Source: Chondrosia reniformis
Taxonomy: Eukaryota > Porifera > Demospongiae > Chondrillida > Chondrillidae
Assembly (NCBI GenBank): GCA_947172415.1
Contig: OX359189.1
Coordinates: forward strand, 8,384,501 to 8,448,500
Reading direction: 5' to 3'
DNA length: 64,000 nucleotides
Position 1 is the first letter of the stretch. Every line of letters starts with the position of its first letter. Made by a program: the position numbers and the translations under genes. Positions 1 to 64,000 of this stretch are shown here, piece by piece. The notes beneath the pieces were generated by a model that worked only from the letters and a program-made list of their open reading frames with translations, did no database searches and was not told where the DNA came from.

Positions 1-839
1 ACCCCTACGTATCCAATTACACTCCTGCACACGTACACACATGGATAAGTAATAGAAAACATAAGCAGATTATGACGGAGCTTAAAGTACCACAGTTTTA
101 CTATGGTCGTCTAAACGAATTTCTTTTATTTCTTTACATAGCAACACTTTTGGCTTAAACCTAGCATGAACGTATACAAATACGCTTTATCTAACCTTCG
201 CTACAACTCTCTTATTCGGTAGCTCCTTCTCGTAGGAGAGCGTCGACTTGTCATAGCCGTTCTCGAAAGGATGATCTTCTTTAGCAACGAGGCGGTGACG
301 TTTTCGCAACGTCACAAGATTCTCAAAATGTGTGTACCGAGCGACATACGAAGGTGTTGGTGACGCATTAGAAGAACATCACAATACATCACCAGCTTGC
401 GCAATCGTAACTTTGAATTCTTCATTATATCTTGATTATTTTGCTCATTTAATTAAGCAAAACTTCACCAGACATTTCTTATACACATGTACCATGATAT
501 ATGTTGATTTCACAGTTATATGACAAATTGATAATTTTTATTAATATAACACATTATTTCAATATAAATTTCCCATATGTTTTCTATAGTCCTATGGCCT
601 TTTATATGCAGACTTTGTCCTCTGTTTTCTAACAAACGGAGACCTAAATCAAAAATCCCTTAATTTAAAATGAGTTTTATACCCTAAACTTTATGATGAT
701 ATGCCCATTTTGTTTTTAGGTTCTTTCTTGGAGCCATATGAATTAATTAATTATATTATATTATATTATTTATTTATTTATTTATATTATATATATTATA
801 TTAGATTACCTTAGTATATTGTAACTTGCACTGTATATA
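1..839. repeat. Dispersed repeat, copy 1 (copy 2 at 36617-37409)
   Basis: This stretch is a near-identical direct copy of 36617-37409, differing by small indels and substitutions. Both copies run from the same opening sequence to a common right end containing GTAACTTGCACTGTATA. Copy 1 starts at the window edge, so its left end may lie outside. The right-end sequence also occurs, inverted, at the outer end of the palindrome at 35656-36566, so both may belong to one DNA-transposon family. A 63-codon open frame at 332-523 has no recognisable domain and is not called as a gene. Confidence 0.85.
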
Positions 840-1140
840 TATCTGTCAAAAAAATGGCGGACGTTCGGCTAGCTTTCGTTTTCTAGCTTAAAATTAGCTT
901 TCTCTTCCTTAGCGTGGAACAGTGAACGAACGAAATGGACTTAAAAACCACCCTTACTAATACTATGTAACGTAAAGCTTGCGTAAAAACGTTTTCTACG
1001 AGATATGGCCTTGAAAAATTGACGGCCAACAAGAGTCGATCGGAAATCGGTTAACCGGATATCTATGAGAAGCAGCCAAGTAGTTCGAGTTTACTTAGGG
1101 GCGCCTGGCGCCCCACGAGTTTTTTAAACTCGAACTCCTT
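840..1140. other. Mobile-element fragment with GC-rich hairpin
   Basis: This segment separates the repeat from the truncated receptor gene. At 1075-1105 it contains the reverse complement of the sequence at about 41592-41622, at the left edge of the LINE-like element. It has a short GC-rich hairpin (GGGGCGCC/GGCGCCCC, about 1097-1114). Homology with the paralogue at 17.2-18.8 kb begins just right of it, near 1140, so it marks the breakpoint that truncates the receptor gene. No coding sequence is supported. Confidence 0.5.
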
Positions 1141-1350
1141 GTTTTTAGTTGTAATTCATTCAGTAATTATAGTGGTGATTCTCTAGCATGTACGTAGTAC
1201 TCAGCACTTAGCTTAAGGATTGATGAATCACCTATATATAGGAGTACCTTAATACAGGTTTCCATGTATGAATACTACTGAATATTATATAGCATGAGCT
1301 GTAAGGTGCAAATATAAATGAAAATGCACATGCAGTCCTTAGAAACCCAC

Positions 1351-2656
1351 CTAATCCACTAATGGATATTGTCACATTCTCACTGGCAACATCCATTTTC
1401 TCTGTCTGATAAGCAACAAGCACTAAACTATAGTCAGAACTTTGAAACTGTTCAGGAATATGATAGGAATTCATTGTTCTATTTGTAGTGGAAATTAAAG
1501 TTCCTTCTTTATACAGAGTTACATTGAATAGAAAAACGTCTTCTCTGTAACAGTCACTGATCAATAAGTGATCCCATGAAAGAATTAGTTGGTTCAATCT
1601 ATGATGAACTCTAAAGTTAGTTGGAGTAGGGACCACTAGAGGGTAAAATAGTATAACCAGAAATTATAAACGACACATCACAAATTACAATGTAAACTCT
1701 GGGGCAAGAAAATTAACTCTAGTGACTTCTAAGTAATTATTATTAAATTAGGTTATATATTTTCAATTTGTGAATTTTTCATCCTCCTTATCCATACATA
1801 TTGTATACAAGTAATGTGAATATATACTTTACTTACATTTCATTTAATTTATTGATGTATGAAAATTAAAGAGACCTTTGAATTAAATATAACTAATATA
1901 TAACTAGAATTGTGGACTAATACAAGAAGACAAAAAACACCTAAGTACAATAAAAAATGACGGCAAATAATGGAAAAATAATACAGATTTATTAAATTTA
2001 TACATAATACATACATAATAAATACCATGTTTAAGGAAGTACATAAATTCATTTGTGAATTTAATAAAAATCAGTGATATTGGATTTACTTCAAAAACAT
2101 TTCAGGTTATATATACCTATTAGGTGACAGTGCATGCACATGTTTTTGGTGATCTACTTACTAATAATTTTGAAAGCAAATGAATTGCTGATGTCCTGTT
2201 GTGACATAGCACTGTTGTATAAGTAACAGGCAAAAGAAACATTTTCAGTTCGAAATTGGTTATTAACTATACTGATTTGCAAATTAGTAAGAGTCCCACT
2301 GATGTATTGGCTTATAATATCTTTGCCATCAGGATGTAGATCAACTCCATTCATTTTCCAAAACACTGCAGGAAGATAATCACTTCCCTCAAGCTGAGGA
2401 TGACTACAAGAGAGAACATATACTTCTCCAAAGCACACTGTCGGGGAAGGACCTTGGAGGGTTATTTTCCCTATATGATATAAAAATGAAGTTACTAAAT
2501 AGTTGACCAAACCGAAAAACATGTGTACATAAAAATGAAAAAGCCTATAACATCTATGTACATGCATTTTCTGCATTGTAACTACGTATATACCTAGCAG
2601 GCATGTGTACTTAACTGCTAACCTTCCCCAAGAGGTACGTAGAATAAAAGGTAGCA
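1351..2656 (-). pseudogene. Truncated Ig-FN3 receptor gene, 5' part only
   Basis: Two clean phase-1 exons are present. Ig at 2162-2470 has C-F-G-E, L-S-C, F-W-K and F-A-C-Y. FN3 at 1351-1635 has L-S-W and a closing S-G-L. Both match, exon for exon and in length (309 and 285 nt), the first two domains of the gene at 15273-18393, and the flanking introns align too. The next exon expected to the left (second Ig) is absent because repeats begin near 1140. A possible leader starts at ATG 2656 and gives only about 12 hydrophobic residues before a GTTAGC donor, so the real start is uncertain. It is either a broken copy or a gene whose remainder lies beyond the window edge; I favour a partial duplicate cut by repeat insertion. 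Confidence 0.7.
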
Positions 2657-2699
2657 CATGAACAAACTGCTTAAAGCTTTATAGGGCAGGGAAAAGCTA

Positions 2700-3740
2700 T
2701 ATCTAGCTGCCTGCAGAAGATATAATAGTATGGGTTATATATACTGTACGTTTATACAGAATTCAATGTTTTGTAGTATTGCTTTTCATTTTTGCATACA
2801 TTACACTCATACACATCACCTGCTGGCAAGACCTGTCAAACTGATCATGATTCATATTGACATTTTGGGATTCACTTAAAGGGTATGACTGCTGTACAAA
2901 TATAAGAAGAACAAATGTGTATGCAATACGTACATATACAGTGTCATCCACTTAATATGCCCCAATTGGTTTTCTGTTATTTTGGCATATTATTCGATTT
3001 GGCATATTGGGACTTTATCATATAAAGCATATATACATACTATAATAAACAGACATTATTAATGAAGGTTATTGTTTAAAGAAGCTAGTCAAACAGAGAA
3101 GTTTACACTTTATCACTTGCTTGCTCTATGGGAAAGCGAAAGTGTAAACTCAAAAACGAAAAGGTGTTTACAATGTAAACGGAAACATATCCGAATACCC
3201 TATGCAGATATCGATGAAAATGTTTTAATGTAAATGTGGCCTGAAATGAATGAATTTGGTCTTGGTCCAAACCCAAGTTTATAGATATACAATTTTGTTC
3301 ACGAGAATCTATGGCATAGGCAGGTTAAATGGTTAAATACTTATGAATTTGTCCATGATAAAAGTGGTGTTAATAAACAGTTTGGTATATAAGTGCCAGA
3401 ATATTAAATGGGTGGCACTGTACATATACAAAGAGATCTGTAAGGGCTATTTGGACTTCACTCACTATATTCATGCATATATAAGCCTAGTTCTGTCCAC
3501 CCAAGCTAACCTACATTAAACCACTACAAAATACTTGACTCCTGGGATAATATTAAATGTTGCAAATTTAACTGCATTGTATTAGTTGGGTACTATAAAA
3601 TACACTCCTGCTTCACGTATATAGCAAACTTGCCATTGAGAGATGATAAGATAAACTACATGGCTTATCAATTATATTTTCACTCCTAGTAGACCCTATA
3701 GGTCCATGCATGTGCCATTGTAATTCCAAAAGCCACCAAT
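2700..3740. other. Non-coding interval
   Basis: There is no convincing exon. A 62-codon minus-strand frame at 2763-2951 begins with a hydrophobic stretch that could be a leader, but it lacks a suitable donor and is not conserved in the paralogous interval near 18.7 kb. At 3080-3250 there is a sequence rich in GTTTACA/TGTAAAC blocks that looks like a small MITE. Confidence 0.4.
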
Positions 3741-3767
3741 CTTAATTTTTAAGGGGTCTTAGTTACC

Positions 3768-4196
3768 GTACAAGTCAAAAGTAACTTACAGTTTTCCGCA
3801 GTTTCCTGGAAACCGCGGATGCTGTAAACCACAGTTGCCTGTACGGACTTATGCAGATTTCTGCACAACCGTCTGCAGAAATCTGCACTAGTCCGAAAGC
3901 AACTAGTACGTATGTACGTAAGGATTCCTTCTAACTGCATCAAATTTATCTTTAGAAAGGGTCATCTTTCAACTTTTAGAGTGCCGCACAGCAAGAAGAA
4001 GCAATAAAAACTGTGTCTTTAGATGCTCTAAAAGTCAAAAGATACCCTTATATATAACGCCCATAACCGCGGAAGGCAGTGCGGGTAATTGCGGATAGCA
4101 GTGCGGACATACACCGAGATTCCGTAAAAATATGTGCGGAATTTTGCGGAAAACTGTTACTTCTGTTAAACTGTTAAAGTTACTTTTGACTTGTAC
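3768..4196. mobile_element. Non-autonomous DNA element with terminal inverted repeats
   Basis: The ends are inverted copies of each other: GTACAAGTCAAAAGTAACTT at the left, with its complement at 4177-4196. Further inside, TTTTCCGCA matches TGCGGAAAA. The centre (about 3920-4030) holds a copy of the palindromic repeat that also occurs at 4425-4640 and elsewhere. It encodes nothing recognisable, so it is called a MITE-like element. Confidence 0.6.
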
Positions 4197-4424
4197 TGTA
4201 TCAACCAATCATAGCAAATTTGATGTTCACTTGAGAGGGGGGAAGATGTAGCCATGAAGTTTCACTATACTTTATAGGTGTGATGGAATATGACTTTGAG
4301 GTGAATGAGCCTCAAACAAGTATGTGGTTTAGAATAAGGGTCTCATTGTACTTATCCTTCTAAAGTATGGTTCATCTTTCAATTTTCAAAGTAATAAGAA
4401 ATATATAAGTAACAGAATAAGGAT

Positions 4425-4640
4425 TCCTTCTAACTACATTAAACTTATCTTTAGGATGGAACATCCTTCGACTTTTGAGCATTTAAAACGCAGTTTGGTT
4501 TCGTTTCTTGGTCAAACATTTCGACCCTGGGGATCTTCTTCAGTGATTGATGAGTGAAGATCCCCAGGGTCAAAACATTTGACCAAGAAATGAAACCAAA
4601 CTCCGTTCAAAAGTCGAAGGATGTTCCATCCCAAAGATAT
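4425..4640 (-). repeat. Palindromic repeat with hammerhead-like core
   Basis: This is a long hairpin. Sequence from the ACATCCTTCGACTTTTGAGC block reads inward, and a complementary copy reads back out to 4625. On the minus strand the loop side contains CTGAAGA (4543-4537), a stem-forming GATCC/GGGTC pair and GAAA (4522-4519), the order of a hammerhead ribozyme core (CUGANGA, helix II, GAAA). Related copies lie near 26.0, 33.2, 40.6, 56.8 and 59.7 kb. Confidence 0.6.
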
Positions 4641-4801
4641 AAAAATATATAAGTATTTTGTTGTGTATATGTTGGACCTGGGTAGACACTGATGAACTAG
4701 TCCTAGGATAAGAAGTTAAAGATGGGAGATCTACGTAAAAATATGTGGACCTGATTTTATTAATACGGAAACACATTTGTAATTGCTTTCCATATACAAA
4801 C

Positions 4802-5246
4802 CTTTGATATAGGCCAAGTTGATCCTGTAACTATTTGCTAGAAATAAAAAAGAAGGGAACATAATATATACATATATATATATGATTGCAACAAGGACAC
4901 TTACATCCATTTTTATATAAATTCCTACGTATGGAACCTGATCATTAATGAACTTCTGAGTCTGAGGATATCAATGAAATATTCATGTACATACATATAT
5001 GAATTTATGCAGCTTGTAAATAAATATTTCACATAATCTTTTTATAGCTAGTCTCTGATAATATGTACATACGTACACGCACATTACGTATTACATACGT
5101 ATATACTGTATGTATGTTCACAATACATAGATTAATGTTATACCATGAAGCTGTCAGTTGTGGAACTCCTGATAGCTGAAGAGGAATCATTAGCATGACA
5201 TGTTTCTTCTTCTGTTGGGTTGTTCAGTTGATACACACGTCTTCTC

Positions 5247-5294
<48 letters not shown>

Positions 5295-8200
5295 ACACCA
5301 ACAATTACCATAATAATAATAAATAAAACAGTAGCTGCTGCAGCAATAATACCTGTAAAATACACAAAGTCATTAAAATATATAGCAGCATTGTTCCTCC
5401 ATAGTATGTACAAATTTATCATATATAATTCATTATTATGTACATCTACGTACGTATGTGTATAAGTATGTATGTATACTGTATGTATTGCACACATTTA
5501 CCCGTTGTTGTTTCCACATTTATAAAGGTGGACACACTACTGAAGGTTTCATCTTCTCTACAATAAACTCTAACTCCAACCTCATAAAATATACCAGGAG
5601 TAAGACCTTCAATAGTGTAGGATGTTTCAGTAGTGGTTGTATTCCTCAAACTAGATCCACCTTCACTCTGTTGCCATGTTACCTCATACATGAAGGTACA
5701 GTTCTCAAAACACTCATCACTGTGGGACCACATCAGGGAGACACTTGCATCAGAAGGGATGGATGTGAGTGAGGTTGGAGGAAGGGGAGACTCTGAAGGA
5801 ATATTAGCTGTGAGAGAACATGATTACAAGTACATACAGTATATTTGCCAGATGATATGCATTCATGCATGCATATAGTAACAGGTATATATTCACCTCT
5901 AACTCTCACAGTCACAGGTTCACTCTCCTCCATACTACCATCAGCATACACAACAGCACAAGAGTAGTTAGCCTCTCCATTGAGGAAGACACTCTTTCTT
6001 GTTGTCACATTCACAACTGTCTCAGTATTACTCTGCCATACAACCATATGGTATGTATCAGGTATATCAATCCTCTCTCCATCCTTCATCCACACTACAG
6101 GACTGTTCTGACTGAAGATGGGTCCACTTGATGTAGTATCAGTTATATCATGATGGTGACAGGTGAGTTGGACTTGTCTGTCATAACAGACAGTACTTGT
6201 AGAGATTGACAGGTAAGCACAATCTAGCAAATGGAATATAAAACATTCACTTCAATTGAACCTGGGTATATACAGTATATGTATCACTGATTTTAACAAT
6301 ATGAATGAATTAATGTAATGAATTAGTAGTCTTCCTTCAGTAAGATTTGTCATGAAGTTTCTCCTAAATTTTCTGCCAATCAGTTATGCCGGGTTATATT
6401 AGGAATTGAATCAGAATGTTACATCATACTGTGCATCTAGGAATGCCACCAAATTATATACTAGTGGAGATATTCAAGAATGCTGACCTGAAAATAAAAC
6501 AAGTAGGATAAAAGAACCATCAAAAGAGAAGGATTACCAATAGAATAGTTGAAAAATGTTCCACCTGGCTAAGTGCCTTGCCATTGGAAGGAAGCAAAAA
6601 GAAATCAGGCAGCATTGACATATGGTTATACGTATATAGCCCATGTGGTCTCCAAACTAACTGTGATGAATGTGGTGAGAAATTTGATGTGACCCATGGA
6701 TTAGATTTATAAGAGGGATTGCCAACGAGACTCCACAATGAAATAAGAGACATCCTATGCAACATTAGTGCAATGGTATGGCCCCAAGTGAAGAGAGAGG
6801 TGATAGTAAAGGAAGCTGATGAGAATGGTACAGGTGGTTTGGTGGCTGAATTTAGTGCTTGTGGAGTATGGGAAACGTTGTTTGATGTATGCATTGTAAA
6901 CGCTGATGCACCTTCCTATGGTAACCACTCCATGCATATTGAAAGATCATGAAACACAAAATAAAACAGTACAGCAGTGCAGTTGAGGATTGCAGAGGTC
7001 ATTTCTCACCCTTTGTTGTAACAACTGATGGTGTTTTTGCGAAGGAAGCTAATTTCTTCTTGAAGAGACTGGCCACTGGACTAACCACTAAATGGGAGAA
7101 ACCTTATCCAGAAGGTTGGGTACATAGGAGACTTCAATTTGCCATCGTTAAAGCTACCAAAATTTACCGGAGAGATTTCAGAATGAAGTGGAGAGGTTTG
7201 GGTGTTAAAGATGGTGGCCACATAGAATTAAACAATCTATATATATTATTTATATTTTGTAAAATAATTACAATTTAGTTAATGCTTCTTCTTATATTTT
7301 GTTGCTACTTGATCTCTTAATCAGTGAATATATATTCAGTAAGATTTTTACTGATTGGCAATACCTTGTTTTCAAAAGTGATGTGTACTATGTACGTATG
7401 TGCATGTATATGCATGCTGTGTCAAACATTAATTCTTTCCTTATAAAAATTATAATTTACCTGATTCAAGTCACTTAGATGGTAACATACTGTTTTGAGT
7501 AATTAAGGACAGTAAATTCCATATGTTTGGTTTTTAATGCTACTGTAGTTATATATAGGTCATCCAGGCATTATGTGCCTCAGAACAGTAATATAAGGGG
7601 TAATTTTAGCCTGCAAATTAAGACAAAATATAGATAATATGTGGATTGGTACATAAAAGTAGACTGTTTATGACTTTTGGTAGTTAATATATCTCTTTTG
7701 AAACCTTAAATTGCATGTACGTATATGGGTAGATTTACTCGCTAATTAGCAGGTACTGTTTTTCTATATGTAAATCTATCTTTAACCTTTCCATGATGTA
7801 AGGCTTGCTATATAGGACTACTATAAAAAGTAACAAGGGAAAAACGATTGAAATGACCAGGTGCAAGGTACCCAGAAACCACATGCGGTTATGACAATTG
7901 TACATGTTAATTGCTCACTGGTAGTACTTGTTTCTTTCAGAGCTTGACTATCGCTTCCATGCTCGAGCTCATCCTTCAGTTGAGCTCTGATAATAATTGT
8001 ATATTTGCTACCAGGCTGTAGATCAGTTAAATTGTTACCATATCTAGTGGTACTAGTACTCTGCTTGCTAGGAGAAAATGGTATAGATTTACAATCATCT
8101 AATGAGGTAGAGATACAAATGTCAATGTTATACAAGATTTCATCCTCAGAAAAACAACCAAGATCCTGTGTCCAACAGATATAACATGATCTACATCTTG

Positions 8201-9202
8201 GTTGGAAATCTACACTTCCAGGGGCGCTTGGATGTCCTATACATGAAAATATGTAGATACATTAGATATACATTGTTTTATGTGTGATCTTAACGGTTAG
8301 TGAATTTATCATTTTTCATGATAGTCATCTTTTAAATGTTTGCATTTTATAGACTACAGCCTATACCTGGATCATAGAGCATATAAACTAAGGTATGATT
8401 CCAAGTGTATGTAACTCATGATCACTTACGTATATAATCAACTGCCACTTCATTACTAAAGTAGGTAGTACTGCCATCATGGTAATAGCATCTATACTCC
8501 AAAGGCTCCAAGCTGAAATATGTTGTTTCAAGTATAGCTGTTGTTGAGTTGTGGAAAGTTACAATCTCTGGGCTCCCACCATGTGGATGTATGTCAACTC
8601 CATTTCTCTGCCACAGTATAGTTGGTAGATGGTTACATGTTTTAAGATTGGGATAGGTGCATTGGAGATAGTTTTCTTGTCCAACACAAACTGGACCACT
8701 AATCGATATAATCCTGGGAGAGTCGGAGCATGAGTCAACCAAGACTGTGGAACAAACAAAATGGACTATCTAACGAATTTCCTGTTGCTTTAGCTTTACA
8801 ATCTGTTAGACTGTTTTATCTGTTAGGCAATTTAATTTGTTACTTAAAATTTCTACATCTTGAACATAGTCTCACGTAACCAGAACGTTAACTCCTTCTT
8901 TCTATAGGAGTTATGGGAGGGTCTGACCACGCGAGACTATTAGTTAGCCGTTCATGTTCAACAAGGCCTATAACCGAGTGGTCTGTCATGCAAACACATT
9001 TCGTATAGCCATTTTGTGTTTTATATATACTTCACATGTAGGTAATATAGCTTTAGGTGAGCCTTGTTCAAGGTCTCCTAGAATAAATACATTTCGTTAA
9101 TAGGAAGCAAATAACTGACAAATTCAATCAATTCTCTTCCTCACCATTGAAGTCTGTGGTACAGTAGTAGATGATTAAAAATGCTACCTTTGCAAGATGC
9201 AT
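4802..9202 (-). CDS. Ig-FN3-Ig-FN3 transmembrane receptor
   Basis: Exons are 9145-9202 (leader, start ATG 9202), 8430-8744 (Ig), 7919-8236 (FN3), 5897-6223 (Ig), 5502-5807 (FN3), 5144-5352 (TM), 4905-4961 and 4802-4837 (tail). Ectodomain junctions are phase 1 and tail junctions phase 0, giving about 542 codons before an unresolved last exon. The leader is hydrophobic and ends at G|GTGAGG, as in the gene at 19.1-22.1 kb. The first Ig has L-Q-C, L-W-Q-R and Y-R-C-Y; the second has L-T-C-H-H-H, V-V-W-M-K and Y-S-C. The TM segment contains 15 consecutive ATA isoleucine codons followed by KRRR. The tail carries Y-I-K-M, a YxxM site that is also YxxM in the paralogue. It is probably a type I surface receptor; its ligand is unknown. 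Intron 3 hosts a retroelement fragment. Confidence 0.8.
5249..5293. repeat. ATA trinucleotide microsatellite inside a TM exon
   Basis: Fifteen uninterrupted ATA codons on the minus strand (TAT on the plus) sit in frame inside the TM exon of the gene at 4802-9202. They encode 15 isoleucines directly before the KRRR stop-transfer residues. The paralogue at 19515-19732 has a mixed Ile/Val/Leu core here, so the tract is a secondary expansion. Confidence 0.9.
6519..7280 (+). mobile_element. Decayed LINE-like retroelement fragment
   Basis: Plus-strand conceptual translation is interrupted by stops but matches the C-terminal half of the better-preserved element at 41.6-43.3 kb. Shared features include W-L-x-x-L-P-L, a Cys/His-rich segment (C-x2-C ... 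H-G-L), R-L-H-N-E-I-R-D-I against L-R-H-N-D-V-R-D-I, and G-H-F-S-P-F-V against G-S-F-T-P-L-V. It lies in the long intron between the first FN3 and second Ig exons of the receptor gene, on the opposite strand. It is inactive. Confidence 0.75.
9004..9088. repeat. 85-bp inverted repeat, arm 1 (arm 2 at 13240-13324)
   Basis: This is by eye an exact reverse complement of 13240-13324. Arm 2 contains the acceptor and first codons of the first Ig exon of the gene at 9951-13870. Arm 1 therefore lies antisense in the first intron of the neighbouring gene. Confidence 0.85.
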
Positions 9203-9950
9203 TTTACAGGCGAACGGACCAACAGTAGAGGCTACCCTCCGAAGATTAAGTCTCAAGGGAGAATTAGTGAAATACCTTCTGCTTGGGAGGCAATTGAAAG
9301 GTAAACATTTATTCAGGCAATGCCTATGAATTTCATGAATATTCGCCTTGTCATGAATTACATCAGAGTACGGTACTCTAGTAGGAATGACCAGAAAAAA
9401 AGGTCGCCCTATCCAATGTATTAGCAAGCAACACCTCATAAATCACCAACGAAGCCGCTTGGTACGCCCAAACACAGAAGTGTATGGTTAAGTTACAGTA
9501 CTTAAATTTCAGTATATATATGCAACTTTTGCATGCTTAGCCTTATTATAATCAGTGTCTTGTTTCGTTACATTTTGTTAGATGTATATATTAGTGAACA
9601 CTGCCATTCCTACTTCTAACATCATTTTTGTAAATGTTTTTTATTTACTTGTATATATACGGCTCAAATTGAAACATGAGCAGAGAACTTAATGGGAGTA
9701 TATACTTACACTATATTTTCTGTTGAAGCCAAATGCCTTTTATATACATGGAAGTATTACCAAGTATATAAATGGAGAAATATAGAATTTGAATTCTTTT
9801 GCCATGCATAGAGATGACCTAAGCATTATACAATATTTATGTTGCAATTGTAAGTATATACCTCAGCGGGATAGTTCATCGTGAAGATTCTTTGACTTTG
9901 AATGATTAATTAATGACACCATTAAATAGTAGCTAATAATAATTTGGCCA

Positions 9951-12900
9951 TCACAAGTTCGCATAAGTTTTATTTTCCTTATGACTGAGAGTAAATTCCA
10001 TTGGTATATATGATGGATTAGCTGTCAAATCTTCATTAGTACTTTGATCTGTATTAATGTTGGACCTTTCTTTTGACATTTCTTCATTTAACCCTAAATA
10101 CACGAAGAAATATACGTACCCTTCAATGTATACATACAGTATGCTTAGCCTACAGGAACAGGAAATAAATTCCCTATATTTTACCATAATTATGCAATTG
10201 TGGCTTATATATACATTATATACATGTATATATCTATTGTAGTTACCGTGAATCTATTGTCCTTAATAATACAGCCTTTTTGAAACACATGGTAGCATGC
10301 TTTCAAGGCAGATTTGCAAAACTACTTTAAAATATTATTCCTATATACGTATCTATATAGTAAAATAGATCTAGAGCATTTCTATTAATTTCAGAATGAC
10401 AACTAACCTTTTTTTGCATGACTACATATATACATATACTTTTTCAGACACACAGCCATAAGCAAAATCCAACTTATTATCACAATTACAACCAGCATTC
10501 CAACAACAATTGTCCATAATCTTTGTGGATCATTGTGATCCATTATGTACCCTATAAATAGAGCAAGATCTCTGGGATTTTTACTTTATATATAATGTAT
10601 TATGCACTAACATGCATATCTATCCTACATATATTATATACAGGATTTTAACTATAACTATATAATTGATGATTGTGAAATTTAATATTCATTAAAAATA
10701 TAATTGCTAAGAGTTTAACATTATTCCAAACCAGCCAAGTACATAACTGTACATCTTTTCTTTTATATAACCTATAACTATAGCTTTATGCATATAGACT
10801 TTGCACTATAATAATTAACTCTTAAATTAACCTTTAGCTTGAAATCTAAGAAGCACAGTGCTACTTTCAAGTCCCCTTATTCTACAAAATGATTTAACTC
10901 CAGCCTCATAGGATGAACCTGGAGTAAGGCCTTTAATGATAAATGAGGTTTTATTAGTGATGTCACTCTTCCATGCTTCACTTCCTTCCTGTTTCCAGGT
11001 CACCTCAAATGTGTAGGTACAATTCTCAAAGCACCCCTCTCTATTGGACCAGTCTATAGTGACACTTTTATCACATTCTTGTAAGTTCAGAGAAGTAGGA
11101 GGCAGAATGTAGTCATCTGTGCACATATAGTATGTATTTGAAGTCATATATGCATACGTACTGTACATATATGTACGTGTATTTGTATATGTATATGTGT
11201 GTATGTATTAATTAGTGAGTGGGCAAATGCTTTATACATAAATGTACTTATTAAGAAACGTAATGATAGGATCTCTAAGCTGTCTAAATTGTATATATAT
11301 ATCAAGTCCTCAGTAGCCAAGAAGATCCTTATACCTGCCCTAAATTAAGGAATTCTTAGCAGACCTACATGATAAGCATGTTATAGCCCTGCTGATAAAG
11401 CCTTTATGTATAATATTTAAATGTAATGACCTAATTGACAGCATTTAAGTATACATATATATGGTACGTTTGTGTATATAGATGGTTCTGTATTAATTGT
11501 GTAGGTATCCCTACTGACTGTGTCCCAGTATAGTGCTATAGATAATCTTTTTCTGTTTGCCTATATGAGTACGAGGTTATGAAAGACTATACTTAAACAT
11601 GACTTTGAATTATCAATTACTGACACATACTTGTACACCCCTATTCTTAAAAGGACAAATTCCAACTCTAGAAATCAGACTTTGTTATAACATAACTAGT
11701 AATCAATTTATTACTAATGTGTTTATGAAAAACGAGTTTGTCAATGAAGACTTTAATTTTGAAATTCCAGTCCCCCATTGAGATTGTAATATTCCTATGG
11801 TGTGTTTATTTGACAACTATAGGGACGGATGTGAGTGAGATTGGAGGAAGGTTTGACTCTGAAGGAATACCAGCTATATAGATACACAACATAATAGGCT
11901 ATGCATGGACGATATTATACATATATACTCACCTCTAACTATCACGGTCACAGGTTCACTCTCCTCCATACTACCATCAGCATACACAGCAGCACAAGAG
12001 TAGTTAGCCTCTCCATTGAGGAAGACACTCTTTCTTGTTGTCACACTCACAACTGTCTCAGTATTATTACTCTGAGATACAACCATATGGTATGTATCAG
12101 GTAGATCAATCCTCTCTCCATCCTTCATCCACACTACAGGTCTGGTCTGATTGAAGATGGGTCCACTTGATGTAGTATCAGTTATATCATGATGGTGACA
12201 GGTGAGGTGGACTTGTCTGTCGTAACAGACTTGCAATTGATCAGTAGAGATTGATAACTTGGTACATTCTAACACATGCACGCAGTGTCATGAATAAACA
12301 GTATGATAAAATATTGTATAGGTTCATTGGTGCGTAGAATTAATTCTTGTTAACTTAATGAGCTTATCAGTAGCATTTGTCATAATTATTTAGCTGATGA
12401 AGGTCCGTGGAACGAAACGTCTACTGATAAGCTCATTAAGTTAACAAGTATGATAAAATATGTAAATATACATTCTAGGTACCTATTGTACTTCTTTGTA
12501 TCACCAGAGCTTGGTTGCTACTGTAAATACCATCTTTCAGTTGACCTGTAATGTATATAGTATAAACATTGTTAGGTAGCAAATGGGAAAGAGTGCAGTT
12601 TTGATGGATCCCAAAAAACGATGAACATTCTGAAGCGAATCTACAGTAAGTGATGTTATAAGTAATTTCATCTTTAGAATAGCAAAGAAACTGTTGTGTC
12701 CAAAAGATACTGTAGGATCTACATCTTGGCTGGACCTCTGCAACACTGGGCCTTCTGGGATATCCTACGTATGTACGTACGTATATATGTGCCAATTAAA
12801 ACAATAAAATTATGATAAGTCATCTATGCAGATATGCAAAAGTCTCCTATATACACATATAGCAGGTGTACCGTAAATTTTGTGTATATGTGTGCGTGTG

Positions 12901-13870
12901 TGCATGTTTTAATCAATGACATATATATAGTCAAAGTGTAAGATTCCTTTACGTGGTTGCCTTACGTATATAATCAACTGCTACTTCATTACTGAGGTGG
13001 GCCATTTCGCTGTCATGGAAATAACATCTGTATTTTACTGAATCATTATATGTTGTTACCAGTACAGCTGTTGTCCAGTTTTTAAATGTTACAGTTTCAG
13101 AACTTTTTGGATGTGGATGAATGTCCATTCCATTTCTCTGCCATAATATAGTAGGTAGATGACCACACTCCTGAAGGTTAGGATAAGTACATTGAAGAGA
13201 GACCGCTTGTCCAAGGCAGACTGGACCTTCTACTGAAGAATTTATTCTAGGAGACCTTGAACAAGGCTCACCTAAAGCTATATTACCTACATGTGAAGTA
13301 TATATAAAACACAAAATGGCTATATGTACATATACGTATATAGCCCCTTAGCATGAATAGTTGAAGTGATAATCAATTAATGTAAACCACATGCAAATAA
13401 TCATTCTAACATGCTTAAGCATCATGATTATGGAAAACCCAAAAGAATCAATTGCTGAGAATCAAATTAATACAGCACAACTGGTTATGACCCCCTGTGC
13501 CCTGTTGTTGAGCTACAATTGTCAAAGCAATGCATACTCCATTCATTTTCCCTCTTATACTCTATATTCAATCAAATTAGTGGTGACTCATTATATCAGA
13601 AAAAGCTGACAATCAAAGATCCATGCATATATATGGCCAGTATATTTCCATAATTTTTCATGTAATTAAGGCTTACCAAATATATAAGTTGTACAGAAGC
13701 TTACACATACTAGAAAAATCATTCTTAGTCCTAATTCTCTCCAAACGTGCATACATATAAAACACTGTACTATACATATACACAATACTCTGAGTATATA
13801 TACGTATATAGAACAAAATGAAACTAAAAATAATTATACATTGTAATACATGAATGCTTACTATATGCAT
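9951..13870 (-). CDS. Ig-FN3-Ig-FN3 transmembrane receptor, NPxY/YxxM tail
   Basis: Exons are a tentative leader at 13789-13870, 12966-13286 (Ig), 12483-12764 (FN3), 11933-12268 (Ig), 10832-11116 (FN3), 10408-10551 (TM) and 9951-10093 (tail). These give 530 residues with phase-1 junctions throughout. The second Ig is nearly identical to those at 5.9, 20.2 and 46.5 kb. TM is followed by basic residues. The tail contains N-P-S-Y-I-P-M-E and ends K-T-Y-A-N-L. YxxM is a known phosphoinositide 3-kinase SH2 site and YxN a known Grb2 SH2 site, so tyrosine signalling is plausible but inferred. A remnant of an additional FN3 exon and a decayed Penelope-like fragment lie in the intron at 11240-11873. 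The leader is the weakest call: hydrophobic with the correct phase, but its GTATTG donor is unconfirmed, and the Ig exon could instead start at 13271. Confidence 0.72.
11240..11821 (+). mobile_element. Decayed Penelope-like reverse transcriptase fragment
   Basis: Read on the plus strand through many stops and shifts, this resembles the element at 38.6-40.6 kb: N-D-R-I-S-K-L-S-K-L-Y, then P-A-D-K-A, then D-G-S-V with V-G-I-P, F-L-F-A-Y, and finally N-Q-F-I-T with E-D-F-N-F. Large internal pieces are missing. It abuts a receptor FN3 exon remnant at 11822 and is antisense to the host receptor gene. Confidence 0.7.
11822..11873 (-). pseudogene. Remnant of an FN3 exon start
   Basis: After an acceptor at 11874-11875, about 17 codons match the beginning of the FN3 exons at 5502-5807, 19847-20146 and 46881-47189 (I-P-S-E-S, then P-P-x-S-L-T-S-x-P). 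Homology stops at 11822, where the Penelope-like fragment begins. The gene has a complete, divergent FN3 exon further on (10832-11116), so this is probably a broken extra or displaced module. Confidence 0.75.
12346..12448 (+). ncRNA. Hammerhead-ribozyme-like hairpin
   Basis: Two 28-nt arms (12346-12373 and 12421-12448) are perfectly complementary. Between them lie CTGATGA (12394-12400), a short stem GGTCC/GGAAC with one mismatch, and GAAA (12414-12417) followed by CGTC. This is the canonical hammerhead order CUGANGA - helix II - GAAA, with ACGT as a minimal palindromic helix III and a GUC cleavage triplet. Such minimal, possibly dimeric, hammerheads are known in Penelope-like elements and related retroelements. 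A roughly 20-nt unpaired segment separates the long arm from the core, so self-cleavage is unproven. Confidence 0.55.
13240..13324. repeat. 85-bp inverted repeat, arm 2 (arm 1 at 9004-9088)
   Basis: This is the exact reverse complement of 9004-9088. It covers the intron end, the splice acceptor and the first residues of the Ig exon of the 9951-13870 gene. It is probably the source copy, because it is in its coding context. Confidence 0.85.
13455..13530 (-). repeat. tRNA-derived SINE-like fragment
   Basis: The minus strand contains TTGTAGCTCAAC followed by a CTGGTTATGACC-related segment and a decayed B-box region. It resembles the better copy at 17085-17175 and a third at about 62430-62510. 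It is shorter and more mutated than the 17-kb copy. Confidence 0.45.
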
Positions 13871-13879
13871 TCATGATCA

Positions 13880-15270
13880 ACTGCTTAACTCACCAAAATG
13901 CAAACATTCGATGTCATTACCTAAATAGACTGATAGCTACCAATAAATAGACTATGTTGATGAGTTGAGATATTATATTAAAGCACACACTTCAGCCTCA
14001 TGGACTGCCCAAAATCCGAAATATTAACATTAATCAGTAGTATATATCTCTCTATAAGTAGATAGAGATGGCCACGAAAAATACAATTGCCTAATAATAT
14101 TTAAAGTATATATATATATATATAACTGGTTATCACTGCACGTTGCCTAAAAATTGACAATGAATTCAAATAGATATTTGGCTTTTTGAAGCTCACATAT
14201 ATGGAGGCCATTCATTGCTGAAGAAGACCTACGTACGGGTCGAAATGTTCAATGTTTCTCAAATATAAGTGTTGCTGATGCTACCTATACCTTTTCATAC
14301 AGGCCTATTTAATATATACTCCAAATAAACGTTAAATACTTTTTACCTTTTTTGTATTCAACATGTATATACGTATCATCAATCATTTAACTCTGAATGT
14401 GCATGTACAATTACGTATGTACGTACATATGGCATGCAGGGATTATAAAGTTGCAATTAATATTGTGTTTTGTATTTCACACACATTCTATTGACATATT
14501 CAAGATTTTTTTTCATTTTCATCTTTTACATACAAAATATAATACATGAATAGGTAAAAATGCTATATTGAAAGAGATCAGATTTAAATAGCTATACATA
14601 TATACACAGTAATATATATTTTGGTGTTTTTCAATGTATATATATATAATATTATAAACATTTGGTATAACCTTATAGGCATATATGTACATGGAATTTT
14701 ATACTTCAAAGAAATATTTGATCATGGTTTATAGGGAAATGGAACATGACTTACTTTTATATAGAGTTTTAAATGAAGTGTAGGTCTCCATTTCCAGACA
14801 AAATTAACACTGTGCATGCATGTAACCACGTATGTACATTTGTATTGTCTAAGGTCTCTAATATTATACCATATTGAGATGTGATTATTTATATATATAA
14901 TTTATTTAGATGTTTAATATGTGTCCATGTGTAAATGTATCGCTTTAGCCATATTTAGTTTTGTACCCAATTAATTATTTCATTATAAGTACTACTTATA
15001 ATGGGTATATAAGACCTTGGTATACGTATATATAACAGTGAAACCTGTCTAATGCTATATATATCGGTTTAAGGCCAGCTGAACTTGGCCTTAGCAGAGA
15101 GGTGGCTGCATTAAAGAAAGTACGTACTTTTGTATGTCTCATTAAATGCATACGACGAAAGAAATTCAAATTTGGGTACATCTTATACACTCCATAAAAC
15201 ATTTGGCAGAAATGTAATATATTTACGTATAAACAAATATGTCAATATAATATGTGCTTGAGAATCTATG
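13880..15270. other. AT-rich intergenic interval with a hammerhead-like core
   Basis: No supported exon. At 14213-14254 the plus strand reads CATTG, CTGAAGA, a GACC/GGTC stem, GAAA, TGTT, CAATG. This is a minimal hammerhead-like core whose flanking CATTG/CAATG would form helix I. The rest is AT-rich with many TATATA and TACGTA runs. A 68-codon minus frame at 14996-15202 has no features supporting a gene. Confidence 0.5.
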
Positions 15271-15272
15271 CA

Positions 15273-18200
15273 TCAGTCTTTTCGAACATGTTTCAAGCGT
15301 GCAATACACAATAGAGAACACGCTATCAGTAGCCAAAGTACAATTGGTAATGTAAAGCCAAGGGAAAGTCCAAGGGTAAGTTTTGAATTGTCTACATTGT
15401 AATGAACAGAAAAAAATATTAAATAAATGTAATATGTATACATAAGATATACTAGACTAGCTTACCTGCAGTTGTCTTGTCTTGTCTTGTCGTTAGTTCT
15501 ATACTAACTACATGTAATGTGTCATTTCTGATAGATGGATTCTCTTTACAAAAGGCTGTTAGAGCTACATCATAAGTACCATCATCAAGATTAGTGATAG
15601 TGTAAGAAGTCTCAGTTGTGTCTGCTTTCACTGATGTTGATTCATCTTTCTTTTTCCATATGGTCTCAAATGTTGTTGTACAATTGACAATTGTGCAATT
15701 ATTATAGTGAACCCATGAAAGTGTTATTGTACCAGGAGATGTATAATACACTATGTTGACTGGTTGGAAGATATCTGTATATGTACATATTATTTGAAAG
15801 AACAAAAAGCTATATATGTACTTCATATGCGTACACATACTATACATGGAATACTGAAATTTATATATATACATATACACCTACGCATATATATGCATAT
15901 ACACATATAAGTAAATGTAGATATTAGTTAAATGCTATGGTTAATAGCCTCATTCGGTTAATTGTATAAAAAATCAAAACATTCAAAAAATGAAGTTAGA
16001 AGTATAGGGATGGCCATGTTGCAGCTACAGCCATACAGAAGTGTATATTGAAATTTAAATGATAGCTGAAGTTAGGATGGGGAGCCCAAACACAGATCTA
16101 GAAATGATGTGTATCACATAAATTTCAGCATTTCACTTCTGTATGGTTATAACCTTATTACATAATCACTGTCTTGCAGTCAAAGAGAATATACAGAGCC
16201 AGGCCAATAAACATTGAAACACATTTAGGCATCTGTAACAGTATACTTAAACGACTGCAAAGAGTATATAGATTATAACTGAAAATGATAAAAACATTGA
16301 ATAGAATGGCTAGGTTTTTTGGCCAAGAGAGTACTAGCTACCGTACTTTCTGATAAATAAAGCAATAATCGAACCACAAGTAACCATTCTCAAATTATAT
16401 CATAAAGAGGGAAAATCATGAAAGAATTAATTAGTCTGTATATAACTAAAATGTGTACCTCTTGCTTTGACTGTCACAGGATTGCTCTTTTCACTTATAT
16501 ACACAGCTGCAGGTGAATTTGCATTAATGTTGCTGCTATATATTGCAATGCACATTAGAGAAGTATTGTAGCCTGTAAAGTCATCTCTGGTGATTGAAAT
16601 GTTAAATGATACACTGCTACTGTCCATATTACTAGTTGTGGCCAATAGTGTATGGTCACTATTGTAAATGCTAATATTCTGAAGATTCCTCTTATTAATT
16701 TGATGCTTACATGAAACTGAAAGATGAGAATCAAAGCATACTAAATATCTTGATGCATCACTTTCCAGTGTACCTATAAAAGTAAAGATGTATTATCAAA
16801 GATATTGTATATGTACGAATAATCTCTAACACCATTTTTCAATAAGCTACTTACGTACATACATCGATATTTTAGAGTAAAGGCCTAATTTCTGTTGTTA
16901 TTGATTAGGTCATAATCTACAGAGATGTTCATAGTATAATAATTAAGCAGGCATCTGGGCCTCATAAAACTATACATTATGAAGTTTTTACATATATAGG
17001 CCTGCTATAATTGAATTTGCATACCTGTATGCATTAATAATCGATGTGATGATCAAACCACAATCAGTCAAACATCATAAGGAGGGGAATCCCGTAGAAG
17101 CAAATGCCGGGAATCAAACCCAGGACAGCTGGTTATGACCACCAGTGCTCTGTCACTGAGCTACAATTGCCACAACAATGCCATCCTCATGTGCTTTGTC
17201 TCTTAAACTAACTACAAGCTAATAATAAGTTGTAATTGATTCACTAATTATAGTGGTGATTCTCTAGCATGTATATAGTACTCAGCACTTAGCCTAAGGA
17301 TTGATGAATCAGCTATATATATATATAGGAGTACCTTAATACAGATTTCCATGTATGAATACTACTAAATATTATATAGCATGAACTGTAAGGTGCATGA
17401 TATAAATGAAAATGCACAGTCCTTAGAAACTCACCTAATCCACTAACGGATATTGTATCATTCTCACTGGTAACATCCACATTCTCTGGCTGATAAGCAA
17501 CAAGCACTAAACTATAGTCAGAACTTTGAAACTGTTCAGGAATATGATAGGACTTTATTGATACATTTGTGGTGGAAATCAAAGTTCCATCACTATACAG
17601 AGTTACATTAAATAGAAAAACGTATTCTCTGTAACAGTCACTGATCAATAAGTGATCCCATGAGAGAATTAGTTGGTTCAATCTATGATGAACTCTAAAG
17701 TTAGTTGGAGTAGGGACCACTAGAAGGCAAAATAGTATTACGTATGTAAATTAGCAGATACAAATAAAATTGAATGACACATCATCAATTACAATGTAAA
17801 TTCAGCACTCTGGGGCAAGGAAGTTAACTCTAATGACATCTTTGTCATTATTAAATTAGGTTATTGATATCATTAAATTTTCTTTACAATTTGTGAATTT
17901 GTATTTAATTTAATAAAAATCAATTCTAGAATATTAAAATATGTACAGTTGATATTGGACTTACTATATGTACTTAAAAAGGAAGAGAGGAAAGCAATTG
18001 GAATTGATCTAATTAGAAATATATCGGGTTATACCTATCAGGTGACATCAGTACATGTGTGTATGATTTTGGTGATCTACTTACTAATGACACTGAAAGT
18101 ATAGGCATTGCTGGTATTCTGCTGTGATGAAACTTTGTTGAATAAGTAACAGGCAAAAGAAACATTTTCAGCTCCAAATTGATTCTTAGTTATACTGATT

Positions 18201-18393
18201 TGCAAATTAGTAAGAGTCCCACTGATGTATTGGCTTATAATATCTTTGCCATCAGGATGTAGATCAACTCCATTCATTTTCCAAAACACTGCAGGAAGAT
18301 AATCGCTTCGTTCAAGCTGAGGATGACTACAAGAGAGGTTGTATACTTCTCCAAAGCACACTGGAGTAGAAGGACCTTGGAGGGTTATCATCC
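15273..18393 (-). CDS. Ig-FN3-Ig-FN3 transmembrane receptor with minimal tail
   Basis: Exons are 18085-18393 (Ig), 17435-17719 (FN3), 16459-16773 (Ig), 15466-15774 (FN3) and 15273-15391 (TM to stop), all phase 1. The second Ig has both cysteines (V-S-C, L-M-C) but lacks the usual core tryptophan. The TM exon encodes a hydrophobic run, then R-L-K-H-V-R-K-D and a TGA at 15273-15275, leaving only about eight cytoplasmic residues. A leader is not resolved. The position matching the truncated paralogue's ATG reads ATA-TTG here, and the open hydrophobic frame upstream of the Ig exon (around 18532-18600) has no ATG, so a separate 5' exon is likely. It could be a decoy, or a partner-dependent receptor like tail-less members of vertebrate paired receptors (analogy only). 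Confidence 0.68.
15985..16165. repeat. Short imperfect hairpin repeat
   Basis: CCATACAGAAGTG near the left end is complementary to CACTTCTGTATGG near the right end, with TTGAAATTTA/TAAATTTCAG inside. Related partial copies occur at about 9470-9560 and 51270-51360. It is non-coding, in the intron between the second Ig and second FN3 exons. Confidence 0.45.
17085..17175 (-). repeat. tRNA-derived SINE-like element
   Basis: The minus strand has TAGCTCAGTGACAGAGC (A-box and D-arm like) and GGGTTTGATTCCC (B-box like) at tRNA spacing, with a CTGGT/ACCAG stem between. The would-be anticodon loop lacks the invariant U33 and the acceptor arm is not maintained, so this is a tRNA-derived repeat and not a functional tRNA. 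It sits in the intron between FN3 and second Ig exons of the receptor gene. Confidence 0.6.
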
Positions 18394-19137
18394 CTATATA
18401 GTATATTAAAATGAATTTACTAAATATTACATAATTAAGTACATAAACTGTTTCAAGCCATACATACATACATGCAGGTGCTGCATAACTACCTACACAC
18501 AAACATGACTAACCTTCTCCAAAAGGTATAAAGAGAAAAAGATACAATATTGATAAACTGCTAAAAGTAGAATATGGCAAGGAAAAGCTAGCTGCCTGCA
18601 GAAAATAGTTTGAGATATACCGTAATATTCAAATTCAATGTTCTGGAGTATAATAATAGCCAAATATCATGCATTGTTTGCACACAGTACACCCATGCAT
18701 GCTGTATATCACCTGTTTGTGAGACCTTTTTAACTGAATCACATTTTGGGATTCACTAGGATTGTACAAATGCTGTACAAATAAAAGATTTCAAAAAGTG
18801 CATGCATTATCATCATCATCATTTCTGTTATATGTAAGTACAAAGGTAACTCTTTTTGTCCAGGCTAATCTACCAAGAGTACCTCATTAGTGTCATAAAT
18901 AAATGAGAAATGAGTTCAAAATATGTTTAATGTAATTAAAATTAGTTTTCAAATTGTATGGTTTTAAGAAACTGTATTTCCTGGTTTTCACAGAGACATA
19001 CGTATATATCTAAATACATATACTAAATTTATGACACTAATAAGGTACTTTTGGCAGAAAGTTAGGAGCAGTTGAATAGGTGCAGTTAATGGCGGCAAGC
19101 ATGTTTCTGGGAGCGAGTAGGCTACACTCGTGCAAAC

Positions 19138-22104
19138 CTTTGATATAGGCCGAGTTAATCCTGTAACCACTTGCTATATAGAAATGAAAAAAGGGACAAC
19201 TTAATTATATATACATTTATACATTTCATTGCAATTGGATATATGTACGTATACTTACATCCATTTTTGAATAGATTTTTATGCATGGAATCTGATCATT
19301 GATGAACTTCTGAGTCTGAGGATATTATACGTATAGTTAATTACATTATTCATGTACATATGTATTGTTGCAGCTTGATATAGGATCTATATATACATGT
19401 AGGTAGGTAATATAGTCTTTAAATAGGTAGTTTGATATATATGTACATATATATACTATACTATATAACTTATGTACACATATAGATGTATATATATATA
19501 TATGTTAATCTAACCGTGAAGCCGTCAGTTGTGGATCTCCAGATAGTTTTACAGGAATTCTTACCATGACACGTCTCTTCTTCTTCTGTTTGGTTGCCTA
19601 TTAGATAGGTATCACTATTTTTTCTCTTTTTAATTATTTTTCCAAAAATGATAACACCAACAAGTATTATTATAATAATAAATAACCCAACTACCACTGT
19701 AGGAATGATTACAGCAGCAGCAGGTATAATTCCTGTAAGACATTAAAATACATAAAATCATACAGACTTGTTCTTGTGGTTATAGATGTAATTACATTTC
19801 ACTAGACTCCTCTATGTATCAAAAATCAATTTGTATTAACACATACCATTTGAAGTAGTATCTGTGATGTTCACAGTTAAGTCTCCTTTATAACTTCCAC
19901 AATAAGCTCTAACTCCAATCTCATAAGATGTACCAGGAGTAAGACCTTCAATAGTGTAGGATGTTTCAGTAGTGGTTGTATTCCTCAAACTAGATCCATC
20001 TCCACTCTGTTGCCATGTTACCTCATACATGAAGGTACAGTTCTCAAAACACTCATCGCTGTGGGACCACATCAGGGAGATACTTGTATCAAAAGGGACG
20101 GATGTGAGTGAGGTTGGAGGAAGGGGAGACTCTGAAGGAATATTAGCTGTGAGAGTATAGTATACCAGCTAATATCGTCGTATATACAGATAATAGGTTA
20201 CAGAAGAGATTGACAAATTATATGCAAATGTTTTATACTAACCTCTAACTCTCACAGTCACAGGTTCACTCTCCTCCATACTATCATCAGCATACACAAC
20301 AGCACAAGAGTAGTTAGCCTCTCCATTGAGGAAGACACTCTTTCTTGTTGTCACACTCACAACTGTCTCAGTATTATTCTGGGATACAACCATATGGTAT
20401 GCATCAGGTAGATCAATCCTCTCTCCATCCTTCATCCACACTACAGGACTGGTCTGACTGAAGATGGGTCCACTTGATGTAGTATCAGTTATATCATGAT
20501 GGTGACAAGTGAGTTGAACTTGTCTGTCATAACAAACGGTACTTGCAGAGATTGACAGGTAAGCACACTCTAAAGGAATATATATATATATATATGCATG
20601 TTGCATCACACATTAATTCTTTCCTCCTAAAATTATAATTATACTATTATGTACACATCCATACCAGAACCTCTGATTCAAAATCACTATACAAACTGTA
20701 TATGACTAATGTCAGTAAATGTCAACTGCTTGATTTTTTAAATGCTACTTAATATTCCTAACTATATTCATCCAGGCATTGTGTCTCAAAATATTGTTAT
20801 GTAAGGGTCAATTTTGGTCTGCAAATCAAAGTTCATTAATCTTAGCATTCTAACTATATGTGGATGAATATTTGAAAGCAGCTAAACTGTTATACTTAAT
20901 GATGGTTAATATAATACTTAAAACCTTGCAAGAGTATATGGTCTATACGTATACATACTGATTGCTCACTGGTAGTACTTATTTCTTTTCCCAGAGCTTG
21001 ACTAGCACGTCCAGGCTCAACCTTCAGTTCAGCTATGACACTAATTATGTACTCACTTCCCGGTTTTAGATCACATAGAGTGGTGTTATATCTATAGCTG
21101 GTGGTCTGTTTGCCAGGATAAAGTAATTTAGATGTACAATTATCTAATGACATGAAGTTGCAAATGCTAATGTTATAAAAAATTTCAAAAGAACAATTTG
21201 AAGGAAATTTCTGTGTCCAACTGATACTACATGATTTACATCTTGGTTGGAAACCTGCATCTCTGGGGGTACTTGGATGTCCTATACATATATGAAGAAT
21301 AGATACATTCATTGCATTATTATTTATTAGATCTTAAGTGTGTATTTTACAGGTAGCAATTGAATATATACAATACCTGCATGGATCAATGGAGCCATAT
21401 AAGACATGATTCCAAGTGTATGTAACTTCACTTACGTATGTAATCAACTGCCACTTCATTACTAAAGTGGGTATCACTTCTATCATGGTAATAGCATCTA
21501 TACTCCAAAGGTTCCAAGCTGTTATATGTTGTTTCAAGTATAGCTGTTGTTGAGTTGTGGAATGTTACATTCTCTGGACTCCCACTATGTGGATGTATGT
21601 CTTCTCCATTTCTCTGCCACAGTATGGTGGGTAGATGGCCACACACTTGAAGGTCGGGATAGGTGCATTGGAGATAGTATTCTTGTCCAACACAAACTGG
21701 ATCACTGATAGATGTCATGTTGGGAGAGGCTAAGCACGAATCAGCCAAGACTGGGGAACGAACAAAAAACGGACACTATATAATTCAGAGTTGTTGTATA
21801 TTCACAGTACTGTCTATTGATCTAGCTAGTCTACGGCAACCTAAAGTCTTGCGTAAATGTGAGCAGTGATTTTTTTCGAAAGTTTTTATTCTTTATCCCT
21901 CGATATGGGATTTAAAGGGTATACGTAGCTAATCGTGCGCGAGAATCTCGAAAGCACAGACTGATCAACTAGATACACAGTCTAAATAAGAAAGCCATAC
22001 CTATATTCCTTAAGCAAAATAAAAAAAAAAATCATTTCCTCACCATCGGAGTTGGCTGTGATACAACAGCTGATGAAAACAACAGCCAATGGCATCTTTG
22101 CCAT
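19138..22104 (-). CDS. Ig-FN3-Ig-FN3 transmembrane receptor
   Basis: Exons are 22044-22104 (leader, ATG 22104), 21436-21750 (Ig), 20970-21281 (FN3), 20243-20569 (Ig), 19847-20146 (FN3), 19515-19732 (TM) and tail exons 19259-19315 and 19138-19173. The layout, exon lengths and phases mirror the gene at 4802-9202. The leader (M-A-K-M-P-L then a hydrophobic core) ends at G|GTGAGG. First Ig: L-Q-C, L-W-Q-R, Y-R-C-Y. TM is Ile/Val-rich and followed by K-K-R-K. The tail contains T-E-E-E-E-T-C-H, T-T-D-G-F-T and Y-S-K-M (YxxM). The exon 19515 donor (GTTAGA) is weak but supported by the paralogue. The final exon after 19138 is not resolved; reading through the GTTTGC donor would add about 49 residues. 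Confidence 0.8.
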
Positions 22105-22309
22105 GTCCACAAGATATATTCTACGAGCGAAGGACCAAGCAAATGAATAATACCCGAACGCGTAATCCTCCTTTACACCAGAATAAATATTAATTCTCAA
22201 GGGAGAGTTAATAAATAAACATACGTGCACTGGCAATGAATTTGATGAATATATAACAACGAGGTATATACGTATACACTTTAATATAACTTGTTCAAGT
22301 AATGTACAA

Positions 22310-25300
22310 CTATAAGTTCGAATCTGCTTGCTGCAAGATTCCAATTGAGACATAGGCAGGATTTTCATTTATTGGAACATTCATTGTACTTGAGCCTGGT
22401 GAATGGGAGCTACCTCCACTATCCTCTTTTGAATCTGTTGTACCTATTTTAATATACAAGGTAGAGAGATGGTCTATATATATGCTTTTGAGAAAAATAC
22501 TGTAATCAGCTATAGAAAAACATGTTAAACAATTAAGTAATTTGCATAATTTATATTATATAGGTCATATTTCTTAGTTGGTGGACTAATGAAAAGCAGT
22601 TATTGCTTCCCAGTCACCCAAGATGTAAATATCATCAAAAAACCACAGACAGCCATTTCACCTTCTTGGGATTATCAGTGTGGTATTACACTTCTGGTGG
22701 TGACTTTGGATGCTGTCTGTGGCTCTCTGAAAATAATTCCATCTTGGGTGACATCACTGGTTGCCAATTTCAGTCCCCCAGATGAGAAAAGACCTTGGTC
22801 ACTTGTCTGGTCTGGTATAATAATATAATTCCAAATATTAAAAAGTTATCATGGTATACTATATAACTCCACATTGAATATTAATTGATTCCAATGATCA
22901 CGAGTACATGCATGCATGCATATTACTATCCTACATACCTCTTCCTTCTATATTATTTGTATTTCTTCTCTTATACATACAAATAGCTGCAATAGATAGG
23001 GCTAATAAGACACTCCAACTGACAATCAGTAATGAAGTTACCACTCCAAATAGAGCCACCCACATACTCAAAGTTCTTAGGTTGCCTATACATATATGAA
23101 TTTATGTAAAAGAATAGAACACAATAATTTTGCATAAATACAAACCTGTAAATATAATGTTAATCCTGGTTTCAAGACTCCTGATATTAAAGTTCTCATT
23201 ACAATAAGCTCTTAGACTAACTCCAATTTCATAAGATGTACCAGAAGCAATCCCTTCAATAGTGTAGGATGTTTCAGTTGTGTTAAACAGTTTGTCTTGC
23301 CATTTTACCTTGTACACAAAATTACATTCTTTATAGCATTCATCCCTGTGAAACCACTGAAGTGTTACTTTATCTTCATCAATGGAATAATTTCTAAACT
23401 CAGGAACATTTAATGTTTCTATGAATATTATATCAGAATGCAAATAAGTGCACATGCCTACATACGTATACTAAACAAATTCTTACGAGTTTAAACATTG
23501 ACATGTAAATGGATTTTAGGATGTTTGTATTATACAGTACGACAAACGTGACATTTCCAGATAATACAGTATGACAAACGTGACATTTCCAGATAATACA
23601 GTATGACAAACGTGACATTTCCAGATAATACAGTATGACAAACGTGACATTTCCAGATAATACAGTATGACAAACGTGACATTTCCAGATAATACAGTAT
23701 GACAAACGTAACATTTCCAGATAATACAGTACGACAAACGTGACATTTCCAGAATATAAAGTATGACAAACTAATATACATAGACAAGATTAACAGTGCA
23801 ATTATATAAATGTACAATTTTTTACAAGTGAAGGTTAATTGCATGTATATACGTTTATGTCATATTTGACATTGTGTACTGTATTTATATATGCTCTACA
23901 TATTCAACAATATACACTAATTATAAAGGATATTTGCGAACCAAAAATGTCTTGCTCAATCAACTTGCCCACTGCATAAAACTCTAAAACTAAAGTTTCA
24001 CTCTCCTCCATACTACCATCAGCATACACAACAGCACAAGAGTAGTTAGCCTCTCCTTGAGTGACAAAAGGTTTTCTTGCCAACAGGACAAAAGTGGTTC
24101 TATCAGTAAAGTCATATCTTGTCACGTAAGGCTTATAGACAGGGACTGTGATAGGTTCTTGATTAGCTAAAAGGATTAATGGATTGAAGTTAGCAAATAT
24201 TTTCCCAGATTTGGATGTCTTAGCCTCCAAGTTGTGATGCCTGCAAACAATGTTGACAGTTCGATCAAAGCATATGGGGGATTTTTGATTAGTAATCAAC
24301 CTCAGAGCATCTGTAGAAGGAATAAGGTTCAGAAACATTAATATATATTAGTAGACTGTTGATGAGCCAAAAAAAGTACACACGTGTCTACACTACAATC
24401 AACTTGAGAAAGAGGTGCAACATATGCATGCATATGGTTACATGTTTTATACAAATATCCTTGGCAATGTATGTATATATGTATGTACAGTACATACTTG
24501 AAAGCTTTAAAAAGCAGCATGTTTTATCAATCATACCTAAAGTTGTAACAGAAATGTCCAGTGGGTCACTGTTCTGATGTGAAGCTGATATTGCTGTAAT
24601 CCTTATGGTGTATGTTGTACTGGGAATAACATCTTTGATTATGAATTTCGGTTTACTGGTAATGAAATATTTCTTTTCATTTATCAAATTCAAAGAAAGA
24701 TTAAAATGAAAATTCTCTCTTTCAAAACAAGTATTATTATGCTCCCATTCAAGTGGTATACTGGTGCTCCTATTTTCAACATTCAATAAAACAGGTCGAA
24801 GAGGCATTCCTATATTTATGTATATATGACAGGAAAACATATAACATTATGTGTGTATGGCTGTATACATGCAATAAAACATGTCATATATACTGTATGT
24901 AAATCATGTCAACGGCATATACATAATAGCATAATGGTCTCCATATGTCATCATGGCCTTAAAGATTATACATACGTAGACCGCCACACCTTTTGAGCAA
25001 AGGTACTACCAAGTACGTATATGCTGTGGAGGAGCAGTTGAGGACCAAACACATTTTTACTTAATTGCAATAAGTTTAATATCACAAGAACTGTTCTATT
25101 CTCCCTTTGCTATCATATCAATTCTTATGCTCTATCAGAATTGGAAAAACTGCATTTCATTATATCCACATCCAATAAAAATTTATCCATCTCATATATA
25201 TCCATTATGTACAGTCTATTTTATTCCCTTCTTGTATCTCTCCGATCCTGCTAGTGACTAATAAGCCAGAACTGGTTGGTCAGTCTCTTGCCTTCTGCAG

Positions 25301-25848
25301 TCTTTTTAATAATCAATGTTATTATTATACACATACGTATATACCAACATACCTATTGGCTTAACTGCTACACTATTGCTATATTCGGCCTCCTTTGCCT
25401 CACTGTTGTATATATAGCACCTGAAGCTATAATATGAAGAGCTTTGAAAATCTGGAAATGTCACGTTTATCCTCAAAATTGTGATATCTGACTGTAGACT
25501 AAGTGGCACTAGATCTGGTGTAAAACTACTGCCATTTTTCTCCCAAAACACAGCTGGCAAGTATACCGAACCCATAGAATCTAATACTGGATGTCTACAA
25601 GTCAACTCTGTGATTTTTCCATAGCAAACTGTCTGATCTAGTAATAATGATATCTCTCCATTTGTAACAGCTACAATGTGTACATAGAAAGTATTTGGAT
25701 AATTAAATGCAGTGAAATGCATTCAGAGACTATTAATATTATACATATAAATAATAAATAAATAAAATTAATAATGAATTGCAATGATAGATGAGTACAT
25801 ACCTGTAATTAATACAAAGCAGACTAGTGAAAAAGAATAAGGGGTCAT
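22310..25848 (-). CDS. Ig-FN3-Ig-FN3 transmembrane receptor with NPAY tail
   Basis: This is the best-resolved full-length gene. Exons are 25803-25848 (leader, ATG 25848), 25353-25670 (Ig), 24537-24809 (FN3), 23969-24310 (Ig), 23146-23418 (FN3), 22939-23085 (TM) and 22310-22443 (tail and TAG). They give 510 residues, every junction phase 1. The first Ig has L-T-C-R-H, V-F-W-E-K and F-R-C-Y. The second ends in the family-typical G-E-A-N-Y-S-C but lacks the V-W-M-K stretch. The TM segment is followed by M-Y-K-R-R. The tail has N-E-N-P-A-Y-V-S-I, an NPxY motif shared with other family tails. The 23969 donor reads G|GCAAGT, a GC-AG intron. A 32-bp minisatellite lies in that intron. The role is probably surface recognition; the ligand is unknown. 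Confidence 0.88.
23534..23765. repeat. 32-bp tandem minisatellite, about 7 copies
   Basis: The unit begins ACAGTATGACAAACG and repeats every 32 bp from 23534, with full copies starting at 23534, 23566, 23598, 23630, 23662, 23694 and 23726 and a partial eighth. Copies differ at only one or two bases. Because 32 is not a multiple of 3 and the unit has no minus-strand stop, it stays open in all three minus frames; these open frames are artefacts. It lies in the intron between the second Ig and second FN3 exons of the 22310-25848 gene. Confidence 0.93.
24990..25280 (+). mobile_element. Possible decayed LINE C-terminus
   Basis: The plus strand reads C-C-G-G-A-V-E-D-Q-T-H-F-Y-L, resembling the Cys/His motif near the end of many non-LTR retrotransposon proteins, followed by about 50 open codons. 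No other part of an element is seen. It lies in the intron between first Ig and first FN3 exons of the receptor gene. Confidence 0.35.
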
Positions 25849-26011
25849 CACCACTATTATAGATAATCACAATATCTTGGAGGTAAGAACACAGTATATT
25901 TACTCACTGGTAAACAAGTTAATCAAATCACATTCTGCAATTGAAAGTGATGTGCAACATTGATGTTTATAATAGAATAGAAGATTCACAGCTATATAGG
26001 TTAAGTGATCT

Positions 26012-26150
26012 TTGGGAAGGTACATCCTTCGACTTTATGAGCATTTAGAAATGCATGCAGTTTGGTTCTTGCATTTCTAAACACTCATAAAGTCAAAGAA
26101 TGTACCATCCCAAAGATAAGTTTGACACGGTTATGAGGAATCCTTATTCT
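26012..26150. repeat. Palindromic repeat copy
   Basis: This hairpin reads GGTACATCCTTCGAC...GCATTTAGAAATGCATGCAG and returns to GTACCATCCC, followed by AAGATAAGTTTGACACGG. It belongs to the family at 4425-4640 but lacks the CTGAAGA/GAAA core. It lies between the divergent starts of the minus-strand gene (25848) and plus-strand gene (27235). Confidence 0.65.
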
Positions 26151-26159
26151 TTTTTAGGT

Positions 26160-27234
26160 TAAGTTGCAGTTTATACATATGAGAAAATGAATACTGATGA
26201 AATCAGTGTTATATTACAAGTTCATATTTAAATGGCAGGCATGATAACACCATAGTTTTCATTCTGTATATGGTAGATTGTACATGTACTTATGCATACA
26301 TTACAATTATAATTATAGATATATATGTACGTATATTCATTTTACACCTACATACTGTCAATTTCAGGTCATACTGACTGGAATGTGGTGTAAGTACAAT
26401 AGTACCTTATAGCTTCCCATAGCTAGCTTCCTACATAATTAGTCTGCCATACCAAACACTGTTTAGATTAAGTTTGAATAAACATGTTATTCATACACAT
26501 ATTCCTGTTTACTGTGTACATTAATGTCTTATCTCCCACTGGTACAGCCTTTATGTCTCCATGATGTTTGGGGCTTATTCTGTCAATCTGGCTTAACTGC
26601 ACATTCCTACAAAACAGAACTCTCATCTGTATGTTAGTGTTTGTCACTATAAATACTAGCTGTCTATTGCTATTAATATTTTAGTTGCAATTACTTCAAA
26701 TACATACACAAAACTGAAAAGTGATCCATTGACATGTAAAAGGTTGTTATACTTGTTCCTAGCTAATCAATGATCAGCTCTGATTTTGTTGGCAAATTAT
26801 TTTCATGCATGGGGGTATATAGACCAGGTGTACAAGTTTTATATACATATAGCATATATGTATCATCTATAGTTTGTATATATGCCTTATTTTAGCTAGT
26901 TAAAATATTGTTGCTTGAATCATATCACATATGTATGTATGTAATGCTGAATATGTAAAACTGGAAGTCCATAAAATATGGTAGATAATGGTTTGGTATT
27001 AGTGCTTGTAATAAACACCACCGGATATATGATTAGGATCAATATATATACAGTGTACATACAAAAGTTGTATAGTGAAACTTAAGTGACTAAACCATTA
27101 CAAATCACTTCTGGCATCAGCAGATGCCTTTACAACAAAATCGTACTTCCGGGTGAATCGATAGACGACCATTTTTGTTACGTCATTTATGTAGTTTGCG
27201 CCGAACTGGGAAAGAAAAATTTGGGGAGAATCAA
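26160..27234. other. Divergent intergenic region
   Basis: This interval separates two receptor genes transcribed away from each other, so both promoters should lie here or just outside. I see no exon, clear TATA arrangement or other diagnostic promoter. About 27125-27190 is the least AT-rich part and immediately precedes the plus-strand ATG. Confidence 0.4.
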
Positions 27235-29800
27235 ATGGCTGTTGTACTAAGTCTTGTACTATGGATATCGATATTTTTTGTTAGTGGTAAGTTTTTAGAA
27301 ATCATATATTCTAAGACCAGTAAACTAAACTATTCAACTGTCTTCATCAGTGGTAGAATACGGAGGTAGAAAGATAGGTAAATGTATGCGAAAAAGTATG
27401 ATTCGCGGTAAATCTCTGCGGATAATTAGGAACGGTGTGGAAATTAATAGAATGTTTACAATAAACATTAGATAACAGGTGAGGGGCTGTGCTTACAGTT
27501 CTAAAACGGGGATCTGATGCAACTACACTGTATAGTGTGATGGATGTGACTGAAAGAAGCAACTAGAGGTTCGGGTTAGTATATACGTAGATATATCTTT
27601 AGATCTGATATGCCAAGCCCCTAGGATGCACCAATTGTGGTTATAGTCAACGGGCTTAGCTTGGGAATATGCTTTAGGGTGACTAATGGCTTGGTCTTGG
27701 AATCTCTGGATGTGATCAAGGAGGGATGCTGTGCATATATCATCTATGTATTTCGAACAATGTGGCAGAAATGGAAATAGATAGGACAATATTTATATTA
27801 AAATGCATAGGAAACAATTTTAGTTTGAGTATGAGTCTAAAGTCATTTGATATTTGTTTTCCTATTACATACGTAGTCTAAATGTTATTATTTTTAACTC
27901 TAATATCTTGTTCACCATCCATTGATAATATATTTTGTGTACATCAAAGATATGTCTATTATTATGTTTAGACACTAGATCTGTCCCATTTGTTGTTGCT
28001 AGGTGAGGCTACTGTTACAATCACTGCTCCATCAAGTCTTCCTTGTTTTGGTAAAACCTACAAGTTAATATGTACACATCCTGTATTGGATGGAGAAACT
28101 AATATTAGATGGGAGAGAAATGGAACTGGATTTAGTACATCAGCTAGTACCACTCATCAGTCAGTTGAGACTAGTACAACTACTACTACTCTGACTATCA
28201 CTGTGACCAGAGAAGAGTTTGAGAATATAGTATACAGTTGCAAATGTCTCACTGTTAACACAAGTACTGACACTGTTGTAAGAATCTACAGTAATAACGT
28301 CACTGTAGATCCACTTGGTAAGGATGAATGTTTTTAGTGTTCACTGTTGACAAGCCAATTATGCCTCTGCCAATCTATCTTGCCTTTTAGAGAAACCAAA
28401 TACACCAAACTTAACTTTAACTGGTAAACAATATTTTGTTATGTTTAATGACTGGTGTTTTGAAGAGTACAAGTTCCAATATAAAGTACAAGTTTGTGAA
28501 TGTACACAGTCCAATGGGAGGATGGATCATGGCAATTGTACAGCTTATAACAAACATCAAGGAACTTTTGCACTTTACCATCAAGGAGGCTTGACCTATG
28601 CAGCTACGTGTACTGTTAGTATTGTAGATACTAATATTTCAAGTACTGCTTTCAACTTAAACAATGGTAAGATGACAGTTACTGAATAACTCTTTAATAG
28701 CAATAATCCTCTTCTATATAATCATTTAGAGGTCATTCAAAAAGATGAATGTCCCAAGAATGACTTGAAAGTGGAAGAAACAGAAAATAAAGATGGTGGT
28801 AGTACTGCCAAATAAGGTGGTAGAGTTGGAGAAGGAACTGCAAAGTAGTACTGTGAAGAATCAACCCCAAGATACCTCAAAGGCAGAACCACATTTTGGT
28901 AGTCCAACAAGTCCACTACTCTCACTCGCCAAAGGTGATGGTTTTGTGTTCGCATCTAATGATAAGGCGGCTTCGTCTCTTAGATTTCCTGGATCGGTTA
29001 GTTTTTTTGGTTACAGTTGGTTGTTGTGACATAAATGAGCTTAAAATTACTTTGTATAGGATGAGAATGAAGAACCTTCAGAGGAAGAAAGACAGCCAAC
29101 TGTTAATCAGGTATTTAGATATTGTCTACATACGTATGTACATACGTACATAGTATCTGCTTACACGTGTTGCATGCTTAAGAGTGCATATGTACATAAC
29201 TGGCTTAAATATAACCTGCGTGTAAATTAAGTTTCCCTTTAGAATGGTTCATCTTCTAAATATCTAAAAGCAGAAATAACAATACGTATTTAATAAAGGT
29301 TTATTGCACAAGAGGTTTAGGGATGAAAGATAGTATCAGAACAATTAGGGAGAGGTCTTTATTTACCTTTTCCTTCATTTTTATGTAGGTACAATTTGAA
29401 GAAGACAGTGTAAGAAAGGTAATAGTGCTGATCATCCTAAACAACAGTATAGAGCTGTTGTTATTTATCATAATGTTTTATTGATTATAGAGGGGTACAG
29501 CAACAAAGACTAATACAACCAGACAAGCACTTGAAAGCAATAATGAGAAAGTAAGCTTCACTCTCCATCTTTAGAAGCTTGAACAATCATATGACTAATT
29601 CTTTCCAATAGGGCCAAGGGATTGCCACTACTACTAACCCAATGGTAAGTGCATATACAAGACTATAAAAGTGTATTACTGTACTTGTGTGTTATATTAA
29701 TTCTTCCTGATTTGTTCAATTACAGTTTGAGGACAGCTTACCTGATCACGAGGACATACTTAATGAACCTCAACCTCCTAATGATTGTACAGTGAAGTGA
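27235..29800 (+). CDS. Ig-FN3 receptor, short cassette, TM-less
   Basis: Exons are 27235-27286 (leader, ATG 27235), 28003-28317 (Ig) and 28391-28666 (FN3). Then comes either 28730-28815 (hydrophilic, ends TAA) or a skip to 28824-28996, followed by 29060-29110, 29389-29418, 29491-29550, 29612-29644 and 29726-29800. Skipping 28730 keeps frame and gives 354 residues. Ig: L-I-C-T-H-P, I-R-W-E-R and Y-S-C-K-C. The five small tail exons match those of the gene at 48629-50623 and have intact sites. The linker and TM exons present in that paralogue are missing here: only about 160 bp separate FN3 from the cytoplasmic exon. The product would be secreted or cytosol-tailed without an anchor. The leader and Ig exons may also splice to the cassette at 29986-31801. 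Confidence 0.68.
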
Positions 29801-29985
29801 AGTGCAGCCAACATTAACATAGATTAACTGATAATGTTGTTTGTGTTTTGCTTGTAGAAAGGTTGTGATTTATATTTTATTTTTGCATATATCTTCTGTG
29901 TAAGCTGTATACATATGAATAATCTAGTATGCCATGCTATGTCTAATTATGTACGTATTTAGCATTATCATTATTAATTGTGCAG

Positions 29986-31801
29986 AGCAATCACTTAAAC
30001 CACATGTCAGCTTGGTAAACAATCGAAGCACTATGCTACCTCTCAAATGGACTCATAATAAGGCTTGTTTTGAAGATCTCTCCTTCACCTACAACCTCAC
30101 AGCACTAGCTCCTACACCAAAATGTAGTAAGACTGTCATTACTAATGAGACAGAGGCTGTCATTGATGGACTGTGTTCAGGAACTGAGTATGAGATTACC
30201 ATATTTGGAGTATCAGGAGATGTGAAGACTAAACCTGTCAGGGAAACCCTTCTAACCTTAGGTAAGCAAGCAGGGTTTCATTCAGGGGAGGGGAAGATGG
30301 GGTATCCCCCTTGGATTTAGGTTGCCACTTAACTATTTTATCAAGGTATGACAATGCCCCTGCAAAATTTTTAGCCCCCTTACAAAAATTTCTGGATGAA
30401 ACCTCGGCAAGGGTTTATGAAACCAAACATATTAATTGATTGACACTGTCTTCACTTTTATTTCTTTTATTCTCTTTTAAGTCATGTTTTTTCGATTATA
30501 TATTTGTGTGATATTTTCAATTTGTAGAGTCAACTCAGTTGTTTACCAGTCACAATGAAAGTTACCATGGAGATTTGATAACACTAATATGTAGCTACCA
30601 TGATATTACAGAAGAAGTAAACAAAACCTTAATTTTCAACCTTAGAAATCCATTTTGGAGAATGAATGATATTATACTCCATAATCACAGTTACCATACA
30701 TTGTTTCACAATCCCCAAGTGTCAAGCATTCAAATTGTAGCAAACACTGATTCATCAGAGGTTAATGTGAATTTCAGTTGTTTTACTTTTTTGAATGACG
30801 GATGGATGGAAGAGAGTAATATAGTAACAGTTCAGTTTGTGGAAGATTTATTGCCAAGTAGGTCAAGTTGCTTGTCGAATATAAAAGAAATCATCACTTA
30901 AGCATAATATGCCTATTTTTCATAGTATACTTTACCCCTGTACTTTAATTGTACACATGTTAAAGTATATACAGTATGTATCTGTATATTTAAATTGTAA
31001 AGTTGACTTTATATATATGTGTACGTATAGGCAGACCAGGAAAATCGCTTCGCAAAGTAATTGGCACTTTGTACACTGTCATTGGAATTGAGAGCTTCCT
31101 TTTTGTGCTAATGATTGTTATCCTCTTTGGATTGACCCTTTACATTATCAAGACAAAACATGCAAAGAAAAATGGTTTGTAATATAAATCAATCAATCTT
31201 ATTTAGGTGTGAGGGCCTATTAGCCAAAATGGCTAATTTACAAGGAGCCCACCATAACTAAAATTTCTCTTTACATTACATTACATTACATTCTAGATAT
31301 TAAATTTGATGAAATTAGTGTACTCATTTCACTAGTATGTACGTACGTATGTACTATGTATGTGCATCTGTTTAAGCAAATCAATTTATGGGTGAATGTA
31401 AGTAGATAATGTATGCATTTCATTTGTTCTGAGATACAGCACACATTAGGAATTAAAATGTGTGAAACTTATTATAATTATTTGTATCCATGATCTCTGG
31501 AACTTCTAAATCTGACAAAGGAGGGAGGATTCCTAATGTTACAGAACAGCAGAATCCAGAAAGCATGTTGTATCTCAAAACAAATGAAATGCATACGTTA
31601 TCTACTTACATCCACCCACTAGTCTCCTCCGGATCATCAGATACTTTTAAATCTGAAGAAGAAGGAGAGATAGTTCCTAACCTAAATGAAGGTGTTACAG
31701 AACAGCAGAACCCAGCTTATGTACCTCTGGAAGAATGTAGGATTTTGAGAGCTCCAGAGGGGTCAAGTCAATCACCTCAATATGTTAATGATAACATGTG
31801 A
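29986..31801 (+). CDS. FN3-Ig-TM-tail cassette, no Ig exon of its own
   Basis: Exons are 29986-30261 (FN3), 30528-30857 (Ig), 31031-31174 (TM) and a tail ending TGA at 31799-31801, whose acceptor near 31490 is unresolved. The first exon has an acceptor in phase 1 and starts only 185 bp after the preceding coding sequence. The likeliest use is therefore as an alternative 3' end for the leader and Ig exons at 27235-28317. Alternatively, an ATG at 29934 opens a hydrophobic leader-like stretch in frame with the FN3, which could make it independent. Ig: L-I-C-S-Y-H, P-F-W-R-M and F-S-C-F. The tail holds two related blocks, V-T-E-Q-Q-N-P-E and V-T-E-Q-Q-N-P-A-Y-V-P-L-E, and ends Q-Y-V-N-D-N-M. Confidence 0.7.
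30268..30425. repeat. Probable MITE fragment in intron
   Basis: GGGTTTCATTCAGGGGAGGGG at one end and TTTCTGGATGAAACC at the other give partial inverted complementarity (GGTTTCATYC). The interior holds CCCCCTTGGAT and CCCCTTACAAAAATTT blocks unlike the surrounding AT-rich intron. Non-coding. Confidence 0.4.
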
Positions 31802-32148
31802 CATTCCTCTTATGTGTACCCAGTGGCAAATTATTAATCACATGATGGAATCACATGGTTTTATTGAATTGTATTACAAAAATGAAACATGTTTCAGTGA
31901 CTAATAGTAATTTATGTACTTATACGAATATACGTATATGGGACCTTGATAATTTTAGTTCTACAGTAGTTTGTTTTCATAAGTTGGTACGTCTCGAGTA
32001 GATAGTCCCACCTCCATATATAGATGGAGCAGTTAGTGTAACAGTAGTCTCTCCCATAGCTAATACCCTCCATTTTTGATGACATAATAATAACAGGACC
32101 ATATATAGACTGACTGTCTTAGGAATGAACTGAGAATTCCGATGCACA
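31802..32148 (+). promoter_or_regulatory. Intergenic region with conserved pre-leader block
   Basis: At about 32069-32105 the sequence CCTCCATTTTTGATGACATAATAA...GACCATATATAGAC closely matches blocks at 43647-43674 and 48547-48586. Each lies about 50-100 bp upstream of the leader ATG of a related plus-strand gene. Conservation outside coding sequence suggests a shared core promoter or 5' UTR, but recent duplication alone could explain it. Confidence 0.45.
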
Positions 32149-32748
32149 ATGTTTTGCTACGCAGTTCTACTTTATTTGATTTCAGTGGCCGGGCGTAAGT
32201 TCATTTAGGATTATCATCTACCTTTTTGTTTTGTTGGCCATTTATTTACAATACCTAACTGAACCTTCCGTATATCTAGCCACTACTAATACTGTTACAC
32301 TCACTGCTCCATCAAGTCCTCCTTGTTTTGGTCAAACCTACAAGTTAACATGTACACATCCTGTACTTCATGCTGATACTAATGTTAGATGGGAGAGAAA
32401 TGGAAGTGGATTTAATCCTCAGTCTACTCCTAATCATGATGATGACGGTGGTAATACTCCAACTACTACTACTCTGACTATCACTGTGACCAGAGAAGAG
32501 TTTGAGAATAAATTCTACACTTACAGATGTTTCACATTTGATCTCATTGTTGGTTTATCTAATCCAAATAGAGTCATCAGTAATGAGGCTACTGTAGATC
32601 CACCTGGTGAGTGATGTTATATGTGGTTTTGATGCTACTGCTGACCGTATTAGTAGTCAGTTCATAATACCATTTCCAATCTACTTCATAGAGAGGCCAT
32701 CAAATCCTCAACTGCAATTACAGAGTCCCAACATGTTGTTAGTGAAAA
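32149..32748 (+). pseudogene. Leader and Ig exons of a short-cassette receptor, broken in FN3
   Basis: The leader ATG at about 32149 gives M-F-C-Y-A-V-L-L-Y-L with a C|GTAAGT donor, followed by an Ig exon (about 32280-32607). Its sequence is nearly that of the Ig at 43878-44207: L-T-C-T-H-P, V-R-W-E-R and Y-R-C-F. The FN3 exon begins normally at the AG-AGG-CCA after 32690. Homology ends near 32748, after only about 19 codons, in unrelated sequence containing a TATACGTATATA run. No TM or tail of this type follows. The leader and Ig exons are intact, so they could still be spliced to something downstream. Confidence 0.75.
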
Positions 32749-32749
32749 T

Positions 32750-33740
32750 GGCAGTACATATACGTATATAGTTACTGGAAGGTCTACACAAACAAAACAA
32801 GAAACAAGCTTAAGACATGTACATGCATACTGTACTGTGATCATGTGATCGACATGTAAACCATTGAACACATGTTTATAGATATAAAGAGGTTTGTGCT
32901 TCTTGTGTTGTGTATATAGGTTTCAGTTGCATGGTCAATCACCTCCTGCATATTTTGATATAGAAGAAGTAATTTAACTATAGAGATTCATGTATCTACT
33001 ACAGTACAATTGGATGGCTACTTAATAGTAATACGTTAATCCTGGATTGAATAAATGAAGATGACTCTAGTATGTCGCACATGCAGTTCATTTATGCAAA
33101 TAACTATGTTGTTTACATTATTTGCCACCTCGATTTACAAATGATAGCAATCAATCTTTGGGATGGTACATCCTTCGACTTTTGAGCGTTTAAAAACGCA
33201 GTTTGGTTTCGTTTCAACCCTGGGGATCTTCTTCAATTTTGAAAGAGTATCTTAATTAAATCTAATGATGAGGTGCTTAGATACATGTATACAGTATATG
33301 GATATAAAGAGAAACCATACATACAATTCTAAATCTTTATATAGTCCATCAATCATACACTATTGGTATATAGCTGGCCATGGAAGCAAAAAATTAATTA
33401 GGAATTTTGTTTGAACAAAATTGTATCCAACTGACAAACAAATAAAATGATTCCTTCTTACCATCCAAAGCATAATAATATTTTAATGAATTAACATGAA
33501 TACAATTTTTGTTAATTTCTATTTCATTTATTCTAAAGGAATTGTTTTGTAATCTTATGATTATATACAATTTAGTATCTTGGCTCTGAAGTGACCTCAA
33601 TACTATAGACTTTATTATTTAAAACAGATTACATGAGCTCCTAGCTGGTAATAACTTTAATCCTGGAAAAAATGGGGGAGAGTAAGGTTCAAATAAATTC
33701 TTATATCAAATATATAGCACTGTTGCATATAATCTCTTAT
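32750..33740. other. Non-coding insert with degenerate palindromic repeat
   Basis: There is no exon. At 33155-33245 there is half of the palindromic repeat family (GGGATGGTACATCCTTCGAC ... CCTGGGGATCTTCTTCAA); its minus-strand core reads TTGAAGA where other copies have CTGAAGA. The interval separates the 5' and 3' receptor pseudogene pieces. Confidence 0.5.
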
Positions 33741-33744
33741 ATGA

Positions 33745-34441
33745 CATTTTGAGGAATACAGCCACTACTGAAACATCCTACATTATCGAATGTCTTACTC
33801 CTGGTACATCTTATGAGATTGGAGTTGGAGCTTATTGTAAAGAGAAAGCAAGCATGAAAATGTACAGAAATGTAACTCTTACAGTTGTATCAGCCTGTAA
33901 GTTATCAACAGGATATATCCTGCATATGTATATATAACTTTTAGGGATGCTTAAATTGCATTCATGCTATTAAAAAATATACTGTATATATACTGCTAAC
34001 ATCACATGCATGTTTTTGTATATAGCTTCCATTAATCATGAGGTTACTATATTGTACACAGTAGTAGTTGGAGAATCAATTATTATTGTTACTATGGTAA
34101 CTATTGGACAAGTTGCAGTGACAGTGTATTGCATTAGGAAAAAAGCTACTCAGTTTAAGGGTAAATCAAGTATGTTCATATATATACGTAATAGTCGACA
34201 GTATATGTATATGTGATTACTATATTGGCTTTGGTTATATAGCAAGTACGTATATACGTATGTATATAGAAGCATCATGTTCAAATTCCCTTATTTAATA
34301 CCTACATATATAGATGGCACAATAATTCTGAGAAATCTGACAATATTGACAGAGGCGTTTATATATATTGATCAAGCTGTAGTAATAGAAAGAAACCCAT
34401 GTTATCTACCACTTGAAAATAGGAGGAATATGAGATTGTAG
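33745..34441 (+). pseudogene. 3' half of a receptor gene: part FN3, TM, NPCY tail
   Basis: The second half of an FN3 exon (to donor 33896) matches 47055-47189 closely (T-E-T-S-Y, L-T-P-G-T-S-Y-E-I-G-V). An intact TM exon (34026-34160) ends C-I-R-K-K. An intact tail exon (34314-34441) ends in TAG and carries N-P-C-Y-L-P-L-E. The first half of the FN3 and everything upstream is missing: homology begins abruptly near 33745. Together with 32149-32748 it may be one locus that lost its middle. Intact splice sites and tail suggest recent loss. Confidence 0.78.
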
Positions 34442-34444
34442 ACA

Positions 34445-35655
34445 AGCAAACCAGTGCTAGCAGGAATACTAATATATAGAAAAAGAGAAATGATCAATAA
34501 CTTGTAGTTTTACTATGTATGTATGCATACTACATACGTATGTTGTGCATGTGTATATTACGTGTATATAAAATCTGATGGCTATTATTGCTGACATTAA
34601 TGACATTAAAAGTGAAGAGCAAATGCTCAGTCAATGATTTTGAAATGACCTATATATAAAAGTAAAACAAAAGATTATCAAGTGCTGACACTATATAATA
34701 ATAATAACATAGAGCAGTATCATGGTCAATCTTGTTTAGGGACTTGAGTATATACGTATATATACTATACATACAAGGGAAGTTGTCCCTACAATTATTT
34801 TATATATATATTATCTACAATATTACATATGTATATATACTGAACAAGTTTTTTGACACTCGATTGGCCAAGTGCATGTTCAAGAAAGGATGCAGGAAGC
34901 CTCCCCAAGAAAGCTTTTCGATGCCAACACTCATCTTGATGCAGCCTTGTTTATTATTATTACTATTAACATATATTGTACAACACTTTCAGTTATTGAG
35001 GTAAAACAACAGAAGTGCCCATCTATGTATATACTTTCTCATACAGTAATTATTTTCTTGTCAGTACTTCATTGTACACTCCATCTCCCAAGCTAGGATT
35101 AGCTATTGCTCTAGGTCTATCTTTTGAGTGATCCAAGTCAGCATAATAGGAAGTGGGTTGCTGCTGTGACTATAGTAGAGGAAATGATATATATGAGCAA
35201 CAGCATATGTACAGTATATAGAGTAGCAAAACAAATGTGTAAGATTTGCTTCACTTCCTGTTTTAACTTGTTCATGCTGTATACCATAGAATACCCATAT
35301 TATCAGCTCGTTGCCATGGCAATGGGGTATAAATAGATATATATACAAACTATATACGTAGAACACCATATTTCAAAGAAAATGCATGTCTAAATGAAGT
35401 TAAGGAAGCATAAAAGAGGATAGACTTACATTTTCTTAGATTAGACTTAGAAGTACAAGTTACATAAAAAGAGGTGGCATACCTCATTACTCTTACTGAC
35501 TGTTTTAGAAACTTCATCCGACATTTTGGTTTCCTTACTTGTCTAAGGATGTTAGAAAGAGTAATTTAATTAATACTTTTAATTCAATTTTTAATATATT
35601 GTCTGAGGAATTAAAGTGACATGTTATATATCTGTATTATTATATGTATATATAT
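34445..35655. other. AT-rich non-coding interval
   Basis: No supported gene. Several short open frames are products of AT-rich sequence. A short block near 35145 (CATAATAGGAAGTGGGTTG) is echoed near 37487, suggesting repeat material on both sides of the palindrome. Confidence 0.4.
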
Positions 35656-36566
35656 AATACAATCAAGTACTACACAGTGCAAGTTACAAATTTATACACG
35701 GATGCAAGTGACTCCCAAGATAATCACACTGAGGTATATAATATAATACGGATGCAAATGACTCCCAAAATAATCACAATCAGGTATATTAAACGCTACA
35801 AGACTTTAGCCACACTGAAAAACTGCTGCATATAGAGTAGTAGTCTCTACAGATCATATAAGGTTAAACGCATGGCCTTCCAATTACCTTTTCACACCTT
35901 AGTATAGACTGAAGATGATGCATCTGCATGCCATTATCAGCAAAAATTCCAGTCTCAGGCAGGGGGTCTCAGCCAATAATCACCGCAGATTTGACTTACC
36001 TTGAGTGTGAGCTAGGAGTACCGTTGGTTGCTTGCATGCATTCACATAAACAACAGGGTGAGAGACAATTTGGTAACTTGCACACAAGGGACATAAAGGC
36101 TGGGGCCTTTAATTTATTTCATGAACAATGTCCCTTGTGTGCAAGTTACCAAATTGTCTCTCACCCTGTTGTTTATGTGAATGCATGCAAGCAACCAACG
36201 GTACTCCTAGCTCACACTCAAGGCAAGTCAAATCTGCGGTGATTATTGGCTGAGACCCCCTGCCTGAGACTGGAATTTTTGCTGATAATGGCATGCAGAT
36301 GCATCATCTTCAGTCTATACTAAGGTGTGAAAAGGTAATTGGAAGGCCATGCGTTTAACCTTATATGATCTGTAGAGACTACTACTCTATATGCAGCAGT
36401 TTTTCAGTGTGGCTAAAGTCTTGTAGCGTTTAATATACCTGATTGTGATTATTTTGGGAGTCATTTGCATCCGTATTATATTATATACCTCAGTGTGATT
36501 ATCTTGGGAGTCACTTGCATCCGTGTATAAATTTGTAACTTGCACTGTGTAGTACTTGATTGTATT
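35656..36566. repeat. Near-perfect palindrome, 439-bp arms, 33-bp spacer
   Basis: The left arm 35656-36094 and right arm 36128-36566 are reverse complements over their full length; by eye I find only one clear difference (ACTTACC against ACTTGCC). The spacer 36095-36127 is unique. Mirror open frames of 61-104 codons on each arm are two readings of the same sequence and show no domain. The outer ends contain GTGCAAGTTAC, matching the right end of the repeat at 36617-37409. It may be a fold-back transposon, a very recent inverted duplication, or an assembly or library artefact. Confidence 0.9.
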
Positions 36567-36616
36567 TAAACATGCTTAATATAGCACTCCTTATTCCTAC
36601 ACATGGACAATTATAT

Positions 36617-37409
36617 ACCCCTACGTATCCAATTACACTCCTGCACACGTACACACATGGATAAGTAATAGAAAACATAAGCAGAGATGACGGAGCTTAA
36701 AGTACCACAGTTTTACTACGGTCGTCTAAACGAATTTCTTTTATTTCTTTACATCAATATATATAGCAACACTTTTGGCTTAAACTTAGCATGAACGTAT
36801 ACAAATACGTTTTATCTAACCTTCGCTACAACTCGCTTATTCGGTAGCTCCTTCTCGTAGGAGAGCGTCGACTTGTCATAGCCGTTCTCGAAAGATGATC
36901 TTCTTTAGCAACGAGTCGGTGACGTTTACGCAACGTCACATGATTCACTAAATGTGTGTACGGAGCGACATACGAAGGTGTTCGTGACGCATTAGAAAAA
37001 CATCACAAAACATCACCAGCTTGCGCAATCGTAACTTTGAATTCTTCATTATATCTTGATTATTTTGCACATGTACCATGATATATGTTGATTTCACAGT
37101 TATCTGACAAACTGACAATTTTTATCAATATAACACATGGTTTGCATATAAATTTCCCATAGGTTTTCTATAGTCCTATGGCCTTTTATATGCAAACTTT
37201 GTCCTCCGTTTTCTAACAAACGGAGGCCTAAATAAAAAATCCCTTCAATTTAAAATGAGTTTTATACCCTAAACTTTATGATGATGTGCCCATTTTGTTT
37301 CTAGGTCCTTTCTTGGAGCCATATGAATTAATTACATTATATTATATTATATTATATTATATTATTTATATTAGATTACCTTAGTATATTGTAACTTGCA
37401 CTGTATATA
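36617..37409. repeat. Dispersed repeat, copy 2 (copy 1 at 1-839)
   Basis: This is colinear with 1-839 in the same orientation, with small indels and substitutions (for example a shorter ATATT run near the right end). It begins about 50 bp right of the palindrome and ends in GTAACTTGCACTGTATATA. Palindrome and repeat together may form one element bounded by inverted ACAGTGCAAGTTAC ends (about 35674-37404). Confidence 0.85.
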
Positions 37410-37565
37410 CGTACAATGTATTCACCTCTATAACATCTGGAACAGTCAAATGTGCCTGTGTCTCCTCCTCCTTATTGATTTCAGCAAAATAGGAAGTGGG
37501 TGTTGTTGTGGCTATAAAGATGAATGCTAATATATATAACAGAACATAATGTAGTGGTATAATAT

Positions 37566-37950
37566 CAGGGCCGTACCTAGCTATGGGGCAGGGGTAGCAA
37601 CTGCCCCCCCAGAGAAACTGGCTTCAGAGTATAATGAAATACTATTTGTGTTCATAGCAGCTAGCTACTGAGCTATCATGGACTTACCTGCCCCAATGAG
37701 CTGCTTCAGTCGAGGTTTCGCTCGTCCGACATCCAGCTACCGGGTATATACGTACGCACAAGTACCGCTGTTCACTGTTCTAAATAATGCACACTTTTAG
37801 CTACGCATAATTTATGCGCATACGCATGCAGGGTACACGACCGCCACTGCATGACTCAACAATCTCGAACAATCTCAACAATAATATTAATCTGTTAGAC
37901 AGTTTTCCTCCTGGTTGCCCCCCTTGCAAAAAAAGTTATGTACGGCCCTG
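37566..37950. mobile_element. Non-autonomous TIR DNA transposon
   Basis: The termini are CAGGGCCGTACCTA on the left and TACGGCCCTG on the right (10-11 bp terminal inverted repeats), with internal complementarity between GGGGCA...AACTGCCCCCC and GGTTGCCCCCC. An AATAT flank on both sides looks like a 5-bp target duplication. CAGGG termini recall hAT-type MITEs, but those normally have 8-bp duplications, so the superfamily is left open. Confidence 0.7.
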
Positions 37951-38579
37951 AATATTGAACTAAAATATGGTATAATTAAGACTTGATTGGCAAAAATGGG
38001 ATCTATAAATATAATACGTACATATGTATCATTTAGTCTACATATATGTGATTATCAGTTGAATCATTAAAGATAATCAAAATCAACATACGTAGCAATG
38101 AAGTATAGTAACCTTAGACGTATCAATTATGTGGTATATGTGATATTCTTATGTGCATTAACTTACAAAGAATTAACCACATATATATACATATAAACAT
38201 TAAAAATTTTGGAAAAAAGTAAATATATATGTAGGGAAGGCACAAAAAAGTACAGAAACAAAGGATATTATACACATGCAGTGAAGCATTAGCTGTACAT
38301 GAATCATACAAGCACCACTTATATGCATAGACTTTTGCATGACTAAATGAAAAGAAATTCAAATTTGTGTTCATCTTATATATATACACGTGCACCCTAT
38401 AAAACATTTGGCAGAAATGTAATATATTTACGTATACATAATAATTATCCAATTATATCAATATACTTGAGAGCCCAGGCTCTGATATTGATGTTAATGA
38501 GAGCTATTTGTATACACAAAATTTATACTGCATATGAAAAATCTAAGATACCATTTTCCTACATGCTATGCCTATTCTG

Positions 38580-40620
38580 TTAAAAGAGCCTATAGGGGAA
38601 CTAAACCTGAAGAGAGCTTTGGATGAAGATACAGGAGTCTTTTCTTCCTTCTTTTCCCTTCTTTCATTTCTTCTCCACTGGGTCAGACAGCCATTTCTGG
38701 GAATTCCACCCTTCATCAGTGATCCTGGGAGTCTCTGTCTTTTTCTTTGTCTTGATCTTCTGTGAATCCTTGGCTCTCTATGCTAAATCTAGGGGCCTTA
38801 TATACACTATTTTGGCGCCAAAAGTTAAATAAGGTGTTAACTAAGACACATGATGAAATTTAATTTTATGAAAGGAATGTAGGTCCAATTAACTTTTATG
38901 AATTAATTATAAATCTATTAGTAATCTTGCTTGTATAGGTAAAACAGAATCAGAGTATTACTATAGACACAAATAGGACATATTACATAAGTCTACCCTT
39001 AGGTCTTCTAGTAGTATAACATTTCTTTGGAGGTGGGGTAACACAAGACAGTCTTTAAGCATACTAGCTACTTTTTGCTTATACTTGATTCTAACTAGAG
39101 GCTGCCGGGATAGGAAGGTTTTAAAGGTTGATTTTAGCTTAAAGTATTTGTAACCCTGCTTAATAAGCCTATTGCATAACTGCAAACTTTTAGCCTGAAA
39201 ACTGGAGAAGTCACTACATATTCTGGAATACCTAATTAGTTGTGAAATAAAGACACCATAGGCTGGGGTATTAGGAATATTACTATCTAAATGGGGGAAA
39301 TTTACTATATCAAAGTTAAAGTCCTCTCGCTTATCATATACTTTAGTGATGAATTGATTATTAGTAACGGTTATATATATCTAAGTCTAAAAAGGGGGAT
39401 TTCCTAGGGCTGGTATTTGTCTTTTTAAGAATATTAAGTTCTTTGGGGTAAATGTCACCACTACTTGACAGTTCAAAATCCTTGTTGTTAATACATAAAT
39501 GGTCATCAATATACCTATAAGTATTGGAAAATTTAATAGCTAGGGCGATGTTAACCTTAAGTAGTCCTTTCATAAACTCATACTCATAGGCAAACAGAAA
39601 AAGATTAGCAACTACAGGGGCACAGTCAGTACCCATAGGGATACCTACACATTGCTTAAATACAGAACCGTCTACACATACATAAATGTTGTCAATAAGG
39701 TAATTAAAGAGCTCTACTAAATGAACAGCTGTGACTGCTTTATTGGAGACGTTGTTAGACCAAAAGGCTTTATCCTGACAGATTTCTATATATTGGGACT
39801 TCCTACAGGTATAGGCACTATGAAAAAGGTTAGTAATCTTGTCTTTAAGTAGGTTATGGGGGATCGCTGTATATAAGGTAGAAAAATCAAAACTAGCTAG
39901 CTGGGCTTTTCTGGTGGGTATAGACCTAAGACTATCTAAGACTTCTAGTGAATTTTCTACTATCCAAAAGGCATTAACACCAGTATTCCTATATATACCT
40001 AGGCAGTATTCTCTAAAATGTTTGAGAATTAGTCTGAGTGCCGAATTTAGAAATCTAGAAAGGGGTTTGGTAGTACATTTGTGAGAGGCGGCTATGAATC
40101 TGTAGCTGTAAGGGTTCTTATGTAGCTTAGGCATCCAGTAAAAGGAGGGAAGGTTACACCAGTCTGGTTTAGGTTCTAAGTTCTCTAGTTTTAAGAAATC
40201 TATGTGTTTCCTAATTAACTGTTGGGGTTCTACTGTGCATTTAGCATAAGTGGAGGTACTGCCTAGTTCTTCATTAATGATTTGTCTATAGTAGGACTTA
40301 CATATAAATATTATATTATTAGATGCCTTATCGGCAGGGGCTACTGAGGATTTGGTATACAATTTAGACAGCTTAGAGATCCTATCATTAATTTTCTTAA
40401 GTACAACATTTTCCCACTCACTAAATACAGAAGTAGATACATTTTCTCTACGGGCCCAAGCGATCTTATATTTTCTAAGACCTTCCTTACACATTTTTAA
40501 AGCAGCTACCCAATTAAAGTTATTAGGTTCTCTAAATTTTGGTCCTTTCTTAAGAAGTTTTCTAAGTTTTGGGTTACTAACAATATGTATATATACTGAG
40601 TCAAAAGATGAACCATCCAA
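38580..40620 (-). mobile_element. Penelope-like reverse transcriptase element
   Basis: A 419-codon open frame (39361-40620) encodes most of a reverse transcriptase. It has A-S-F-D-F-S-T-L-Y-T in the finger/palm region, G-I-P-M-G-T-D-C-A-P followed by L-F-L-F-A-Y-E-Y-E, and the catalytic Y-I-D-D with H-L-C-I-N-N. These are typical of Penelope-like elements. The frame breaks at 39360 and continues, shifted, to about 38961 with thumb-like sequence. I see no GIY-YIG endonuclease downstream, so it is endonuclease-lacking or truncated. The 5' end abuts palindromic-repeat sequence (CATCCAAAGATAAGTTTAACC). The 3' flank (38580-38790) contains a hammerhead-like core and recurs in part at 52270-52420. 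Confidence 0.85.
38685..38740 (-). ncRNA. Hammerhead-like core in Penelope element 3' flank
   Basis: On the minus strand CTGATGA (38719-38713) is followed by a 15-nt segment with GGG/CCC complementarity and then GAAA (38697-38694). This order matches the hammerhead core. Hammerhead motifs are established in Penelope-like elements. Helices I and III are not obvious, and the partial copy at about 52380-52405 has a degenerate core, so activity is uncertain. Confidence 0.5.
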
Positions 40621-41204
40621 AGATAAGTTTAACCAGTTATATTAGAAGAAATTGTTATATAATTATGGTCAAACATGGCTGACATGTTGCATTGATGTAT
40701 ATACGTACACAAAGTTGAAAGGAAAAACAGCTTATTAATATTTTTTCACTTTCAAATTCATTGAGCAATCTGATTGACTGGATTAAAACGATGGGATAAC
40801 GTGCAAAGTTAGCCTGACCATGTAAAATGTATGAATAGTAAACAGAACTGTTACAATTTACAGCTTCATTTTGCCTCAAAAGCATTTTTATTCAGTTATG
40901 GTGACAACTAATTATGTAACAATGGTAAGTGAAGGTTTTGAATACATAAAATAGCCTTATAATGTATTATATAATGTTTGCTTCGGGTACAGTTTAATAG
41001 GAAATCTCATATCTAACCTTTCTCTTACTCAAAATATCACCAAGGACCCTTTAAATTTACTTAATTTGCTGTCTAACCTATTTCTATGATGATGTGTATG
41101 TATATATGTGTGTTTGTCTGCATCTATGCATGTACGTATCTGTACATCTGTTATTAGAGAGTGTGATTGATAATATATATATAGGGTCACTGGTCAGATA
41201 AAGC

Positions 41205-41480
41205 AACCTAATGCATAGCACATTGCTACCTCTCAAATGGACTCATACCAAGATCTGTTTTGAAGACCTCTCCTTCACCTACAACCTCACAGGACTAGCT
41301 ACACCAGAATGTAGTAAGACTGTCATTACTAATGAGACAGAGGTTGTCATTTGTTCAAGAACTGGATATGAGATTAACATATTTAGAGATATGAAGACTA
41401 AACCTGTCCATGGAGATTTGATAACACTAATTTGTAGGTATGATATTACAGAAGAAGTAAACAAAATCTTTGACCCTAAT
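41205..41480 (+). pseudogene. Fused FN3-Ig fragment of a receptor
   Basis: The sequence matches the FN3 exon at 29986-30261 (L-P-L-K-W-T-H, C-F-E-D-L-S-F-T-Y-N-L) with small deletions. At about 41407 it jumps without an intron into the Ig exon sequence (H-G-D-L-I-T-L-I-C, T-E-E-V-N-K), then decays. The junction lacks intron sequence, so it arose by deletion or via a partially spliced copy. It is non-functional. Confidence 0.8.
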
Positions 41481-41589
41481 AGTCTTAGACAATCCCATTA
41501 CACCCTACCAATTTTTGTGACTAATAAGCCAATCTGGCTGTGGACATTTTGTGTACAGATAATCACCGCATAGATATAACAAGTATGGC

Positions 41590-43630
41590 TGACGCCCCCC
41601 TAATTAACTCGAACTACTTGGCCGCATCGTTGGGATGCCATTGCCACTATACCTCTCATCCACAAACTGGACAAGTTGAGCCAGGTAAAGCAAGTATGGT
41701 TTTCAGATGATGCCTCTGCCGGTGGCCAACTCCATCAGCTTAAACATTGGTGGGATAAAATGGAGGAGATTGGACCAGACTTCGGTTATTATGCGAATGC
41801 CTCAAAGTCATGGCTCATTGTTAAGGAGGAACTTATAGCCCGGGCTGCTGAACTGTTTCAAGGTACTGATGTGCAGATTACCAGAGAAGGGCAGAGACAT
41901 CTAGGGGCTGCACTGGGGTCTCAGACCTTTGTTGAGACATATGTGACGGGCAAGGTTCAGGAGTGGGTAAGAGAAGTGGAGCAGTTGGCAGCTATTGCCA
42001 GAAGCCAGCCGCATGCAGCATACGCTGCTATGACACATGGCCTCTCCAGTAAGTGGACGTACTTGTCGAGAACGATCCCCAACATCAGTGACCTCTTTCA
42101 GCCTCTTGAGAATGCCATTCGCTACAAATGCTTACCAGCTCTCACAGGTAGAAGTGCCTTCACGGAACAAGAGAGAGACCTGTTAGCACTTCCCACTGGA
42201 CTGGGTGGCCTTAGTATTCCCAACCCCACCAAGTCCGCAAACTTCATGTTTGACAGTTCACAACAGATAACAGGACCACTGACGGCGCTCATTCTTCAAC
42301 AACACCAAACCTATCCTTCAAGGGTAGAGAATGAGCAAACCACTGCCGTGAACAAAGTCAAGGCTCAGCGACGCCGTAAACAGAATGCTGAGGCTGCCTT
42401 ACTGCGCAAGAACCTTTCCACTGATCTGCAGAAGTCTATGGATTGTGGCAGTGAGAAGGGTGCATCTAGCTGGCTAGGAGTGTTACCTCTAACTGAACAC
42501 GGGTTCAACCTACACAAAGGTGCATTCCGGGATGCACTTAGCCTACGCTATGGATGGAAACTGACCCACCTGCCAGGTAATTGTGTCTGTGGGAAGCATT
42601 TTATGGTGGAGCATGCTTTGAGCTGCGTACATGGTGGATTTCCTTCACTCAGGCATAATGACGTGAGAGACATCACTGCTAACCTCCTTGCAGAGGTCTG
42701 CCACAATGTTGCTGTGGAACCGGATCTCCAAACACTCTCAGGAGAACAATTCCAGCACAGAACTGCGAACACCGAGGATGGGGCGAGACTGGACGTGCGT
42801 GCACAGGGCTTCTGGGGGGACAAGCACTAGGGTGCATTTTTTGACATAAGGGTCTTCAACCCTTACGCACCAAGTAACTGTAAGTCCACCATGGAGTCAG
42901 TATACAGGAGACATGAAAGAGAGAAGAGGCGCTGCTATGAAAGGAGGATCCTCGAAGTGGAACATGGCTCGTTCACCCCACTAGTCTTCTCTGCAGCGGG
43001 TGGGATGGGCACAGCAGCAACAGCCACATACAAGAGATTAGCATCCTTCCTGGCAGATAAGCATGCACAGTCATATTCAAAGACCATGAGCTGGATCCGA
43101 TGCTTGCTGAATTTCTCCTTGCTGAGATCGGCCATCATGTGTGTTCGCGGTGCACGTTCCACATCAAACAGGGCCTGCCGAACAACTGCCCTCTGTGAAG
43201 GCCAGCTTGATTTAGTGGCCATGGCCAGTGAGGGTATGATCTCCAACTGTTAGAAACAGACACATGTAACACAATCTGTACTATTGACAAACATGTTTCA
43301 AGTTATTTACCATGTCATCATTCTCATTATTGTTTACAATGCTTGCTGTAATTCAGTTATCATTATTATTGTTTGTTGTACCATGTATTGACATATAAAT
43401 TAAGTGTTACAATAGTTGCGTATGAACTCGTATTATACATATATCGACGTATAAAATAAGTGTTATAATAGTTGCGTATGAACCCATATTATATATAGAT
43501 ATATATATATAATACTAATACTACTACTACTACTACTAATAATAATATATCTTTCCGTAACATGAAGCCGTACAACATAATCGGCAAATGAAAACAATAT
43601 AAGGGGCGGCCTGCGGCAGCCCCTAAAAAG
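41590..43630 (+). mobile_element. 5'-truncated LINE-like retroelement
   Basis: Reading begins just before W-F-S-D-D, the catalytic reverse-transcriptase motif, so fingers and most of the palm are missing. The frame runs 41676-42830, is interrupted by one in-frame TAG (42828-42830) and continues in the same frame to 43253. C-terminal features include a Cys/His finger (C-V-C-G ... H-A-L-S-C-V-H-G-G-F), L-R-H-N-D-V-R-D-I, and F-F-D-I-R-V-F-N-P, possibly a PD-(D/E)xK-like nuclease region. The higher GC content contrasts sharply with the host DNA. The 3' region (43410-43630) has ATACTACTACT and a GC-rich hairpin, and recurs inverted at 60755-60960. The exact class is uncertain. Confidence 0.75.
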
Positions 43631-43639
43631 AAGAAATGG

Positions 43640-43680
43640 CTTCTCACCTCCATATTTGGTAACATAACAATGGCTATTTT
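43640..43680 (+). promoter_or_regulatory. Conserved pre-leader block
   Basis: CTCACCTCCATATTTGGTAA precedes CATAACA, about 100 bp upstream of the leader ATG at 43748. The block at 48547-48576 is nearly the same and that at 32069-32095 is related. It sits directly right of the retroelement end, so it survived the insertion. It is a candidate shared promoter or 5' UTR element. Confidence 0.45.
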
Positions 43681-43747
43681 TAGAAACCTGGGCTATTTTA
43701 AGAAGCGATTGAACAGAGATTTCGGCTGCCGAGATATCCGACGCACA

Positions 43748-45383
43748 ATGTTTTTCTACGCAATTCTTCTTTGTTTAATTTTAGTGGCCGACCGTAAGTT
43801 CGAATATCTAAGATATCTCTTTTTTGTTTTGTTGACAATTTATTTACAATACCTAACTGAACCTTCCGTATATCTAGCCACTACTAGTACTGTTACACTC
43901 ACTGCTCCATCAAGTCCTCCTTGTTTTGGTCAAACCTACAAGTTAACATGTACACATCCTGTACTTGATGCTGATACTAATGTAAGATGGGAGAGAAATG
44001 GAAGTGGATTTAATCCTCAGTCTACTCCTAATCATGATTTGAATGTTGATCCTACTCCAACTACTACTACTCTGACTATCACTGTGACCAGAGAAGAGTT
44101 TAAGAATAAAGTGTACACTTACAGATGTATTACATTTGATAGTAATCTTGGTTTCATAAATGATCCAAATAGAGTCATCAGTAATGAAGTTACTGTAGAT
44201 CCACCTGGTGAGTGATGTTATATATGGTTTTGATGCTACTGCTGACCATATTAGTAGTCAGTTCTTAATACCATTTCCAATCTACTTCATAGAGAGACCT
44301 TCAAATCCTCAACTGCAATTACAGAGTCCCAACATGTTGTTAGTGCAAGTAGACAAAGTGTGTTTTGAAAATGAAAGCTTTAGATATGACATTAGACAAT
44401 GTGGATGTGTCCAGAGTAATGGAATACAAAACCTAACAAACTGTATTGAATATCACCAGAGTAGTGGAGAGTTTTATCTTGACATGAAGGATAATAGTAC
44501 TACTTATAATGTTAGCTGTATAGTTACAATGGAAGGTAACATTACATTGAACACTGCCACCATTCTGGTCTCAACATTTAATAATGGTAAGATTACACTT
44601 TAAATAATATCACTTTTTATCTACCAATCATGGATTTTACTAATTGTAGGTTTCAGTATTGTAGATTCCTGCACAGAGATGAATCCAGTATCCAATGGAG
44701 AAGAAGGTATGTGTATATAATTGTGGATAATGTTTTTATTCATTCATTCATTCAGATGACTCTTAATTCTTTCATTTAACATAGAAACTCTCAATGTAGT
44801 AGTTGTTGTTGTCGGGATCCTATTTACACTAGTTCCACTGCTAATAGTGATAGTACTAGTTGTGTTAGCTATTTTCTACCGCAAACAGTTACACTCCTGG
44901 TACAGACATTGGAAGTCTAAGAAATATCAACCAAAAGATGATCCCAAAAAGACAACTGAAGTGGTAGTGTTAAGTGACAAGAGGCCAATCACACTCACAA
45001 GTGGCTCTGAGATTGTGACACCGAACAGTTGGTCATTACCTAGTTCCAGTGTAAGTTCCAGTGTAAGTAATGTGTATAAATGATGCATGCATTCATATTT
45101 GAACATGTGTACATCATTCTCTGTGTTATAGCAACCTGATAATGTAAAGATATCTGAAGAAGAGAATACAGTGACTATTGAACAGGTAAATGGACTGATT
45201 TCATATCAAAGCATGTTTATTATTGAAATGATGGCATTGAAGAGTCTAACACTACTTACATATTACTCTATGTGTTTGTATTTAGGAAATGTGTGTAGGA
45301 CGTCCATTAAGAAGAAAGGTACAGAATCATTTAACAACTGTATTAGCATGCCTAACATATACTTTTGTTGTTAAATATAGTGA
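43748..45383 (+). CDS. Ig-FN3 transmembrane receptor, short cassette
   Basis: Exons are 43748-43793 (leader, ATG 43748), 43878-44207 (Ig), 44293-44586 (FN3), 44650-44706 (linker), 44785-45062 (TM and proximal tail), 45132-45185, 45286-45318 and then a TGA at 45381-45383 opening the next exon. They give 364 residues. Ig: L-T-C-T-H-P, V-R-W-E-R and Y-R-C-I. TM: a V/I/L run followed by Y-R-K-Q. The stop replaces the arginine codon that opens the same exon at 50277, truncating the tail; later exons (45502-45529, 45608) remain recognisable but unused. The TM exon ends in two tandem GTAAGT donors 12 nt apart. The leader intron is short (84 bp) and open in frame. The leader and Ig exons are also in phase with the cassette at 46070-48172. 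Confidence 0.78.
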
Positions 45384-46069
45384 GGAGATACTACCATAGA
45401 AGTGAACGAAACTTGCACAATGTCTGTGCACCTTCAGGTGTAAGTTTTATCTGATTTGTATATTATTAAAGTGGTTATGAGTACTTTTTATGATTCCTTC
45501 ACAGGAACAAGGAAAAGTGGATCCTGAAACTGTAAGTTACACTAATACTGAAACATACGTATGTATTGTTATATGCAATTTTCATCATTTGCTGATTCAT
45601 TTGTAGGAAGACAATTTCTAGAGCTTTTATTGAGATTGATTGTCCTGAAGCAGCCAAAGATACCAAAGAAACCAAGACGTACATAGTTTCATAATATACT
45701 GACCCTAACTGTTACTGTAGTTGCTTGCTGGACCATACAGACTGAAATTGTTTTTATATACATTTTCATGATTTGAATGGAAGATTCTGAAGACAGTGTC
45801 AGTGTCAGTGTCAGTTTTGAAGCATCTAAAAAGAGACAATTGGTTTCATTCAGATACGACTTTTTCCACATCAAAACCCAAATAATGAAAAGATTAGATC
45901 TCTTTTGTACCATACATATTAATTCTCCACATGTAACAACCTTTCTGTTTGTTTTTGTGTGTGCTTGAAAAATCTATAATGTTACAATGGTTGTTCACAA
46001 TAATACATATATTATGCATATATGTATTTTATACATAATATACTATACATTTGTATATCATTGCTACAG

Positions 46070-48172
46070 AGCTTCCTCCACCAACGTTAACACTTGTAAG
46101 GAATTTAACAAAGTCAAATAGTATTGAGTATAATTTGCAAGCTTCTACAGACATGTTTAATACTTGCTGTACTGCTTATTCATTATTTTTCTCTGTTGTC
46201 TGGTATCCTGTGATCAATGGAGTACCTGATGTGACACAACTACAGAATGATACCTTCCCCTCCAATGATACAGTAGTAATAGATGGGTTGATGAGTGATA
46301 TGGAATATAAAGTTAACATAACTGCACTAGCTAAATGTGTTGAAAATGGAGATGTTGTTAGTGATCCATTATTAATTAATGTGACCACTTTAGGTGAGCA
46401 ATATATATATTTTACATGTGTGTTCATTCACATAAATTGTTTTATTGCATAATTTTGAATGTAGAAAAACTATACTGTTCATTTAATGCTCCTAGTCCAG
46501 TCTGTTATGACAGACAAGTCCAACTCACCTGTCGCCATCATGATATAACTGATACTACATCAAGTGGACCCATCTTCAATCAGACCAGTCCTGTAGTGTG
46601 GATGAAGGATGGAGAGAGGATTGATCTACCTGATACATACCATATGGTTGTATCCCAGAGTAATACTGAGACAATTGTGAGTGTGACAACAAGAAAGAGT
46701 GTCTTCCTCGATGGAGAGGCTAACTACTCTTGTGCTGTTGTGTATGCTGATGGTAGTATGGAGGAGAGCGAATCTGTGACTGTGAGAGTTAGAGGTGAGT
46801 TACGTGTTGCATTTTTATTGGTTATTGTCATAATGATACAGACACTGTATGTACATAATTAATGCATACTTTTTCTTCAGCTAATGTACCTTCAGAGTCT
46901 CCCCTTCCTCCAACCTCACTCACATCCATTCCTTCTGATGCAAGTATCTCCCTGATGTGGTCCCACAGTGATGAGTGTTTTGAGAAGTGTACCTTCATGT
47001 ATGAGGTAACATGGCAACAGAGTGGAGATGGATCTAGTTTGAGGAATACAACCACTACTGAAACATCCTACACTATTGAAGGTCTTACTCCTGGTACATC
47101 TTATGAGATTGGAGTTGGAGCTTATTGTAAAGAGAAAGCAAGCATTAAAGTTTACAGAAATGTGACCCTTACAGTAGCAGATCTAGACTGTAAGAAATTG
47201 TTATGTGCATACTTAAAATACATAATACATATGATAAGCAAATAATTACTGGAACATACGTACGTATTTCACCTGAAATCCTATTAAATTGTTAACATCT
47301 CCCAGTCATCCAAGATAATTTAACATACTGCATTCCAGTGATTATTTGGTTATCATTTTGAACAAGATCATGATCAGTGTAATTGACTCCTTTGTTGTGT
47401 AATTTTACATGCAAACTCATACCATATCTAGGCCTATTAGATGTATATCTTTTATATAGCTCAACAAGACAGTTCCCAGTTTATAATTTGGGGATGTATT
47501 GGGTTTGTGTTAGCTGTAACCATATCAGTGCTAACAGCTGCTTTTGCATGCTCTATAAAGAAGCATTCAGTCAGTAAGAGGAAACTAATGTATTCTAGAG
47601 ATGTCAATCAACTAGAAAATGGTAACAAAATCAAGAAGACTAAGAAAATGTCAGAAGCCACAGACAGTGCTGTATGCTATAATCAGTCAGAGGATTTAGA
47701 ACTGGAAGAGTTATCTCAGCCAAAAGATAATAAAGTAGGTCACTTATTCTTTTTAGAATTAATTTGCACAGAATTGGAATTTGTAAATTGTTGAGTTTCT
47801 CTCTATATAAACATGTATATAGGTTACTATGCAATATGCTGCTATTGATCATAATAGAGGTGACAAGCCAAGACATATATCTAATGAAAATTATGGAAAT
47901 GGAACATATGATTCAGTTCAACTGCAAAATGCTAACAAATATACTGTTGAAATTCACTCAGGGGTATTTTATACATATTTCACACATACTTGTATAAACA
48001 TTTATAGTATTATACTCTTTCTGTACACATATAGTCTAGGAACAGAGTACAGTATGTGACAATAGACCATACTAAAGGGGAAACCCCAAGACACCTACCT
48101 AATCCTAATCTGGGAGATGGCAAGTATGCAGACATTCAGCAGCTGACGGCTAATATGAAGAAACAGTCCTGA
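46070..48172 (+). CDS. FN3-Ig-FN3-TM cassette with duplicated tyrosine tail
   Basis: Exons are 46070-46393 (FN3), 46465-46794 (Ig), 46881-47189 (FN3), 47460-47734 (TM and tail), 47823-47963 and 48035-48172 (stop TGA). There is no leader or ATG upstream of the first exon, and its acceptor is phase 1. Spliced to the leader and Ig exons at 43748-44207 it gives one uninterrupted 630-residue receptor, signal peptide-Ig-FN3-Ig-FN3-TM-tail, the same plan as the minus-strand genes. The Ig and second FN3 are nearly identical to those at 4.8-9.2 and 19.1-22.1 kb. The last two exons are a tandem duplication: Q-Y-A-A-I-D-H-N-R-G then T-Y-D-S-V, and Q-Y-V-T-I-D-H-T-K-G then K-Y-A-D-I. V-Q-Y-V-T-I fits the ITIM consensus (I/V/L/S-x-Y-x-x-I/V/L). 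Confidence 0.78.
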
Positions 48173-48546
48173 TGAAGTGACATACTGTTAAAATAGAAAC
48201 AAGCTTTGTAGTCTTGTGCATGTTTAAAAACTGGTCATATTTACACTTCAATTATGCACGACCACCACGTACTCCTATGGTATATTAACAATATCAATAA
48301 TCATGAGTGTTGTAATGTACGTACACATTTATTTTTAACCATCAATATTAATCTTGGTATGGAATGTTTATATAATTATAAGATTATAGAAATGTAACAT
48401 CGTCTAGATCTGTTTGTAAATATAATACAATTTCTGCATAGTAGTAGTAGTGTCTACAGTCTACTGGATCCAATCTTGAAAATACTTGTATCTGCAGCTG
48501 TCTGTACTCTTTAACATCATCACAAGTATAGTCCCCACCACTGTAT

Positions 48547-48586
48547 CTCACCTCCATATTTGACGACATAACAAGACCATATATAG
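48547..48586 (+). promoter_or_regulatory. Conserved pre-leader block
   Basis: CACCTCCATATTTGACGACATAACAAGACCATATATAGACA-type sequence lies about 60-80 bp before the leader ATG at 48629. It matches the blocks before the leaders at 32149 and 43748, including the CATATATAGAC stretch shared with 32100. Confidence 0.45.
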
Positions 48587-48628
48587 ACACTAGCTATCTC
48601 AGGAAGGAACCGAGATTTACGGTGCAGA

Positions 48629-50623
48629 ATGTTTTACTTCGCAGTTCTACTTTATTTGATTTCAGTGGCGTAAGTTCATTTTACGAATATCTAGATCTAG
48701 ATATCTCCTTTTTGTTTCGTTGAGCATTTATTTACAATTTCAAATGAACCGTATTTACAATTTCCGTCTAGCCACGGGCGAGACTGCTAGTACTGTTACA
48801 CTCACTGCTCTTGGTCAAACCTACAAGTTAATATGTACACATCCTGTACTTGGTGCTGATACTAATGTTAGATGGGAGAGAAATGGAAGTGGATTTAATC
48901 CTCAGTCTACTCCTAATCATGATTTGAATGTTGATCCTACTCCAACTACTACTACTCTGACTATCACTGTGACCAGAGAAGAGTTTGAGAATAAAGTCTA
49001 CACTTACAGATGTTTCACATTTGATCTCAATGTTGGTTTATCTGATCCAAATAGAGTCATCAGTGATGAAGTTACTGTAGATCCACCTGGTGAGTGATGT
49101 TATATATGGTTTTGATGCTACTGCTGACCATATTAGTAGTCAGTTCATAATACCATTTCCAATCTACTTCATAGAGAGGCCATCAAATCCTCAACTGCAA
49201 TTACAGAGTCCCAACATGTTGTTAGTGGAAGTAGACAAAGTGTGTTTTGAAAATGAAAGCTTTAAATATGACATCAGACAATGTAGATGTGTTCAGATTA
49301 ATGGAATACAAAACCTAACAAACTGTATTGAATATCACCAGAGTAGTGGAGAGTTTCATTTTGACATGAAGGAAAATAGTACTTATAACGTTAGCTGTAT
49401 AGTTACAATGGAAGATACCATTACATTGAACACTGCCACCATTCTGGTCTCAACATTTGAAGATGGTAAGATTACACTTTAAACAATATCACTTTATACC
49501 TACCAATGATGTATTTTACCAATTGTAGGTTTCAATTCTGTGAATTCTTGTACAGCAGTAGAGATAAATCCAGTATCCAATGGAGAAGAAGGTACGTAGT
49601 CCATATAATTGTGGATAATGTTTTTATTCATTCATTCATTCAGATGACTCTTAATTCTTTCATTTAACATAGAAACTCTCAATGTAATAGGAATTGTTGT
49701 TGGGATCCTATTTACACTAGTTCCACTGCTAATAGTGATAGTACTAGTTGTGTTAGCTATTTTCTACCGCAAACAGTTACACTCCTGGTACAGACATTGG
49801 AAGTCTAAGAAATATCAACCAAAAGATGATCCCAAAAAGACAACTGAAGTGGTAGTGTTAAGTGACAAGAGGCCAATCACACTCACAAGTGGCTCTGAGA
49901 TTGTGACACCGAACAGTTGGTCATTACCTAGTTCCAGTGTAAGTTCCAGTGTAAGTAATGTGTATAAATGATGCATGCATTCATATTTTGAACATGCACA
50001 CATCATTCTCCGTGTTATTGGCTGTAGCAACCTCATGATAATGAAATGATATCTCAAGAAGAGAGTACAACACCTTTTGGAAAGGTAAATGGACTGATTT
50101 ATATCGAAGCATGTTTGTTATTAAAATGATGACACTGAAGACTCTAACACAACTTGCATATGTGCTTGTATTTAGGAAATGCGTGAAGGAAGTTCATTGA
50201 GAAAGGTACAGAATAGTTTGACAGCTGCACTAGCATGCCTAACTTGGCTAACATATAGCTTTGTTGTTAAATATAGAGAGGAGATACTGCCAATGTGGAT
50301 AGAAGTGTACCAATCTTGGAAGATCCTCCTGCCTCTGCATCTTCAGATGTAGGTTTTATATGATTTGTATATTATTGAAGTGGTTATGAGTACTTTTTAT
50401 ATAGGAACAAGGAAAAGTGCATGTGGACCCTAAAGTTGTTGCAGTAAGTTACTGAAAATATACTGTAATACGTAGTTGTTAGATGCAATTTTTTGATTTG
50501 CTGGTTCATTTGTAGGAAGGCAATGCTTTTAAACAAACCAAAGACCGTCTTAATAGTCCTGTATTAGAGGAAAACTCCAAAGGGGACACTGAGATATCCA
50601 TCATTGTTAACGTACCCCATTAA
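48629..50623 (+). CDS. Ig-FN3 transmembrane receptor, short cassette; damaged leader
   Basis: Exons are 48629-48669 (leader), 48772-49089 (Ig), 49175-49465 (FN3), 49529-49591 (linker), 49673-49950 (TM), 50028-50084, 50176-50205, 50277-50348, 50405-50443 and 50516-50623 (TAA). The tail is complete, unlike that at 43.7 kb. The TM exon is almost base-identical to 44785-45062. The leader exon has lost 5 nt before its GTAAGT relative to 32149 and 43748, so it ends in phase 2 while the Ig exon begins in phase 1. The standard splice is frameshifted. The Ig exon also has an 18-nt in-frame deletion removing the conserved P-P-C-F Cys. The gene may be losing function unless another leader or splice site is used. 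Confidence 0.68.
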
Positions 50624-50862
50624 TTCTAAAGCAGACAAAAAGGATACTTTTTCCCAGGCTAAATGATTACTTATATTTTATTATATAAAATATTTTTTTG
50701 TCAATTTTCTTTTTTTGTTATTATGTTTTATTAATACACAATATGGTATATGTACGTAATATGTACATCTTTAAGGCTTACTATAATTATATACTAATGA
50801 GAGTTAGTAGTTACAGATCTAGAATCTTAATAATCTGACTGCATTTGCTTATTTTCATGTAG

Positions 50863-52788
50863 TAAAGCCAATTAAACCACATGTCAGCTCATTACACAAT
50901 AGAAGTAGATCAGTTAGTATACAGTGGACTCATGATAAGGTGTGCTTTGAAGACCACACCTTCACTTATAACCTGTCAACTGTGACTGAAGCACCTGGAT
51001 GTAGTAAAACAGTTCTAACTAACTACACTGAATCAGTTTTTGATGGACTTTGTTCAGGAACAGAGTATAGAATTTCAGTATTTGGAATATCAGGACAATT
51101 GAAGAGTGAAGTTTCCATTCAAAATCTGTTTACATTATGTAAGGCTATACCTTTCTGAAAAAGTCAATTATTAATATTGATTACAGTTTCTATAAACTTT
51201 TGAAAAGAGATGTTTCAAATCCTGTTTCAAAATGACTTTACAGTGCACATGTATGTACTCAGACTATCATGATGCACCCAAACATATATAGAAGTGATGT
51301 GTATAGTTAAGTTTTAGTATGCCACTTCTGCAATGTTAGCCTTAACATATGATCATTGTTTTGATACTTTTTCCAGATGTGCCACTCACTGTTGCAACCA
51401 CTACGTACGTACCATCCTTACTTCTACCTCCATTTTGTATGTTTTTATTACAGACACTACTCACTTAATTACTAGTCACTTGGAGGGTTACCATGGAGAT
51501 GTGGTTACACTGATTTGTAGCTATCACAATATAGGAGAACAGGTACATGGAAGACCTATATTCAATTCAACCAGTCCATTTTGGAGAATGAATAACCAGT
51601 TACTTCCTAATAACAGTTACCAGACATTGCTAATCACTCCCTATGCATCGAGCATACAAGTTACAGTAAACTCTACTACAGAGGAAGGTGATGTTAACTA
51701 TAGCTGCTTTACTCTATTGAATGATGGATGGATGGAAGAGAGTAATACAGTAATGATTAGCATCTTAGAAGAAACGAGGCCAAGTTAGTGTAGACATATG
51801 ACCATAATAGGATATGAATGATAAGCAGGGCTCAGTGCAATTAACTCCCCTTTTTCATATAGGATATTAATCTTTAAATGTGAACACCTTAATACAGTTT
51901 AATGTTTTCAGTTAGTCCATCAGTTTATTAAGTTGATCTCCTTATATGGTGTGTAGTTGTACCAGAGAACCCACTTCTTCATGTCATTTCTACCTTGTAC
52001 ACTGTCACTGGAGTTACCAGTGTTCTCCTTTGTGTACTAACGAGTGGTGTCCTCCTTGGAATAATCTTCTACTGTACAAAGGGAAAATGTGCAAAGAGAA
52101 AAGGTAATCATATGCTGGATGTATATACGTATATGGATGCACTGTAACTGTTGCTTAATTTCAATTCTAAATGTTATTCCATCTAGTTGCATATCATTAT
52201 TCACTACTATAGTGTACATCAATAATCTAGTACACCATTTTTAACATGCTATGTACATCTACTTTAGAATAAAAGGTTTATAGGGAACTAAACCTAGTGA
52301 GATCTTTGGATGAGGATATAAGAGTCTTCTCCTTCTTCTCTACTGGGCCAGTCAGCTGTTTCTGGGGATTCCACCCTTTATCAATGATCTTTGTCTTCTT
52401 TTTGATCTTTTGTGTGCTGTGTAGGTAGCTTGGTAGCTAGCTTGGTTATTTAATCTCTTTTACTTACTTTTAGTAGCTACAATATACTTATGTTTTTTTA
52501 CGTATAATAATAATGCTGTTTTTGTTTAATCTGTTTTCATGGATAGATATGTTATATGACATTGTATTCTGTACATATTCAGAACAAATGAAATGCATAC
52601 ATTATCTACTTACTTACATTCACCCACTAGTCTCCTCCAGATCATCAGATATTTCTAAATCTGAAGAAGGAGAGACAGTTCCTAACCTAAATGAAGGTGT
52701 TACAGAACAGCAGAACCCAGCTTATGTACCTCTGGAAGAATGTAGAAAATTGAGAGCTCCAGAGGAGTCAAGTCAATCACCTCAATAA
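50863..52788 (+). CDS. FN3-Ig-TM-tail cassette with NPAY motif
   Basis: Exons are 50863-51138 (FN3), 51454-51783 (Ig), 51957-52103 (TM) and 52583-52788 (tail, TAA), all phase 1. It is paralogous to 29986-31801 exon for exon. There is no upstream leader: an in-frame stop precedes the acceptor and no ATG intervenes. The first exon starts about 240 bp after the preceding coding sequence, so it most likely serves as alternative 3' end for the exons at 48629-49089. Ig: L-I-C-S-Y-H, P-F-W-R-M and Y-S-C-F. The tail has T-E-Q-Q-N-P-A-Y-V-P-L-E. It stops at TAA where the paralogue has TAT, losing the final Y-V-N-D-N-M. A Penelope-element fragment lies in the last intron (52270-52420). Confidence 0.72.
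52270..52420 (-). mobile_element. Penelope-like element 3' fragment
   Basis: This resembles 38585-38755: TATAGGGAACTAAACCTAG, then GAGTCTTCTCC, TACTGGGCCAGTCAG and GGGGATTCCACCC. The hammerhead-like core is degenerate here (minus strand TTGATAA where the other has CTGATGA). It sits in the intron before the tail exon of the receptor cassette. Confidence 0.6.
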
Positions 52789-52789
52789 G

Positions 52790-55349
52790 TTAATGATGAC
52801 GTGTGACATCCTCTTAAGTGTATCAAGTGGCAGAGAATAATCACATGCTCTTATTCAACTAACATTTCATTTTAGTGCATATAAATGTAATAGTTGTATA
52901 TTTCACATATAATAAGGACCACTATACCTATTATGGCAATGATGTCAAACTGGTACAAACTTTGTGTTGTTATAATGTTTTCCTTCTGAATAATTATATA
53001 ATTTGTATTGCATAAGCAAAGTCTCGTACAAATAACTCATTTGTCTTTGCAGACCCGAATTTAACTATACATACGTACGTATGTACATACATACATTCAT
53101 TGAAGAAGTCTTTTTATACTATGTAGTTATACGTACTTTACACAGATGCTTTGAATTGAATGCGAGTACTTTCAATGGTGTATAAATCCTTACTAAATAT
53201 ATGAACTGAATATGTCTAATAATCTTGCTGGAATGGGATTATACAATGCTCCTTGAGTTTAGAGTTTAGATTTAAAAATTTGAATTATAATCTAGAATTT
53301 TGTATATACCTATAATAATGTGATAGGCTAATGCAGTTTGTTTATATGCATTTGTGGGGTAAACACAAGGTTGCTCCCAAGTGGTCTCATTCCAATTGCA
53401 TATGACTCAACCCTCTGACCACAAGGGAAAATTGTTTAACTCACTTGTTATTGCTTTCATAAATAGGGGATGATCCGACCTTGTATGTCATCTATACAGC
53501 ATACATACATAACCCTATAGATACAGTGTAAAATATATTGGTAGTTTAATTGCTTATTTTGCTACCAGTTTAATGGGATTCCAAGGCATATTGATTAGCA
53601 ATCCATCTCTAAAGTGTATAAACATATTATTCTGCATTCTACATACCATGGATCTTTTTATTTACAGTACTGAGAATAAGAGTTAATTGCATAGTGCATA
53701 CGTATATACGTATGCCTTTAAATTTGCAATGGCTATATATTATGATGTATGTATATATGTATAAACATATGGATATATTCTTTAAACAGTAGTGGATAGA
53801 GAGGGGGATTGTAGGGTAGTGACGTCGACACTTCTTTTTTCTCAATTCCTTTGCCCATTTTGGTGTGTATAAAGTCCGGAGTATCTGTGAGCTAGGTAGG
53901 ACATATAATTCCGATCCCTTGCTATATTAAACCATGAATCTGCCCCTGCATGTATTAAACCATATACGTATACGTATGTACACTCTTACCATATGAGCAA
54001 GAATGAAAAATATATACAAGTCATATAGACACACTTGCTGCACAGACAGTATATACGTAAATTAGTTACATATATTGGATAATAGCATATTCACATATAT
54101 ATCTGGTACAAAGTCTAATGCAGGACCTTTATATATATATATTGATATGTACGTATATCCATATAGGAAGTATAATAGTCACCCAATATACGTACGTATG
54201 TATATTCTTACCATATAGTTACCTAGGTAGTATATGAGATGTACATCTGTTGCTAGGGTGTGATATACGTACTATATATGGGAGTACACAGAATATCTCT
54301 TCTCAGGATCACATTTTACATTATACTTGGAACTTGGAATTAGGTACATTACTTGGAATGTGCTAGCTTGGTGTTAACATTGTGGTTTTCATGTATATAA
54401 CTTGGGAAATTACTACTTGATATGGTTTCTCTTGGGAATGATGGTCCTTCCAGGAATCTTGGGTAATTATTTCTTAGAAAGGACACCTGTTACCAAAACA
54501 TCTACATATTAGGTTTAGAATGTCAAGCCTACCTACTGTATATAACATCTTAAAAAGGATGTAAATGTTGTTACTATTCTACACATTCGTTCAGATCTTA
54601 TTACAAAACAGATACATGCTTTCAAAAACAAGTTGTAAGATTAGCATTGCATCTTTACAATGTTTTAAAATTTTACTCTGTATTCCATGTACTGTGTCTG
54701 TTACGGGTTAATGCACATTTCTTTGCAAAGGCTATGTACGTTTATAGGCTATACGTATATGATAATCCTTAAACAGGGGTGGATCCAGAGGAGGGTTGAG
54801 AGGGTTCTCCTCATTGCAATAGGCACGCTTTTCCTCTAAGTCACTAGCAGCATGTCTTTTTCTCAGAATTGATCTTTTGGCAAATCTATTTCTTGGAATG
54901 AGTATAATAACATGACCTTGAGGTTAACACCTAATTGGTATTGTTTATGTTTGGCTTCCTTTCAGGAATCTCCCCTTACTGAAATTCATTTCCAAGAAAG
55001 GTTATAATATCAATCATAATAAGAATAACATGAATGTATACGTATATCTATACTTGTTTACAGCTGATTATACAAACATCTAAAAAATTAAGCTATGTAT
55101 ATGTTTTGCTGGTCTCTTGTAATGATATGATATACAAATTTTAATTTGAGCACACATATATTATTGAATGTTCAAAGTTTATTTCAAGATACTGTCCATT
55201 CTGTGTGACAATAGAAGGATTAAGTATCATGTTATTTCACATATATACAGTACTGTATAACTTTACAAAACTACACGTAGACATGTAATATATAATAATT
55301 GTTAGAGTTAATATGTACTGTTCATGTTTATCTAATAAACTGTCCCCAC
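52790..55349. other. AT-rich intergenic region between convergent genes
   Basis: This is the gap between the plus-strand cassette and the minus-strand RING gene, which converge here. No exon is supported. There are many TATACGTATA-type palindromes and two loosely related blocks (around 53760-53850 and 54775-54835) with GTGGAT-(C/A)-GAGAGG. On the minus strand AATAAA at 55183-55178 is a possible polyadenylation signal for the RING gene. Confidence 0.5.
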
Positions 55350-58300
55350 TCAAATCAACTTGATCATCTTCTCCTCATTGCAGTAGGTACACTTCTCCTC
55401 TTCAGCTCTGCAAGTCTCACAGACCTGATGTCCACAGACAGGGGCAAATGCAACTGGTCTGTCTGGTCTGAAACACTTTTGACACAAACTTATGAGACAT
55501 ACTTCAGCACACTTCTTACAAAAGTGCTTCTTTTCCTTCTCAGGAAGAGACTAATAGGGGAGAATAATGACAAACTCATAATAATTAAACTGGCTTTTGT
55601 AGTTTATTTTATATACGTACGTACACTATATACGTAGGTTGCAATATATACTGTATGTACGTACCACAGTGACAACGAGTACAGTAGTCTCGGGTTCCAC
55701 TTTGTAACTGCAGAATGGACATTCAGTTGTTGTCTTTGCTGTCACTGAACACACGGTATGTCCACATGGTAGAACTGTGTCACTCAGACTGGCTCCATCG
55801 CATACTTTACATTCCTTGGACTTCTGTTGTGCAGCACAACCATTAGTACAACATCTGCATGGCTGCAATAAGAATCATATAATTTCTATACTTTAAGATC
55901 TAAAGCCAATCTTAAAGCATCGGTATCATCATCATTGTTCATGGATATTACCCCACCCATCTTTATATATAATGTCTTCATTTCTTCATTACCTCATTAT
56001 AGATCACGTCTAACATTTCATTTGGAAGGTGAGTTGGAAATGTAGCATTGAAAGATCCACCCTTGCTACCATTTCCTTCCACTTTCTGACCAACAAATAC
56101 TTCTGCATATTGAGTGTTACCAGTTTGGCAATTGTTATTCACTTTATTTTGACCATTCTCCAATGAGTTGTAAATACCTTGTACAGACTAATGAGAATAT
56201 AATTGGATGTTTAATTTTATAAATTAAATGATACATACGTAATTGAGCATCCATTTATGTATAAGAAAAATCTGTAATAGTAGCTATTCAGAATTTGCAG
56301 CTGTTTCTTATACAGTTTTATATTGAAAGGGTACAAATTTGTACACTTGTATAAGAAACAGTGTTAGCGCTAGCTGACCAAATTCTGAATATCTAATATG
56401 TAAGATTTTAAGGATTTATACCAGATTGTGTTGAATGCAATTATATATATACATACTTCTTCATTAGTAACTGCATTGCTATGCTTTCCTTGTCTCCTCT
56501 TAATACAGCCAAATATAACAGCAGATGCAATGGCAATGGCAATAATTAAAATGGCTGTCACAACTGGAACAGCTATTTCAACAACTGGTGGTGAGTTATC
56601 TAAAGGATATATTATGCAATTAAAATGTTTTACCCAATGTGTTAAAAACAGTTTAGGAATTCAAAGCTTGCAAAAGTAGCTAGCTTTATGGGTCTTGTTT
56701 ATATTTATATACATACATATAAGTATGTACTTACATATCTTAGGGATGGTACATCACCTTCGCTTTTTGAGCAGTTTGGTTTTATTTCTTGGTCTAACGT
56801 TTCAAGCCTGGGGATCTTCTTCAGTTAAACATTTTTAAATGCTCAAAAGTTGAAGGATGTACCATCCCAAAGATAATTTAAACGCAGTTTGAAGGAATCC
56901 TTATTTCTTTCGTACTTAATTATATACAAGTGAACTTTACGTATATATATGTATATGATAAGCGCACCTGAAACAACATTAACTGAAGGTTTTAATGACT
57001 GAATAGTGACCATGTTACTTTTTTCCATTCCTCCACTTTTTAGTTGCAGTGCACAAACAAATATATCTCCATCTTTAGCAGCAATGGACAGAGTTGTCTG
57101 TTTATTTTGCCTCTTAACAAATTCATCATTGTACTTCACAAATTTATCATCATTCTTCTTCCAAAAGGTTGATGTTGAATTGAAGGCTTTGTCATTTCTA
57201 TCATGATGCTTGCATGTGAGTTCCGTTTTGTTACCATCAGTGCCAGTTTGCTCTAGTTTCACATTCTCTATATATGAATACAATCAAAAAGAAAACAACT
57301 TTAAATTAAGATATCTAATTTCTAATAAATAATAGACGTACACAATAATGCCTTCAAGCAATTAATATGAATATTACTTATTGTACATATATAACAATGT
57401 AAGTCGAAAAAATTGCCATCAAATGAAGGATGTTGGGAACACGAATCGGGTCAATTTTAAGCTTCTATATTATAATATAATACTTCAAAACTACAATTGA
57501 TACATATTCACATGTATGTATACACCAACCTAATGTAGTAATCATCAATGGATAAGGTTCACTCTTCACAGTTCCATTAACAGCTCTAATAGCTATAGTA
57601 TACTTTGTTTTTGGTACCAGTTCTTTAATAGTAATGTTATGATTAGTGGTGTTCACTGTTAGTACAGTTTTGACATCATTTTGTACTTCTATCTCATATG
57701 TTATAGGATCAAAACAGACATCATCGTGTTGCCAATTAAGTGAGATGGAATCATTAGTTTTAGAGTATGTAACATTTGATACTGAAAGTGGCATCTCTGT
57801 AAAAAGTACAAAAGTACATTTTCTTGTAGAAAGAATAAACATAATACTTATCCCATACTATAATATAAGTATACCTGTACACATAGTTACAGACTAAAAC
57901 ACTATATCAGAGATCTGAATGGCGGATCAAGTACTCACCAGGTGGGTCTACAGTAATTTTATTACTGATAGTTCTATTTGGATCAGATAAACCAACATTG
58001 AGATCAAATGTAATACATCTGTAAGTGTATACTTTATTCTTAAACTCTTCTCTGGTCACAGTGATAGTCAGAGTAGTAGTAGTTGGAGTAGGATCAACTT
58101 CATCATGAGTGGTACTAGCTGATGTACCAAATCCAGTTCCATTTCTCTCCCATCTAACAAGTGTATCAGCATCAAGTACAGGATGTGTACATGTTAACTT
58201 GTAGGTTTGACCAAAACAAGGAGGACTTGATTGAGCAGTGAGTGTTACAGTAGCTTCAGCTAGCGTAAGCAAATAATTAAGTCAAATTATGAACTTAATG

Positions 58301-58574
58301 TAAGATAGATACTATAAATTATTCATTATAACCTTCACTTACAGATTGAAAGAAAGAATTAACATGGCGTAAGGTATAGTACTGGTGTAAGTAATTACAA
58401 ATTATATAACACATGTACAGACTATTTCTATTTTTAAAGCTTATCCAGAAAACCTTACTATATTTATATACTAATAAAATATTTTCCACATGGTAGAATT
58501 AGCTTACTTTGCATTCCCAAAAAGACCCCAGGGCTAAATAGGATGATAGCAATTGTTATAGTATTGATCATCAT
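55350..58574 (-). CDS. Ig-FN3-Ig receptor with cytoplasmic RING finger
   Basis: Exons are 58508-58574 (leader, ATG 58574), 57939-58259 (Ig), 57530-57796 (FN3), 56968-57267 (Ig), 56457-56599 (TM), 55993-56187, 55665-55862 and 55350-55550 (TGA). They give 563 residues. The first Ig matches the plus-strand Igs (L-T-C-T-H-P, V-R-W-E-R, Y-R-C-I). TM is Ile/Ala-rich then K-R-R. Exon 7 has a Cys-rich start and C-K-V-C ... C-G-H-T-V-C ... C-P-F-C, a RING-like domain lacking one ligand. Exon 8 has C-Q-K-C, 12 residues, C-G-H-Q-V-C-E-T-C, 6 residues, C-T-Y-C: a complete C3HC4 RING, the catalytic module of many E3 ubiquitin ligases. T-Q-Y-A-E-V in the juxtamembrane tail fits a TxYxxV switch motif. Cytoplasmic exons are all phase 0. 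Receptor-linked ubiquitination is inferred. Confidence 0.85.
56735..56895 (-). repeat. Palindromic repeat with hammerhead-like core, in intron
   Basis: A copy of the 4425-4640 family in the intron between the second Ig and TM exons of the RING gene. On the minus strand CTGAAGA (56824-56818), GATCC...GG and GAAAC (56803-56799) followed by GTT preserve the core order. Outer blocks GGGATGGTACATC and GTACCATCCC are complementary. Confidence 0.6.
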
Positions 58575-58579
58575 TCACC

Positions 58580-59620
58580 TGTATATACGTACGCATATAT
58601 ATAGAATTATGATTATGATACTTACACACAAGTTTTAACTATATTTGCATATACGAACATGTATAATAAGCTATGTACGTATCCAACGGACCTTTAAGGT
58701 TATTTTGACAATATAATGAAAATAGTTTGTGAAATATGGCAGTTTTGAGAGCCCTAAAATAGAAGAAAAGTTTTCAAAATTAAAATACTTTATAAAATAA
58801 ATGAATAAACTAAAACACTGTCCCAGCAAATAATGGGCAATATGTAAAGCTATCTTTAAAATGCAGCTACGTACCTCTCTAAGTTCAGCTGGCCCCAAGT
58901 TAACTCATTACTAGTATATTTCCTAGATTTATATACTTACGTAGCTATATTATGCCCTAACCCTAAGCAAATAGTACTAAACTATAAAATGATTTCAGAA
59001 CCAATACCATAATAGTCTGTGTGCAAGTAAAAGAGATGGTACACGTATACATATATAGACAAGACGTATATAAGGTCTTTATTGACAGAAGAATATTTAC
59101 TTTATCTAACTCTCTTCCTGTATAAAAGTGCAGTCATACAACAGTACTATTAGTATGGTGAAGCCATATATATAGTGTATTAATTGAAACTGTCCTCCAT
59201 TATTATAGGTAAGGAAACTGATTCAGCTGAAATGATACATGACCCATAATGTACTGAATACTTAATTTTACCACTCTCTCATGAACCTACTTCCTTAAAA
59301 GGCATTGGGGTATAAAAATCATTTACTGATTGAATAAACACTTCCTAGTAAAATTATATACACAGTAAAGTTCAAGCCTTCACCTTCAATATGAATCATT
59401 ATGGGAATGCTAAAATAATTAACAGGTTCAGGTACATTTTCAATCAATGTACGTAGCCTATACAGCTTACATAATATATTCAATTTGGAATATATATGAC
59501 TCACCATCTCTACTAACTCAGATCACATACATTTTATGATGCATACTAGTACATTACCACGACCTTGTACAGATACTTATATGTCGTTTATTGTAAAATG
59601 CAGAATTTAATAATCACCGA
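58580..59620. other. Upstream region of the RING receptor gene
   Basis: No exon is supported. The promoter of the minus-strand gene starting at 58574 should lie here, but I see only AT-rich sequence with TACGTA-type palindromes and no diagnostic element. Confidence 0.4.
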
Positions 59621-59624
59621 AATA

Positions 59625-59728
59625 GGATAGAATAAGGATTTCTTCTAACTGCGTCGAACTTATCTTTGTAAAGGTTCATCTTTCGACTTTTAGAAGTCGA
59701 AAGATGAACCTTTACAAAGACGAAATAG
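59625..59728. repeat. Palindromic repeat, short copy
   Basis: AGAATAAGGATTTCTTCTAACT leads into AACTTATCTTTG, then AAAGGTTCATCTTTCGACTTTT and its direct complement AGTCGAAAGATGAACCTTT. This belongs to the same family as 26012-26150, lacking the ribozyme-like loop. Confidence 0.65.
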
Positions 59729-60754
59729 GATAGTAATAGACATGTACATGTACATGTACCTAATTTAAAAAGATTATAAATTGAATTTCATATAATAAGC
59801 AAATTGTAATGACAGCTAGGTATATAGGTTCACGTACTGCATATAATTAAAATCAGTTCAACTAAAGATCTAATGATATATATATATGAAGCTCACGTAT
59901 ATATGTATGAAGATCAGAAATGCTAATTTTAGTCTGACGGACCTTATAAAAATGCTGTTTATAATTACTTTTCCTTCTCACTTTGACGCAATCAATATTT
60001 CGGCTGCATTTATTTCTGTCTTTGCAACAAAACTCAAATTTGAACGACGGAACAGCCTATATATACGCATAATATTATAAAGACAAATAGACTTACGTAA
60101 CGGTTACGTAAGCTAGCTATAGGGAATCCTAGGCCCGTTATGGGGGGAATTCCTGGAACTGACCAATACCAATCCTATAGCTAATTATTAGCTATAGATC
60201 TAGAAGATTTTACATATGTAACAATTAAAATCAGTATTACTGCGCCAGTAGTTTAACTGAGAACCTACTTGACATATTCAATGCTGCTTATCCACACACA
60301 TCATTCCTCTACTTCAGCTATGTGTATAATAGTCTTTGTTATCACAGTGAGTGGGTATGCAACATTACATTATATTTCAGCATTTGCAACTTCTAAAAGA
60401 GTATCACGATGTTTGCTTGCAAAGCACATTGTTTCTTTTTTCATCTTGAATCTAACGTTGATGAACTATTTCAGCATATTTTCCATCTCCATGGTTCAAA
60501 TTAGGCAAATTAGAATGTAATCAAAATGCATGTACATATAGAAGGTGCATACATATATACAAGTGTAAGGAAAGCTTCAATGTATATATACGTGTATATA
60601 TTATTTAACTAATAAACACATGCAACCTACAGTAAACATGTACATTTACATGAAGTGCTTATAGTGTGTACAATTTACACATATAATTGCCACATACAGG
60701 TTTAATTTGACTCTACTATTGTAATGTAGTTTTTCAAAAATATTTATTAGGATA

Positions 60755-60960
60755 GCAGAGCCCCTTATATTGTTTTCATTTGCCGATTACGTTGTATGGC
60801 TTCATGTTACGGAAAGATATATATATATATATATAATACGGGTTGATACGCAACTATTATAACACTTTATTTATACGTCGATATATATTTAATACAGGTT
60901 CATATATACGCAACTATTATAATACTTTATAATACTTAATTTATACGTCAATACAAAAAT
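60755..60960 (-). mobile_element. Retroelement 3'-end fragment, inverted
   Basis: The block CCCCTTATATTGTTTTCATT...GGAAAGATATATATA is the reverse complement of 43546-43610. The following GTTGATACGCAACTATTATAACACTTT repeats are the complement of 43414-43490. It is a detached 3' end of the LINE-like element family at 41.6-43.6 kb. Confidence 0.75.
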
Positions 60961-60964
60961 ATAT

Positions 60965-62425
60965 GTGATCATGATTATTCAGCCATATCAATAATGGTAT
61001 TTATACATTTATACATTATACAATATGGTCTTTCTTCCATTGTATTATAGCACCATTAATGTGCAATAAATTACTATGGTAATATATTGCAAATCGATAA
61101 ATAGGCATTATAATTTTTATAATTTAAGTCAATAGTTTATTCAATATTTACATTGTAAATGTGATTGATTGATCATAAATTTAATTAAAATAAAAAATAC
61201 ATAGAAAGGTATAAGTATATTATTTTCATAGTCAATACATCAATACAGTATATTCAGTATTCTTCATCTCCATATGGCTGTCCTAAATAAATTGATTAAC
61301 ATATTGTTCATATAGTGAATACATCCATTGAAGGGTACAGTGTTGTTTTCAGATCATTGGATATATCAATTATGAACCGGAAAGATTGACCATTCTGAAT
61401 TTTAAACACTGTCATGAATGAAGTTAAACAAGTTTAAACAAATTTGGCCTTCAGCCATAACATTTTAGGACTTACATAGGACACAAATGGTGAAGGGATA
61501 AAGCAATTATAATATATTTTACCCACCAATAATACTTTTATGGCATCGGGTTCCATATTTAGTACATATTTGGAGATGCATGACTTAAGTACCTCTGACG
61601 TGTGAAACCTCCTTTTCCCTATCTCATATTCATGATCCTTATTAATAAACCATATATTATATATGTAGCTATTGCAGCTCTTATATGGCTCTTTGACTGC
61701 ATTTTGTAAGGTTTCAACATAATAGAAATGATGCAAGACTAGGTAAACAGTTACAGCCAAAATTTCCTTCACGTCTGAACTCTAGGATAGGTCTGGGATA
61801 TTCTAGGCGTAACTCATAAATGTGGAAGCCTTAGGTAACAATTAACAGACAACAAGTCTGTACTGGGACATTCTAGGCATAGGGTTTGTTAATGTTATGA
61901 ATAATGGTGGAAACCTTAGAAATGACTTCAGATCCGGAGTTCACCATATACTGTATATAGAGGATTCACTATACTCACATCAACAACATGGGGTGGGGAC
62001 TTTAGTCTGTGAGTACACTAAGAGTTTCAGCTTAATGTAACAGCTGTGATATTTGTAAGCTAGGTAAGATATTAGAAATGTAACAAATATTTATTTATAT
62101 AGAGTAGCAGGATATGTAGGTGCAAGATTTCAAACCTGTGCATTGTGAGGAATCATCAGAAACTATTTAGAAATAGAAATGCTCTGAATACATATAGTCA
62201 CTACAGGGTACACACCTACTTACTATAATAGAATGATTGTTGTTGTTGCTCATTCATTTGGTAATTAATTTTACAGAAATCAATGGTGTCCATTTTCCAT
62301 ATATGAGTGTTTTTGCCAACTTGCAAATGGCTTAGGAGCTACATTTGTACCTTAAACTACCTAACTAAGTAAGCAATCCTGGGGAATTGAACTTGCACAA
62401 ATGGCTTAATAGGATCTTAAACTAC
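60965..62425. other. Non-coding interval with one doubtful open frame
   Basis: A minus-strand frame of about 112 codons (61434-61772) lacks an ATG, domain or splice context and is not called a gene. At 61785-61900 two diverged copies of a block with TGGGA(T/C)ATTCTAGGC and GGAA(A/G)CCTTAG lie in tandem. Nothing else is recognisable. Confidence 0.35.
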
Positions 62426-62429
62426 CTTA

Positions 62430-62510
62430 ATCCACGTCTGGGGAATTAAACCCAGGACAACTGGTTTGATCAGCAGTGAGCTACAATTACCAATTGTGTC
62501 TCCCTCATAT
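62430..62510 (-). repeat. tRNA-derived SINE-like fragment
   Basis: The minus strand carries TTGTAGCTCACTGCTGATC followed by CAGTTGTCCTGGGTTTAATTCCCC, aligning with the A- and B-box regions of the copy at 17085-17175. It has a deletion between the boxes. Confidence 0.5.
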
Positions 62511-62514
62511 GCTA

Positions 62515-64000
62515 CATAAAAAGTAATTAGTAGTTGTTTCATTTATCAGTACAAGCTGAGAGTCTGAGACCCAGCCCTATTCCAGCACATGGGAGGAGCC
62601 ATTTTAATTAAGGGGCAAACATGTACAGTAAATATAGCAATATTAATTTACATTCACACTCACACAAATCTGATGCCACAACAATTGCATATAAACATAC
62701 GTAGAACCCCATACGTCAATAAGTTTGATTGCTTTCCTTCTAAATGAATCTTGATTACCAATACATTAAGCATATTATTGAAGAAGTTACAAAAGATACT
62801 AAACTGGACCCAAGACTGAATAATAATAATAATAACTATTCACCTTGTGTAATTCCCAATAATCACTTGCATTATAGGAGAAATACCTTTACACGATAGA
62901 TTATAATATCTCACTTTGGGAATTTCATAAGTTTTTTTCCTAAGGGTCGTTTTAAATTCTAGCTAATGAAATTGTGATAAATAACCACAAAAAATAAACT
63001 TGACCCATAGCTCTACAAAGTTATGAATAACTGTGCTTGTAGGAGGGGAAGTAGATTGTTGGCTACCAAATAATCATGCGTAACTATACACACACATATA
63101 TGTATAGAAGGAGTACATATTTGTGGGGGAACTTTAATAATACTTACTATCATGTAGTGTCTAGCTATATAGGGTGTAGCATGGAATTTAAAGGAGGTTT
63201 AATTTCCAATTAGAATATTCAATTTTCTAGTGCTAAGCATAACAAGATTCTTAGAGGGGTTTCTGAGGATCCTGGAAACTCCTTCAGGTCTCTTCAGAAC
63301 GTGTATCCATCGAGATATTTCACTCCTAGAGTCACCTGATCCGCAATTTACAAGCTTTATAAACAATCTACCTAATTATCTGGGGAGAAAATGTTCAAGA
63401 ATCTCCTGGATCACTAATAGACTGATTCATCCCAATGCGTTTCTTCTACAGACCATTTGGCGGCGGCCATATTATAATAAATGAATACAATTAGTAATTA
63501 CGAGAAAAAACCCTATTACATAACACAATTTACATTTTAAATGACTCAATGAGATCTAAATTCAATGAATTATTATACATAATTTGTGATTTGAGATGCA
63601 TAACGGTAGATTTATATAACAGAGAGGATGGTGACAGTTCATAATGGACCAAGTACATGCATAATTTGCTAATTAAACTGATAGCCTTTTTTGGCCTTTA
63701 AGACATAATATGATATAAACATTAGGCATATGTGCACAGTGTGGTACGTACAATGTATATAATAAGCTCACTGAAAACTACGTACGTATATACATATACT
63801 AATTAATGATGAAAAAGTCTGCAATGTACTTAAATGTCGATTTAGATCTGTGATCATGACTAGTGAATATAATATATACTGATTAATATGAAAGGTAAAT
63901 CTTCATTTGATCCACTACATAGGAAAAAATATAAAGTTAATACTTTCATTATAATATTTTTGTACCTTCAGATCAATCGACTTTTTCTCCTCACAGTGAG
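62515..64000. other. Mostly non-coding; possible short minus-strand first exon
   Basis: The less AT-rich patch at 63260-63475 contains a minus-strand ATG (63470) in a GGCCGCC context, giving M-A-A-A-K-W-S-V-E-E-T-H-W and a stop at 63414. It could be the first exon or 5' end of a gene reading left, but no downstream exon is recognised. The rest is AT-rich with TACGTA palindromes. Confidence 0.25.

Follow-up and report, generated by a model that had tools for sequence, protein, structure and literature searches.

A sponge Ig/FN3 receptor gene with a predicted tandem RING tail in a cluster of related receptor genes

The question raised by this locus of Chondrosia reniformis is whether a single gene joins an Ig/FN3 cell-surface receptor to RING-type units in its cytoplasmic tail, and whether such a receptor would be coupled to ubiquitination. 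The window, i.e. the whole stretch of 64,000 nucleotides that was analysed (C1:8384501-8448500), was studied together with the genome, searched over 117,379,552 bases in 15 contigs. The reading favoured here, with a probability of roughly 0.5 for the whole of it, is that of a clustered sponge type I Ig/FN3 receptor whose tail, made of a tyrosine-motif segment (Y-segment) and a tandem RING pair, would be ubiquitin-coupled, the target gene being a partner of intact paralogues.

Rebuilt from the sequence, the target gene (G1) comprises eight exons on the minus strand between 58574 and 55350, encoding 563 codons and a stop without any internal stop codon. All seven introns are of the GT-AG type, with phases 1, 1, 1, 1, 0, 0 and 0, and the eight phase-consistent exons proposed in the initial annotation were thereby confirmed. 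The joins 56457/56187, 55993/55862 and 55665/55550, which that annotation had singled out for confirmation, are GT-AG in phase 0 and their equivalents recur in two paralogues. The domain order is leader, Ig, FN3, Ig, one transmembrane (TM) segment, tyrosine-motif segment and two RING-type units. The features of the target and of the neighbouring paralogue G2 are as follows:

58508..58574, minus strand: exon 1, leader (MMINTITIAIILFSPGVFLGMQ), with hydrophobic residues 1-21; the leader exon of paralogue G5 has an equal position and phase
57939..58259, minus strand: exon 2, first Ig domain (Ig1), phase 1-1, assigned by the family profile
57530..57796, minus strand: exon 3, fibronectin type III domain (FN3), phase 1-1, Pfam PF00041 at 1.3e-10
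56968..57267, minus strand: exon 4, second Ig domain (Ig2), phase 1-1, assigned by the family profile; no counterpart in the RING-tailed paralogues G4 and G5
56457..56599, minus strand: exon 5, stalk and TM segment followed by basic KRRQGK, phase 1-0, assigned by hydropathy
55993..56187, minus strand: exon 6, cytoplasmic tyrosine-motif segment with TQYAEV, and DVIYNE at the exon end, phase 0-0
55665..55862, minus strand: exon 7, first RING (R1), IAP-like, seven of eight ligands, the sixth Cys changed to Thr; Cys-rich PCRCC..GC upstream
55350..55550, minus strand: exon 8, second RING (R2), eight of eight ligands, terminus LI-stop
63966..64000, minus strand: 3' end of the second-RING exon of G2, whose R2 runs to 64157, beyond the window
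beyond the window, minus strand: remainder of G2, with R1 from 64687, then the Y-segment, and TM near 65077

Two introns of the target contain inverted repeats, one in intron 4 (56736-56875, arms of 20 bases, 95 % complementary, separated by 100 bases) and one in intron 5 (56258-56409, arms of 31 bases, 84 % complementary, separated by 81 bases). They are perhaps small MITE-type insertions.

Hydropathy analysis gave a single TM segment at approximately residues 320-354, besides the hydrophobic start at residues 1-21. The FN3 domain was recognized directly by Pfam (1.3e-10), and the two Ig domains taken singly scored below the Pfam cut-offs, at 13.9 and 19.9 bits. Across aligned copies PF00047 was matched by six of seven Ig1 exons and Ig_2 by five of seven Ig2 exons (E<=1). 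When profiles built from seven hand-picked copies each were compared with the PDB, the best 60 of the 502 chains found with the Ig1 profile at E<=1 all bore the names of antibody or Ig-constant chains (best 0.00097), and the majority of the 50 chains listed with the Ig2 profile were named as Ig-fold proteins (best 0.0018), among them titin, IgLON, CADM, DSCAM, NCAM and antibody chains. With a leader, Ig, FN3 and one TM segment all present, the product is predicted to be an IgSF/FN3 type I receptor, the Ig call resting on the family profiles. The earlier proposal that leader, Ig, FN3, Ig, TM and RING tail belong to one gene was supported.

The RING tail was found at seven loci of the genome: the target and five further copies, G2 to G6, on C1 at 8.439-8.489 Mb, and one on C11. 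In three of the seven (target, G4 and G5) an Ig-FN3 ectodomain is joined to the tail, from Ig1 through R2. Measured from the first base of the window, G4 and G5 lie at 88-91 and 99-102 kb, and they repeat the order Ig-FN3-TM-Y-segment-RING-RING with equal phases in equivalent exons. G5 has seven exons (leader, Ig1, FN3, TM, Y-segment, R1 and R2), 483 codons so far and a splice donor after R2; G4 shows the same order from Ig1 on (418 codons), and no leader exon was found for it. All 18 introns that separate the modelled exons of the target, G4 and G5 obey the GT-AG rule. Since G4 and G5 repeat the exon order and phases, the Ig-FN3-TM-RING fusion is probably real. The Ig-FN3-Ig ectodomain that had been paired with the RING in the initial annotation holds for the target itself, but the other two RING-tailed genes are Ig-FN3 without a second Ig, and their FN3-TM introns, where Ig2 would be, measure only 119 and 152 bases in G4 and G5. 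Their FN3 domains reached 20.1 (G5) and 17.9 bits (G4), with the Pfam cut-off at 25.

The remaining RING-tailed copies look incomplete or decayed. In G2 the TM segment, Y-segment, R1 and R2 follow in order and no ectodomain was seen; in G3 and G6 nothing but R2 was found, R1 not being seen. The C11 copy (L021, C11:3864731-3867862) duplicates the G4 region on a different chromosome and resembles it downstream of the gene as well; its FN3 and R2 frames are broken, and the upstream DNA that was read contains no Ig1.

Two motifs are common to the Y-segments of the target, G4 and G5, namely YA[ET] and, at the end of the segment, [IL]YxE. The ITIM consensus is [SIVL]xYxx[ILV] and that of the ITSM is TxYxx[VI]. 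By these patterns the target has one ITSM-like motif, TQYAEV, the G5 tail one ITIM-like motif, IAYATI, and G4 none; two further matches to the patterns in G5 lie outside the tail.

The tail of the target matched zf-C3HC4_3 of Pfam in two stretches, with 26.6 bits for the whole protein (cut-off 27) and 34.4 bits for the tail alone. Taken singly, R1 scored 27.7 bits in the genome search (30.4 bits for R1 of G5) and R2 scored 23.3 bits, below the cut-off of 27. The G2 tail exceeded the cut-off for the same family (30.4 bits); whole G5 gave no zf-C3HC4_3 match at E<=5 and only RING_XB3 at 0.17, and in whole G4 both zf-RING_5 (18.2 bits, cut-off 27.9) and zf-C3HC4_2 stayed below their cut-offs. A search of NCBIfam with three tails at E<=1 gave RING_SCO0854 as the sole match, at 0.36 and far below its cut-off. 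The C3HC4 regular expression matched once in the window and eight times in the 111.5-kb cluster, and never in 100 dinucleotide shuffles of the window.

The description of one incomplete and one complete RING proved exact for the target copy, R2 having the spacing C-x2-C-x12-C-x-H-x2-C-x2-C-x6-C-x2-C and all eight zinc ligands. R1 has Thr at the sixth zinc ligand and so falls one short of eight; Cys is kept at this position in four of five aligned copies. R1 of G5, G2 and G4 retains every ligand and CPxC, and both RINGs are intact in these three copies. Among six aligned copies of R2 the sole gap is ligand 7 of G6 (the C11 copy, its frame being broken, was left out). A CxKC pair upstream of R2 is kept in six of six aligned copies, and both RINGs have extra conserved Cys residues close upstream. 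The R1 profile, built from five copies, matched MIB1 RING3 and BIRC7 at 1.5e-8, and nearly all of the best 60 of 126 chains were RING proteins by name; R1 of the target alone matched BIRC7 at 2.5e-6. R2 matched solved RINGs at best in XIAP, at 0.17 as a single sequence and 0.32 as a family profile, and both in the target and in the family it should be regarded as weakly RING-like.

The C-terminal position of the RING, also claimed initially, is true of the target and possibly peculiar to it. A splice donor directly follows R2 in six of six other copies. It has been lost in the target (55350-55360), as a result of which the frame stops after two further codons, LI. No exon following R2 was found in the other copies: the downstream DNA matches only between recent duplicates (G2/G3 and G4/C11), the remaining matches being short and AT-rich. 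Given the donor in the other copies and the R1 ligand in most of them, the ligand loss in R1 and the C-terminal position of R2 in the target seem to be secondary. On the 3' side of the target, a minus-strand ORF at 54732-54923 (LEEKRAYCNEEN) resembles by eye the second-RING end (AEEEKCTYCNEEK) and is perhaps a relic duplicate of it.

Ligand and Pro positions in RINGs matter for E2 binding. The ligase reading is less secure because R1 of the target lacks the sixth Cys and the complete R2 is weakly RING-like. An alternative, which is possible and should be taken seriously although it is not the favoured one, accepts the receptor as described and holds that the tail RINGs would have no ligase activity and would recruit signalling proteins, serving as a scaffold or dimerisation module in the manner of TRAF or BARD1. 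The missing sixth ligand in R1 of the target speaks for it, as do the lack of Pro between the last two Cys of R2 (CTYC versus CPFC in R1) and the weak similarity of R2 to solved RINGs; it is opposed by the complete ligands and CPxC of R1 in G5, G2 and G4 and by the fact that the best matches of the R1 profile are known ligases. As the RINGs of G4 and G5 are intact, the RING-tailed group may plausibly have ligase activity. For the target alone such activity is uncertain and the role of a partner is favoured.

Synonymous and nonsynonymous divergence (dS and dN) was computed for four of the seven RING loci (G1, G2, G4 and G5). Between G5 and G2, R1 gave dS 0.41 and dN 0.08 and R2 gave dS 0.38 and dN 0.07, i.e. 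dN/dS of about 0.2. The target compared with G2, G4 and G5 showed dN of 0.31-0.46 with dS of 1.86 or saturated for R2, and dN of 0.60-0.69 with dS of 2.26, 2.42 or saturated for R1. By this codon comparison the RING exons are shown to be under constraint.

The ectodomain has a different history. The Ig1 exon of the target has at least 111 matches in the genome at E<=1e-8 (150 of 184 candidates scored). Identity to it reaches 60 % or more in at least 65 of them, a count that takes in the target exon itself and some short fragments. The best 60 of the 111 matches all reach this identity, and 53 of them are located on C1 at 8.41-9.45 Mb; close copies of the Ig1 exon in the genome number about 60. 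Of the first Ig domain, 85 % is shared between the target and one RING-less member of the cluster. Locus L040 (C1:9.3965-9.4045 Mb) contains a distal gene, L040a, which has the order Ig1-FN3-Ig2-TM and a short tail with NPAYIPIE and TYVNL; a search of these 8 kb for the RING gave nothing below E 0.29. Compared with L040a, the target showed dS 0.08 and dN 0.08 in Ig1, dS 0.60 in FN3 and dS 0.65 in Ig2. The corresponding dS values against its neighbour L040b were 0.24, 1.21 and 0.54, and against G4 and G5 dS was 0.36-0.38 in Ig1 and 1.6-1.8 in FN3. L040a and L040b differ from each other by dS 0.11 in Ig2, 0.13 in Ig1 and 0.82 in FN3. Ig1 is by far the least diverged ectodomain exon in all four comparisons of the target (L040a, L040b, G4 and G5). 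This suggests that Ig1 has recently been exchanged or converted, with gene conversion or exchange of exons acting across a distance of almost 1 Mb. Such closeness is not confined to Ig1, as Ig2 also shows it between L040a and L040b. More generally, the uneven divergence of exons points to exon exchange within the family. Since the target ectodomain is closer to that of L040a, and G4 and G5 have no Ig2, the target looks chimeric, with an ectodomain resembling the distal non-RING genes and a tail of the local RING type.

It could be argued from this that the target is a decaying chimera in which a distal-type ectodomain was recombined onto a RING tail that is now relaxing. Both the loss of the R1 ligand (one of five aligned copies) and the loss of the donor after R2 (one of seven) occurred in the target, its ectodomain resembles that of the distal gene more than those of G4 and G5, and incomplete or decayed copies lie nearby. 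We consider this unlikely, as the 563 codons contain no stop or frameshift, R2 keeps all eight ligands, and dN is well below dS in R1 and R2 against the other copies, though this constraint is not assignable to the target branch. It is very improbable that the Ig/FN3 receptor gene stops after exon 5 or 6 and that the RING units form a gene of their own downstream: polyA-signal-like words do occur between the TM and the last exons (at 56215, 56148 and 55608, among 11 in the 3.7 kb scanned), but there is hardly space for a promoter in the introns (269, 130 and 114 bases), the exon of R1 opens at a phase-0 acceptor and lacks its own Met, and the arrangement recurs in G2, G4 and G5.

According to the favoured reading of a receptor with a ubiquitin-coupled tail, the N-terminal Ig domain would be the exchangeable recognition part and the Ig/FN3 part would bind a cell-surface or microbial ligand. 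Engagement would lead to clustering of the receptor, and Src-type kinases might then phosphorylate the YAEV/IYNE tyrosines of the tail. The RING pair would recruit an E2, leading to ubiquitination of the receptor, its neighbours or bound SH2 proteins, by which the signal would be tuned or the complex removed. The target would pair RING to RING with the intact paralogues G4 and G5 rather than act as a strong ligase alone; it is a likely partner because its R1 has lost a ligand. Extended to the cluster, the proposal becomes tentative, and we put it forward with some doubt: a putative recognition cluster would hold receptor and ubiquitin ligase in one polypeptide, with an exchangeable Ig outside and a tandem RING that sets or ends the signalling of neighbouring tyrosine-motif receptors, degenerate members such as the target serving as partners or dampers.

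Several known systems share part of this design. The PA-TM-RING ligases (RNF43/ZNRF3, GRAIL) have a PA ectodomain and one RING of another type. They are, like the target, single-pass proteins with an extracellular recognition part and a cytoplasmic RING, whereas the target has an Ig/FN3 ectodomain and a tandem RING pair with an IAP-like R1. The target was rejected as a member of this group, as a PA domain was not among its Pfam matches at E<=10. The vertebrate KIR, LILR and NITR are tandem IgSF families with tyrosine-motif tails that recruit a ligase from the cytosol. Separate ligases such as Cbl do in other animals what the RING pair is proposed to do here, tuning the signal or removing the complex. 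Tandem IgSF genes and tyrosine-motif tails are common to both sides, and the RING tail is found only in the target, as to our knowledge no KIR, LILR or NITR tail carries a RING. IAP and MIB, whose RINGs are the likeness found for R1 of the target family (BIRC7 and MIB1 RING3, profile at 1.5e-8), are cytosolic proteins with BIR or ankyrin parts, neither of which was matched in the target by Pfam at E<=10. Class I TRIM proteins have an N-terminal RING, a B-box and a coiled coil; the target was rejected as one of them, its RING units being C-terminal and a B-box not being among the Pfam matches at E<=10. At the same threshold no kinase domain was matched, and the target was likewise rejected as a receptor tyrosine kinase; in the cluster (C1:8.36-9.45 Mb) no kinase tails were found at E<=1e-10 among the 134 of 1104 candidates scored.

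Nearer to the target in the kind of receptor, the sponge TIR-Ig receptors combine an Ig ectodomain with a signalling domain in the tail, which is TIR there (PMC8242945, PMC12909245) and RING in the target. A cytoplasmic TIR was not among the Pfam matches of the target at E<=10, and it was rejected as an IgTIR receptor. In Botryllus, the fester/FcoR receptors are clustered and carry YxxI/L/V motifs, and each adjoins a HECT ligase gene (PMC12065747). They are thus like the target in clustering, in tyrosine motifs and in a ubiquitin ligase tied to receptors, a likeness of the receptors by description; the ligase is a separate HECT gene there and a RING inside the receptor in the target. Published work mentions Ig adhesion molecules of sponges, Botryllus receptors next to HECT genes and Ig-TIR receptors of sponges; a receptor that itself carries a RING is not mentioned in the available portions of these papers (PMC11999971, PMC12065747, PMC8242945, PMC12909245). 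No Ig-TM-RING family was found among the matches listed from the literature searched, which mostly leaves out subscription-journal papers, and within this scope the initial statement that no family of such architecture had been described still stands. The receptor is best viewed as belonging to a known kind, and its RING tail as a new type.

Should the tail prove active, surface recognition would be linked to ubiquitination with no adaptor in between, in animals only distantly related to vertebrates. In a review of Botryllus histocompatibility, Cbl acts with clustered immunoreceptors, and Cbl and receptor-adjacent HECT ligases are proposed as possible tuners of immune or allorecognition thresholds (PMC12065747). 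A receptor with a built-in ligase would allow this threshold-tuning idea to be tested in one protein, and the cluster offers natural variants in the form of intact, ligand-lacking and RING-less members.

Much of the region from 2000 to 53000 of the window is occupied, on both strands, by further Ig/FN3 receptor genes. YAAI-, YVTI-, YADI- and NPAYVPLE-like tyrosine motifs were noted in its plus-strand ORFs, and no match to the RING tail was found in this region. Long ORF fragments on the plus strand within 40500-43350 resemble pieces of mobile elements, and the 4-kb block 40001-44000 has the highest G+C content in the window (0.408). At gathering score, Rfam matched the window just once, with a tRNA gene on the minus strand at 17099-17170 (RF00005, 43.7 bits).
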